A DNA stretch of 49,115 nucleotides from Deltaproteobacteria bacterium (lineage in GTDB: Bacteria; Bdellovibrionota_C; UBA2361; SZUA-149; JADLFC01): contig JADLFC010000133.1 in assembly GCA_020845775.1 (NCBI GenBank), positions 1 through 49,115 of the forward strand, written 5' to 3'. Positions 1 through 49,115 of the stretch are shown piece after piece. The number at the start of each line of letters is the position of its first letter. Position 1 is the stretch's first letter. The notes beneath the pieces were generated by a model. The model saw only the letters and a program-made list of their open reading frames with translations. It had not been told where the DNA came from and did no database searches. Position numbers and translations under genes: made by a program.

Positions 1-2
1 AC

Positions 3-1481
3 GATAAAGGTGTCTTCAAATCCACTGACGGAGGAATAAACTTCACATCTCTTAATGGCAACTTCACTCCGGCGGCCAATTTCAGCGGATTTCCAGCCCT
101 GCATATCGCCATTAGTCCGGCCGATCCGAATTATCTTTATCTTAGTTTGTATCACTATGATTATTCCGAAAAATCCGCGACCTATTATTACACTCATGAT
201 GCCGGAGCCCATTGGGACGAGCCAGTAAGCATGGATGAAAAAAACAGTAGTGGGTGGGTAACTGGTTCGGGACACGGTATCTGGGGTAAAGAAGGCCGTG
301 AGAATTGGCATATAAGCCCTACTGCGCCACACCCGACTGATAGAAATATTGCTTTGGCTGTAGGAGGTTTTAACCACTATGTTATTAAAAGCACTGATGG
401 AGGTCCTAATTGGCGGTATTCTAACGCGGGGTATACTGGCGGTCATGTTGGAGACCAGCCTATGGCAGCCCACACGGCTCCGTTCGTATGGGACAAGAAC
501 AATTCCCTTAGGTTTATGTTGCTAGCTAATGATTACGGTGGCTGGATCACGACGGACGGAGGCAGTTCTTTTTCATATAACGGAGCTCGTCCCGACACTG
601 TTTTAAATATTCGTTCCTACGCCGGATCTTTCGACCCGTCTGCGGGATCTCAAACTATTGTTGTTGGGATTGGGCCTAATCCCGGTGCGGGTAAAGATCT
701 TAATGGAAACGGGAAAGTCGATGAAGATGAAAAAACTCAACAAGACGGTCAAATTATAGCAGTATCCAATAATAATGGGGCGACGTGGACTACTAAAGCA
801 GAGACCAAAAGAAGAGGTATTAATGCAGATGGCATTTTCCAATTCATAGCCTTTAATCCCCAAGACCCTGAGATTGTTTATGCCGACAATCTTAAGAGCA
901 CAAACAAAGGGGCTGCTTGGGCTCCGGTTGGACGACGCATTGTTGCTATGTATCCAGGCAACGGAAACACCGTTTATTCTATTAGTGGCGGTACGATTTA
1001 TAAATCGACTGATGCTGCCAAGACATGGCCAAGCTCCTACCCTGCGGTGGTTTCAAACGATATTAGAGGTATTACTATTCATCCTAGCAACCCCGACAAA
1101 ATATTCGTAGCTGCTGGAGACAAGGGACTTTACGTTATAAGCGGCAGCAGCATCACATTAAAAAATGCCGCTAATGGTTTAGTAAATATAGGTGCCAGAG
1201 CTGTCGCAGTAGATCCTGCCAATCCAGAAATAGTTTATGTGAGTGTTAAGCGTAGTTCCATTAACGTTTCTCAATCTGTCTTCATGTCAACGAACGGTGG
1301 TAATACGTTTGCCGATATCTCTGGGAATTTGAGCCCCTTAAACATTGATTCCATATCTGTTAATCCGCATACGCGCTATGTATACGTTGCAAGCTCTGCG
1401 GGCACCTGGAGACTCCCGCCTACTGGGACGATTGATTCCATACCACCTGCTGCGCCAACTGGATTCAAGGTTGTGCAGTAA
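3..1481 (+). CDS. Secreted Asp-box (BNR/sortilin-like) repeat protein, 5' partial
   Basis: The reading frame is open from the window edge, so the true start lies upstream. The TTG at 147 is only the first possible start codon inside the window. The protein is a chain of Asp-box repeats of the S-T-D-G-G-x-x-W/F kind: KSTDGGINF, KSTDGGPNW, TTDGGSSF, SNNNGATW, KSTDAAKTW and STNGGNTF. These repeats mark beta-propellers of the BNR/sialidase and VPS10/sortilin type, found mostly in extracellular glycan-binding or glycan-cleaving proteins. An EF-hand-like calcium loop (DLNGNGKVDEDE) sits between two blades. The C-terminus stops just after PPAAPTGFKVVQ, which looks like the first strand of a fibronectin type III domain. 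Either the Fn3 domain is lost or this is a natural short tail. No catalytic residues are identifiable, so the enzymatic role is unknown. Confidence 0.85.
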   Translation, partial: DKGVFKSTDGGINFTSLNGNFTPAANFSGFPALHIAISPADPNYLYLSLYHYDYSEKSATYYYTHDAGAHWDEPVSMDEKNSSGWVTGSGHGIWGKEGRENWHISPTAPHPTDRNIALAVGGFNHYVIKSTDGGPNWRYSNAGYTGGHVGDQPMAAHTAPFVWDKNNSLRFMLLANDYGGWITTDGGSSFSYNGARPDTVLNIRSYAGSFDPSAGSQTIVVGIGPNPGAGKDLNGNGKVDEDEKTQQDGQIIAVSNNNGATWTTKAETKRRGINADGIFQFIAFNPQDPEIVYADNLKSTNKGAAWAPVGRRIVAMYPGNGNTVYSISGGTIYKSTDAAKTWPSSYPAVVSNDIRGITIHPSNPDKIFVAAGDKGLYVISGSSITLKNAANGLVNIGARAVAVDPANPEIVYVSVKRSSINVSQSVFMSTNGGNTFADISGNLSPLNIDSISVNPHTRYVYVASSAGTWRLPPTGTIDSIPPAAPTGFKVVQ

Positions 1482-1541
1482 GGATGCTACGGTTAAAAGA
1501 GCTTTTTTAAGGAGAGTGTGGCTTAAGAGATTGTATTAGTT

Positions 1542-2066
1542 TTACGACTCGTCATAAAGACCGTGTTCTCTTATGTAAGACTCCACGCAGGGATATGAGC
1601 TATGTTTGCTCTGGCGGACATGTGTTGAGTCGATTGGTATGCCTGTGTCTACACAGATTATGTCTAGGCTAAGCTTATCGACGTTTCGCCACTTTTTTAC
1701 ATCCTCAGCATCCTTTTTGCCGACTGCCCAATGAATTTGTCCAGGAAGATACTTTCGCAGTTCTTTCACCAAATCTTCGACGTAAACGTAATCCCTAGTG
1801 CATATCCAAATGCCTCGTCGATTCTTGTCGTGAAAGACGGGCAACTTCTCTGTGGTTAAAACTAGCTCTATCATCCTCACTCTGTGAAACATGGTAGTCG
1901 GCGCGGTGACTTTCCAGGGGTTTTGAGAAGTAACTGCCAGTATTACGAGATCGTAGTTTTCTAGGAGGTTCCTAATGACCGCTATGTGGCCCTCGTGGAT
2001 GGGGTCGAAAGTGCCACCAAAAACTGCGTAATCGCCTTCAAATTTGGGAAACTTATCTTCAATCAT
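1542..2066 (-). CDS. NadD-like nucleotidyltransferase
   Basis: A 174-residue protein of the HxGH nucleotidyltransferase superfamily. The signature GGTFDPIHEGH is at residues 17-27, and near the C-terminus IDSTHVRQ replaces the usual ISSTxIR motif. The AVGKKDAEDVKKW stretch resembles the NadD substrate loop (GSDxxxxLxxW). Nicotinate-nucleotide adenylyltransferase makes deamido-NAD from NaMN and ATP in the cytoplasm. This copy is shorter than typical NadD (about 190-220 residues) and its second motif is altered, so another cytidylyl- or adenylyl-transfer substrate is possible. It starts with ATG, has only a weak ribosome-binding site, and is divergent from the thiolase gene with an 83-bp gap. 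Confidence 0.8.
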   Translation of the reverse strand: MIEDKFPKFEGDYAVFGGTFDPIHEGHIAVIRNLLENYDLVILAVTSQNPWKVTAPTTMFHRVRMIELVLTTEKLPVFHDKNRRGIWICTRDYVYVEDLVKELRKYLPGQIHWAVGKKDAEDVKKWRNVDKLSLDIICVDTGIPIDSTHVRQSKHSSYPCVESYIREHGLYDES

Positions 2067-2149
2067 AACTTAAAAGTTGTCCTTGCCAAGAAGCTTGCCT
2101 ACTGGCAAGAGTAAGAATGATTAACGCGCGTCTTTGCGGGAGAATTTTT

Positions 2150-3421
2150 ATGAGTTTGCATAGAGTGGCTATTATTGGAGGCATTAGAACGCCATTTGTC
2201 AAGGCTGGGGGGGCATTTAAGGATTATTCGTTTCAAAATTTAGGAGCTCATGTCTTAAAGGCAATAGTTACGAGGTTTAATCTTAAGCAAGATGCAATAG
2301 ATGAATTTATCTTTAGCTCTGTTCTCTTAGATCCAACAACTCCAAACTGGGCGCGCGAGATTTTGTTTGAGGCGGGACTTAAAAAAAATATTTATGCTCA
2401 TTCAGTCTCAAACAACTGTATCTCTGGCTTGGTAGCTATTACGTCCGCTGCTGAGCGAATTCGCTTGGGTTTAAGCACCTGTGCGATTGCAGGTGGAAGT
2501 GAGTCGATGTCGAATCCTAGCCTGACTTTTGGAAAACAGGTGTCTAAGATTTTCCTAGAACTCTTTCGCACGCGTGCACCAATTGAGCGCGCAAAATTAG
2601 TTTGTAAACTTCGTCCTCGACATTTAATGCCTCGTCCTCCAGCAGTGACCGAACCGTCAACAGGCTTAACTATGGGCCAGCACATGGAGATAACCGCTAA
2701 GGAGATGGGTATCCCTAGGAAGGTGCAGGACGAGATAGCGCTCGCAAGTCACAAAAATGCCTTTGCTGCCACAGAAGATAAAAGGTTAACGGCTGAAATT
2801 GAGCCGCTCGGAGGAGTGGAAAGAGATTTGCTGATTCGCCCCGATACCTCGCTCGAAAAACTTGCGGCCTTAAAACCCGTTTTTGACCGCTCTCCACAAG
2901 GCACTATTACCGCCGGAAACGCCAGCGCACTTACAGACGGCGCGTCGGCCCTGATCTTAATGAGCGAAGAGAGGGCAAAAAAAGAGGGCAGGGAGATTCT
3001 CGCGTATATTTCCGACTATCAGTATGCAGCAATAGATCCAGCCTTAGGCTTGTTGATGGCTCCGGCCGTGGCTGTCCCTAAATTGCTTGCTAGAAATAGT
3101 TTAACGTTTAGCGATTTTGATTTAATCGAGATACATGAGGCGTTTGGCGCGCAAGTGGTTGCTAATATTAAGGCTTGGGAAGAGGGATGGAGTTCGGAGT
3201 CGAAAGAAAGCGCCTCTAATCTAAGGGTGGGGCCGCTCGACAGGACCAAACTTAATGTCTTAGGTGGCTCTATCGCCATAGGGCACCCATTTGCCGCGAC
3301 CGGTGGGCGCATGGTGACAACCCTAGCTAATGAGCTTAAGCGGCGGTGCGCGAGACGAGGCTTGATAAGCGTCTGTGCGGCGGGTGCTATGGCGGCGTCT
3401 ATGATGCTAGAAAGGGATTGA
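2150..3421 (+). CDS. Acetyl-CoA C-acyltransferase (thiolase, FadI-like)
   Basis: A 423-residue thiolase that cleaves 3-ketoacyl-CoA to acetyl-CoA and a shortened acyl-CoA, or runs the reverse condensation. The nucleophilic cysteine is in SNNCISGL near residue 90. HEAFGAQ supplies the conserved histidine, GGSIAIGHPFAATGGRM the second histidine loop, and the C-terminal CAAGAMAA holds the acid/base cysteine. GLTMGQHMEITAKEMG matches the FadI/trifunctional beta-subunit branch better than FadA. The glycines after the second cysteine (normally GGQG or GGGQ) are replaced by AMA. The ATG at 2150 is preferred over an in-frame ATG at 2117, because GGGAG sits 7 nt upstream and the protein then begins with the expected family N-terminus. 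The 3-hydroxyacyl-CoA dehydrogenase at 21.8 kb is a plausible pathway partner. Confidence 0.9.
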   Translation: MSLHRVAIIGGIRTPFVKAGGAFKDYSFQNLGAHVLKAIVTRFNLKQDAIDEFIFSSVLLDPTTPNWAREILFEAGLKKNIYAHSVSNNCISGLVAITSAAERIRLGLSTCAIAGGSESMSNPSLTFGKQVSKIFLELFRTRAPIERAKLVCKLRPRHLMPRPPAVTEPSTGLTMGQHMEITAKEMGIPRKVQDEIALASHKNAFAATEDKRLTAEIEPLGGVERDLLIRPDTSLEKLAALKPVFDRSPQGTITAGNASALTDGASALILMSEERAKKEGREILAYISDYQYAAIDPALGLLMAPAVAVPKLLARNSLTFSDFDLIEIHEAFGAQVVANIKAWEEGWSSESKESASNLRVGPLDRTKLNVLGGSIAIGHPFAATGGRMVTTLANELKRRCARRGLISVCAAGAMAASMMLERD

Positions 3422-3464
3422 GGCACGACGACACTGCATAAGAGCATATAGCGCGCTAATTTGC

Positions 3465-3493
3465 TGGACAATTTTTTCGCAAGCTGCGAGAAT
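3465..3493 (+). promoter_or_regulatory. Probable sigma-70 promoter of rnpB
   Basis: TGGACA (3465-3470), a 17-bp spacer, then GAGAAT (3488-3493), matching 5/6 and 4/6 of the consensus. The predicted start of transcription, about 7 bp further, coincides with the first paired base of RNase P helix P1 at 3501. The agreement in position is the main support; the motif alone would be weak. Confidence 0.5.
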
Positions 3494-3500
3494 GTTTGGA

Positions 3501-3938
<438 letters not shown>

Positions 3939-3977
3939 CTTTTTATGTTTATAGATGCGAAAGGAAATTTTTAAGAG

Positions 3978-5495
3978 ATGCTAAAAACTCATTGGCGCCT
4001 GGTGTCACTCCTCGAGAGAATTGGGGATAACGCCATTGTAATATTAGCTTTTTTTGCGGCGTATTTTTATCGCGATTCTTTGCTAAGTCTGATTGCCCCA
4101 TTAACTTTTGCTTCACCCAAAAAACTGCACGCTCTCGGAGAGATTAGTGACTATTTCATAGTGCTAGGCGTATCGCTGCCGCTCTTTAACGCTATACTTT
4201 CTCTATCGGGAGCTTATCGAAGCATGCGCTTTAGTTCGGTGCTTCAGCTCATTCGCATGGCCAGTTTCTCGTCTCTCTTAGTGTTCTTGTGCGTTGGTTC
4301 CGTGTTGTACTTACTCAAGCTAGATTTAAGTAGAAGCTTTGTTGGAGTCTATTGCTTCTTGTGTGGCGTTGGCTTGTTAATCGAGCGATACTCAATGCTA
4401 CGGCTCTTGCGTTATTGGAGAATCCGCGGAAAAAATTTTCGCAATTTGCTAATAGCAGGAACTGGGAAGCAAGCGCGAGAAGTATATTTAGAAATTATGC
4501 GACAGCCAGAACTAGGAGTGCGCGTCGTTGGTTTTGTCCACATGGGTTCTCAAGGCAAGTCAAGTGTGCTCAAAGTGGGATCGTCGCCAGCGGGGGGCCA
4601 AGAAATGATCGAAAAGCAAAGCGCGTCTTTTGTTTACGACCTTCCCGCACGAGTTGTCGCGACAAAGAAAACTTTTGAAGTAGCTCTAAAAAAATATGCT
4701 GTGGATGAAGTGTTGTTTACGGAAGTAAGTCGCAATCTAGCAGCTATTGAGGATTTGGCGGAGATCGCCGTAGACGAGGGCATTCACGTTACACTGGCAG
4801 CGGATCTTTTTAGCCTTGGGATTATTAAATCGGACACTAGTTATTTCGGCTCTTTGCCCTTAATCCATTATCAGCCCGCTCCGGGGGATAGTTGGGCGCT
4901 CTTTACCAAACGCCTAGTGGATATGGGCATTTCTACATTACTGCTGCTGCTGTTAGCGCCATTGATGTTAGCAGTTGCGTTTTGTATTAAATTAGATAGC
5001 TCAGGCCCAATATTTTTTAAGCAAAGGCGCATGGGCCTAAACGGGCGGACTTTTGTTTTGCTAAAATTTAGATCCATGATTAAAGACGCAGAGAAGCAGC
5101 TAGGAGAGTTGGTCTCTCGAAATGAGATGAATGGGCCGGTTTTTAAAATTCGCAACGACCCCCGCATTACTCGCGTTGGCAAATGGATTCGCCGACTTAG
5201 CATTGACGAGTTGCCGCAGTTAATAAACGTGCTTAAAGGAGATATGAGTCTCGTTGGGCCACGGCCACCGTTGCCGGAAGAGGTTTCCCTCTACATTCGC
5301 AAACATCGACGACGCCTAAGCATGCGGCCAGGGCTAACATGTATATGGCAAACGAGCGGGCGGAACGAAATTCAAGACTTTGAAACTTGGGCCTCACTAG
5401 ATTTAGAATATATCGACAATTGGTCACTTAAGAAGGATTTTGAATTACTGCTAAAAACTGTTCCAGCGGTCCTATCTGGTTTCGGAGCGAGATAG
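3978..5495 (+). CDS. Undecaprenyl-phosphate sugar-1-phosphate transferase (WbaP/WcaJ type)
   Basis: A 505-residue initiating enzyme of exopolysaccharide or O-antigen synthesis. It moves a sugar-1-phosphate from a nucleotide sugar to undecaprenyl phosphate at the inner membrane. The N-terminal third has about four hydrophobic segments (residues 13-155). A Rossmann-like CoA-binding-3 domain follows (LLIAGTGKQAREV, residues about 160-280), then a membrane re-entrant helix (about 310-340). The catalytic bacterial sugar-transferase domain carries LLKFRSM, NDPRITRVGKWIR, SIDELPQL and GDMSLVGPRPP, and ends with LSMRPGLTCIWQTSGR. ATG at 3978 follows aaggaaa. It is a stand-alone gene here, with no other capsule genes next to it. 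Sugar specificity cannot be read from the sequence. Confidence 0.93.
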   Translation: MLKTHWRLVSLLERIGDNAIVILAFFAAYFYRDSLLSLIAPLTFASPKKLHALGEISDYFIVLGVSLPLFNAILSLSGAYRSMRFSSVLQLIRMASFSSLLVFLCVGSVLYLLKLDLSRSFVGVYCFLCGVGLLIERYSMLRLLRYWRIRGKNFRNLLIAGTGKQAREVYLEIMRQPELGVRVVGFVHMGSQGKSSVLKVGSSPAGGQEMIEKQSASFVYDLPARVVATKKTFEVALKKYAVDEVLFTEVSRNLAAIEDLAEIAVDEGIHVTLAADLFSLGIIKSDTSYFGSLPLIHYQPAPGDSWALFTKRLVDMGISTLLLLLLAPLMLAVAFCIKLDSSGPIFFKQRRMGLNGRTFVLLKFRSMIKDAEKQLGELVSRNEMNGPVFKIRNDPRITRVGKWIRRLSIDELPQLINVLKGDMSLVGPRPPLPEEVSLYIRKHRRRLSMRPGLTCIWQTSGRNEIQDFETWASLDLEYIDNWSLKKDFELLLKTVPAVLSGFGAR

Positions 5496-5507
5496 GTAAT
5501 ATTGATC

Positions 5508-5531
5508 TTTTTCTTTCAACCAGAATCGCTA
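5508..5531. repeat. 24-bp direct repeat, left copy, flanking the AAA ATPase unit
   Basis: Identical over 24 bp to 7011-7034 (ttttt...cagaatcgcta) and in the same orientation. It contains the stop codon of the ATPase gene (5529-5531, minus strand). The right copy in turn contains the stop codon of the TadE-like gene. The arrangement suggests insertion or duplication of a cassette bounded by the repeat. Confidence 0.85.
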
Positions 5532-6902
5532 CTTGTCAGCTACGATGTCGGGGAGTTTTTCTACGAGGTAGAGCGGTAGGGAGATTAGATCGTAATTAAC
5601 GTTTATGTTCTTTTTTTCCTTTTGAATAGTCGTTTCTATGCGTTCTTTAGCGGGTGAGTTGGCGTAGAAACGCACTGCTAAAGGGGCCTTCTTTTCTCCC
5701 ATAAACTGATGAAGCGATCTTAAACTTCCGCCTTTGCCAGACTTAACCTCGATGGGAATAATCTTGCCGTGAAAAGACACAACAAAGTCCACCTCGGCGT
5801 TGGACGTTTTCCGCTCTCTGATCCAATAATTAAGCTCGCGGTTTACGTCCGGGAAAATTAAATATTGTAAATGCTGCCCTATAAATTGTTCAGCGATGGC
5901 ACCTTCGTTTATTAAGCGAAGGTTATCAAAGTGCGAAAGGCTATCCCACTTAAGTCCACATACAGCATTCATAAGGCCAATATCTAAAAAAAGCAGTTTG
6001 TAGATTTTTTCCTCAACATCTGCTTGGAGAGGTAAGCCCGAACAATGGCTGTGAGTAACTTTAGAAATAACACGTGCCATGCTAAGCAGTTCAATATCGG
6101 TCTTTATGGTCGAGCTTTGTTCCTCGCGGGAGAAGTGAGCGTATTTGACCTTTGTTCCCACGTTTTTTGCGGCAAAATTAAAAATGTGAACTATGCGACT
6201 TAGATTTCTCGACCCACAATACTTGGGGAAATCCTCGCGGTAAGTATCTATAATGGAGCTGTGAACTTCCTTAACTTCTGTGAACTTTCTAGTTTTTGCA
6301 AAAATTTCTACTGCTTCCGGCATTCCGCCCACAAATAAATAATTGCGAAGCAACTCCGATAGGCGTTTATGCGCAATGGCATTTATTTCCTTGCCCACTT
6401 CATAAGTATCTATTTCTTTCCTAAGCTTATATTCTTCCAGTGCCTCTAAAAATTCGCAAAAGGTCATTGGCCCCATGTGAAGATATTGAACTCTACCCAC
6501 GGGCATAGAGAAATTATGATCTCTTAGGGCAAACTCTAACAAGGAGCCGGCACTAATGATGGGAATCTTTTTAATCTCCTCATGTAAGTACCTTAGTGCG
6601 GGAATGGCTTCTGGTATTGCCTGAAGCTCATCCAAAAACAATAGCGAACTAGGCACGATAGAGTCCATTTGCGGCAACGCTTCGAGTTGGTTGATTAGCT
6701 TCCTAGGATCCATGGCGGAAAAGGCACTAGCAAGCTCTGGAAAGCGCTCCAAATTCACTTCAAGCAAAGGCAGGTGTTGTTCGGCTGCAAATAGACGTAC
6801 CAACGTGGATTTACCCACCTGACGAGCACCTCGGATTATGAGGGGCTTACGATTTTCCTTTCCTAGCCATTCTAATAGAAATTTTAACTGGTTACGCTTC
6901 AT
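5529..6902 (-). CDS. AAA ATPase with DUF4143 / PD-(D/E)XK-like C-terminus
   Basis: A 457-residue protein of the widespread AAA_14-DUF4143 family, whose cellular role is not established. Walker A is RGARQVGKST (residues about 20-29) and Walker B is LLFLDELQ (about 86-93). The C-terminal DUF4143 half has the nuclease-fold signature AEVDFVV..IPIEVKSG (D-E-x-K), typical of restriction-endonuclease-like domains. GGAGG lies 8 nt before the ATG, and a strong promoter sits inside an inverted repeat just upstream. The gene is bounded by exact 24-bp direct repeats and sits immediately downstream of an unrelated Tad-like cluster, so it looks acquired. It could be part of a defence or addiction function, but no partner gene is visible. 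Confidence 0.9.
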   Translation of the reverse strand: MKRNQLKFLLEWLGKENRKPLIIRGARQVGKSTLVRLFAAEQHLPLLEVNLERFPELASAFSAMDPRKLINQLEALPQMDSIVPSSLLFLDELQAIPEAIPALRYLHEEIKKIPIISAGSLLEFALRDHNFSMPVGRVQYLHMGPMTFCEFLEALEEYKLRKEIDTYEVGKEINAIAHKRLSELLRNYLFVGGMPEAVEIFAKTRKFTEVKEVHSSIIDTYREDFPKYCGSRNLSRIVHIFNFAAKNVGTKVKYAHFSREEQSSTIKTDIELLSMARVISKVTHSHCSGLPLQADVEEKIYKLLFLDIGLMNAVCGLKWDSLSHFDNLRLINEGAIAEQFIGQHLQYLIFPDVNRELNYWIRERKTSNAEVDFVVSFHGKIIPIEVKSGKGGSLRSLHQFMGEKKAPLAVRFYANSPAKERIETTIQKEKKNINVNYDLISLPLYLVEKLPDIVADK

Positions 6903-6914
6903 AATAACACCCTC

Positions 6915-6975
6915 CTACTAAAATACCCCCCTATTTTCGTACTGTCAATATGATTTTATGGGGGTATTTTAGTAG
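6915..6975 (-). promoter_or_regulatory. Promoter within a 16-bp inverted-repeat operator of the AAA ATPase gene
   Basis: Arms ctactaaaataccccc (6915-6930) and gggggtattttagtag (6960-6975) are perfectly complementary across a 29-bp spacer. On the minus strand TTGACA (6943-6948), a 17-bp spacer and TATTTT (6920-6925) form a near-consensus sigma-70 promoter. The -10 box lies inside one arm, and the other arm lies upstream of the -35 box. This is the geometry of a repressor operator, most simply for autoregulation. The regulator is not identified. Confidence 0.7.
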
Positions 6976-7010
6976 TTTTGGTGCGAACTGTAGAAAAATC
7001 TGGTTCCTAT

Positions 7011-7034
7011 TTTTTCTTTCAACCAGAATCGCTA
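7011..7034. repeat. 24-bp direct repeat, right copy
   Basis: Exact partner of 5508-5531, 1503 bp away in the same orientation. It includes the stop codon (7032-7034) of the minus-strand TadE-like gene. Confidence 0.85.
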
Positions 7035-7877
7035 AATAGCTGCCGACAGTCGCGCTAGTCTACTTAGTGGCCTTACTATATTCACCACTAATATAACACT
7101 GCCATCGTGGCCTGGTGTCTTCTTCGCATTTGCGCCTAAACTTAGCTTACCTGTGATTCCAAAGATATGTTTAACTCTTACAGCCACGCTAATTACGACG
7201 ATAGGAATGTCTGTGGCGCCTTGTTTGTCACTTGGAAAATCGCCCAACAAGATTCCCAGATGGCGATTTTTGGGAGTTATGAATTGACCTCTGACTATCG
7301 CATCAAAGTCGGGACTATAGTCGAGCGATCCTCCATCATCGGCAGAATCAAATTCGGCGACTAGTTCCTTGCCGACAATGCGGTTAGATTTTACGCGGCG
7401 CGGTACAAGGAGATTGTAAACCGCCAAATGAACTCTAATGTCTTCCGGAGAATGTCTAAAAATTGCCATCTCTCTGCTATCGCTTAACTCAGACAGAAGA
7501 AAATTTCCCGCGTTTCTTAGCGCTATCTTAGCGGCCGCATAATCGGCTGCGCCGGAGCAAGAGACGCCAACTCCAAAGTCATCGCAGCTCGGACAATCAT
7601 AGGGGCTATTGTTTGGGGTTTTTAGAATACACCAACTCTTACCTGCAAGTAATTCCTTAGGAGCATTATTGCCTTTGCTCTCGTTCCCAAAAAAAAGCAT
7701 ATCATAGGCAGCATGTGCGTCGCCGTATATTTGTTGCTGAATAATAGGTAGCCTTATTACATCTACGGCCGCCGCTAGTATCAAAATTAGCAACGGCAGC
7801 GCGATAGCAACAGTTACGACGTTTATAAGCCCATGTGAGTTGCACAGCGGATAATAAATTAAGCGCGTGCGACTCAT
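7032..7877 (-). CDS. TadE-like secreted/pilus-associated protein
   Basis: A 281-residue protein, last of the overlapping set. The start at 7877 is chosen because its ATG overlaps the upstream stop as ATGA and follows GGCGGAG; the longer frame to 7961 is not needed. One membrane helix near the N-terminus (INVVTVAIALPLLILILAAA) after a short basic, polar leader resembles the TadE/TadG class of pseudopilins from tight-adherence systems. The rest is predicted extracytoplasmic and contains four to five cysteines near residues 85-110. TadE-like minor pseudopilins are processed and assembled at the cell envelope. No prepilin peptidase or Tad secretion ATPase is present in the window, so the system they serve must be encoded elsewhere. 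Confidence 0.6.
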   Translation of the reverse strand: MSRTRLIYYPLCNSHGLINVVTVAIALPLLILILAAAVDVIRLPIIQQQIYGDAHAAYDMLFFGNESKGNNAPKELLAGKSWCILKTPNNSPYDCPSCDDFGVGVSCSGAADYAAAKIALRNAGNFLLSELSDSREMAIFRHSPEDIRVHLAVYNLLVPRRVKSNRIVGKELVAEFDSADDGGSLDYSPDFDAIVRGQFITPKNRHLGILLGDFPSDKQGATDIPIVVISVAVRVKHIFGITGKLSLGANAKKTPGHDGSVILVVNIVRPLSRLARLSAAI

Positions 7878-9409
7878 TGCCTTAGCTCCGCCTGCTTTAG
7901 CGACAGCGCAACGAGTGGAGCGGTTTTTAATATAAAATCTTCTTGCGAAAGACCGACCCACGGCGAGGTTTCGCTAAAAAAAACTCCTCCATCTCCGACG
8001 CGAGAAATATGGCAAAGCCTTCTCATTTCATCCACTTCCTTGCCATTTGGAGAGTTTGGTAAAAAACTGTGCTGCAAGAGTTCGGCCTTATGGCCAAAAT
8101 AAAGTATGCCCAGTTTTAAATCTTCCATATATTCAAGGTCATCGTCCGTTTCGCGCCGCTCTAGTTCTTGCCGCACTAGGGAACAGTATTGTGGCAAAGT
8201 TGCTTCACTTAAAGTGTTGCTCGTTTGTGCGCTTCCAGCATCATCGGTTAGGAGTATTATGAAGCGATTTCCTACAGGCAAATTGTCGTCTCGCCTTGAG
8301 CCATGTAAAACCTTAGCCGCTAGCCTTATAGCTTGAGTAGGGTCGTTATAGTAATACCGCGGGTGAATGAAGGCAGCATCCGTAGAATAGCCAGCTTGAG
8401 TTATCCACAGAGCTTCGCGGGTAAGAAGAGGTGTCAGTTCGTTCATCCCCAAATTTCCTCCATATGGATTTATCAACAACGGCGACAGGTTGCGCCGCGA
8501 CTTCCATACGCCGTTTGTGGAATTTGGATTTTCTGGCACGTTAAAGCGCGGAAGTGACGTTTGCATGGCGCAGCGAGTCGAATGAAAGTCGGCTTGGTCT
8601 CCTGCAAACTCGAGCTCAGAAACTTTTAAGCTCGTCTTTCCAAGATCAGCCAGCATAAAGGGCGAGCCAGTTCGCGAGGTTGTAGTGATAACGCCTACGC
8701 GAAAAGTGCCAATTTGAGAAAGCACATCGTATAAGAGAAGCGCTCCTTTCTTAAAATTTGTAAAAGATTCGCTAAAACACTGTCCACTGTAGGCGGTAGC
8801 TAAATCTGGGCGATTTCTAGTTTGCGCGAAATGACGGTAAAAGGGCTCGTCTTGCCGCACTTCGGACTCTTTGTAGAACGACGCGCTATTCTCAAAGACT
8901 AAAAAAATATCAGTAGGCTTTAGTTGAGCAGTAGCCTGGCCGACTATTGAGATAACCCGATCGAAGCCCGGTATGGGAAAGATTTTTGGGCGGAAGTTTA
9001 CATTTATACTTACCGTTACAGACTTAACTACGTAAGGCGTGACTTCGTCTACTAATGCGGCGTTGTCGTCAAAGGATACAGAAAGTAGGCCAGAATTCCT
9101 CTGCGCTGAGGGCAAGAACTCGCGACCATCGATTATGCGAAGGGCTTCATACCATTCTTTGGCAGCTTTATCCGTGGCTATTCTATTTGGCAAAGAAAGA
9201 GCAGCAGCCATGGCGATGCTTTCGGCGATTGTTTGGACTTGTTCGCGCTTTAATAGGTAAAGTGCCGTGTCGATTGCAAAGCCACCAACGGCAAACAATG
9301 CCGTAAGCGAAAATGTAATTACGAGCATGAGATTGCCAGCGCATTGTTGCAAAAGTAGATGGACAATTCTTGCCTTAGGTAGTGGGATGATTCGAGCTCG
9401 TCTAATCAT
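7874..9409 (-). CDS. TadG-like protein with von Willebrand A-type domain
   Basis: A 511-residue protein with an N-terminal TadG-like helix (CAGNLMLVITFSLTALFAV). The downstream domain reads DIFLVFENSASF, an E-x-S-x-S variant of the vWA metal site DxSxS, and later IILLTDDAG, the second vWA metal loop. TadG-type proteins are envelope-anchored and associate with Flp pili or mediate adhesion. The start at 9409 (ATG after GGAAAG, overlapping the upstream stop by 8 nt as ATGATTAG) is favoured. An open extension to 9508 lies inside the preceding gene and lacks a signal. It overlaps its downstream neighbour by 4 nt, so the three Tad-like genes are probably translationally coupled. Confidence 0.65.
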   Translation of the reverse strand: MIRRARIIPLPKARIVHLLLQQCAGNLMLVITFSLTALFAVGGFAIDTALYLLKREQVQTIAESIAMAAALSLPNRIATDKAAKEWYEALRIIDGREFLPSAQRNSGLLSVSFDDNAALVDEVTPYVVKSVTVSINVNFRPKIFPIPGFDRVISIVGQATAQLKPTDIFLVFENSASFYKESEVRQDEPFYRHFAQTRNRPDLATAYSGQCFSESFTNFKKGALLLYDVLSQIGTFRVGVITTTSRTGSPFMLADLGKTSLKVSELEFAGDQADFHSTRCAMQTSLPRFNVPENPNSTNGVWKSRRNLSPLLINPYGGNLGMNELTPLLTREALWITQAGYSTDAAFIHPRYYYNDPTQAIRLAAKVLHGSRRDDNLPVGNRFIILLTDDAGSAQTSNTLSEATLPQYCSLVRQELERRETDDDLEYMEDLKLGILYFGHKAELLQHSFLPNSPNGKEVDEMRRLCHISRVGDGGVFFSETSPWVGLSQEDFILKTAPLVALSLKQAELRQ

Positions 9410-12400
9410 TCTTTCCAAAGTTATATGCTCGACGTCGCGCCGTTTGTCGGATAACTGCGTTCTTCGCACCATAAACTCTAGCAAGTATGGGGTTAAGAGG
9501 AAATACATAACTAACCTCTACCTCGAAGCTGTGTTCTCCCTTATCTATGATTTCGATCATGGCGTCATGTGGTCTATCTCTGAAAGCTCTGCGCTTTACG
9601 CGTAGAGAGCTTTCGAGAACTCGATACGCAGTTTCGGCGACCGGCCCAAATGATATTGCGTCGTGATTGCTTGGCGGCGAAATTGGCGCTCGAAAGCGAT
9701 TTCCCCTTATCTCCTGAAACGTTGCCACTGAGTGTTTAGCAGATGTCTTCCATTCAGCATGTAGGTCGCTCATGATAGATACATAGGTAGTCGGAAGACT
9801 AGTAAAAAACGGCCGATCTGCCGCACAATGGTATTGAGGCAAAAGGTGCGTGCCAGAAATGTCTGAATACCTGCTCAAATAATCCAATATTATCGGATTA
9901 AGGCGCGATAGCTCTGAAATAGCGAAACTTCCAGGGCAAGAATTTTCACCTTTCCTGCTAGCCCCATCGTTACGCATGTTGCCAATGTGAACCATGAGTG
10001 GAGAGAATGATTTTTTTGAGACGTCATCGACTACAAAAACAGCCGGGTTCCTGCCTCCGTCGCCATCCCAATCGATAAACCTTAGCTCGTCGTTAGCATT
10101 TCGAGGATCGGAAAATGGTTGCCATTGTTCCTGCCAGTGGCTTAAATGCGCTCGCCTCGTTCCAACTGTTCGACCATCCTCGTAAGTAGGCTCGTAGATG
10201 TTTCGCGAGCAATCCGAAATGGGGACCCCGCTGGGAGTCAAGCTAGTTTTACTGCTATCGGTCTTTAGAGTCCAATCCAAACACTGCTCGTACCCACTTA
10301 CATCCTTTATCTCGAACTCATTTGGAGCCTTGCTTGATAAAACTAGTGCTGCCAATCTGTATTTAGCCGGTGAGACCCCCAATTCGCTTTCCGCGAGAAT
10401 TCCATCTGGCCAGACCGGACTATCGTGGAGTATGCCTTTAGCGTTAGGTGCCGCTACGGTATGTTCGTTTAAAAGTAAGAAAGGCGCTGTCTCTCCAGGT
10501 GGTAATGCTTGTTCAGGCGAATAGGGAACTTTCCCAACTTCAGCGAATCTATCTAGTAACCACTCTAAGCGATCGACCTGTTTTCCCGCCGCATCGATTT
10601 TCCCCTGTGCAGACTTTGCCCACATTACTGCGTCGTGTAAAACGTCTTGAGTCCTGATGTGTTCCTCCGCAGATGTCGAGGGAAAAAGCGGAAAGCGATC
10701 GAACTCATTTTCTATGCCATCGCCGTCGATGTCGCTATCTCCGCCTGAACCTCCAGCAAAATCCTGCACGCCATCGCTATCTTGATCTAGGCGAAGTATT
10801 AATATTTGCCCTAAACGAGTTTGGGAAAAATACAAGTATTGGTTGTCAGGCGAAATTGCAATTCCAGCGGCTGGCTCAGCCGGTAAAATTCCCAGAGGGA
10901 CTGGGTATTTTATGTTATTAAATAGATTGGGCTCGTTCTCTGGTGCGCGCTTGCCCCAGCTATTTAAGTGCCAGTTGTTTAAGTGGCGAAGTCCTTTGCC
11001 GCCACTGCTGCGAGCTGGCACGAAGTTATAATCGAAATAGTGCAAGATGGTATTTTGAAAAACACTTGTTCTTTCGTCATTCCACCAACTGCTAATAAAT
11101 AGGTCTATGTCGCGACTATCGCTTTCTCGCCAACTCCGAGAACTGTGGCTTCTCGCTCGACGCACGAGTGCAAAACCGCTAGGGTTCTTGAGTGTGTCGG
11201 CTAAACTCTCAGCTGGAGCTGAAAATACCTTAATATTTTCCTTTTTATCGGCGCTTGCGTCCACGAGCGTGTAGATTCTGTCGTCGCTGCTGCCAAAAAT
11301 GCTATCGCCACCTTTAGAGATTAATAATAGGCTTGAAATTGATTTATCAGTGTTAAGTTGGGCGTAATCCGCAATGTTTGGCCTAGTTAACACAAATAAG
11401 CCAGCGGTATCTTCGCTTTTTCCCTCTCTATACTCCATTGCAGCAGGTAAGCTAGGCAGCCCTGCAATTGCAGTCATGCGCTCGTCAGTAGAGGAATTAA
11501 ATTCTCCGTCCCTTCCAGGAGAAACTTTTAATATCCAACCCGACTCGTCTCCAATGATTAAGTTATTATTCTCCGTGTCCATTGCGAGCGATAAAGCTCG
11601 AACTGAAACGCAATTTGGGTGTATGCCGCTACCGCGCTCGCTCGTATCGAATTCATCCCAGGCTTTAGAAACTGCACCCGCTGGGACACTCGGGCAGCGG
11701 ACTCCCGCTGGTACCCTGCCGCCAACTATTGTGCTAATAGGTTCATCAAAACCGCCGTTAACTATTTCGTCAAGCCCAGGTTCTATTTTTCTAAGTCTAT
11801 AGTTTCCATAGTCAGCAACGTAAAGTGGGCCTTTCCCTCTGGTGAATACAGCGGTAGGCGAATTTAATTTAGCTCTCGTAGCAGAGCCTCCATCGCCAGC
11901 AAAAGCGCCTCCCGGATAGCACGTTCTACAGCCCTGATCTTTAGTAGTCACGGGAACGGGCGATTTGTCGTTCAGTCCTTTACTAAGAGGATTTGGCGAA
12001 GGAAGTTCAAGTTCCATGTTTTTTGAACTCGAGCCCGCTATAGTTACTAAGTGTTCCTTATCGGACTCTTCGCCCCAAAAACTATTTACGACTTTATCAC
12101 TCCCACTCGTGAATAAACTAATTCGGTGTTTATCTCGTTCCACTATGTAGAGGCCGGCGCTATCGTCGAGATCGTTCGGATAGAACAGCGCCCAGGGGGA
12201 AACTCCGCCTATGGCAGTGCCTGCCTTCGACGAGGCACTTGGCTTTGGAGATGAAGAGCTAGTCTTTAGTGGAAGAGTAAATGTATCGTGGCCTCCCGCC
12301 CAGGTTAGCCAACCAATATCTAAAACGCCATCGCCATCGTGGTCTCCAAACGCCGGTCTCCAGTTTCTTCCGGAATTAGGTTTGTTTGTATGATCTAATA

Positions 12401-13454
12401 ATACTTTAGGTATATTGACGACTCCGTAAGTTGTTGAAAGGTGTTCACTAGCATTTTCTACAAGCGGCGGCCAGATAAGGGTTGCCAAGTGTAGAGCTGG
12501 GAGTTCGGTTTCTAGAAGGACTGCGGCAAACTGATCTCTATTCGCTTGTGCGTCCCAACGGCCCGCTACGGGCAATATGCTTTGGGCCGAAATGCCGCTC
12601 AGTCTAAAGTCGCTCTCTTGCAAGTAATGTCTGGATGAAAAGCGCATGCGCAGAAGAATGCCTGAATTGTCTATTGTGCTAACGCAGAGATCGGTCTTCT
12701 TGTCGCCATCATAGTCGGCGGGGCAGGGGATCCAGGGTTGGTGGGGTGACATGTCATCTCTTGAAATTTGGTCATAGCGCAAGCTGGATCGAAAAAAAGT
12801 TCCCGAGGAACTAGGGATTATCCACCAGTCGTCGCCGGAGGGATTGGCGTAAAAAAAAGCTAAATCCTCTCCACCGTCGCCGTCGAAATCAATGACGGTA
12901 GGAAGTTGGTAAGTGAGAAAACGCCTGGACGATTCTTTCTTGCTCCCAATCCAATTGCAGTTAGCGCCATTGTGAGAACTTTCATTGTGTGGCTCTAGGC
13001 ATGTAGGAACAGTAACAAATGGCAGGTATTGAACCCCTGTCCTTAGTTCCCAGGTGTCTTCAGGGGTTTTAACAATTGTGTCGGGATTGTTGGTGGTTGA
13101 TAATGAGAACGGTAGCTTAATTGAGTTGCTTAAATTCCCCGAAGAAGGTTCGTAGAGCTCTCCGTGAGATGTAAAGGCGGTAAAGACGTCGTCTTTGCCT
13201 GTTCCTCCACTGGGAGTCGAGAGGAGGTATTTTTGTTTAACTTCTGGCAGAGAATTTGCACTATAGTTGTCCCCTCCCGGCGTAGCGGAGGCAAGAGCAT
13301 GAGAAGCCTCTAACGCCGCCCGCCGGACGACGCTAACGGCGCGAAAGTAGAGAAAAAGCTCAAGTGAGCTTAAGATAATAACGAGCACTATGGGCAGAGT
13401 CAGCGAAAGTGATACCGCGCTAATTCCGCGCTGATTATTCTCTCTCCTCTTCAA
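9402..13454 (-). CDS. Giant TadE-like protein with FG-GAP/VCBS and NHL beta-propeller repeats
   Basis: A 1350-residue protein. Residues 8-45 form a TadE-like leader and membrane helix (QRGISAVSLSLTLPIVLVI), with a glutamate in LELF as in pseudopilins. FG-GAP/VCBS-type aspartate loops follow (DFDGDGGEDLAF at about 189, DYDGDKKTDL at about 247, DHDGDGVLDIGW at about 371). An NHL repeat (GDGGSATRAKLNSP..LYVADYGNYRLRKI, about 517-557) and a thrombospondin-3-like calcium run (about 890-920) come next. The C-terminal 100 residues again resemble a TadE body. So a very large adhesive beta-propeller appears to be inserted into a TadE-like pseudopilin. The start is a TTG at 13454 that overlaps the end of mlaA by 20 nt; no better start is visible. 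It is predicted to be exported and calcium-stabilised. Confidence 0.7.
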   Translation of the reverse strand: MKRRENNQRGISAVSLSLTLPIVLVIILSSLELFLYFRAVSVVRRAALEASHALASATPGGDNYSANSLPEVKQKYLLSTPSGGTGKDDVFTAFTSHGELYEPSSGNLSNSIKLPFSLSTTNNPDTIVKTPEDTWELRTGVQYLPFVTVPTCLEPHNESSHNGANCNWIGSKKESSRRFLTYQLPTVIDFDGDGGEDLAFFYANPSGDDWWIIPSSSGTFFRSSLRYDQISRDDMSPHQPWIPCPADYDGDKKTDLCVSTIDNSGILLRMRFSSRHYLQESDFRLSGISAQSILPVAGRWDAQANRDQFAAVLLETELPALHLATLIWPPLVENASEHLSTTYGVVNIPKVLLDHTNKPNSGRNWRPAFGDHDGDGVLDIGWLTWAGGHDTFTLPLKTSSSSPKPSASSKAGTAIGGVSPWALFYPNDLDDSAGLYIVERDKHRISLFTSGSDKVVNSFWGEESDKEHLVTIAGSSSKNMELELPSPNPLSKGLNDKSPVPVTTKDQGCRTCYPGGAFAGDGGSATRAKLNSPTAVFTRGKGPLYVADYGNYRLRKIEPGLDEIVNGGFDEPISTIVGGRVPAGVRCPSVPAGAVSKAWDEFDTSERGSGIHPNCVSVRALSLAMDTENNNLIIGDESGWILKVSPGRDGEFNSSTDERMTAIAGLPSLPAAMEYREGKSEDTAGLFVLTRPNIADYAQLNTDKSISSLLLISKGGDSIFGSSDDRIYTLVDASADKKENIKVFSAPAESLADTLKNPSGFALVRRARSHSSRSWRESDSRDIDLFISSWWNDERTSVFQNTILHYFDYNFVPARSSGGKGLRHLNNWHLNSWGKRAPENEPNLFNNIKYPVPLGILPAEPAAGIAISPDNQYLYFSQTRLGQILILRLDQDSDGVQDFAGGSGGDSDIDGDGIENEFDRFPLFPSTSAEEHIRTQDVLHDAVMWAKSAQGKIDAAGKQVDRLEWLLDRFAEVGKVPYSPEQALPPGETAPFLLLNEHTVAAPNAKGILHDSPVWPDGILAESELGVSPAKYRLAALVLSSKAPNEFEIKDVSGYEQCLDWTLKTDSSKTSLTPSGVPISDCSRNIYEPTYEDGRTVGTRRAHLSHWQEQWQPFSDPRNANDELRFIDWDGDGGRNPAVFVVDDVSKKSFSPLMVHIGNMRNDGASRKGENSCPGSFAISELSRLNPIILDYLSRYSDISGTHLLPQYHCAADRPFFTSLPTTYVSIMSDLHAEWKTSAKHSVATFQEIRGNRFRAPISPPSNHDAISFGPVAETAYRVLESSLRVKRRAFRDRPHDAMIEIIDKGEHSFEVEVSYVFPLNPILARVYGAKNAVIRQTARRRAYNFGKND

Positions 13455-14328
13455 TTTCTTCTATCGTCTCCTCTGTCTCTTCCTCCTCGTGGTCATCGCT
13501 CTCCAAATCTTCGTCCAATACCTCTAGCTCATCGTCAAACGGTGGATCGCCATCGTATAGTAATCCAGTCCTATATTGATAATATGCCGATTGGGAAAAT
13601 AAGTAGTAATCGACAGAGCTTTCTTTTGCAGCTTTAACGGCCTCGAGTGCTGAAGCGCGCGAACTCACTATATCTAGACCCTTTGAGGAGCACATGGCGA
13701 TGTTCTTAGTTCTTGCGGCTACGCTAGTGTAGTTGATTACGTAAAGTGGGGACAAAAAGCCGTCGACTATTAGGCCAACCGTGTCTCTAATGTTAGATGG
13801 CCCCAAAAATGGCAAGACCCAATATATGCCGTCTGGGACGCCGTGATAGGCGAGCGCCAATCCAAAATCTTCTTCGTGACGAGGCAAGTCCAAATGTTTT
13901 GCTACATCTATTAAACCGAGAACGCCAACGGTTGAATTTACTACAAAGCGCCCGCTATGCTCGAGAACTTGGTCAAACTTTAGTTGCACTAGATCGCTTA
14001 CTAAATATTGAGGGTAGCGGATGTTTTCAAAAAAGTTATCTACGCCTGTTTTTATAGGCCTTGGCAAAATGCAATCGTAAATGCGTGCTACCGGCTCCAA
14101 AAAGTAAATGTCTACAGTGTCGTTAAAGTTAAAGATAGCTCGATTAAGCGGCTCTATAGGATCGTAAATCGCCTTCTCGTCTTCCTGAAAGTTTTCATTT
14201 TCGGAATCGAGGGAAGCGGATTTTTCGAAATCGTCAGTGTCGGAAAACTCCTGCGCGATTAGCTCGAGCGGAGGGAGCAAAAAAAACAAAACACTAAGAA
14301 CAAAAAATTGAGATGCAAAAAGTTTCAT
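13435..14328 (-). CDS. mlaA: MlaA/VacJ-family outer-membrane phospholipid-transport protein
   Basis: A 297-residue protein. The core matches MlaA: YDPIEPLNRAIFNFND, PRPIKTGVDNFFENI, GRFVVNSTVGVLGLIDVA, DFGLALAYHGVPDGIYWVLPFLGPS. MlaA removes misplaced phospholipids from the outer leaflet of the outer membrane and passes them to the Mla pathway. Unlike E. coli VacJ, the signal peptide (residues 1-26, ending LELIAQ) has no lipobox cysteine, so it appears to be a secreted rather than lipid-anchored form. The last 35 residues are almost all Asp/Glu, which is unusual. It overlaps the giant TadE-like gene by 20 nt. A possible pathway partner, an Mla-type ABC ATPase, is far away at 44.4 kb. Confidence 0.9.
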   Translation of the reverse strand: MKLFASQFFVLSVLFFLLPPLELIAQEFSDTDDFEKSASLDSENENFQEDEKAIYDPIEPLNRAIFNFNDTVDIYFLEPVARIYDCILPRPIKTGVDNFFENIRYPQYLVSDLVQLKFDQVLEHSGRFVVNSTVGVLGLIDVAKHLDLPRHEEDFGLALAYHGVPDGIYWVLPFLGPSNIRDTVGLIVDGFLSPLYVINYTSVAARTKNIAMCSSKGLDIVSSRASALEAVKAAKESSVDYYLFSQSAYYQYRTGLLYDGDPPFDDELEVLDEDLESDDHEEEETEETIEEIEEERE

Positions 14329-14357
14329 TGCGAGTGTAGTAAAGTAGTTGACTCTCT

Positions 14358-14786
14358 TTATTTAATTAACAAGATACTGCAACGGGATAGAATGGCTACC
14401 TTATAGCTTATAGTGAGCAAGTCAGAAAGGCGATTTTCCTCTTCTCCAGCGGCAATCTTATGCGAGCGCATTATAAGGAGATCGACGTTAGTGTTCTCAG
14501 CATGCTGCACGATTGCATCGACTCTTTTTCCGTAGACCAATACGGACTCACAGGAAAGGCCTTTCCGCTGGAACTCCGCCACGATGACATCGATTTTCCC
14601 TAGAGCCTTCTCCTCTAGCTCCTTATAAAAGGGAGCCAGCTCTTCAAAAGAAGTGTCCCGAATCGCCTCGATGACGTGGAGCAAGACAATACTAGCCCCG
14701 TTTTGAAGGGCAATTGATGTGGCAAATTCGTAAGCGCTAGTGTCCTCGTCGGAGAAATTCGTGGGAACGAGTATCTTTTTTGTCAT
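14358..14786 (-). CDS. Universal stress protein (UspA family)
   Basis: A 142-residue single Usp domain. The N-terminal KILVPTNFSDEDTSAYEFA and the C-terminal hydrophobic strand (ILSRCSILLIK) are typical. The ATP-binding motif G-2x-G-9x-G(S/T), expected after LLIMRSH, is not present: the segment reads IMRSHKIAAGEEENRLSDLL. It may therefore be a non-ATP-binding UspA type. It lies 29 bp upstream of mlaA on the same strand and is divergent from the CBS protein gene, so both sensor-like genes share one 128-bp control region. Confidence 0.88.
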   Translation of the reverse strand: MTKKILVPTNFSDEDTSAYEFATSIALQNGASIVLLHVIEAIRDTSFEELAPFYKELEEKALGKIDVIVAEFQRKGLSCESVLVYGKRVDAIVQHAENTNVDLLIMRSHKIAAGEEENRLSDLLTISYKVAILSRCSILLIK

Positions 14787-14796
14787 TTTTTTGCAG

Positions 14797-14819
14797 CTTT
14801 TTTGAGATCTCTAAAAAAG
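14797..14819. promoter_or_regulatory. Imperfect palindrome between uspA-like and CBS genes
   Basis: Arms of ctttttt and aaaaaag around a perfect 8-bp centre GAGATCTC, with one bulged T. It lies about 10 bp upstream of the UspA start codon, between two divergent genes. It may be an operator, or a hairpin at the 5' end of the uspA message. No protein that binds it can be named. Confidence 0.3.
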
Positions 14820-14914
14820 GAGATATTTCTTCTTTTTATCTAATTTGCTAATTGATTCATGTTATTACCAAAGTAATTAGTCTTATTCAAGTTACCTAGT
14901 AGCCACTGAGGGAT

Positions 14915-15397
14915 ATGACGAGAGATTTATTTGCCCGCGATGTAATGAGGAAAAATGTGGTTAGTCTCACGCCTTCGGCGACGTTGCAGGAGGCTAGGGA
15001 TATTTTTCTTCAGCACAAGATAAATGGTGTTCCAGTTGTTTCCGAAGATAATACTTTATTGGGAGTCATATCTCAGACCGACTTAGTAAGAGTCCTGGTT
15101 TCTCGTGGGATAGATGAGATGGTAGACGATAGTTCGTACGTTGGCATGGTTGGTTGGGGAGCTCATGGCAGCGAGGCTCAGGGGGTAGTGGGAGATAGGA
15201 TAAAGAGCCTGTGCGTTTCTGACCTCATGAGTGCCAATGTTTTTACAGCTTCTCCGGACGATAGCGTATCTTTGCTAGCCAGAAATATGCGGCTTCACAA
15301 TATCCATCGCATAGTGATTACGGAACGAGGAAAAGTAGTTGGTTTGGTTACGAGCATGGATATGTTGCGCATCATAGAGGGAGACGGCGAATATTAA
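14915..15397 (+). CDS. CBS-domain pair protein
   Basis: A 160-residue protein built of two CBS motifs. The first is ARDVMRKNVVSLTPSATLQEA..GVPVVSEDNTLLGVISQTDLVRVL (residues 6-60). The second is VSDLMSANVFTASPDDSVSLLARNM..HRIVITERGKVVGLVTSMDML (about 104-155). Paired CBS domains bind adenosine ligands (AMP, ATP, SAM) and act as energy sensors, usually controlling a partner protein. GAGGG precedes the ATG at short spacing. The gene ends 3 bp before manA, so the two are almost certainly co-transcribed, which suggests energy-linked control of sugar-phosphate metabolism or simple co-expression. Confidence 0.92.
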   Translation: MTRDLFARDVMRKNVVSLTPSATLQEARDIFLQHKINGVPVVSEDNTLLGVISQTDLVRVLVSRGIDEMVDDSSYVGMVGWGAHGSEAQGVVGDRIKSLCVSDLMSANVFTASPDDSVSLLARNMRLHNIHRIVITERGKVVGLVTSMDMLRIIEGDGEY

Positions 15398-15400
15398 TTT

Positions 15401-16633
15401 ATGACGTTTGCTGCCCCACTAAAACTTTACTGTCAGGTCATGCATTATCCTTGGGGCAAGCGCGGTGCAGACTCTTTGATATTCAATTTAGCTGCGGCGA
15501 ATCAGCGAGATTTCAAGCTACCAATGGCTGAGTTTTGGATTGGCACGCACACCAATGCTCCGGCGACCGTTAAATTAGGCGAGCAGCTTAGTCCTCTCGA
15601 CGAACTCATTAAGAATCATCCAAGCGAAATGTTGGGGAACGATGTTTATGAGCAGTTTGGGCCACAGATGCCGTTTTTATTAAAAGTGCTATCTATCGCC
15701 GAGCCACTTTCCATTCAAGCGCATCCGAATAAGCAGCAAGCTGAGGAGCTTCATAGGAGCGACCCCGCAAACTATCCAGACGCTAACCACAAGCCAGAAA
15801 TTGCCATAGCGATTAGCCGGGTAGAAATGCTCCTGGGCTTCAAGCCATTAGACAATTTGATAAGTAGTTTTAGGCAAGTCCCTGAACTGCGAGAACTGGT
15901 AGAATATTCGCTTTTGGAGCAACTTTATCTATTAAAGGGGAATCCCCTGAGGGCGCGTCCAGTGGTGGAGCGAGTGTATCTCGATTTGGTAAGTAGTAAC
16001 AGCGAGACCATAGCGGTTTGTTCTCAAAAATTATTTAATAGGCTAAAGACAAAAGGACAGTTAAGTCCGCAAGAGGTATGGATTTTAAGCTTGGAAAATC
16101 GCTATGGCAGAGGCGATATTGGCTTGTTTCATTTCTTTTTGTTGAACCTCGTTACGCTGCAACCTGGCGAGGCCGTATTTGTAGCGCCAAAAACTGTGCA
16201 CGCATACTTAAGCGGGGATTTAGTCGAGTGCATGGCAAATTCTGATAACGTCGTGCGCGTTGGTTTAACGAATAAGTTTAGAGATGTTAGAAGTTTAGCA
16301 AGTATAGTCGATTATCATCTAGGCTATAATAATGCCGTAAGCATTAGGCGGGATTACAGTTCCCCAGATCTAGGCACCTACCAGGCTCCGGTTGCAGAGT
16401 TTTTAGTCCATGCGCTTTGCTGTAGCGAGGCCCGCGTCGAGATTCCACGCAGCGAGTGCTTCGAGTTATTGTTTTCCCTCGACACAAAAGCAATGGTTAC
16501 TTCCTTTTTGTGGAGTATCGAGCTAAAGCCAGGCGAAGCCTACTTTGTTCCGGCCACTGCTATGCACCACGGTTATGCAATAGAACCAACTGATGGCCGC
16601 CTCTTCCGCATCGAAGTGCCGCTAAACTATTAA
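15401..16633 (+). CDS. manA: Mannose-6-phosphate isomerase, class I
   Basis: A 410-residue cupin enzyme that interconverts fructose-6-phosphate and mannose-6-phosphate, feeding GDP-mannose and surface glycan synthesis. Zinc ligands are visible in SIQAHPNKQQAEELH (Gln and His), HKPEIAIAI (Glu) and the later histidine in APKTVHAYLSGDLVECMANSDNVVRVGL. The start region YPWGKRGADS matches the type I family. The length fits the family. It follows the CBS gene by 3 bp. Mannose supply fits the GT87-type transferase and the sugar transferase elsewhere in the window, though a functional link is inference. Confidence 0.93.
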   Translation: MTFAAPLKLYCQVMHYPWGKRGADSLIFNLAAANQRDFKLPMAEFWIGTHTNAPATVKLGEQLSPLDELIKNHPSEMLGNDVYEQFGPQMPFLLKVLSIAEPLSIQAHPNKQQAEELHRSDPANYPDANHKPEIAIAISRVEMLLGFKPLDNLISSFRQVPELRELVEYSLLEQLYLLKGNPLRARPVVERVYLDLVSSNSETIAVCSQKLFNRLKTKGQLSPQEVWILSLENRYGRGDIGLFHFFLLNLVTLQPGEAVFVAPKTVHAYLSGDLVECMANSDNVVRVGLTNKFRDVRSLASIVDYHLGYNNAVSIRRDYSSPDLGTYQAPVAEFLVHALCCSEARVEIPRSECFELLFSLDTKAMVTSFLWSIELKPGEAYFVPATAMHHGYAIEPTDGRLFRIEVPLNY

Positions 16634-16657
16634 GCGGCGGGTCGGAAAACGCGCCGT

Positions 16658-18418
16658 TTAGACAAGAGTTTGGTTGGCATCTCCAAGTTCTTTTTTCTTT
16701 TTGTGGCATTCGACGGCAGTTAGATATTCTCCTAGACGGGCTAGGGAGAGTGGGTAGGTCATGACATCGACGTGGGCCGGAAGTGCGGAGCGGCTTAGAG
16801 AGTTTTCAGCGGTTACGAATGCTAGGTGAAATGTGGCGAGGCCTGGCTTGTTTACGAGAGAGATGGCGGCTTTGTACAGCGCAGAGCTAGTATCGAGTAT
16901 CGGGGTGGCCACTACCAAGCCGTCGCAATCGCTAAGTAGTGGATCGGCTTCCGAGAGGGAGTTTAGCACTTGTATGTCGACCATGCTGCTTAATGCCATT
17001 TGTAGCGGGTCGACGGCGCTGTAATAATCGTCTCTTATGTAGCACAGTTTTAAGGTCTTTTTTGGAAAAAGCTGGCGTCTCAGGAGCTTTTCGCTTTTTG
17101 CCGATAGCCTCGCCAATGAAATTACAGTTGGCCTAATGCCTTGCAAGGCGCTTTCCACGTCGCCAATCGAAATACTTAGCTCGCCGTAAACACGTCTATG
17201 TTCGAGTTTGGCAACTGGGCGGATTGTGTATGCAGTTGAAGGTGTAAAGCAGTGAGCTATGCAATATAGGTTAGTTAGATTAAGCGCCATTGCTAGATGG
17301 CTTGGTAAATTATTGAAGTCCAATTTGCCATTTTGACAATTAAAGTGGTCGATAGCAGGTTTAATAATTGCGTGGGGCAATCCAATTCCAGAAAGTGTGA
17401 CAGCTACTAGTCTTTCATAAGGGATGCCTAAAAAACGCTCTAAGACTGAGGTAAATTCTGTGTCGCTCGCTAAAGCAATGTCGATAGCTTGTGCGAAGTG
17501 ATCTGGAAACTCTTGGCGTATAACGATATTCGTTAGGTCATGGCACAAGCCCAAAGTATATCCAAGAGTTTTAGTCTGCATGTCTAAGTACGGGACACGT
17601 GCCATGAGCGTTGCCACGGCTAGGCAATGTTCGGTGTGGCGCAATATGTCGATTCTCGTCTCGCTGTCACTTGAATACGAATCGACAATGCCAACGGTAG
17701 TTGCGACATCTCGCACTCTATCAAAGCCGATTCGAACAATAGCTTCGTCTATGCTGACAGTTCTATTTCCAGTTGTGGCATAGGCAGCAGTGTTGGCAAG
17801 CTGCAAAGTTCGGCTTGTTAAAACCGGATCTTGTGCAATGAGTGCCGCTAAATCCAGTCGATTGACATTTGGCGAAGCAGTGCTTTGCACCACCTTGCGA
17901 ATTACTTCGCTCAAAGGTGTAATTGTTCTTTGATTCGCTATTCTGGACGCGCATTCCTGCTCAGATATTGGGTTTATGGGCTTAAATGGTTTGCTGGCTT
18001 TTTTTTGCTTCGGTTCCTCGCTCTTGTCAGGCGCTTTAGCTTTGATATTGGGGACGTCTGTATATTTGCGGACGTATTTTATTAGTTCGTCTAAGGAAAA
18101 ATATGATTTTACGAGATATTCCTGGGCGTTTAAATCTCTTGCGCGCAGGATGTAGCTCTTATCGTTCACAGCGGTGAGCAGAATGACTGGGAGCTCGTAC
18201 CATTGTTCGTTTTTGCGAATCGTTTCGAGAAATGTCATGCCATCCATTTCTGGCATTGCAATGTCTAGGAGAATTAAATCAGGAGTTTCTCTTTTTACCT
18301 GATCCAGAGCCTCAACGCCGTTTGCCGCGCGACATACTTCAAAACCTTCTTGTTTCAGGGCCGCGGCGATCGGGTCGCGAAAAATCGCCATATCGTCGAC
18401 GATCATTACCTTGCTCAT
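16658..18418 (-). CDS. Response regulator with HDOD domain
   Basis: A 586-residue protein. A receiver domain covers residues 1-120: acidic pair D8-D9, phosphoacceptor D52 in LILLDIAMPEMDG, and the lysine in YLVKS. A Lys/Pro-rich linker (about 122-150) leads to an HDOD domain (about 160-350), with LAALIAQDPVLTSRTLQLAN, SIDEAIVRIGFDRVRDVA and GLCHDLTN. HDOD proteins are non-enzymatic HD relatives used in signalling and motility control. The last 120 residues (CYIRDDYYSAVDPLQMAL...) look like a second, degenerate receiver fold that lacks the acceptor aspartate. The gene overlaps the upstream kinase stop as ATGA, so the kinase at 18.4-20.0 kb is the likely phosphodonor. Confidence 0.88.
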   Translation of the reverse strand: MSKVMIVDDMAIFRDPIAAALKQEGFEVCRAANGVEALDQVKRETPDLILLDIAMPEMDGMTFLETIRKNEQWYELPVILLTAVNDKSYILRARDLNAQEYLVKSYFSLDELIKYVRKYTDVPNIKAKAPDKSEEPKQKKASKPFKPINPISEQECASRIANQRTITPLSEVIRKVVQSTASPNVNRLDLAALIAQDPVLTSRTLQLANTAAYATTGNRTVSIDEAIVRIGFDRVRDVATTVGIVDSYSSDSETRIDILRHTEHCLAVATLMARVPYLDMQTKTLGYTLGLCHDLTNIVIRQEFPDHFAQAIDIALASDTEFTSVLERFLGIPYERLVAVTLSGIGLPHAIIKPAIDHFNCQNGKLDFNNLPSHLAMALNLTNLYCIAHCFTPSTAYTIRPVAKLEHRRVYGELSISIGDVESALQGIRPTVISLARLSAKSEKLLRRQLFPKKTLKLCYIRDDYYSAVDPLQMALSSMVDIQVLNSLSEADPLLSDCDGLVVATPILDTSSALYKAAISLVNKPGLATFHLAFVTAENSLSRSALPAHVDVMTYPLSLARLGEYLTAVECHKKKKELGDANQTLV

Positions 18419-19974
18419 AGTGCCTCGGTTCTTAGAATATTGCTGTCTTCCCCATCTGCTATAGGCCCGGGTAGATCAGTGCGAAGTTTTACCGTGATTG
18501 TCGTTCCTTCGCCTAGAACAGATCGAATGGAAATGTCGCCGCCGTGTTTTGCGGCAATTCCCTTGCAAATGGCGAGTCCGAGTCCGCTGCCACGAATATA
18601 GCCGTCTCCAATTACGCCCGAATTTAGCGCAAATGCTTCGCCCAATTTGTCGACTATTGCTGGGGGTATCCCAGTGCCGGAGTCTTGAACCTGAATGAAC
18701 AACCAGTCGTGTCCATCTTCTGACCCCGATGATAGGGTTATAGTGATATGTCCCTTTTTGGTGTTCTTGTGAGCATTTGTTAAGAGGTTTACTATGAGGC
18801 GGTATATGGCATTTTCATCGCCGGTAATTTGAACGTTATATGTTTTGATTTCGATATTTAGGGCGACGGCTGTGTCTTTTACGATTTTTCTTACTGTGCT
18901 AATAGCTTGGTTGCATGCGCGCTCTACGGATGCAAGCGTCCATGTCCATTTAGCAGTGCCGCTGTTTATTCTAGCTACTTCTAGCAAGTCATTTACAGAT
19001 TCGCTCATGCGAATTACTTCGTCGTGCATCGAATCTAGGAATTGATTAAAATCCGGCTCCGGCGAGGTGTTCATTTTTTGCATTAGTTCGGTAGTAGCTC
19101 TTAGTCCAGCTAATGGGGTTCTTAGCTCGTGACCCACTATGCCGAGAATTTTTTCGAATGCTGCTAAAGAGCGGCGTAAACTGGTTCGTTCGTTTTCTAG
19201 GTCTTGAGAGCGAATTTGCTCGGTAATATCGTCTACTACGAGAAGAACGTGAGTTTTTGCCTGCCATTTAGCAACACCGCTCGAACGCATTATGCGCAAG
19301 TTTTTTCCTGCGTCAAAATGAACTAGCGAAGTCTTTATTACTAGGTCAGATGGGGAGTGGCGGATATCGGGTTGTTTTATTACGAGGTTGTGAATTTCCT
19401 CGCCTTGGCTAAACGCCCTTTCCAATGCCTCGTCCAATGTGTCGGAGGATAGGACGTCTGTTATAATGTCGCCAATTAAATCCGTTTGTCTCACTAGTTG
19501 ACAAAACCCTGGGTTGCAAAACAGTATGCGCTTGTTGCTATCAAGTGCAATGAAGCCAGTATGAATGAGGCTAAGAGCATTTTCGTTAAACGTTCGCGTT
19601 AGATGCAGCGAAGCGATGATGTCTTGGACTTGTCGCATGTCTTGGGCAAAGATGAGATTCGCACAAGGTTGTCCATCAGGAGTTGTTAGAATTTTTCCCG
19701 TTAGCTGCATCGGAATTCGTTCGCCCGACTTTGTGACGTAGTTTACGTACGTGCGGGTTATTGAGCCTCTTCCGATTAGCTCTGAAAACTTTTTATCGCT
19801 AAAGATGTGCAGTGCGGTTATTTCGCCGAAGTGGCGCCCAATTATTTCGCTTTCGTCGTAGCCCAGCAACTCGCACGTAAGTCGATTTGCGCCGGAAATA
19901 GTGCCATCTGGTGCAGTAATTACGATGCTGTCTGGCGACAGCTCAATTATTTTTTCAGCACAGTCTGCTAACAT
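18415..19974 (-). CDS. PAS-domain sensor histidine kinase
   Basis: A cytoplasmic histidine kinase of about 519 residues with no membrane helices. Two PAS domains (about residues 10-120 and 130-250; DGTISGANRLTCELLGY, SNKRILFCNPGF) precede the HisKA dimerisation helix with the phospho-histidine in GHELRTPLAGLRATTEL (H about 282). The HATPase_c domain has the N box LIVNLLTNAHKNTKKG, G1 VQDSGTGIPP and G2 GSGLGLAICKGIAAKHGG. ATG at 19974 is chosen; an in-frame TTG at 19983 adds three residues, and neither has a clear ribosome-binding site. It is translationally coupled to the receiver-HDOD gene downstream. Confidence 0.92.
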   Translation of the reverse strand: MLADCAEKIIELSPDSIVITAPDGTISGANRLTCELLGYDESEIIGRHFGEITALHIFSDKKFSELIGRGSITRTYVNYVTKSGERIPMQLTGKILTTPDGQPCANLIFAQDMRQVQDIIASLHLTRTFNENALSLIHTGFIALDSNKRILFCNPGFCQLVRQTDLIGDIITDVLSSDTLDEALERAFSQGEEIHNLVIKQPDIRHSPSDLVIKTSLVHFDAGKNLRIMRSSGVAKWQAKTHVLLVVDDITEQIRSQDLENERTSLRRSLAAFEKILGIVGHELRTPLAGLRATTELMQKMNTSPEPDFNQFLDSMHDEVIRMSESVNDLLEVARINSGTAKWTWTLASVERACNQAISTVRKIVKDTAVALNIEIKTYNVQITGDENAIYRLIVNLLTNAHKNTKKGHITITLSSGSEDGHDWLFIQVQDSGTGIPPAIVDKLGEAFALNSGVIGDGYIRGSGLGLAICKGIAAKHGGDISIRSVLGEGTTITVKLRTDLPGPIADGEDSNILRTEAL

Positions 19975-20075
19975 ATTTATCAATGTCTTATTGCAATAGC
20001 TTAATATGTTCTATCGAGAGTTTTTCTTATTAGCTTAAGCGAAGACGTTATCGGTGAAATGGCTAGGAAAGAAAA

Positions 20076-21728
20076 TTATACAAATAATTCCGTATATTTA
20101 AACGCCCTGCCGTCAAACAATCCCTGGTCGCTCAACTTTAGTTGTGGAATTACCAGTAGTGCTAGGAAGGACAAAGTCATAAAAGGTGCAGGTAGCCGGG
20201 ACCCTAGATCTTTACTTTTGCGATCGAGAAATTCGTATTGAGCTGCAACGCAGCTAGCGGCAGCGTTTGACATGAGCCCTGCATTTGGCAGGGGAAGCAC
20301 ATGAACACTATCTTCGCTCGCGACTGCTATTCCGCCAGCGGTCTCGATAATGGCATTGACTGCTCTCACTATCTCCTCGTCGCTAACTCCCACCGCTATA
20401 ATGTTATGGCTGTCATGCGCTACCGTTGAACTCAGAGCTCCAGAGGACAGATTAAAACCGCGCACAAAGGCGCGAGCCACAGGTGCTTGGCGATAACGGT
20501 TTATTACTACTAATTTTAGTATATCCCTCTCTACGTCGCTAGTCACGCGACCGTTAGTCGCTTTTGCCCCGATAATGAATTCCTCAGTTAGTAGTTCGCC
20601 TGGAATTACTTGGATTACTCGAATATGTTCTCTCTCTAGTGGGACTTCTATGTCTTCTGGTGATACTGTTTTGCAATTCATGCACGTGATGGTTTCTTCG
20701 CTCACGTGTTCAAGCAGGGAGGAAGCGTTTTTTGCAACGCACTTTCCAGCAATAAAGGTTTGCAATATATGAAAATCGACTAAGTTGTTCACTTCGATAA
20801 AATCTGCTCTGTCGCGAGGTTGAAGGAGCCCAACTGGCAAACCGTAATGCTTAACCGGATTCACGCAAGCTGCGGAGAGAACATCGAATATATCAAAACC
20901 CATACCTACTGCGCGCTTTACTAAGCCGTTAATGTGCGACCTTAACAAGTCGTTAGGATGGAGATCGTCTGAGCAGAACATTATTGATTTGGGATGATAC
21001 CGAAGAAGTTCTATCAGGGAGCTAAAATTCTTAGCCGCGCTGCCCTCGCGAATTAAAATGTTCATGCCATATGAAATTTTTTCCAACGCTTCTTCTAAAT
21101 TGCTGCACTCGTGATCGGTAGTGATGCCAGCTTCTACGTAGGCGCGCGCCATTTCTCCACTGAGTCCCGGCGCGTGACCGTCGATGGGTTTATTGTAGCG
21201 CTTAGCGATTGCAATTTTCCCCATGACATCTGAGTCTCTAGCCAATACGCCAGGCCAATTCATTACTTCCGCTAGGTAGGCAGTCGTTTGGCTACGAAAG
21301 AGTTCTTCTATGTCGCTAAGCGAGATAGTCGCTCCAGAAGTTTCATGAGAAGTTGCTGGAACGCAAGGTGGTGCTCCTAGGCAAATCGAAAAAGGAGTTT
21401 TGCTGGCGCTTTCACGCATAAAGCGAATTCCCTTAAGCCCAAGTACATTGGCGATTTCATGAGGATCCGAAACACTAGCAACAGTGCCGTGTAACAATGA
21501 AACGCGGCCGAACTCGCATGGCGAAAGCATCGAGCTTTCGATGTGAACGTGAGCATCGACAAAGCCCGGCATTATAAACGTTTTAAAAGTTCCTGGATGA
21601 GGATTTATTTGCGAAATTATTTGGTTTTTAATGAAAATTGTGCCTGGGAAAATTCGCCTATTTATGACATCAACTATATTGCCGGAAATTTCAAAGCCAT
21701 TATTGAATTGTGGCGTTTGCTTGCCCAT
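20076..21728 (-). CDS. ade: Adenine deaminase
   Basis: A 550-residue amidohydrolase-superfamily enzyme converting adenine to hypoxanthine in purine salvage. Metal-site and family blocks are intact: GFVDAHVHIESSM, SVSDPHEIANVLG, IDGHAPGLSGEMARAYVEAGI, TDHECSNLEEA, CSDDLHPNDLL, and the C-terminal family domain with HDSHNIIAVG and PFMTLSFLALLVIPQLKLSDQGLFDG. Length is normal for the Ade family (about 540-600). It lies 23 bp downstream of the hydroxyacyl-CoA dehydrogenase gene on the same strand, an unusual partner. No purine riboswitch is visible in the short gap. Confidence 0.95.
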   Translation of the reverse strand: MGKQTPQFNNGFEISGNIVDVINRRIFPGTIFIKNQIISQINPHPGTFKTFIMPGFVDAHVHIESSMLSPCEFGRVSLLHGTVASVSDPHEIANVLGLKGIRFMRESASKTPFSICLGAPPCVPATSHETSGATISLSDIEELFRSQTTAYLAEVMNWPGVLARDSDVMGKIAIAKRYNKPIDGHAPGLSGEMARAYVEAGITTDHECSNLEEALEKISYGMNILIREGSAAKNFSSLIELLRYHPKSIMFCSDDLHPNDLLRSHINGLVKRAVGMGFDIFDVLSAACVNPVKHYGLPVGLLQPRDRADFIEVNNLVDFHILQTFIAGKCVAKNASSLLEHVSEETITCMNCKTVSPEDIEVPLEREHIRVIQVIPGELLTEEFIIGAKATNGRVTSDVERDILKLVVINRYRQAPVARAFVRGFNLSSGALSSTVAHDSHNIIAVGVSDEEIVRAVNAIIETAGGIAVASEDSVHVLPLPNAGLMSNAAASCVAAQYEFLDRKSKDLGSRLPAPFMTLSFLALLVIPQLKLSDQGLFDGRAFKYTELFV

Positions 21729-21751
21729 TGCGTAGTCGGTTCTAGCGTGTC

Positions 21752-22630
21752 TTAATACTGATAAAAACCTCTATTGGTTTTTCGGCCTAGCCAGCCAGCC
21801 TCTACGTATTTTACCAAAAGAGGGCAGGGTCGATATTTATCGTCCCCAAACTCGCGGTGAAATATTTGCGCTATGGCTAAGCAGGTATCTAGACCAACAA
21901 AATCTGCTAGAGCCAATGGCCCCATTGGCTGATTAGTGCCAAGTTTCATTGCTTCATCTATGTCCTCCGCGGAGGCAATGCCTTCCATTAGGACGTACAC
22001 GGCCTCGTTTAACATTGGGATTAAAATTCGATTTACGATAAAACCTGGAAAATCTCGCTTAGCGGTTACTGGGGTTTTGTTAAGTTTAAGCGTCAAATCT
22101 CTAACTAAATTATATGTGTTATCGCTTGTCTGTAAGCCGCGAATAAGTTCGACTAATTGCATTACTGGCACCGGGTTCATAAAATGCATTCCAACCACTT
22201 GAGATGGCCTTTTGGTAGCAGCTGCGAGTTTTGTTATGGAGATAGAGGACGTATTGCTTGCTAAGACCGTTTGGCGTTTGCATATAGTGTCGAGGTTGGA
22301 AAAGAGTTTTGTTTTCTCTTCTTCGTTTTCTACGATTGCTTCTACAATTATGTCCGCATGGGCTATTCCCTCGAGGTTGGTAGATGTCTTAATGTTGTTT
22401 TCAATTTGCTGGCGCTGCTCTGCGGTAAGCTGACCTTTAGAGACGGCACGCTCTAGTCGCGATTTGATTCCAGAAAAAGCATTGTCGACAAACTTTTGGG
22501 CAACATCGAATAGCAAAACACTAAAATTTGCTGAGGCAAAGACCTGGGCAATTCCAGCTCCCATCTGTCCCGCTCCGATAACGCCCACGCATTTAGTGTT
22601 TTTATCTGTTAGAAAGATTGTGTCTGACAT
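21752..22630 (-). CDS. 3-hydroxyacyl-CoA (3-hydroxybutyryl-CoA) dehydrogenase
   Basis: A 292-residue NAD-dependent enzyme oxidising L-3-hydroxyacyl-CoA to 3-ketoacyl-CoA. The Rossmann motif GVIGAGQMGAGIAQVFA is at residues 16-32. The catalytic histidine is in GMHFMNPVPVMQLVELI. GFIVNRILIPMLNEAV and NQPMGPLALADFVGLDT mark the C-terminal dimerisation domain. It is single-domain, as in Hbd/PaaH, not the large FadB fusion. It probably works with the thiolase at 2.1 kb in short-chain acyl-CoA metabolism. It sits between the YbhN-like gene (18 bp upstream) and ade (23 bp downstream) in one apparent operon. Confidence 0.94.
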   Translation of the reverse strand: MSDTIFLTDKNTKCVGVIGAGQMGAGIAQVFASANFSVLLFDVAQKFVDNAFSGIKSRLERAVSKGQLTAEQRQQIENNIKTSTNLEGIAHADIIVEAIVENEEEKTKLFSNLDTICKRQTVLASNTSSISITKLAAATKRPSQVVGMHFMNPVPVMQLVELIRGLQTSDNTYNLVRDLTLKLNKTPVTAKRDFPGFIVNRILIPMLNEAVYVLMEGIASAEDIDEAMKLGTNQPMGPLALADFVGLDTCLAIAQIFHREFGDDKYRPCPLLVKYVEAGWLGRKTNRGFYQY

Positions 22631-22648
22631 TTTAGTATATTTACTCCA

Positions 22649-23626
22649 CTACGCGACCATGCTTTTTTCGTCGGCCACAGCTCTCAACTCTTTAGCAAAT
22701 TCGATCTTGTTGTTTATGCTAACGATTATTCCACCTAAAGCACTAACGGCAGTTACTATTAAAATCCATATGGCGCCAAAGGCGACCGCTGTTTCCCGCG
22801 AAATGCCTAGTGGAGTAAAGAGCAGAATATACATGCCCTCTCTTATGCCAAGGCCATTGATGCTTAAGGGTAGAGAGCTAGCAACATTGACCATTGGCAC
22901 AACTGCAAATAGATATGCAAGTGTAATGTTAGCGTTAAGTTCTGAAGTAATGAAGTAATGCATCGAGATTTGTAAAATGTGAACGACTAGCGACATCGAG
23001 GAGATCGTCATTACCGTTCGAAAGCGGTTAGGGAATGCAGCGGCAATTTGTTGTGCATGAGGGCCGAAGCGTTTAGAGTTCCTAAGCAAGTGAGCGACTG
23101 CTCTCGGGCCCAGCCATAAGCCCAGGCAAAGAACAATGAGTATGGGGCCAGCGACTAGGGCAATCATTTCTGCCGGTCCTCGTGGGTGCAGGAAAAGAGA
23201 AGAAATGGCCCCGATCGCTATTAGTACCAAGAGCCCATGAACTCGATCGGCTACGGCTGTGGCTAAAGCTATCGTTCGCCTTCCGCTTTCGGGTTTTAGT
23301 GCCAAACTCCGAGCTACGTCACCCCCGACGGTTCCAAGTGCAAACGTGTTTACGAACATGCCAAAAAAATAAGCGCGAATAATCTCAGCAGGACCTCTCT
23401 TAATACCAGCACCGTCTACAATCTTTCTCCATTTTAGAGCACTAAATACCTGTCCAGTGGTATACATAATACCCAATAAAATTGCGGTCTTAGGCGATAG
23501 CATTTTAAATGTGTCAATAAGGCTATTGATGTCAACACTTGTGTACGCGACGGCTAATAGTAGCCCGCTAACGACTAAGCGAAGTAAAAGTGAAAAACAA
23601 GATTTCTTCGTCAAATCAGTATTCAT
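22649..23626 (-). CDS. YbhN/AglD-type (LPG synthase TM region, UPF0104) membrane protein
   Basis: About 325 residues with roughly eight hydrophobic segments. Family signatures are visible: WRKIVDGAGI, FFGMFVNTFALGTVGGDVARSLAL, and PLSINGLGIREGMYILLF near the C-terminus. This matches the membrane part of lysylphosphatidylglycerol synthases and the stand-alone UPF0104 proteins, often linked to lipid or glycolipid handling. There is no C-terminal aminoacyl-transfer domain, so lysyl-lipid synthesis is not predicted. ATG at 23626 is preferred because the longer frame to 23683 adds an atypical cysteine-rich stretch; ribosome-binding sites are weak for both. First gene of the apparent operon with the dehydrogenase and ade. 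Confidence 0.85.
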   Translation of the reverse strand: MNTDLTKKSCFSLLLRLVVSGLLLAVAYTSVDINSLIDTFKMLSPKTAILLGIMYTTGQVFSALKWRKIVDGAGIKRGPAEIIRAYFFGMFVNTFALGTVGGDVARSLALKPESGRRTIALATAVADRVHGLLVLIAIGAISSLFLHPRGPAEMIALVAGPILIVLCLGLWLGPRAVAHLLRNSKRFGPHAQQIAAAFPNRFRTVMTISSMSLVVHILQISMHYFITSELNANITLAYLFAVVPMVNVASSLPLSINGLGIREGMYILLFTPLGISRETAVAFGAIWILIVTAVSALGGIIVSINNKIEFAKELRAVADEKSMVA

Positions 23627-23751
23627 ATTTGTTTGCCATGAAATACCCGTAGATGTTTTAAAAAAACATCCGTAGTATAGCAATTTTTCGCTACTTTACT
23701 CAAATAATTAGTCTTATCACTGCGGGTTTTTCGAGGGCGCATTAGAAAAAA

Positions 23752-25833
23752 ATGTGCACTTGTTACGGATTGTTAAGCCATAACAGGGTAGTGACGCCAA
23801 ACCAAGGAAAAATTATATCTCCAGTTTCTTTACTAGGTGATAGTAAGCAGCATGAGTGCTTGATTGTGCCTGGTGTGCCGAGTGATCCTTTAACTACTTC
23901 CAGTAACTCCCTCTCTTCTTCTACCGTCGATATGGATAGCATTGCTGTGCCAAGCTCTGTCTTGCCGGCGCGAGAATCTTCTGTTGAGTTTCGCCACGGG
24001 TTTTGTCTCGATGACCCTATACTTAAGCTTTCGCACAAGGATGGCGCTGAAATATCGGTAAGTGGTGGGGATATTTTTGGCATTGAGAAGGAGGGCAAAC
24101 AGGGGATTTTGGTTAGAAGTACAAAAGCCACGAATGTGAGCTACGAGCTTTATAATTTATCTGGCGAGGTCAGTGTTGAATTTGGCGATGGCTATGACAT
24201 TCCGGATGCGATTAGGGTCATTGGAAATTTAAAGCCCGTAGTCGTGGCGACTGGCGATGAAAAATCTCTAGTTTATGTTAACGACGGTGGCAGTGCGGCG
24301 ATAAGTCAGAACTGCGGTGATGGGGAACTTAGACTAACTCTTTCTAATTCAAAGGCAGTCTTAGCTGCAAACGGAGCTATCTGTGAGGTTTGTGTGCTAA
24401 AGGGAAGGCCACCGTGTTCAATTTTTGTAACGAAAAACGAGTCGGCAATATCTCTTGCCTTAGAGGGTCGTCAAAGTAAAGATGCTCGAAGGAAGAGCGA
24501 AGCTCTTTCTTCGCAAGAGCCGAGGCTCGAATTTCGCCGAGACGATGTCGTGTTGTGTAGCCGCACTGGAACTTTGGCTTGTTTAGGGAAACTCGAGACT
24601 GTATGTGGCCCGGACATAAAAATGTATTCATCTCAGTCGGACTTTTTGTCGAATAGGTATTGTGTTTTAGTTTCCAAACTTCGGGCGCCGTTTCTAGTTG
24701 GAGAAAAAGCCGCTGTGTTACTCGACGATAAATCTTTGGCTTCGTTGGCAGAGGGGACTGAAATTGGGAGAATGGAGTTTGTCGTCGATAGCGCGAGCTC
24801 AAAAGGTGATGGTGCGCAAAATCTTTCGTTTAGGATAGGCAAGAGGGGACAAGCAGAAGTGTTTGATTTAGCGAGAGAAGATTGCTCGACAATATCTACC
24901 AAGAAAACGAGACAAGTCGGTCATGTGAGTTTATCAGCTTTTGATGTTGAGAAGTTTAGGGCAACTTGCAAAGAAAAAGTTGGTGCGATTCAAAAATGTT
25001 TTCCAAGGGAAATAGAAATAGATATCGACAAGGGAATTTATAAAATTGTTGGATTTCCCGTTGGCGAGGGGAAGCTCAATGTAGATGCGAATTTAAAAGA
25101 AAAGAGAATTATTGCAGAAGGAGAGAATTTAAGCGGCAAGACAGTAGAAAAGATAATTGCTGCGTTTATAACTTATGCGTCCGATGCCGCGCAGACAAAA
25201 GATTTTTTAATAAAGAGTTATGGCAAACATAGTCCTGTGTCTCGCCTAACGCCGGAGGATGAGAGTAGCCTTATTGACAAAAGTGGTGTTCATCCAGTTG
25301 TATTGCGGCTACTTGAACTCAAAGAGGAACACAAAATTGGTAAGCCGCTAAGAGATATGCGGCTATCTAAGAACTTGTTGGGGATTGCCGAGAATAAGCT
25401 AGATCTCGATGGCGTGTGTGTTCAGAAGTTAGACGTAAGCTACGGCGTTAATAATAGCGGTCAAGAGGAGTTTCTTGTGACAGTTAAAGCTAATAATGCC
25501 AATTTGGATCCTATATTTTCTGAGCTAAAAAAAATCACGCAAGTTCCGTCGACTATTATTAGGATTCCAGCTTATGTCGGCGATGGGATAGAGTATGTGC
25601 AGGATAAAATCCATAATGGGGTGTTGCGAACTGCATATGAGGTAGCTACAAAACCAGTTAAGATTGCTACCGACGTCTACAATTCAGTTATTTCGTTTGT
25701 GGCCAGTCCTTGGTCTAAGACTGGCATTAAGGCAACTTATACGTTTTGTAGGATTAAAGCAGATGGAGTTTGGATCGATCCCAATGAGGGCAAAAGCCCT
25801 GTAAAAGTGACTGTTGCTAATCCGACCTTGTAG
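23752..25833 (+). CDS. Unrecognised 693-residue protein
   Basis: No family is recognised. The frame is long, has bacterial codon use and only shadow frames opposite it, so it is taken as a gene. It has no signal peptide and no membrane helix. The N-terminus is cysteine-rich (MCTCYG) and followed by a Ser/Thr/Pro linker (about 45-72). Residues 75-250 and 260-380 are strand-rich, with short Asp-Gly turns. Residues 390-500 mix helix and strand (FDVEKFRATCKEKVGAIQKC). The tail has an amphipathic helix (YEVATKPVKIATDVYNSVIS). About 13 cysteines occur, which points to a cytoplasmic protein. The ribosome-binding site is poor, so a later start is possible. It converges with the 195-residue gene 86 bp away. 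Confidence 0.7.
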   Translation: MCTCYGLLSHNRVVTPNQGKIISPVSLLGDSKQHECLIVPGVPSDPLTTSSNSLSSSTVDMDSIAVPSSVLPARESSVEFRHGFCLDDPILKLSHKDGAEISVSGGDIFGIEKEGKQGILVRSTKATNVSYELYNLSGEVSVEFGDGYDIPDAIRVIGNLKPVVVATGDEKSLVYVNDGGSAAISQNCGDGELRLTLSNSKAVLAANGAICEVCVLKGRPPCSIFVTKNESAISLALEGRQSKDARRKSEALSSQEPRLEFRRDDVVLCSRTGTLACLGKLETVCGPDIKMYSSQSDFLSNRYCVLVSKLRAPFLVGEKAAVLLDDKSLASLAEGTEIGRMEFVVDSASSKGDGAQNLSFRIGKRGQAEVFDLAREDCSTISTKKTRQVGHVSLSAFDVEKFRATCKEKVGAIQKCFPREIEIDIDKGIYKIVGFPVGEGKLNVDANLKEKRIIAEGENLSGKTVEKIIAAFITYASDAAQTKDFLIKSYGKHSPVSRLTPEDESSLIDKSGVHPVVLRLLELKEEHKIGKPLRDMRLSKNLLGIAENKLDLDGVCVQKLDVSYGVNNSGQEEFLVTVKANNANLDPIFSELKKITQVPSTIIRIPAYVGDGIEYVQDKIHNGVLRTAYEVATKPVKIATDVYNSVISFVASPWSKTGIKATYTFCRIKADGVWIDPNEGKSPVKVTVANPTL

Positions 25834-25919
25834 CCTTGCCTTAAGTTTGTGCCGCTGCCATAGGATGTGGTTAAAAACTGGATGCCCAGCCGTAGCACCA
25901 TAGAGTTTCTTGGCTCTTA

Positions 25920-26507
25920 TTAGGGCAATGCCTTTGGGATGCATTCGAGAACATATTGTACGTTCTCCATAGCCTCCGAGCTGATATTTACTGGTGTTTC
26001 AAAAACAATTTTCGTCCATTGCTTAGGGGAAGCACTGACGTAGGTATTCATCCCGTTCACGGAATGCGCGATCTTTGCTAAATAATGTTCTGGCGCATTG
26101 CCGGGAATTACCTTTAGTGGGCCAAACCCAGTTTCATTCATAAGCAATTTGGCAAACTCCTCTGCCTTCTCGTACGGCACTTCCTTTAAGAGTGCCCTGG
26201 AAGAGAGTGTGCCGTCGATTACCGGTCTGTGTTGCCAATCAACCCCCTTGAATACCTTCGCGAGACCATTGAATTTGCTAAGTGCGTCGTCAATCACCCC
26301 GCTCAGTGTTGTCGCCACTTTTGGCAGCTTGGTAGCACTCTCGGTTACCACCGCCCCAAAACCTGTCATATCATTGACTGGATCTGTCCATATGTTTACT
26401 GCGAGATCCCATAGTTTTTCGTTCATGCAGTCTGGTTTGATCTCCTTCAGATTCGCTCGGCTCTCTTCCACGTTTTTGGGACATTTCGACTCAAACCATA
26501 CGGCCAT
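25920..26507 (-). CDS. Unrecognised 195-residue protein
   Basis: No family is recognised. It begins MAVWFESKCPKNVEES after a good AAGGAGTGA ribosome-binding site 7 nt before the ATG, so it is very probably expressed. There is no signal peptide and no membrane helix. It looks mixed alpha/beta, with a Gly-rich central segment (TGFGAVVTESATKLPKVA) and a tail of alternating hydrophobics (WTKIVFETPVNISSEAMENVQYVL). It converges with the 693-residue unknown and is divergent from ddl. The pairing with another orphan in a convergent pocket between housekeeping genes may reflect shared accessory origin, but this is inference. Confidence 0.7.
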   Translation of the reverse strand: MAVWFESKCPKNVEESRANLKEIKPDCMNEKLWDLAVNIWTDPVNDMTGFGAVVTESATKLPKVATTLSGVIDDALSKFNGLAKVFKGVDWQHRPVIDGTLSSRALLKEVPYEKAEEFAKLLMNETGFGPLKVIPGNAPEHYLAKIAHSVNGMNTYVSASPKQWTKIVFETPVNISSEAMENVQYVLECIPKALP

Positions 26508-26670
26508 AAAGTCACTCCTTCCTGCTAAAAATCTAAACCTGACATGCTGTCTCAGGCTGTAAAACGGTAATTCTTCTAACGGTTATTACAAATATTCACA
26601 AATTCGTGCTCTTTTGAGATTAGGCAATCCAAGCCTTCACTTGCGCGGGTTTAGTGCCAGTGTAATATAT

Positions 26671-26698
26671 TTGGTGGAAAGCGGATTATCCTTATAAT
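26671..26698 (+). promoter_or_regulatory. Probable promoter of ddl-ftsQ
   Basis: A perfect TATAAT (26693-26698) with a weak -35 TTGGTG (26671-26676) and a 16-bp spacer. The predicted transcript begins about 18 nt before the ddl start codon. The -10 match is the main evidence. Confidence 0.5.
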
Positions 26699-26722
26699 AA
26701 AATAAGAAAAAACAGATTTAAT

Positions 26723-27952
26723 ATGAAAAAGAAGTTAAAACTAGGGGTTTTGTTTGGGGGCATTTCGACAGAGCATGAGGTGTCTTTGGCGTCGGCTCGA
26801 AATGTGTTGGCGGCAATCGACAGAGAGAAATTTGAGGTGTTTAGGCTGGGGATTACTCGGGATGGGCATTGGGTAATGGGAGATAGGTCGCTTGAGTATC
26901 TCATTTGCTTGGCAGATAGGTCGCTATTGCCTGCTGGGATGGAGGATGTTTTGTGGCAGGCTAGTAGGGAGATGAAGGAAGAGGGTTTGCTGGCTTTTGA
27001 GATACCTACGGACTTTTGTGAGTTGCAGAGATTGGTTCGTAGTGCCTTGCAGGAAGTGCTGGCAATTTCTCCCGAGCGACTGCCTAGCTTTTCTCAGCTC
27101 GGAAATGTTTCTCTATGTGAGTTAGATGTCGTGTTCCCAGTCCTTCATGGACTTTTAGGGGAAGACGGCTGCGTCCAGGGGATGTTTAGAGTGGCGGGCG
27201 TTGCTGTGGTCGGCTGTGGCGTTTTAGCGTCGGCCGTCGCCATGGATAAAATTGTTACAAAAAAGATTCTTGCACAGCAGGGCATTCCACAAGTGCGGTG
27301 GTTGGAATTTACGGATGCCAAGCGTGCTATGTCAAATCTGGCCGAGATCGATCGGCAGATAGTTGAGAAACTCGGGAGCTACCCAGTCTTTGTAAAGCCT
27401 GCTGATACTGGTTCTAGTGTTGGCATTCGGAAGGTGCAGGGTTTTAAGGATTTGAGCTCGGCGTTAGTTAATGCTGCTAAGTTTTCTCGTAGGTTGTTAA
27501 TTGAGGAAGCAGTTGTTGGTCGTGAGCTTGAGGTTGGCATTCTGGGCGATGAGGATGAGTTAATTGCGTCTGCGGTGGTTGCAGAAATTATTCCCGAGAG
27601 GGAGTTTTATGATTATGAGGCGAAGTATTTAGAAAATACGACGCGGATTGATCTTCCGGCGAATGTCGATTCGGCTGTCGTCGAGAGAATTGGCAATCTA
27701 GCTAAAGACGCTTTTAGGGCGATAGATGGCTGTGGCATGGCGCGGATTGATTTTTTCTATTGCGAGGATTCGCAAGAAATTTTTCTAAACGAGATAAACA
27801 CCATACCTGGTTTTACGCAAATTAGCATGTATCCTCGTTTGATGATGAATGGGGGCTTATCCTACGGTGGATTAATTGAAAAGCTAATTGAGATAGCACT
27901 AGGGCGCCAAGCGGCGCTGATGGCTGTGGGGACTGCTAAAGTAGAGGTCTAG
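26723..27952 (+). CDS. ddl: D-alanine--D-alanine ligase
   Basis: A 409-residue ATP-grasp enzyme that joins two D-alanines for peptidoglycan precursors. LFGGISTEHEVSLASARNV opens the protein, LHGLLGEDGCVQGMF marks the substrate loop, PVFVKPADTGSSVGIRKV the ATP lysine strand, and EREFYDYEAKYLENTT the omega loop, whose tyrosine favours D-Ala-D-Ala rather than D-Ala-D-Lac. NEINTIPGFTQISMYPRLM carries the metal ligands. It is longer than E. coli DdlB (306 residues) through an insertion around residues 55-120, as in the longer DdlA/VanA-type enzymes. It is followed by ftsQ with a 37-bp gap, the usual dcw cluster order. Confidence 0.95.
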   Translation: MKKKLKLGVLFGGISTEHEVSLASARNVLAAIDREKFEVFRLGITRDGHWVMGDRSLEYLICLADRSLLPAGMEDVLWQASREMKEEGLLAFEIPTDFCELQRLVRSALQEVLAISPERLPSFSQLGNVSLCELDVVFPVLHGLLGEDGCVQGMFRVAGVAVVGCGVLASAVAMDKIVTKKILAQQGIPQVRWLEFTDAKRAMSNLAEIDRQIVEKLGSYPVFVKPADTGSSVGIRKVQGFKDLSSALVNAAKFSRRLLIEEAVVGRELEVGILGDEDELIASAVVAEIIPEREFYDYEAKYLENTTRIDLPANVDSAVVERIGNLAKDAFRAIDGCGMARIDFFYCEDSQEIFLNEINTIPGFTQISMYPRLMMNGGLSYGGLIEKLIEIALGRQAALMAVGTAKVEV

Positions 27953-27989
27953 CTTAAGGCGCTAGAGTTCTGTTTTAAGGACAAAAGAA

Positions 27990-28895
27990 ATGGCGAGCAA
28001 AGCTTGGTGGCTAATATGTTTGTCCTGTTTGCTAGTGTTTGGCGGCAGTGTAGTCGTTTTTCGGTTTTTAGGTGCAAAACAGCCGGTATCGGATGGGTCT
28101 GTAATCGAAGGTGTACGGGGGGAAAGTGAGGCAAGCAGTGAGAGGGTTGGGATAGAGCGTTTTAAACGCAGTTTTCTCGATGGTGGTTTGAAGGTTCTTG
28201 GTCGTTTGCTCGCCGTTAGTCCACCGCGTATTCAGGGAAATTATTATCTAAGCGAGGCGGATATTATAAGTGCTGTTGGTTTAAATCGGCAATTATGGAT
28301 TTGGCAGTACTGGCGCAGCGACGTTAGAAAAGCCTTGATGGAACACTCGTGGATACAGGAAGCCACTTTTGAGTGGCGCATTTATCCCCTCGAGCTGTTA
28401 CTTAACATTAAAGAGGAGGAGCCGTGGCTAGTGGCTGAGTTTGCCAATACTACTTGGCTAATCTCGCGGTCATCTAAGACACTTCAGCCGCTTAGGAGTC
28501 TTAGGGATTCTGAATTAATAGTAATTACCTCAAACCTACCGCGTTTAGATGGTATCGACGTAGGCGCCGACATGGAGAAGAGGGCTTCGCGCACAGAAAA
28601 GCGTCTCAATGAGGCTTTAAATTTGCTGCGATTATTTCGCATAGCAGGTGACTTTCCTTTTGAGATCGAGCGATTTACTCTGCTAGAGGATAGCGGCGTG
28701 TTAGTTACGCCCATTGACGCAAGAACTAAACCAAAACTCATCGTAACTGCTAACACTTTTAGCGACGCCAAAGCAATTCTCGAGAACATAAAGGTGGTTT
28801 TAGGGGATTTAGAAAAACGCGGCGAGCATGCAGATACTATCGATTTGCGCTTTAAAGGCCAAGCCATAGTGCAGCCAACTGCGATAAATCCATAA
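27990..28895 (+). CDS. ftsQ: Cell division protein FtsQ
   Basis: A 301-residue single-pass inner-membrane protein with a short cytoplasmic tail, one helix (WWLICLSCLLVFGGSVVVF, residues 6-24) and a periplasmic body. The POTRA domain follows (YYLSEADIISAVGLN, then DVRKALMEHSWIQEATFEWRIYPLELLLNIKEEEP). The beta domain ends with IDLRFKGQAIV, the conserved FtsQ/DivIB end that contacts FtsB/FtsL. AAGGA lies 8 nt before the ATG. It follows ddl as in other dcw clusters, but the expected next gene ftsA is on the other strand beyond an inserted glycosyltransferase gene. Confidence 0.9.
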   Translation: MASKAWWLICLSCLLVFGGSVVVFRFLGAKQPVSDGSVIEGVRGESEASSERVGIERFKRSFLDGGLKVLGRLLAVSPPRIQGNYYLSEADIISAVGLNRQLWIWQYWRSDVRKALMEHSWIQEATFEWRIYPLELLLNIKEEEPWLVAEFANTTWLISRSSKTLQPLRSLRDSELIVITSNLPRLDGIDVGADMEKRASRTEKRLNEALNLLRLFRIAGDFPFEIERFTLLEDSGVLVTPIDARTKPKLIVTANTFSDAKAILENIKVVLGDLEKRGEHADTIDLRFKGQAIVQPTAINP

Positions 28896-28908
28896 TCCAA
28901 ACATGGCC

Positions 28909-30165
28909 CTAAGAGTTAAATCGCTTTCGGTAAGCGCGTTTGCACAGAAAGATAAAACTTCCTAGGCCAAATAAAAACATTGGTTGAATTGAGAAAAATT
29001 CTCTAGTCATGCTTAGAGTAAGCATTAACGCCCACAGAAGTATTAATAGATTAATGTTTCTATCATCGCGTAAATCAACCGACCTGCTAAGCGGTATTAG
29101 GCACAAGCCTAAATCGTAATAGAGTACATGTGGTGACAAAATCACTACGGCCGGCCCCAATAAACACGCAATATCCATCTCTCGCTCACTCCTTTCTCGT
29201 CCCGCCTCAAGTCCATTTGCCCTAAGTACTAGCTTGCCGACGAGAGCGACTAGTAGTAGTGCCATAACCGCACTTAAGATCTTAAGGAAACTGTGAAAAT
29301 CACTCTCGAAACCAATGCTGGTTACGAAGATGTCGATTATTGAAAATAGCGAAACCATTTGATGTCGATTTGCAATGTAGTCCTTAGCCGCAAAGTCGCT
29401 TACTGCATTTAGCCAACTTACAGGCCAATAGAAACCAGATAGACTTGCTGCTAGCGCATAATAAAATATCGCTGGTATCATAGCGCCCAGAGCAATGCTT
29501 GCTCGCCTGCGGCTCAGTAGTGAAAAAAACAAAGGCAATAAAGCGAAATGGGGCTTAAACATCCATAATCCTAGACATAGGCCGGCTAAGATAGAGCCGC
29601 GTTTAGAATCGAGCGACCAAAAATAAAGAAAGCCAACATAGCAGAGCATGCTTAAAGTAATATTTTGCCCAGCCGCAAGACCACTCAACACGGGGCCAAA
29701 AAATAAGAATACAGTAAAAGTTACAAACGGCGCTCTCGTAAAATTTAGCTGAGGACTGCTGACTAGATATGTGCTTGCGATTAGAGCAACGAACATAATG
29801 GCAAAATACACTGCCTTAGCCTGATGGGCATTTAGTTTCGCTAAAGGGGATAGAATTACGGCAACGTAGGGTGGATAGGAAAAGAAATAATACGACCCGC
29901 TCAAGCTCGGCCAGTAATGGTTTTCTATTTTTTGCTGTGCGCTAGCATCGTACAGGTTCTTAGCATCATATTTGGCCAATACTGCGGCTGCATAAAAAGC
30001 TGGGAAGTCACCGCGCGTAATAGAAGTGGTTTTTGTGCGGTCAGCATAATGCGCAATAAAAAGAGCGAGAAAAAAGCCAATAAGTAGACAGACGCAAATG
30101 CGCGCTAAGCGCCCTTTAGTCCAAAAACGCTTCTCCGACATCGCGATCTCGGACAAGGCACTCAC
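28909..30165 (-). CDS. GT87-family (DUF2029) polyprenyl-phosphate-mannose-type glycosyltransferase
   Basis: A 418-residue membrane protein with about nine to ten hydrophobic segments. GDFPAFYAAAVLAKY, NLYDASAQ, FFSYPPYVAVILSPLAKL and CLGLWMFKPHFALLPLFF match GT87 (DUF2029), GT-C fold enzymes that use polyprenyl-phosphate mannose at the membrane. The first-loop aspartate in RGDFPAFY is the expected catalytic residue. The start is a GTG at 30165 preceded by AGGA; an in-frame ATG at 30141 is the alternative. It is downstream of ftsA on the same strand (36 bp from its stop) and converges with ftsQ (13 bp). A cell-envelope sugar role is likely; the acceptor is unknown. Confidence 0.85.
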   Translation of the reverse strand: MSALSEIAMSEKRFWTKGRLARICVCLLIGFFLALFIAHYADRTKTTSITRGDFPAFYAAAVLAKYDAKNLYDASAQQKIENHYWPSLSGSYYFFSYPPYVAVILSPLAKLNAHQAKAVYFAIMFVALIASTYLVSSPQLNFTRAPFVTFTVFLFFGPVLSGLAAGQNITLSMLCYVGFLYFWSLDSKRGSILAGLCLGLWMFKPHFALLPLFFSLLSRRRASIALGAMIPAIFYYALAASLSGFYWPVSWLNAVSDFAAKDYIANRHQMVSLFSIIDIFVTSIGFESDFHSFLKILSAVMALLLVALVGKLVLRANGLEAGRERSEREMDIACLLGPAVVILSPHVLYYDLGLCLIPLSRSVDLRDDRNINLLILLWALMLTLSMTREFFSIQPMFLFGLGSFIFLCKRAYRKRFNS

Positions 30166-30201
30166 TATATTCCTAAAACGCCAAAGCTAAGTACAGCCAT
30201 T

Positions 30202-31431
30202 TTAGAAATAATCTCCAAACCACTCGACCATCCGATTGCGAACTCGGTCAAATAAAGTTCTTCCTCCTGATTTCAAACCCTCATAAGTGCCTTCGCGCGC
30301 TCCGTAAAGAACTAAACCAACTCCAGTCGCGTAAATGGGCGAGCTAACTACGTCGACTAAGCCTCCAGTCCCAGTTGGAAATCCGCGACGAACGGGCATT
30401 TTGAATATCTGCTCACCTAACTCTGGCAAGCCTTCGAGCAAGACGCCGCCGCCGCATAACACTATGCCGCTCGTTAAAAATTCGTCAAAACCCGACCTGA
30501 CAAGCTCGCGCTGCACTAACGTGCAGATCTCCTCCACGCGCGGCTCTATAATTTCAGCCAAAACGTGCCTGGACAATACTCTAGGTTCGCGTCCACCAGT
30601 AGATGGAACCTCGATAGTTTCAGTACTCTGAACCATGCTCGTCAGCGCACAGCCATAACGCCTTTTAATCTCTTCTGCAGAGGAGATAGGCGTCCTCAAA
30701 CCTGCGGCAATGTCGCTCGTTAGGTGATTGCCCCCGAGCGGAAGAACGGCTGTGTGCTTAACCGCTCCTGCATGGAAAATAGTGATATCGGTAGTGCCGC
30801 CACCAATATCTATCATGGCTACGCCTAATTCCTTTTCCTCCGCCGATAGAACCGCTTCCGCCGATGCAATCGGCTCGAGAACTATGTCGGCTACGCTTAA
30901 ACCAACGCGATTGGCACACTTGACGATATTCTGCGCCGCGGCCACCGCACCAGTAACTATGTGAACCTTTGCTTCCAAACGAACCCCCGACATCCCAATT
31001 GGTTCGCGTATGCCGTCCTGCTCGTCTACAATATACTCTTGAGGCAATATGTGTAGAACCTCTCGGTCCATAGGTATCGCAACGGCACGAGCTGCATCTA
31101 TAACGCGCTCTACGTCCTTAGCAACTACCTCCTTGTTCTTAATAGCCACAATGCCGTGACTGTTAAAACCTTTGATGTGTCCGCCAGCAATGCCGGCATA
31201 CACAGTAGATATTTCGCAGCCCGCCATTAACTCAGCTTCCTCCGTAGCTCGGCGAATCGAGTTAACCGTGCTATCAATGTTAATGACAACGCCCTTGCGC
31301 ATACCAGTAGAGGGATGTGTGCCGACCCCTACAATGTCTAACACGCCTCCCGGTGCTCGCTCTGCAACGATAACCGCAATCTTAGTCGTTCCAATGTCGA
31401 GTCCCACAATAACATCTGATTTACTGGCCAC
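30202..31431 (-). CDS. ftsA: Cell division protein FtsA
   Basis: A 409-residue actin-like ATPase that tethers FtsZ to the membrane and recruits the divisome. The phosphate loop is VIVGLDIGTTKIAVIVAE, phosphate-2 is VAMIDIGGGTTDITIF, and the adenosine motif is GIVLCGGGVLLEGLPEL. The C-terminal amphipathic membrane helix is RVRNRMVEWFGDYF. A GTG at 31431 is the start because AGGAGG lies 6 nt upstream; the frame reaches an ATG at 31467, but that lies before the ribosome-binding site. It is divergent from ftsZ over a 379-bp gap, not upstream on the same strand as in most bacteria, so the two are not co-transcribed here. Confidence 0.95.
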   Translation of the reverse strand: MASKSDVIVGLDIGTTKIAVIVAERAPGGVLDIVGVGTHPSTGMRKGVVINIDSTVNSIRRATEEAELMAGCEISTVYAGIAGGHIKGFNSHGIVAIKNKEVVAKDVERVIDAARAVAIPMDREVLHILPQEYIVDEQDGIREPIGMSGVRLEAKVHIVTGAVAAAQNIVKCANRVGLSVADIVLEPIASAEAVLSAEEKELGVAMIDIGGGTTDITIFHAGAVKHTAVLPLGGNHLTSDIAAGLRTPISSAEEIKRRYGCALTSMVQSTETIEVPSTGGREPRVLSRHVLAEIIEPRVEEICTLVQRELVRSGFDEFLTSGIVLCGGGVLLEGLPELGEQIFKMPVRRGFPTGTGGLVDVVSSPIYATGVGLVLYGAREGTYEGLKSGGRTLFDRVRNRMVEWFGDYF

Positions 31432-31502
31432 TGAATACCTCCTTAAAACTATGCTTAGTTCTGCCAATCTACTGCGACAAACATACGTGCAGTAAGTAAC
31501 AG

Positions 31503-31534
31503 AACTTCATTTTAGCTGAAGTTACTTGATTATA
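31503..31534 (-). promoter_or_regulatory. Probable ftsA promoter with inverted repeat at the transcription start
   Basis: On the minus strand a perfect TATAAT (31529-31534) lies about 90 nt before the ftsA start codon. A -35 box is weak (TTGATG with a long 19-bp spacer). Just downstream, aacttca (31503-31509) and tgaagtt (31517-31523) form a 7-bp inverted repeat over the predicted transcription start. This is either an operator or a 5' leader hairpin. Confidence 0.45.
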
Positions 31535-31572
31535 TGACAATTTCAATACGCGCCATCAAAAAACTTACTTTT

Positions 31573-31584
31573 CTCTCGCGAGAG
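31573..31584. promoter_or_regulatory. Perfect 12-bp palindrome CTCTCGCGAGAG in the ftsA-ftsZ gap
   Basis: A fully self-complementary 12-mer between the divergent ftsA and ftsZ genes, about 39 bp upstream of the ftsA -10 box. The position suggests a protein-binding site, but nothing identifies a regulator. Confidence 0.35.
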
Positions 31585-31680
31585 GTTTAACCCACTTGAA
31601 GCATAACAACAATTCTGCTAAGAGTGGAAGAGTAAAAGGACAGGTCGAAATTTCATAAAAGATATAGTTTACTAAGAAGA

Positions 31681-31713
31681 ACTAGACGATCTCGATACTT
31701 AGAGATGTCTAGT
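31681..31713 (+). promoter_or_regulatory. Hairpin about 97 bp upstream of ftsZ
   Basis: actagac(g)atctc pairs with gagatgtctagt: a 12-bp stem with one bulged G and a loop of about 8 nt. No T run follows, so it is not an ordinary terminator. It may be an operator or an mRNA leader structure. The rest of the 379-bp ftsA-ftsZ gap shows no convincing ftsZ promoter and no small gene. Confidence 0.4.
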
Positions 31714-31810
31714 ATTTAAGTGCGAATTGGTAGTTTGAAACGCGGAGCTAATCCTGATAGTGATGTAAGGAAGAGAGCAAAATAAATTTTAGGCTGAAAG
31801 GTTATTATCT

Positions 31811-33493
31811 ATGGGCAAACGTCAAAAGAACAAGCGAAGGGGCATACAAACTATGATGCAGTTTGGGAGCCGTGATGAAAAGGAGGATGTGAAGCCGGCT
31901 GCCGAAAACAGAGAAATGCCTTCGGAGATGTCGCAAAAGACTAACAGTAGTGCTAATAACGAAGGCACTAGAACTGAGATAGCGCAGTGCTCAGAGCTGG
32001 ATTCCGAGATAACCGCGATGGTTGCTAGGGATAAACCAAATAGAGATAATGATGATACATTAAAATATAACGCTAGTGATTCAAAGGAGAGGGTGAATAC
32101 AGTGCAAGATGTAAAAGGCATTTCTGCTTCTAAGGGGAGTGAACAGGTATCGGCTAATGGATCAAACTCTGCTGATGCTGCGAAGTCGCGTGACAGCGTA
32201 GTGGCACACAGGAGTATATCTTCTAATCAAGCCACTACAAAGACCTCAGGAGCTTCTTATGGAGGCGAAAAGGGTTCGTCGTCGAGAATGGCTGAGAATT
32301 CAGAGGAAGACGACAAAAATAGAGATTTCAAATCGGAGCCGCTAGGTGCGCGGATTAAAGTAATCGGCGTTGGTGGCGGTGGTGGTAACGCCGTGACCAA
32401 CATGATTCGTTCTGGCCTAAATGGCGTTGAATTCATAGTTGCGAATACAGATGTGCAGGCTCTCGAGTCGTCGCAGGCTCCAGTAAAAGTTCAACTTGGT
32501 GCAGAACTGACTAAGGGCTTAGGTGCTGGCGCTGATCCTATGGTTGGTAGGCGTGCAGCTGAGGAGAGCATTGCCGACATTCGCAAGGCTTTGGAAGGAG
32601 CTGACATGGTTTTTGTGACTGCGGGCATGGGCGGTGGAACTGGAGGCGGGGGTGCATCCGTAGTGGCCAGTGTTGCAAGGGATCTGGGTGCGCTTACCGT
32701 GGGCGTGATTACGAAGCCGTTTATTTTCGAGGGCAAGCGCCGTATGAACAATGCGGAAACTGGCGTAGAGGCGCTTAAGAAAGAAGTCGATACGCTGATA
32801 ACTATTCCAAACCAGCGACTGTTATCGGTATCTGGAAGGAATACAACTTTGTTAGATACTTTTCGCAAAGCAGATAATGTGCTCTACGAAGCAGTTAGGG
32901 GAATCAGTCATCTCATATTATTTGAAGGCTTGGTTAACGTCGACTTTGCTGACGTTAAGGCCGTTATGAGCGAGATGGGAATGGCTATGATGGGAACTGG
33001 GGAAGGTATTGGAGAAAATCGTGCGGTGGAAGCTGCTGAAAAAGCCGTGTCCAGTCCTTTACTCGAAGATATTTCTATTAGTGGAGCCCGTGGAGTGCTA
33101 ATTAACGTCACTGCTGGCACTGACGTAACGCTACAAGAAATCAACGAAGCTGCTGAGCTCATACACGCGGAAGCACACGAAGATGCCAACATCATTTGGG
33201 GTATGGTAATAGATCCAGAGATGGGCGAGGCCGTTCGGGTTACCGTCATCGCTACTGGCTTTGGAGAGCCCATGCCAAAAATAAAGAGCATTGCTTCTGC
33301 CACTGCGGTCGCCCCCAAGGTAGATTCTCTCGCGTCAGAGAAGGTGTTGGAGGTTCCGACTTTTTCGAGAAGGCAGAAGGAACAGGAATCGGAGCTTTTG
33401 AAACTAAAAAAGATCTCGGTAATTTCGTCTTCCAATGCAGAAGAGGAAGAGAAGTACGAAATTCCAACTTTTTTGCGACGTCAGGTTGATTAA
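31811..33493 (+). CDS. ftsZ: Cell division protein FtsZ with long N-terminal extension
   Basis: A 560-residue tubulin-like GTPase that forms the Z ring. The GTPase core begins only at about residue 180 (RIKVIGVGGGGGNAVTNMI). The tubulin signature is GMGGGTGGGGASVV, and the T7 loop is NVDFADVKAVMSEMG. Residues 1-178 are an extra polar, Ser/Asn/Lys/Glu-rich, probably disordered segment starting MGKRQKNKRRGIQT; FtsZ normally has about 10 residues here. AAAGG lies 9 nt before the first ATG. An internal ATG at 32288 would give a near-normal FtsZ but has no well-placed ribosome-binding site. The C-terminus ends YEIPTFLRRQVD, the docking peptide for FtsA/ZipA-type partners, and a second copy (LEVPTFSRRQKE) occurs about 40 residues earlier. 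Confidence 0.95.
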   Translation: MGKRQKNKRRGIQTMMQFGSRDEKEDVKPAAENREMPSEMSQKTNSSANNEGTRTEIAQCSELDSEITAMVARDKPNRDNDDTLKYNASDSKERVNTVQDVKGISASKGSEQVSANGSNSADAAKSRDSVVAHRSISSNQATTKTSGASYGGEKGSSSRMAENSEEDDKNRDFKSEPLGARIKVIGVGGGGGNAVTNMIRSGLNGVEFIVANTDVQALESSQAPVKVQLGAELTKGLGAGADPMVGRRAAEESIADIRKALEGADMVFVTAGMGGGTGGGGASVVASVARDLGALTVGVITKPFIFEGKRRMNNAETGVEALKKEVDTLITIPNQRLLSVSGRNTTLLDTFRKADNVLYEAVRGISHLILFEGLVNVDFADVKAVMSEMGMAMMGTGEGIGENRAVEAAEKAVSSPLLEDISISGARGVLINVTAGTDVTLQEINEAAELIHAEAHEDANIIWGMVIDPEMGEAVRVTVIATGFGEPMPKIKSIASATAVAPKVDSLASEKVLEVPTFSRRQKEQESELLKLKKISVISSSNAEEEEKYEIPTFLRRQVD

Positions 33494-33507
33494 AGTTAGC
33501 TTGTGAG

Positions 33508-34302
33508 ATGAAAAAAATTTTTGCTGTTGCCAGCGGGAAGGGTGGGGTCGGAAAATCAACTGTAGCTGTGAATTTGGCAGTTGCACTTGCCAATCTTCCC
33601 GCTGGTAGTGTTGCAAAAGTGCCAAGAGTTGCCCTTGTGGACTTGGACTTTTATGGGCCAAGTGTTCCGACTATCATGGGTGGCGGATCTATAGCGGCGA
33701 ACGAAGAACGAAAGCTGGTTCCAGCGCGCAAGTTTAATGTAGACTATATCTCGATTTCCTTTTTTCTTAAGGCAGACGATGAGCCCGTCATTTGGCGTGG
33801 GCCTATGTTTAGTAAGGCCATTATGCAGCTTTTTCAAGATGTAGAGTGGCCGGATATTGACGTGTGTATTGTGGATCTTCCTCCTGGGACAGGAGATGCC
33901 CAGTTATCGCTCTCTCAGATAGTAAACCTCGATGGTGCTATTCTCGTAACTACGCCACAGGAACTGGCGGTATCGGATGTGAGAAGGGCCATTAATATGT
34001 TTCGCAAGGTCAACGTAGATGTCGTTGGTATCGTTGAAAACATGAATGGCTTTGTAACGCCATCGGGAGAGAGGTTTGACATATTCGGAACTGGCGGTGG
34101 CGAGTCGCTGGCAAAGCGCTATGGCATTAAGTTTCTTGGTTCTATACCGCTTGATATCGCGGTTAGAGAGGGTGGAGATTCCGGCAATCCTATTGCCATC
34201 AATGGCAATTCAGCGACTGGTGAAATTTTTCGCACGCTAGCCAAGAGTTTTTGGGAGAGGGTTCAGTCTACCGAAAGGCCTCGCCTTAAAGTAATCAATT
34301 GA
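33508..34302 (+). CDS. mrp: Mrp/NBP35-family P-loop ATPase (Fe-S carrier)
   Basis: A 264-residue ATPase of the Mrp/ApbC group, which carries and delivers iron-sulfur clusters. The deviant Walker A is ASGKGGVGKSTVAVNLA at residues 8-24, switch I is LDFYGPSVPTIMG, and the catalytic motif is DLPPGTGDAQLSLSQ. IVENMNGF is conserved, but the usual CxxC pair that follows (as in MSYFxCPHC) is absent: the segment reads MNGFVTPSGERFDIFGTGGG. So cluster binding through that pair is doubtful. No N-terminal MIP18 domain. It is 14 bp downstream of ftsZ and 81 bp upstream of trpA. Confidence 0.88.
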   Translation: MKKIFAVASGKGGVGKSTVAVNLAVALANLPAGSVAKVPRVALVDLDFYGPSVPTIMGGGSIAANEERKLVPARKFNVDYISISFFLKADDEPVIWRGPMFSKAIMQLFQDVEWPDIDVCIVDLPPGTGDAQLSLSQIVNLDGAILVTTPQELAVSDVRRAINMFRKVNVDVVGIVENMNGFVTPSGERFDIFGTGGGESLAKRYGIKFLGSIPLDIAVREGGDSGNPIAINGNSATGEIFRTLAKSFWERVQSTERPRLKVIN

Positions 34303-34383
34303 TCTTTACGCGCCGCAAGGCTACTCCATGGGTCTGGCGTTTGTATTACAGAGTTCGGATAATAGGTTTGCTAGAGGGAAGGC

Positions 34384-35163
34384 ATGTCAGATCGCATATC
34401 TAAATTATTCAAAAATAAAACAAGCGGTATTTTGTCCATTTATTTCACTGCCGGCTATCCGCACTTAGATGACACAGCTTCTATCTGTCGGGCTTTAGTG
34501 GCGGCAGGTGTAGATATGATAGAAGTTGGCGTGCCGTTTTCAGATCCAATTGCGGATGGGCCAATTATTGAGGCTAGTTCGCAAGTCGCCTTGCAAAATG
34601 GCATGAATTTAGAGCTGCTCTTCGAGCAGCTAAACGAAGTGAGAAAAGACATATCCGTGCCAATTCTTTTGATGGGCTATTTAAATCCCATTTTGCAGTT
34701 TGGCGTGCAAGCCTTTTTGTCGCGTTGCAAGGAAATCGGGATCGATGGAAGCATTATTCCCGATTTGCCGTTAGAAGAGTATTTGTCTGATTATGCTGAA
34801 CAGTTTCGAGCTAGCGGTGTTAGCAATGTATTCTTAATTACTCCTCAGACTACGGACGAACGCATTCGGCTCATAGATGCTAACTCAGATTCATTTATAT
34901 ATATGGTTTCGTTTCCAACCACGACTGGTGCGAAACTAAATTTGCAGTCCAATGCAGAGACGTTAAATTATTTTAATCGCGTTAGGGCCTTAAATCTAAA
35001 GACTCCCAGACTAATCGGGTTTGGCATATCCGATAAAGAAAGCGTTGCGGCAGCCTCGGCCTTTGCAAACGGAGTTATCGTTGGAAGTGCTTTTATCGAA
35101 CGCTTAAAATCGGCTGAGAGCGTGGATGTCGTTACTTCTAAGTTTATTAGTAGTCTGTTCTAG
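34384..35163 (+). CDS. trpA: Tryptophan synthase alpha subunit
   Basis: A 259-residue TIM barrel that cleaves indole-3-glycerol phosphate and passes indole to TrpB. The catalytic Glu and Asp are in MIEVGVPFSDPIADGPIIEASS. LLMGYLNPILQFG and GFGISDKESV (phosphate loop) are typical. Gene order is unusual: trpA comes first, 80 bp ahead of trpE, whereas the other six trp genes are joined by overlaps or gaps of at most 13 bp. It may therefore be its own transcription unit or be read with mrp. Confidence 0.95.
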   Translation: MSDRISKLFKNKTSGILSIYFTAGYPHLDDTASICRALVAAGVDMIEVGVPFSDPIADGPIIEASSQVALQNGMNLELLFEQLNEVRKDISVPILLMGYLNPILQFGVQAFLSRCKEIGIDGSIIPDLPLEEYLSDYAEQFRASGVSNVFLITPQTTDERIRLIDANSDSFIYMVSFPTTTGAKLNLQSNAETLNYFNRVRALNLKTPRLIGFGISDKESVAAASAFANGVIVGSAFIERLKSAESVDVVTSKFISSLF

Positions 35164-35243
35164 TTTTGATAGTCCTTAGTTTGTGGTTCCGGAGCGCAAG
35201 AATCGCTTGATAGAGGGAGATAGTAAGTAGCAGAGATGACGCG

Positions 35244-36704
35244 ATGACAAATAAGCCCGGTAGTAAGTACTATGTAACTGGCACGTGTAGGATGGTCTCC
35301 TGCGACACCACTGCGCCGATGAGCATATACTTAAGGCTAAGGGATGTATTTCCTAACACGATCCTGCTAGAGAGCACGGATTTTTGTGGCAGTCAAAATC
35401 GATTTTCTTACATTTGCTGCGACCCGATTGCAAATTTTCTTGTTACTGGCGGCAATATAGTTCAATCGTTTCCAGATAAGAGTCGACAGGTGACAGCCAT
35501 AAATTCTTCGGCGAATGTCCTGGCGCAATTGGATGAGTTTAGGCGGGTGTTTGTTGAGACGGCGCCAAGTAAAAATTGCGAGTTCATTACAAACGGCTTG
35601 TTTGGGTATATAGCCTACGATGCCGTGCGTTACTTTGAAGACATTGAGCTTTCCCCTTACTCTTCTTTGCAGGACGCTATACCAGATATTTGTTTTAGCG
35701 TTTTTCAACACGTAATAGTAGTCGATCCATCTAAGAACGAAATGCACATTTTTAATTACACGTATCGCCGAGACGATGAGAGAGATGCTAAGGCGGAGTG
35801 TTTGGCTAGTGAGAGGGGGCAGTTATTGGAGCATTTGGTCTTCCATAAGGAATACGCGAATTACTCCTTTAAAAAGAGTGGCGGCGAGCAGTCGAATTTT
35901 ACCGATGAAGGTTTTTTGCAAGCAATAGAGTGCGGCAAGGGGCACAATCATCGCGGTGATGTTTTTCAGCTGGTGCTGTCGCGGCGCTTTTGGCAGGGAT
36001 TTTTGGGAGATGAGTTTAATGTCTATCGGGCGTTGAGATCTATTAATCCATCTCCGTATTTGTTTTATCTCGATTATGGGAGCTTTAAGATTTTTGGTTC
36101 GTCGCCGGAATCCCAGATCGTTAAAAGCGGTTCGCAAGTTTCGATTAGTCCGATTGCGGGCACTTATCGGAGGATGGGAACTGAGAGCATAGATTCGGAT
36201 CTGGCAGAAAAGCTCACCTTGGATCCCAAAGAGAATGCAGAACATGTAATGCTAGTCGACCTGGCGCGGAATGATTTGAGCAAACACTGTGAAAATGTAT
36301 TTGTCGAGAAATATAGAGATATCCAGTTCTATTCGCATGTCATACATTTGGTGTCTAAAGTGACAGGAACTATTGCTGGAAGTGAGGATAATCTCGCCAT
36401 TTTGGGGGATACTTTTCCCGCTGGTACCTTAACCGGCGCGCCTAAGTACAAGGCGATGGAGTTAATAGATCGCTACGAAGGTACACCAAGGGGTGTATAT
36501 GGAGGCTGTCTTGGATATATTGGTTTTAATGGCGACTATATCCAAGCGATTATCATTCGCTCGTTTTTTAGCAAAAATAACGTGCTCTACTATCAGGCTG
36601 GTGCTGGGATAGTTGCAGAGTCAAATGCGCAGAGCGAATCGAACGAGGTTCACAACAAACTTATGGCGCTGCGCCAGGCTATGGATGACGCCGAAAAATT
36701 TTGA
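35244..36704 (+). CDS. trpE: Anthranilate synthase component I
   Basis: A 486-residue chorismate-using enzyme that forms anthranilate with TrpG-supplied ammonia. The N-terminal LLESTDFCGSQNRFSYI holds the LLES tryptophan-feedback site, supporting TrpE over PabB. Catalytic blocks are VFQLVLSRRF, GSSPESQIV, PIAGTYRRMGT, ENAEHVMLVDLARNDL, PAGTLTGAPKYKAMELID and QAGAGIVAESNAQSE. Residues 165-215 vary most. No leader peptide with tandem Trp codons or attenuator hairpins is seen in the 80 bp before it. Other trp genes follow closely. Confidence 0.95.
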   Translation: MTNKPGSKYYVTGTCRMVSCDTTAPMSIYLRLRDVFPNTILLESTDFCGSQNRFSYICCDPIANFLVTGGNIVQSFPDKSRQVTAINSSANVLAQLDEFRRVFVETAPSKNCEFITNGLFGYIAYDAVRYFEDIELSPYSSLQDAIPDICFSVFQHVIVVDPSKNEMHIFNYTYRRDDERDAKAECLASERGQLLEHLVFHKEYANYSFKKSGGEQSNFTDEGFLQAIECGKGHNHRGDVFQLVLSRRFWQGFLGDEFNVYRALRSINPSPYLFYLDYGSFKIFGSSPESQIVKSGSQVSISPIAGTYRRMGTESIDSDLAEKLTLDPKENAEHVMLVDLARNDLSKHCENVFVEKYRDIQFYSHVIHLVSKVTGTIAGSEDNLAILGDTFPAGTLTGAPKYKAMELIDRYEGTPRGVYGGCLGYIGFNGDYIQAIIIRSFFSKNNVLYYQAGAGIVAESNAQSESNEVHNKLMALRQAMDDAEKF

Positions 36705-36718
36705 GTTTTATACCTAAC

Positions 36719-37315
36719 ATGTTTAAGATTTTGTTAATCGATAATTATGACTCCTTTACTTACAACTTGCTATACCTCCTTAAGCAGATTGGTTGTAAAC
36801 AGGTCGAAGTCGTGAGAAACGATAAGTTCGATATCTCTTATGTGGAACAATTCGATAGGGTAGTAATTTCACCAGGCCCAGGTGTCCCGCGGGAAGCTGG
36901 ATTGATGTTGGAAGTTATAAGGAGATATGGTTCGAGCAAGGGGATACTTGGGGTCTGTTTGGGTCATCAGGGGATAGTTGAGGTTTTTGGAGGCAGTCTG
37001 ATTAACATGGATGTGGTTGTTCACGGCAAGGCTTTGCCGACTAGGGTAATTGACCCAGGGGAAGTCCTGTTTAAGGGCTTGCCCGAAACTTTTCTCACTG
37101 GGCGCTATCACTCATGGGTAGCCGATAAAGATTCGTTGCCTGGGTGTTTAAAAATTACCGCGGAAGATGAGGCAGGTCGGGTGATGGCGGTTAGTCACGA
37201 GAATTTTGACGTAAGGGGGGTTCAGTTTCATCCCGAATCGATTTTGACCGAGCACGGGGATCTTATTATGCGAAATTGGATTGCACTTGACTCGAAATCA
37301 CATACTGCGAAATGA
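36719..37315 (+). CDS. trpG: Anthranilate synthase component II (glutamine amidotransferase)
   Basis: About 198 residues. A class I glutamine amidotransferase that delivers ammonia to TrpE. The triad is visible: Cys in LGVCLGHQGIVEVFGG, and His and Glu in GVQFHPESILTEHG. The N-terminal LLIDNYDSFTYNLLYLL and the oxyanion loop SPGPGVPREAG are standard. ATG at 36719 is chosen. A TTG at 36701, which overlaps the trpE stop as TTGA, would add six residues and allow translational coupling; neither has a strong ribosome-binding site. It overlaps trpD by 4 nt (ATGA). Confidence 0.94.
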   Translation: MFKILLIDNYDSFTYNLLYLLKQIGCKQVEVVRNDKFDISYVEQFDRVVISPGPGVPREAGLMLEVIRRYGSSKGILGVCLGHQGIVEVFGGSLINMDVVVHGKALPTRVIDPGEVLFKGLPETFLTGRYHSWVADKDSLPGCLKITAEDEAGRVMAVSHENFDVRGVQFHPESILTEHGDLIMRNWIALDSKSHTAK

Positions 37316-38298
37316 GAGACATATTAAATAGGCTCTATAACAGAAGAACGCTCCTAAGCGAGGAAGCGAGAGAGATTCTTAAGGATATTGCGTCGGGGAA
37401 GTTTAACGCCTGCCAAGTATCTTCGTTCCTTAGCGTCTTTAAGATGAGGGCTATAACTATTGATGAGCTTCAAGGTTTTCGCGATGCCTTGCTAGAGCTT
37501 TGCGTGCATATCGATTTGTCGCCATACGATGTAATTGATTTGTGCGGAACCGGCGGAGATCACAAGGACACTTTTAATATATCCACATTGGCAGCGTTTG
37601 TCGTTGCGGGGAGTGGCATCAGCGTTGCCAAGCACGGTAATTATGCGGTTTCGTCTATTTGCGGTTCGTCTAATGTGCTCGAACATTTGGGCGTTGAGTT
37701 TTGTAATAGCGAGGAATCCTTGAGGCGTAGCTTGGAGCGAGCGAATATATGTTTCCTTCACGCACCCCTCTTTCATCCGGCAATGCGGCACGTTGCTCCT
37801 ATTAGAAGGGATTTGGGGGTTGCCACGTTTTTTAATTTGCTTGGCCCGATTGTAAATCCAGCTCGCCCAAAGGCGCAATTACTGGGCGTTTATAGCTTGG
37901 AGCTTCTTAGGCTGTATTCTTATCTCTTCCAGGGAGAGCAGGTCGATTACGTCATTTTGCATTCGCTGGACGGATACGATGAGATTTCATTAACGGGGCC
38001 GTTTAAAATTGCTGGGCGAGGAGTTGAGCGGGTTATGGAATCTGGGGATTTGGGTTTAAGTGATGTAAGGGCTGAGGATATTCGCGGAGGCAGAACTATT
38101 CCGGAGGCGGCGAAAATTTTTGTTAATGTTTTAGAGGGAAGGGGCACGCGAGCACAAAATGATGTGGTTATTGCCAATGCGGCGATGGCTATTTACAGTT
38201 GTAGGTCTAATACGGCTTTAGAGACTGCCGTGGCGATGGCCCGCGAAGCTTTGGAGTCGAAAGGAGCGTTAAAGTGCTTTAAGGAAGTGCTAAGATAG
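37312..38298 (+). CDS. trpD: Anthranilate phosphoribosyltransferase
   Basis: A 328-residue enzyme that adds phosphoribosyl from PRPP to anthranilate. The PRPP loop is DLCGTGGDHKDTFNISTLAAFV, and the anthranilate/phosphate region is VAKHGNYAVSSICGSSNVLEHLGV. In most family members KHGN is followed by Arg (KHGNR); here it is Tyr. FFNLLGPIVNPARPKAQLLGVY is intact. ATGA overlap with trpG. Confidence 0.93.
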   Translation: MRDILNRLYNRRTLLSEEAREILKDIASGKFNACQVSSFLSVFKMRAITIDELQGFRDALLELCVHIDLSPYDVIDLCGTGGDHKDTFNISTLAAFVVAGSGISVAKHGNYAVSSICGSSNVLEHLGVEFCNSEESLRRSLERANICFLHAPLFHPAMRHVAPIRRDLGVATFFNLLGPIVNPARPKAQLLGVYSLELLRLYSYLFQGEQVDYVILHSLDGYDEISLTGPFKIAGRGVERVMESGDLGLSDVRAEDIRGGRTIPEAAKIFVNVLEGRGTRAQNDVVIANAAMAIYSCRSNTALETAVAMAREALESKGALKCFKEVLR

Positions 38299-38311
38299 CG
38301 AGTTGTGGCTA

Positions 38312-39124
38312 ATGAGTAGATTGGATGAAATAATTGCCAACAAGAGAAGGGAGTTAGAGGACAAAAAAAACCTCTGTCCAGTTAAAATGCTTGAATCTAG
38401 CATTTATTGCCGCAGGCATGCGCTTAGTCTTAAAGGCAACTTGCAGCGCGGTGACGGGGTTGGACTTATAGCAGAGATAAAGCGCAAGTCGCCCTCCCGC
38501 GGGGTTATTAACTCCGCGGTTTCTGTGGAGGACTTATCCGTCGGTTATGTGCGAGCAGGGGCAAGTGCATTATCGGTGCTCACAGACAATGTTTACTTTG
38601 GCGGTAAAAACGAGGATTTGGCTCGAGCGCGGCAGCTCAATGAGATCCCCATTTTGCGCAAGGATTTTATTGTAGACGAGTATCAAGTAATAGAAGCAAA
38701 GTCTATTGGTGCTGATGCCGTATTGCTTATTGCGGCGGTGCTTGCTCCGGATGAAATTAAAAGCCTTTCGTCTTTTGCTCGGCAGCTTGGGCTTGAGGTC
38801 CTTTTAGAAGTTCATTCAGAGGAAGAGCTCAGTCGGAGTTTGTGCGACACAATTGATATTGTGGGGATAAACAATCGCGATTTAAGAGATTTTTCTGTTA
38901 ATGTCGAAACGTCTTTTAAGATTTTTCACTCGGTTCCAAAGTCAGTGTTAGCAATATCTGAAAGCGGAATAGAATCTGCAGAGACCGCTAAGAGATTGCG
39001 CGATGCTGGTTTTAGGGGTTTTTTGATTGGGGAGCGTTTTATGAAAGAGCCGCGACCCGAGGTGGCGTGTGCGGTGTTTGTTGAAGAACTAAAGCGCTTG
39101 CTGGAGGGCGATGCAAGTGGATAG
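38312..39124 (+). CDS. trpC: Indole-3-glycerol phosphate synthase
   Basis: A 270-residue TIM barrel that closes the indole ring. LIAEIKRKSPSRGVIN has the catalytic lysine, VLTDNVYFGG, ILRKDFIVDEYQVIEAKSIGADAVLLI, GINNRDLRDF and AISESGI are standard blocks. ATG at 38312 is preferred to the in-frame TTG at 38303. It is mono-functional, with trpF as a separate gene overlapping its end by 14 nt. Confidence 0.95.
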   Translation: MSRLDEIIANKRRELEDKKNLCPVKMLESSIYCRRHALSLKGNLQRGDGVGLIAEIKRKSPSRGVINSAVSVEDLSVGYVRAGASALSVLTDNVYFGGKNEDLARARQLNEIPILRKDFIVDEYQVIEAKSIGADAVLLIAAVLAPDEIKSLSSFARQLGLEVLLEVHSEEELSRSLCDTIDIVGINNRDLRDFSVNVETSFKIFHSVPKSVLAISESGIESAETAKRLRDAGFRGFLIGERFMKEPRPEVACAVFVEELKRLLEGDASG

Positions 39125-39764
39125 CTTGCAGATTAAGGTGTGTGGCATGCGAGATAGGCAAAATATCCAAGAGATTGCTTCCTTGCGCCCCGATTATATG
39201 GGCTTTATTTTTTATCCTGAATCGAGCCGCTATTGTGGCGCTGTTTTGGATCCAGAGGTTGTTCGGCAGATTGCTTTTTCGGTTGGGACGGTTGGCGTCT
39301 TTGTAGGCGATGAGTTAGAGAAGGTGATAGATACAGTGACGCACTTTGGGATGAATATGGTGCAGTTACATGGGGCCGAGACGCCAGAGTATTGTGAGAA
39401 TTTAAAACTAGCGAAGCCTGAACTGGGGCTTATTAAGGCGTTTGGCATTGATGGGGATGAAATTCCTCCAAGCGTTAGCGATTACGCAGATGTCGCGGAT
39501 TATTTCTTGTTCGACACTAGAACCGCTAGCGTTGGGGGGAGTGGCAAAAAGTTCGATTGGGATGTGCTCAGAAGTTATAGAGGGGAGACGCCTTTTTTTT
39601 TGGCGGGCGGCATCGGAGATGCATCGGATGTCGCCAAGATTCGCCAGTTGCGGTGGAAGTTGCCTAGACTTCTCGGTATAGATATTAATAGTCGGGTGGA
39701 GCAGGAAGTAGGAATTAAATCTGTAAAAAAAGTTCGGGAAATTATCGAAGAGCTACGCAAATGA
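39111..39764 (+). CDS. trpF: Phosphoribosylanthranilate isomerase
   Basis: A 217-residue TIM barrel catalysing the Amadori rearrangement before TrpC. The catalytic Cys is in [12 protein letters not shown], and the Asp and phosphate site are in [28 protein letters not shown] and [25 protein letters not shown] are typical. ATG at 39111 has GGAGG close upstream; a GTG at 39117 would be better spaced from the same GGAGG. It overlaps trpC by 14 nt and trpB by 4 nt (ATGA). Confidence 0.95.
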
Positions 39765-40939
39765 ATTACCATTGTTCCGAGAAGGGATATTTCAACGGGT
39801 TTGGCGGCGCCTTTGTGCCAGAGATGCTGATGCCCAATGTCGTTGAGCTTAGAGAGAATTATTTAGCCATAATAAATCATGCGGGGTTCCAAGAGGAGTT
39901 TTCAAAACTCTTGGCCGACTACGTCGGCAGGCCGACGCCTCTTTATTTTGCTAGTCGACTTTCTGAAAGGTTTAATACTTCTATCTACATTAAGCGCGAA
40001 GACTTAAATCACACTGGTGCTCATAAGATTAACAACACGATTGGCCAGGCGTTGTTGGCAAAAAGGCTCGGCAAGCGGCGAATTATTGCCGAGACCGGTG
40101 CCGGTCAGCATGGCGTTGCAACGGCGACGGTTTGTGCGCTTTTGGATTTAGAATGCGTGGTTTACATGGGGAGCGTCGACATTGCGCGTCAAGCGCCTAA
40201 TGTCGAGCGCATGAAAATGTTAGGCGCTACTGTCGTGCCAGTGGAGTCTGGAAGTAAAACGCTAAAGGACGCTACGAATCAAGCGCTGCGCGATTGGATT
40301 TGCAATCCGAAAAATACTCATTACATCATTGGCTCAGTTGTGGGCCCTCACCCATATCCAGATATGGTGGCGCGTTTTCAGTCCGTTATTAGCAAGGAGA
40401 TAAAGCAGCAGTTGTTGGAAAAAACCGGGCGAGATCGTCCCGATTTCGTCGTTGCCTGCGTGGGTGGTGGAAGTAACGCAATGGGAGCGTTTTATCACTT
40501 TTTAGAAGAAAAAGATGTTAGACTGGTAGGAGTCGAAGCCGCTGGAGAAGGGATAGATACAGAGCATAGCGCGGCTACCACAGTACTTGGTTCTATGGGG
40601 GTGTTGCATGGGTGTAAGACTTTATTGATGCAAACTAGGGATGGTCAGGTTAAAGAGGCTCATAGCATATCTGCTGGCCTGGATTATCCAGGAATTGGAC
40701 CACAGCTTGCTCATTTATGTAAAAGCGGAAGGGTTCAATTTCACAACGCAACTGATGAAGAAGCTATTCAGGCTGCACTTTTACTTACCAAGATTGAAGG
40801 TATTATACCAGCCCTCGAGGCAGCTCATGCATTTGCGAGACTTGGCGATCTGGGAGCGTCCAGCAAAGATGTAGTAGTGATTAATTTATCGGGTAGGGGC
40901 GATAAAGACATGGCCGCCTATGTCAAAGCCATAAAATGA
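39761..40939 (+). CDS. trpB: Tryptophan synthase beta subunit
   Basis: A 392-residue PLP enzyme joining indole and serine. The PLP lysine is in [22 protein letters not shown], the phosphate site is [13 protein letters not shown], and the catalytic Glu is in [28 protein letters not shown] appears here as [16 protein letters not shown]. It is the classical TrpB1 that works with TrpA, although trpA is at the far end of the cluster. Last gene of the operon; downstream is a hairpin that terminates the opposing gene. Confidence 0.96.
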
Positions 40940-40945
40940 GCCAGC

Positions 40946-40992
40946 AGAAAAACTTGCGTTAGATCCCTCACGCAAGGCGAGCGATCTAACGC
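40946..40992 (-). terminator. Intrinsic terminator of the cold-shock-domain gene
   Basis: gcgttagatc (40956-40965) and gatctaacgc (40983-40992) form a perfect 10-bp stem. Read on the minus strand the stem is followed by aagttttt, a T run, so it terminates the leftward gene. On the plus strand no T run follows, so its effect on the trp operon is doubtful. Confidence 0.65.
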
Positions 40993-41002
40993 CGAGAGCA
41001 AA

Positions 41003-41428
41003 CTAATGCTTTTCAGCACCCGATAACTCGCTTTCACTCTCAAATAAGGTTTCGAACTGTTTAGACGTATCGCCAGTGTGCTCTACCTCTATGGATTCGG
41101 AAATCGGTTTGTTTACCGATTTAAGCGATCCAGACTCAAGGTTAGGAGCAGTCATGTTAAGGTCTTTTGCCTCCGGCACTAACCGAGCGCCCTCGCCTTC
41201 TGCCTTTTGAGTCGCCAGATGGATGCGATCGACTCTTGCAGCGTGCAACCCCTTGTCTCCTTCTTGAAGCTCGTAGGCCACTTCCTCTCCATCTTTAAGA
41301 GTCTTAAAACCTTCTTGCGCTATTACTGAATAGTGAACAAACACATCCCTTCCGGTTTCGTGCTCAATAAAACCAAAGCCTTTTGCATCGTTAAACCATT
41401 TTACAACACCACGCAGCGTTTCAGCCAT
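41003..41428 (-). CDS. Cold-shock-domain protein with C-terminal extension
   Basis: A 141-residue protein. Residues 1-68 are a cold-shock domain with both RNA-binding motifs (GVVKWFNDAKGFGFIE and RDVFVHYSVI), so it binds single-stranded RNA or DNA. Residues 70-141 are an extra acidic, low-complexity tail with no recognised fold, about doubling the size of a CspA. ATG at 41428 starts the domain at its usual point; the open frame to 41458 uses non-ATG codons upstream of the AGGAG. A long 5' gap of 461 bp separates it from the divergent histidine kinase gene; cold-shock messages often carry long leaders. Confidence 0.9.
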   Translation of the reverse strand: MAETLRGVVKWFNDAKGFGFIEHETGRDVFVHYSVIAQEGFKTLKDGEEVAYELQEGDKGLHAARVDRIHLATQKAEGEGARLVPEAKDLNMTAPNLESGSLKSVNKPISESIEVEHTGDTSKQFETLFESESELSGAEKH

Positions 41429-41768
41429 TTTTCTATATACTCCTTTTACCAACACCAAAGAACATAACTTAACTGTAGCTCTCTAAAACAATTGCTGCAC
41501 TTAAGATGTGCTTTTTGCACTTAAACAACATTAAACTTTTTAATCTTGGCGTCAAATTCTATTTTTCTATCACGAATCAGGTGTCTATTAAGCAACGAAT
41601 TGCAAAGTAATAAACACCTACTGCATTGCCTTATGATGCAGCTCTCACAACACCGTAGCTAAAATTTTCTAGGTGGCAAAGATGCTACAATCACTTATTG
41701 CTCAAGGCAACTGCTTCATAATACAGGCATTATCTAATCTTTGGTGTGTTTGGCAACTCATTTTTTTT

Positions 41769-41819
41769 ATTCAACTAAATTTGTAAAGTGTGTATACTAA
41801 TGTTCTAAATTAGTTGAAT
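41769..41819 (+). promoter_or_regulatory. Inverted repeat around a -10 box upstream of the hybrid kinase gene
   Basis: attcaactaaattt (41769-41782) and aaattagttgaat (41807-41819) are complementary with one bulged base. TATACT (41793-41798) lies between the arms, with TTCAAC 17 bp upstream. This looks like an operator flanking a promoter about 85 bp before the kinase gene. The remaining 41429-41768 is AT-rich, with a short tgcacttaa direct repeat near 41500, and shows no gene. Confidence 0.45.
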
Positions 41820-41889
41820 GACAGAAGGCCAGGGCAAAAATCAAAAAAACTACTAGTGCTAGCGCCTATATCTATAGAGGTTCTCGTTT

Positions 41890-43407
41890 TTGAATTCCAG
41901 ACAAGAGATGTGTCAAATAGCGTTTGATCTCATACCGCTTCCCTTGGCGGAGGTAGATGAGAACGGCAAAGTTATGTTTGCAAACTCCGCCTTATTATCT
42001 CTATGTGGATTGACGCTTGTTGAAGTATATAAGAAATCTTTTTATTCTTTTTGTTTTTTACAGGCTGAAGATGGGGCGATCTCGTTTCGCGGCATTAAGC
42101 AAGAGTCTGTGATGGAAGTTGATCTGGAGCATAAATCAGGTGAAAAGCACCCCTATAAGCTAAAGATCATTCCATTCCAGGATCTCTTGTCGAAGAGCAA
42201 GGCTCGGTTTTTCTTAATATTAGAGCCAAGCCAGAAGGAGTATCGGCAACAATTAGAGCAGTCTCACAAGCTAGAGTCGCTTGGATCCTTAGCTAGCAGC
42301 ATCGCTCACGACATAAATAACATTCTCGCCGGTGTGTTGGGTCACGTAACCTTTCTTAGGTTGTCTACGAGCAATTCTGGTTCGCAGCTCGAATCGATTG
42401 CCGCAATTGAAGATGGTGCGCGAAAGGCAGCGCATCTCACGCGTGAAATTTTGGATTATGCTCGAAATGAAAGTGTTGGCATGCATCCAATAAATTTTAG
42501 CCTTGTAATTGCAGGCGGGCTCAACCTCTTCAGAGGAGCTTTGCCAAAAAATATTCAGTTGCGGGTTGCCAGTGAGAAATCTGACGTTTTCGTTTTAGGA
42601 GATGAGAGCAAGCTTAGCCAGCTCTGCATGAATTTAGCGGTGAACGCGCGCGATGCCTTGCCCAGTGGTGGGCACATAGATGTTAGGGTTGAGCGCGTAA
42701 CGGTTGACGCGGCGAAGGCACCGCGACATGTCGGCAATCCACCGAGGACTCTTGTCGCAGGCGAGTATGCTCGCCTATCGATCGAGGACGATGGGATCGG
42801 AATGTCTAAGGAGGTGCAGAAGAGAATTTTCGAGCCATATTTTACGACCAAGGAGGCTGAAGGCACTGGACTGGGACTTGCGACAGTTTTGTCTATTGTA
42901 GAGAGCCATTTGGGCGCAGTGGAAGTCACTAGCAGGTTGGGAAAAGGTACACGGTTTGATGTGTACATACCGTTATGTGAGGGGTTTTTTGAAAGCGAGG
43001 TGGATGAGGAAAAGGATGAGGTGATCCCGGGTGGAAATGAGAGGATATTAGTCGTGGATGATGAGGAAGTTGTGCGCGCGGTTATTCAGCGTAGCCTTGA
43101 GCATTTCGGCTATGAAGTTGATATTGCCAAGGATGGCTTGGATGCTGTGGCGCGTTACCAAAATAACCGTCGCTCTTATAAACTTGTTATTCTCGATATG
43201 ATGATGCCGCATATGTCGGGGGATGAGGTGTTTAGGCGTTTGAGGGAGATCGATCGCGATGCCAAGGTTTTGCTGGTGAGTGGTTTTTCTAGCGAGGAAC
43301 GTGCTCAAAGTGTCCTTAAATCCGGGGGCTTGGGTTTTATTCAAAAGCCATTTGCCGTGGAAGAGCTCGCTAGGGAAGTGCGCAGGTGTTTGGATGCCGC
43401 TAGCTAA
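41890..43407 (+). CDS. Hybrid sensor histidine kinase (PAS-HisKA-HATPase-receiver)
   Basis: A 505-residue cytoplasmic protein. PAS domain at about 12-110. The HisKA helix has H140 in LGSLASSIAHDINNILAGVLGH, the NtrB-like HDINN form. HATPase_c has NLAVNARDALPSGG, IEDDGIGMSKEVQKRIFEPYFTTK and GTGLGLATV. A C-terminal receiver (about 383-505) has VVDDEEVV, the acceptor Asp in LVILDMMMPHMSG, and the lysine in GFIQKPF. The start is uncertain: a TTG at 41890 with AGAGG 9 nt upstream, or an ATG at 41908. It has a possible operator upstream and overlaps dusB by 14 nt. There is no separate output regulator next to it. Confidence 0.92.
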   Translation: MNSRQEMCQIAFDLIPLPLAEVDENGKVMFANSALLSLCGLTLVEVYKKSFYSFCFLQAEDGAISFRGIKQESVMEVDLEHKSGEKHPYKLKIIPFQDLLSKSKARFFLILEPSQKEYRQQLEQSHKLESLGSLASSIAHDINNILAGVLGHVTFLRLSTSNSGSQLESIAAIEDGARKAAHLTREILDYARNESVGMHPINFSLVIAGGLNLFRGALPKNIQLRVASEKSDVFVLGDESKLSQLCMNLAVNARDALPSGGHIDVRVERVTVDAAKAPRHVGNPPRTLVAGEYARLSIEDDGIGMSKEVQKRIFEPYFTTKEAEGTGLGLATVLSIVESHLGAVEVTSRLGKGTRFDVYIPLCEGFFESEVDEEKDEVIPGGNERILVVDDEEVVRAVIQRSLEHFGYEVDIAKDGLDAVARYQNNRRSYKLVILDMMMPHMSGDEVFRRLREIDRDAKVLLVSGFSSEERAQSVLKSGGLGFIQKPFAVEELAREVRRCLDAAS

Positions 43408-44371
43408 ACTCCAGATTGCCGCAGTTGAAATTAATCCAAATCTTATCCTTGCTCCTATGTCGGGGATAACCAATTGCTGCTTTCGTCGGCTCATTAAGCG
43501 CGTTAATCCAAACGCAGTTGGATTAGTAGTAAGCGAGTTCATTAGCGTTGAGGCTCTCTCGCGAAAAAACATGCGAAGTGTTGCAATGATGAAGATCCAT
43601 CCCGAGGAAAGACCCGTAGCGATTCAGGTTTTTGGGCATGATATAGCTCGGGTGGTGGATGCGGCGGTTATGGTAGAGCAGAGCGGTGCGGATATTCTCG
43701 ATATCAATAGCGGATGTCCGGTGCCTAAAGTCGTCAAGAAAGGAGGAGGTGCGGAACTCATGCGCCAGCCTGCGCATCTGGCAGAGCTATTAAGGCGCGT
43801 GCGAAAGGCAATCTCTATTCCATTGACGCTAAAAATCAGGTCTGGTTGGGACGAGAATAACAAGAATGCGCTTGAAATTGGGAAGATTGCCGCAGATAAT
43901 GGCGTAGATATGCTATGCGTGCATGGAAGGACTAGGAGCTCGCTGTATCGCGGGGAGGCTGATTGGGGTATCGTAGATGAGGTTGGGCGCTCGGTTAGTG
44001 TGCCGGTGGTGTGTAGCGGGGATGTAGCCGATGGAGCTACGGCTCGACGTTGTTTTGATTACGAAAATATTTCCGCTCTTATGATTGGTCGCGCGGTTTT
44101 GGCAAATCCATGGGTTTTTTCTGAGATAAAAGTGGCCATGAATGGCGGCGACTTTGTAGCTCCCGGCGAGATAGAGATAAGAAATCTTTTGCAGGAATAT
44201 AGGGAGATGTTGGTGCAAGAATTTTCTGATAGAGCTGCCTTGGGATATCTAAAGCAACTGTCTGTCAAAGTTACGAAGAGGGTTCCCAATTTAAGCGCGG
44301 TCAGGAAAAATTTATGCGCCGCAAAAACTGTGCGCGAGTTCGAAGATTCACTTAAAAGGTTGTCGAGTTGA
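43394..44371 (+). CDS. dusB: tRNA-dihydrouridine synthase (DusB type)
   Basis: A 325-residue flavoenzyme that reduces uridines in the tRNA D-loop. LAPMSGITNCCFRRL is the FMN strand, the catalytic cysteine is in DINSGCPVPKVVKKGGGAELMR, and LKIRSGWD, CVHGRTRSSLYRGEADW, VVCSGDV and ALMIGRAVLANPWVF follow the family. The DusB branch fits by the GCPxxK..GGGxxLM pattern. ATG at 43394 lies inside the end of the kinase gene (14-nt overlap) with GCAGG 7 nt upstream. An open frame extends to 43280, but that part is a shadow of the receiver domain. Confidence 0.93.
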   Translation: MPLAKLQIAAVEINPNLILAPMSGITNCCFRRLIKRVNPNAVGLVVSEFISVEALSRKNMRSVAMMKIHPEERPVAIQVFGHDIARVVDAAVMVEQSGADILDINSGCPVPKVVKKGGGAELMRQPAHLAELLRRVRKAISIPLTLKIRSGWDENNKNALEIGKIAADNGVDMLCVHGRTRSSLYRGEADWGIVDEVGRSVSVPVVCSGDVADGATARRCFDYENISALMIGRAVLANPWVFSEIKVAMNGGDFVAPGEIEIRNLLQEYREMLVQEFSDRAALGYLKQLSVKVTKRVPNLSAVRKNLCAAKTVREFEDSLKRLSS

Positions 44372-44398
44372 TGAGAGAAAGTGGATTAGGTTAATGAT

Positions 44399-45151
44399 AT
44401 GTTGAAGGTCGAGGGTGTAGGAAGGCAGTTTTCTCCAAAGTTTGCTCTGCGAGACATTTCATTTTCAATAGATGAGGCTGAAGTGGTGGGTTTGGTCGGT
44501 GCAGGTGGAAGTGGCAAGTCATTGTTGCTAAAGATTCTTGGTGGCGTCATTGCTCCTGAAGTCGGCTCAGTAGAGTATCCATTTGAGAATGGGAATATTG
44601 GATTTTTGTTTCAGGAGGGGGCTTTATTTGATTCGATGACGGTAATCGAAAATGTCGCGTTTCCCCTGTTGCAGAGGGCAAAAAGGGCTGAACGCGAAAT
44701 GTGTTATCGCAAAGCCTATGACATGTTATTTAGTTTGGGGTTGTCTCGAGCTACTGGCAAGCTTCCGGGCGAGTTAAGTGGGGGAATGCGGCGCCGCGTC
44801 GGTATTGCGCGAGCGCTAGTAGCGGAACCTAAGCTGGTTCTTTTGGACGATCCCACTGGCGGCTTGGATCCGGTGACGGCCAGTGTTCTCATGCAGCTAG
44901 TCAAGGATTTGCACAAGCGTTATAGACCGCGCATTGTGATGGCAAGTCACGACATAAGGCGTTTAATTCCTAACGTTGATAGGATTATAGCTATCTTTGA
45001 TGGAAAGCTTATTTGTAATGTTCGCAGCGTGGATATACTGAGAGATGCGCCGCCACGAGTGATAGAGTTCTTAAAGACGCGATTTTGTTTTTCGCAGCAA
45101 GTAGCAAATGCAAATGGGAAGTTATACCATTTACAAAAAGGATTTTTGTAA
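44399..45151 (+). CDS. Mla/Mkl-type ABC transporter ATP-binding protein
   Basis: A 250-residue ABC ATPase. Walker A is VGAGGSGKS (about 34-42), the signature is LSGGMRRRVGIARAL, the D loop is GGLDP, and the H-loop histidine is in VMASHDI. FQEGALFDSMTVIENVAFPL is typical of the MlaF/Mkl group that powers phospholipid transport. Walker B reads LVLLDDPTGG: the catalytic Glu that normally follows the Asp is Asp here. The last ten residues (LYHLQKGFL and the lysine before) and the stop lie inside the 126-bp hairpin repeat, so the natural C-terminus was probably replaced. The permease (MlaE) and MCE (MlaD) partners are not nearby; mlaA is 30 kb away. Confidence 0.85.
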   Translation: MLKVEGVGRQFSPKFALRDISFSIDEAEVVGLVGAGGSGKSLLLKILGGVIAPEVGSVEYPFENGNIGFLFQEGALFDSMTVIENVAFPLLQRAKRAEREMCYRKAYDMLFSLGLSRATGKLPGELSGGMRRRVGIARALVAEPKLVLLDDPTGGLDPVTASVLMQLVKDLHKRYRPRIVMASHDIRRLIPNVDRIIAIFDGKLICNVRSVDILRDAPPRVIEFLKTRFCFSQQVANANGKLYHLQKGFL

Positions 45152-45246
45152 ATGGTATAAACAGCAAGTGCGTAAGCACTTGCCAATAAACAACAAATAT
45201 CGTTTCCAAAAAGTAAAATATTTAACTTACTTTTTGGAAACGGTAT
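45121..45246. repeat. 126-bp triple-hairpin repeat, copy 1
   Basis: It matches 48990-49115 at 125 of 126 positions in the same orientation. Three hairpins follow in order: H1, a perfect 18-bp stem with a GGA loop (45122-45160); H2, an 8-bp stem with a GTAA (GNRA-type) tetraloop (45164-45183); H3, a 20-bp stem with a 10-nt loop (45197-45246). The one difference (T at 45200, C at 49069) changes a C-G pair in H3 to a T-G wobble, so the fold survives. It starts inside the ABC ATPase frame. There is no open reading frame in it. It may be a MITE- or REP-like mobile element or a repeated structured RNA. Confidence 0.9.
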
Positions 45247-45258
45247 AGATTAAGTGTG

Positions 45259-45282
45259 TCTACAGCCAATTAAGGCTGTAGA
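45259..45282. promoter_or_regulatory. Hairpin just before the helicase gene
   Basis: tctacagcc and ggctgtaga form a perfect 9-bp stem with a 6-nt loop, 20 bp before the helicase start codon. It follows copy 1 of the hairpin repeat. Whether it belongs to that element is not testable, because copy 2 is cut off by the window end. Confidence 0.45.
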
Positions 45283-45302
45283 ATGAGTATTGTTGGAGAG
45301 TT

Positions 45303-46079
45303 GTGACAAAGGATAGAAAATACATACGGGAGCAAAAGGCAAAATTCTTTACCGGCATGGGTGTTCCTAAACCAGCACCGTTTGTGCCGGATGCGTTTCA
45401 AAATGATGCCATCCGTTTTTTGGAGCAGAAGCTCGATACGCTCGTAATTGCGCCGACCGGTTCAGGTAAGACTTTTATTGCCATGCGCGCTATCGAAAAT
45501 ATTCTAGAGCGCGGCGGTAGAACCGTATACACAGCTCCACTTAAAGCTTTGTCTAACGCAAAGTACATGGAGTTTCGTTCTCGTTTTGAGCCTCAATACA
45601 GTGTCGGCTTGTTGACGGGGGATCGCAAAATCGAGGGCGATGCCGATATTGTCGTGGCAACCACTGAGATTTATCGAAACGAATTGTATAGTTCGCGTGG
45701 GAGTTACGATTTGGTGGTTTTAGATGAGTTTCACTATTTGGCAGATTCGCAGCGCGGTCCGGTGTGGGAGGAGAGTGTTATCTTGTCGCCTCGGTCTGCT
45801 ACGCTTTTGATGTTGTCGGCTTCAATATCTAATCCGCAAGATATAGCGCAGTGGATTGAGACAATTCGACATCGTCAGGTTATGGTTGTAAGTGTCGAGA
45901 AGCGGCCAGTTGAGTTGAGACTTGGGTTTTTGCATCCTACATACGGAGTCATACCACTCGAAGATAAAGACCAAAAAGCCTCTTCTGCAGTGGAGGAGTT
46001 CTACGGCAAGCAAGGGTTTAAGGGACCGGGAGGGAAGAGCTGGGCGAGGTTTAGGAAGGGGAGCTCGAGGGCGGGTTGA
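45303..46079 (+). CDS. Ski2-like DEAD/DEAH RNA helicase, N-terminal (RecA1) part
   Basis: The first 258 residues of a superfamily 2 helicase. Motif I is APTGSGKTFIA, Ia is TAPLKALSNAKY, Ib is GLLTGDRKI and VATTEIYRNEL, II is VVLDEFHYLAD (DEFH in place of DEVH), III is LSASISN. A GTG start follows GGAG at short spacing. The frame ends at an in-frame TGA (46077-46079) in an Arg/Gly/Lys-rich linker; the remaining helicase domains continue in exactly the same frame from 46089. So this is half of one ancestral gene. A CGA to TGA change is the simplest origin. Confidence 0.85.
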   Translation: MTKDRKYIREQKAKFFTGMGVPKPAPFVPDAFQNDAIRFLEQKLDTLVIAPTGSGKTFIAMRAIENILERGGRTVYTAPLKALSNAKYMEFRSRFEPQYSVGLLTGDRKIEGDADIVVATTEIYRNELYSSRGSYDLVVLDEFHYLADSQRGPVWEESVILSPRSATLLMLSASISNPQDIAQWIETIRHRQVMVVSVEKRPVELRLGFLHPTYGVIPLEDKDQKASSAVEEFYGKQGFKGPGGKSWARFRKGSSRAG

Positions 46080-46088
46080 GGTACGAAG

Positions 46089-47537
46089 ATGCATAGAGAA
46101 GTTCACATTTCAGAAATTTTATTACAGCTGGAGAGAGACGATCTTCTGCCGGCAATTGTTTTTCGCACGTCCAGAGCTCAGTGTGATGCAGATGTGCTTC
46201 GAGCTACGGGGAACAAGAAGCTTGAACTCCCTGTGCATAGGCAGGCTGAACTCTCTCGTTCGATCGAGGAGATTATTGTGCGCTATGACATGGATGCAGA
46301 GCTAATTCGCGCTCATGAACAGTACGATGGACTTATTCGCACTGGTATTGGAGCACATCATGCTGGTCAATTGTTAATTTGGCGCCTCTTGTTGGAAGAA
46401 ACTATGGCGTTGGGACAGCTTAGGATTTTGGTAGCAACGGGAACAGTGGCGGCTGGAGTGGATTTCCCTGCTAGGACTGTGGTCGTAACGGCGCATTCTA
46501 GGAGAGGAGCAGACGGCTTTCAGAACTTTTCATCGACTGAGTTTCAGCAGATGTCTGGTCGTGCAGGAAGGCGAGGCAAGGACACTGTGGGTTTTTGCAT
46601 AGTTGCGCCCGGGCCGTTTTGCGACGCTCGACAGCTCTTGGAGATTGCCCATAAACCCGCTAACCCGTTGTCTTCAGCTTATTTTCCGAGCTCAAGCACC
46701 GTGCTAAATCTCTTGCGGTACAGAAACGTGGACGATTTGCGCTACACCGTGGGCAAGAGCTTGGCGTCTTTCTTTGACAAGAGAGAGGCAGGAAAGCTTA
46801 GACAGGATGGGGCGGTTTTAGAGGAGAAGTTAAGCTCGGTCGGGTACCCCGTTTTGGCGTCTCAGGAGGATGGAGGAGGGGACAAGGATTGGAAGCGCAT
46901 AAGAAAAAAGATGAATCGTTTAAAACGAGGCGCTGAGGAGTTAGAGACGCGTCAGCTAGCTATGATAGATCAAGCCTTAAAAGGCCTTGAGACTTTGGGG
47001 TACGTAAGCGGCATATCGTTGTCGGAGAAGGGTTACTGGGCTGCAAATTTGTGCACTGACCTAGTTCTAGAACTCGGAGAGATTATTCAGGCAGGCGTTC
47101 TCGATGGCGTGTCAGCAGAGTACCTAGCGGCAATTATGGGATCTCTAGCTGGGGATCCACATAGAAAGTATTTATCTAACAAGAAGGTTAATGTATTAAA
47201 AAAGGAGGATGTTGAGTCGCTTCGGTCAATCTTGGCTAGGGTGGGAGCTGTGGATATGCCAGGTACTAAAAGTGAGCGCGATGTGCTCGAGTCTGGCGCA
47301 TACACGGTAATGATGTGGCTTCAGGCAAATAATTGGCAGGAATTCCGCTCCATATTACTGCTCTCTCGTGTGGCTGAGGGTGACGCTGCTCGGCTATTAA
47401 CTCAAACTGCCGATTATTTGAATCAGTTAAGTCGGCTTTCCGATACGCATAGAGAGCTAAGTTTCCGTGCGACCGAAGCCAAGCGGCGTATATTGAGACC
47501 ACCGCTTAGCGACGCTATCAATCTCGATACGCTGTGA
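46089..47537 (+). CDS. Ski2-like RNA helicase, C-terminal (RecA2 and accessory) part
   Basis: 482 residues in the same frame as 45303-46079. Motif IV is LPAIVFRTSRAQCD, GIGAHHAGQL is typical of the Ski2/Mtr4 group, motif V is VATGTVAAGVDFPARTVVV, VI is QMSGRAGRRGKD. A helical C-terminal region follows (about 200-480), with the family's winged-helix and ratchet-like segments. The ATG has GAGG 7 nt upstream, and that GAGG includes the last two bases of the TGA and the two that follow, so ribosomes ending the first part could restart here. Alternatives are a recent nonsense mutation or readthrough. Confidence 0.85.
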   Translation: MHREVHISEILLQLERDDLLPAIVFRTSRAQCDADVLRATGNKKLELPVHRQAELSRSIEEIIVRYDMDAELIRAHEQYDGLIRTGIGAHHAGQLLIWRLLLEETMALGQLRILVATGTVAAGVDFPARTVVVTAHSRRGADGFQNFSSTEFQQMSGRAGRRGKDTVGFCIVAPGPFCDARQLLEIAHKPANPLSSAYFPSSSTVLNLLRYRNVDDLRYTVGKSLASFFDKREAGKLRQDGAVLEEKLSSVGYPVLASQEDGGGDKDWKRIRKKMNRLKRGAEELETRQLAMIDQALKGLETLGYVSGISLSEKGYWAANLCTDLVLELGEIIQAGVLDGVSAEYLAAIMGSLAGDPHRKYLSNKKVNVLKKEDVESLRSILARVGAVDMPGTKSERDVLESGAYTVMMWLQANNWQEFRSILLLSRVAEGDAARLLTQTADYLNQLSRLSDTHRELSFRATEAKRRILRPPLSDAINLDTL

Positions 47538-47702
47538 GTTTTGATTTTCTTGTGAATTCCTAACAGGTTGAGATTTCGAATACCCATTCTGTAGATTTTT
47601 GTACGTTTTTTTTAAAGACTGTGCTAACATTACAATCGCGTGTTCGGTATTTCTCGGCAATAAATTAACTCGGTTTACGCTTGTTATTATGAGGGCAATA
47701 AC

Positions 47703-48149
47703 ATGGTGTTAAGCCATTATTGCGAGCCGGAGAAATACAATATGAGTGATTATGTAGCAGCTGACTTCGTTTCTAATCTTTTTGAGCCAGATATTATTCT
47801 TCCAACACAAATAAATGGGGTTAGCGAGAGAGGAATTTGCGGTGGCGAAAGGAGGCTTATGGCGGCCTTGTTATCGGATGGTATCGAGGCGTATGTCTCG
47901 CAATGCCGTGGTGTTAGATCTAGGTGGACGCATGACGCAGGGGTAGATGCAGAGGAGTGGATCGATAATAACGACCAGAGTTACGTTTTTAGTTTTGATG
48001 TCGTTTGCGAATGTTTAGGAATAGATCCTCAATACCTGCGAAGTGGGCTTAAGCGCTACGTAAGTGAAATGCAAAATTATTCCATCCATGCAAACGAGAT
48101 AGATGAGGCGGTAACGGCTTGGAAAAAAATTAGGCGCCCAAGAATCTAG
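47703..48149 (+). CDS. Small helical protein, paralogue of the 48.2-kb gene
   Basis: A 148-residue protein of unknown function. The core (GGERRLMAALLSDGIEAYVS..AEEWIDNNDQSYVFSFDVVCECLGIDPQYLRSGLKRYV) aligns with the 108-residue protein at 48.2-48.5 kb. The pattern ERRL-x-A-x-L...EW...F-x-F-x-x-V-C-E-x-L...D...LR...K-R suggests a helical fold whose second half looks like a helix-turn-helix. A DNA-binding role is inference. GAGGG lies 7 nt before the ATG; an ATG at 47742 also has a GGAG. It has an extra N-terminus of about 45 residues compared with its paralogue. Confidence 0.75.
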   Translation: MVLSHYCEPEKYNMSDYVAADFVSNLFEPDIILPTQINGVSERGICGGERRLMAALLSDGIEAYVSQCRGVRSRWTHDAGVDAEEWIDNNDQSYVFSFDVVCECLGIDPQYLRSGLKRYVSEMQNYSIHANEIDEAVTAWKKIRRPRI

Positions 48150-48215
48150 AAATCCGAGAATCTAGGGACGCCTTATAATAAATAAACAGCGTGTGTGTTA
48201 CTTTCCGAAATGCTC

Positions 48216-48542
48216 TTATGCAGCTTCGGTGTTGTTGTGGTGCTGTATAAGGGCTTTTAGTGTGCTGTCAGATCGCTGTGCCTCTTCAAACTGCCTTTTT
48301 ATAGCCTTCCTTAGCTCATCGCCGTGAAAATCAAGCGCCTCACAGACATACCTAAAACCAAAAAAAGACGTGTGGTGAAGCTCGTCTGACTTATACAGCC
48401 ACTCATAAGCCGACTCCTGGAGTTCTCCTTCTCCAGTGAGATAATCCGTGATCGCTCGCTGAAGTACCGCTGCGAGAAGGCGGCGTTCTGGATTAAAGCT
48501 GTTTGTGCTGTGTTGTGTCGTGCTGTTAGACCAAAGCTTCAT
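48216..48542 (-). CDS. Small helical protein, paralogue of the 47.7-kb gene
   Basis: A 108-residue protein with the same core: NPERRLLAAVLQRAITDYLTG..ESAYEWLYKSDELHHTSFFGFRYVCEALDFHGDELRKAIKRQ. No named function is recognised. It converges with its paralogue across 66 bp. The promoter and a palindrome lie upstream at 48562-48591. The ribosome-binding site GGAGAGG is rather far (about 12 nt) from the ATG. Probably a small DNA- or protein-binding factor. Confidence 0.75.
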   Translation of the reverse strand: MKLWSNSTTQHSTNSFNPERRLLAAVLQRAITDYLTGEGELQESAYEWLYKSDELHHTSFFGFRYVCEALDFHGDELRKAIKRQFEEAQRSDSTLKALIQHHNNTEAA

Positions 48543-48561
48543 TAGTTTATTTTACCTCTCC

Positions 48562-48591
48562 AATGTTAAACATTAACACTCAATATGACAA
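48562..48591 (-). promoter_or_regulatory. Promoter with palindrome over the -10 box of the 108-residue gene
   Basis: On the minus strand TTGTCA (48586-48591), a 17-bp spacer and TAACAT (48563-48568) match 5/6 and 4/6 of the sigma-70 consensus. A 13-bp palindrome aatgtt-a-aacatt (48562-48574) covers the -10 box, an operator-like position. The rest of 48592-48895 has no gene that can be supported. Confidence 0.5.
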
Positions 48592-48895
48592 AATATCTTG
48601 GCAACAAGCCATGCGCGTCAGCTCTTAAAGGCACGAAAAAAGCTTTCTCGCCTCTAAAAGCGACAAGTTAACGCACTAAAAAGTATGCTTATAAACCTAC
48701 GAGACGAAATTCCCCAGCGAAAGCCGGCGGATTTTATGTCTACAAATTGGTTACGTCTCTTTTGGAAGAGCGCCCAATAAATAACCCCAACGCCCAAAAA
48801 CAAGGCCCGCAGTATATTAACTCACCTCTTAAACGTCAAGCAAAAAAGCTGCAAAAACCTTACAAAAGCCACTTTAATCTTCGGTATGCAACTTA

Positions 48896-48980
48896 ATTAG
48901 GCAGTTGTAACCTAAAAGCAGCAAAAAAATACAGTATTTTACCCAACTGAACTTATTTTAGCTGACATGAACTGCCTAAT
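48896..48980. repeat. 11-bp inverted repeat next to hairpin repeat copy 2
   Basis: attaggcagtt (48896-48906) and aactgcctaat (48970-48980) are exact inverted copies separated by 63 bp, ending 9 bp before copy 2 of the hairpin repeat. They could be the ends of a very small inserted element, or chance. Confidence 0.4.
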
Positions 48981-48989
48981 CTAGGCCGA

Positions 48990-49115
48990 GTTATACCATT
49001 TACAAAAAGGATTTTTGTAAATGGTATAAACAGCAAGTGCGTAAGCACTTGCCAATAAACAACAAATACCGTTTCCAAAAAGTAAAATATTTAACTTACT
49101 TTTTGGAAACGGTAT
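48990..49115. repeat. 126-bp triple-hairpin repeat, copy 2 (reaches window end)
   Basis: Same orientation as copy 1, 3869 bp further on. H1 48991-49029, H2 49033-49052, H3 49066-49115, all stems perfect. The window stops at the last base of H3, so the true right end of the element cannot be seen. The left boundary agrees with copy 1 to within a base (identity begins at 48989/45120). Confidence 0.9.

Follow-up and report, generated by a model that had tools for sequence, protein, structure and literature searches.

In SF2 helicases, ATP is held between two RecA domains, RecA1 with motifs I and II and RecA2 with motif VI. Because the ATP site lies between them, RecA1 and RecA2 of SF1 and SF2 helicases have, to our knowledge, been regarded as two parts of a single chain that cannot be separated. 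The break in the reverse gyrase of Nanoarchaeum equitans reportedly separates the helicase from the topoisomerase and leaves RecA1-RecA2 whole. This SF2-motor enzyme has a natural two-ORF form (PMC3491384). The DrmA and DrmB proteins of DISARM (YprA family) place SF2 helicase parts on separate genes (PMC12458937), the split separating the helicase from an OB-CON-DUF1998 array, not RecA1 from RecA2 (PMC12458937). In known split SF2-motor enzymes the cut seems to lie outside the RecA1-RecA2 core, and no report of a natural RecA1/RecA2 split was found in the literature searched, which comprised open-licence papers. The single-polypeptide core usual in Ski2-like SF2 helicases (Mtr4/Ski2 branch) is absent from the system described here, two ORFs being found in every genome of the host's phylum that has the gene and in the Acidobacteriota examined.

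The window is a 49,115-nucleotide stretch from a Deltaproteobacteria bacterium (GTDB phylum Bdellovibrionota_C; assembly GCA_020845775.1, contig JADLFC010000133.1). Gene A (45303..46079, + strand; GTG start, TGA stop) encodes the 258-residue N-half subunit, comprising RecA1 with motifs I to III and a basic Gly/Arg/Lys tail. Gene B (46089..47537, + strand) encodes the 482-residue C-half subunit, comprising RecA2 with motifs IV to VI, a winged helix and a helical bundle/DSHCT. The two genes share one frame, the ATG of gene B lying 9 nt past the gene A stop, and the gene A/gene B helicase is present as a single copy in its own genome (2.57 Mb in 189 contigs). In Pfam, the gene A product matches PF00270 (1.9e-24) and the gene B product matches PF08148 DSHCT (4.7e-14; 47019..47504, + strand) and PF00271 (5.5e-06). 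A domain search with the chain read through the TGA recovered the full domain order, and profile searches with each half separately gave the Mtr4/Ski2 families as best sequence matches.

The catalytic motifs are distributed over the two ORFs. Motifs I, Ia, Ib, II and III are all present in the gene A half and motifs IV, V and VI in the gene B half, and alignments of 24 sequences show them to be near invariant in both. In motif I (Walker A, APTGSGKT; 45450..45473, + strand) residues A50, P51, T52, G53, G55, K56 and T57 are invariant and position 54 varies; in motif II (DEFH, of the DExH type; 45723..45734, + strand) D141, E142 and H144 are invariant. Motif V of gene B, ATGTVAAGVDFP (46434..46469, + strand), is invariant in 24 of 24 sequences, as are R158 and R161 of motif VI, the arginine-finger motif QMSGRAGRRG (46548..46577, + strand). 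The ORFs, Pfam matches and alignments together confirm the original prediction that two in-frame halves carry motifs I-VI in order.

A structure was modeled with AlphaFold2 for the read-through single chain, with the TGA entered as W and an alignment of 41 sequences drawn from the phylum and from fused homologues. The resulting fold is a confident, complete Mtr4/Ski2 core (pLDDT 88.7, pTM 0.83), obtained from halves joined in one chain and from an alignment that includes natural single-chain relatives, and as such cannot prove that separate chains assemble. Among PDB structures it resembles Mtr4 and Ski2 most closely (Foldseek 1e-38), the best fold match being Mtr4 with Z 33.7 and rmsd 4.0 over 645 residues. 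The PF08148 match and the Mtr4 fold alignment, which spans residues 25-739, place the winged helix and the ratchet/helical bundle with DSHCT. The insertion in the window protein is short and helical (~residues 487-564 of the model), and no arch-like beta domain was seen there. The pLDDT falls below 50 only in the last seven residues and at residues 238-261, a disordered internal stretch that contains the stop position and corresponds to the R/G-rich tail around it. The TGA at 46077-46079 thus falls in the basic linker between RecA1 and RecA2, where it had been placed from the sequence.

The stop itself (46077..46079, + strand) is genuine, a stop being found at the same junction in every relative. 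It is preceded by the low-complexity basic tail GKQGFKGPGGKSWARFRKGSSRAG (46005..46076, + strand), which forms the C-terminus of gene A and occupies the same place in relatives; in the phylum this tail is mostly 23-54 residues long with 24-50% K/R, and is shorter in two deep branches (L063 and L064). A Shine-Dalgarno-like GAGG (46078..46081, + strand) overlaps the TGA and stands 7 nt before the ATG of gene B, as noted earlier. Such sites occur at 21 of 29 gene A/gene B junctions, which is weak evidence alone because the sequence before them is G-rich coding DNA for Arg/Gly. The segment 46078-46089 was not retained as a special reinitiation signal.

Gene A was searched for across the whole phylum, in genomes most of which are MAGs. 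A strong match was found in 42 of 46 genomes, always in a short ORF and never fused, the 751-residue length listed for the window's own match reflecting only its continuation past the TGA. The four genomes with no good match include three that are less than 90% complete and one (G003) at 91%. Gene B was found in 47 of 58 genomes, and its full-length matches within the window's order and class are open frames of ~460-550 residues with no RecA1 fusion. By position, gene B adjoins gene A in 41 of the 42 genomes. In the remaining one (G034) the halves lie on different contigs, the C-half ~150 nt and the N-half 244 nt from contig ends, so that true separation is not demonstrated there. Comparison of orthologues in relatives had been set beforehand as the test that could refute a real split; none of the 42 was uninterrupted, and the split stands.

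The junction could be read at 29 loci, window included, whose contigs extend far enough. At all 29, A and B are separate neighbouring ORFs. The distance from gene A stop to gene B start has a median of +2 nt and lies within -20 to +12 in 26 of the 29, with the reservation that some gene B starts were chosen automatically and may be off. The relative frames 0/1/2 are represented by 9/5/15 pairs, and since the frame varies in this way the in-frame arrangement of the TGA in the window is a coincidence occurring at about the chance rate. Between species pairs, dN is 0.06-0.13 in both halves with dS saturated or nearly so, so that both are under purifying selection. These comparisons indicate that the stop codon in the window is no accident and marks a conserved fission.

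The same architecture was encountered among 32 genomes searched outside the phylum, weak general helicase matches being set aside. Blastocatellia-type Acidobacteriota encode stand-alone halves cut at the same linker. A strong N-half occurs once in 28 of their 29 genomes and a C-half once in all 29, and no fused copy was found. The acidobacterial A also has a short, Arg-rich C-terminal tail, as well as a basic N-terminal extension. Of the 28 acidobacterial pairs, 3 are adjacent, 4 lie 2.1-29 kb apart on one contig and 21 are divided between contigs. At L102 and L110 the halves have other ORFs between them. The separation is not an effect of contig breaks, because ~20 C-half loci extend 5 kb upstream and no N-half is present there. 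The C-half adjoins lytB (ispH) in all three loci checked. Acidobacterial C-halves (L143-L171) occur as a short form of ~430 residues or a long form of ~620 residues with an insert between the winged helix and DSHCT; each genome has one form, and the forms largely track tree subclades. A survey of PF08148 in 383 genomes found DSHCT outside the phylum in ORFs of at least 643 residues, with a single 579-residue exception (G331) that is cut off by the start of its contig.

A quick first tree of 82 concatenated cores united the split rows of the phylum (support 100) and, separately, those of the Acidobacteriota (99). It put the fused Thermodesulfobacteriota next to the split Acidobacteriota with support of 82. 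Constraining all split rows together yielded a better tree (lnL +12.9, p-AU 0.738), and because of this a single fission origin is allowed; neither one nor two origins is shown.

It is highly probable that one Ski2/Mtr4-like helicase with a composite ATPase site is built from A and B as obligate subunits, a reading in which physical assembly, ATPase and helicase activity, an RNA substrate and a role for the tail are inferred. ATP would be bound by motifs I and II of the RecA1 subunit, A. The other subunit, B, which comprises RecA2, the winged helix and the DSHCT bundle, would provide the motif VI arginine fingers and the nucleic-acid channel. Because motifs I and II are only on A and motif VI only on B, neither would be a complete ATPase alone and an A-B heterodimer is likely, on which ATP hydrolysis and 3'-5' translocation would depend. 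Through the fission, the RecA1-RecA2 linker would have become the free end of A, a basic Gly/Arg-rich tail that probably binds RNA or helps B to dock. The wider reading, an obligate RecA1/RecA2 heterodimer with a shared ATPase site that is phylum-wide, is encoded by mostly unlinked genes in Acidobacteriota and possibly goes back to one ancient fission, is also likely.

In the phylum, A stops and B starts overlap or nearly touch, and we infer from this that A and B may be made in step by translational coupling; in Blastocatellia-type Acidobacteriota the corresponding subunits would come from usually unlinked genes. Since the acidobacterial halves are usually at separate loci, termination-reinitiation is not needed for the split system to exist. 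The original prediction of a real two-polypeptide helicase is right on the two ORFs, found in 42 of 42 genomes; the shared frame and reinitiation are incidental to it.

Among the alternatives, the one that fares best is that the halves have separate jobs and do not form one helicase, A or B working with other partners. The lost linkage in Acidobacteriota, which permits independent regulation, is in keeping with it. Nevertheless, the motifs of the composite site are still complete in both halves, no split genome with a fused copy was found and nearly all split genomes keep both halves, so separate functions are improbable. Programmed readthrough or frameshifting, giving a full-length fusion besides the short product, is much less probable still. 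The halves do share a frame in 9 of the 29 pairs, but relatives differ freely in stop type and relative frame, each of frames 1 and 2 would call for a recoding event of its own and two loci (L005 and L006) have extra stops between the halves. Readthrough is impossible with halves at different loci, as in Acidobacteriota, and the suggestion to that effect in the original prediction is excluded. Its further suggestion, a fresh nonsense mutation (CGA to TGA) in a single-chain helicase, to which a sequencing error may be added, took its appeal from halves in one frame 9 nt apart and from the fused homologues of other phyla; with no intact orthologue in the phylum, 42 split genomes of which many are in another frame, agreement between independent assemblies and acidobacterial halves usually at different loci, it has practically no chance of being correct. 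Equally negligible is a split intein that joins the halves after translation, as split inteins do for proteins from genes split between loci, because no intein domain was found in either half by domain search and the junction offers a short variable R/G tail and ~10 residues before RecA2, far below the length of an intein half.

The adjoining genes that were examined gave no firm functional clue for A/B. A histidine kinase-response regulator hybrid, Dus and an ABC ATPase lie upstream (41890..45151, + strand), followed by A and B. The upstream neighbours are of the same families and in the same order at two other loci (L046 and L064), and at several further loci the upstream ORFs match the window in size and order. 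Dus modifies tRNA, and its presence next door hints at RNA metabolism for A/B and proves nothing. Taken from its first start codon, the Dus ORF (43280-44371) shares 128 nt with the histidine kinase ORF before it, and translation probably begins at a later start codon. An element of ~125 bp with several hairpins occurs at 45122-45247, directly before gene A, and at 48989-49115. At least 40 copies of ~98% identity exist in the genome (40 scored among 195 first-look candidates), many of them at contig ends, as would suit a high-copy MITE- or REP-like repeat at which the assembly breaks. Downstream, two small proteins with no Pfam match are encoded tail to tail (47703-48149, + strand, and 48216-48542, - strand) and are distant paralogues with 32% identity over 79 residues.

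If the two-subunit reading is true, a natural split that has become fixed would mean that the covalent RecA1-RecA2 linker is dispensable, and would offer a ready-made two-component motor for studies of domain closure. Control over the supply or docking of either half could then let a cell turn the motor on and off, and regulation by subunit assembly is a question that the fixed split raises. There is also a warning for annotation, as each half alone resembles a truncated helicase or a pseudogene.

Like the eukaryotic exosome helicases Mtr4 and Ski2, the A/B system runs from RecA1 through RecA2 and a winged helix to a helical bundle (DSHCT). However, Mtr4 and Ski2 are single chains with a KOW arch, whereas the window's helicase consists of two chains and appears to have only a short coiled-coil excursion in place of the arch; the insert is larger in some acidobacterial C-halves than the short helical one of the window. 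Hel308/Hjm has a Ski2-like fold like that of the A+B model (Z about 25), but it is a single-chain DNA repair helicase and its sequence and fold scores are below those of Mtr4. The DSHCT domain is also carried by the control genomes of Synechococcus elongatus and Corynebacterium glutamicum. The single-chain bacterial Ski2-like/DSHCT helicases of Thermodesulfobacteriota-type genomes (688-976 residues) are homologous to A+B over the whole core, and most of them, at 688-766 residues, approximate the sum of the two halves. Each is a single ORF whose linker runs on uninterrupted at the point occupied in the split forms by a basic tail and a stop. The reverse gyrase of N. equitans resembles A/B in being made from two genes, but only in A/B does the cut fall inside the motor.
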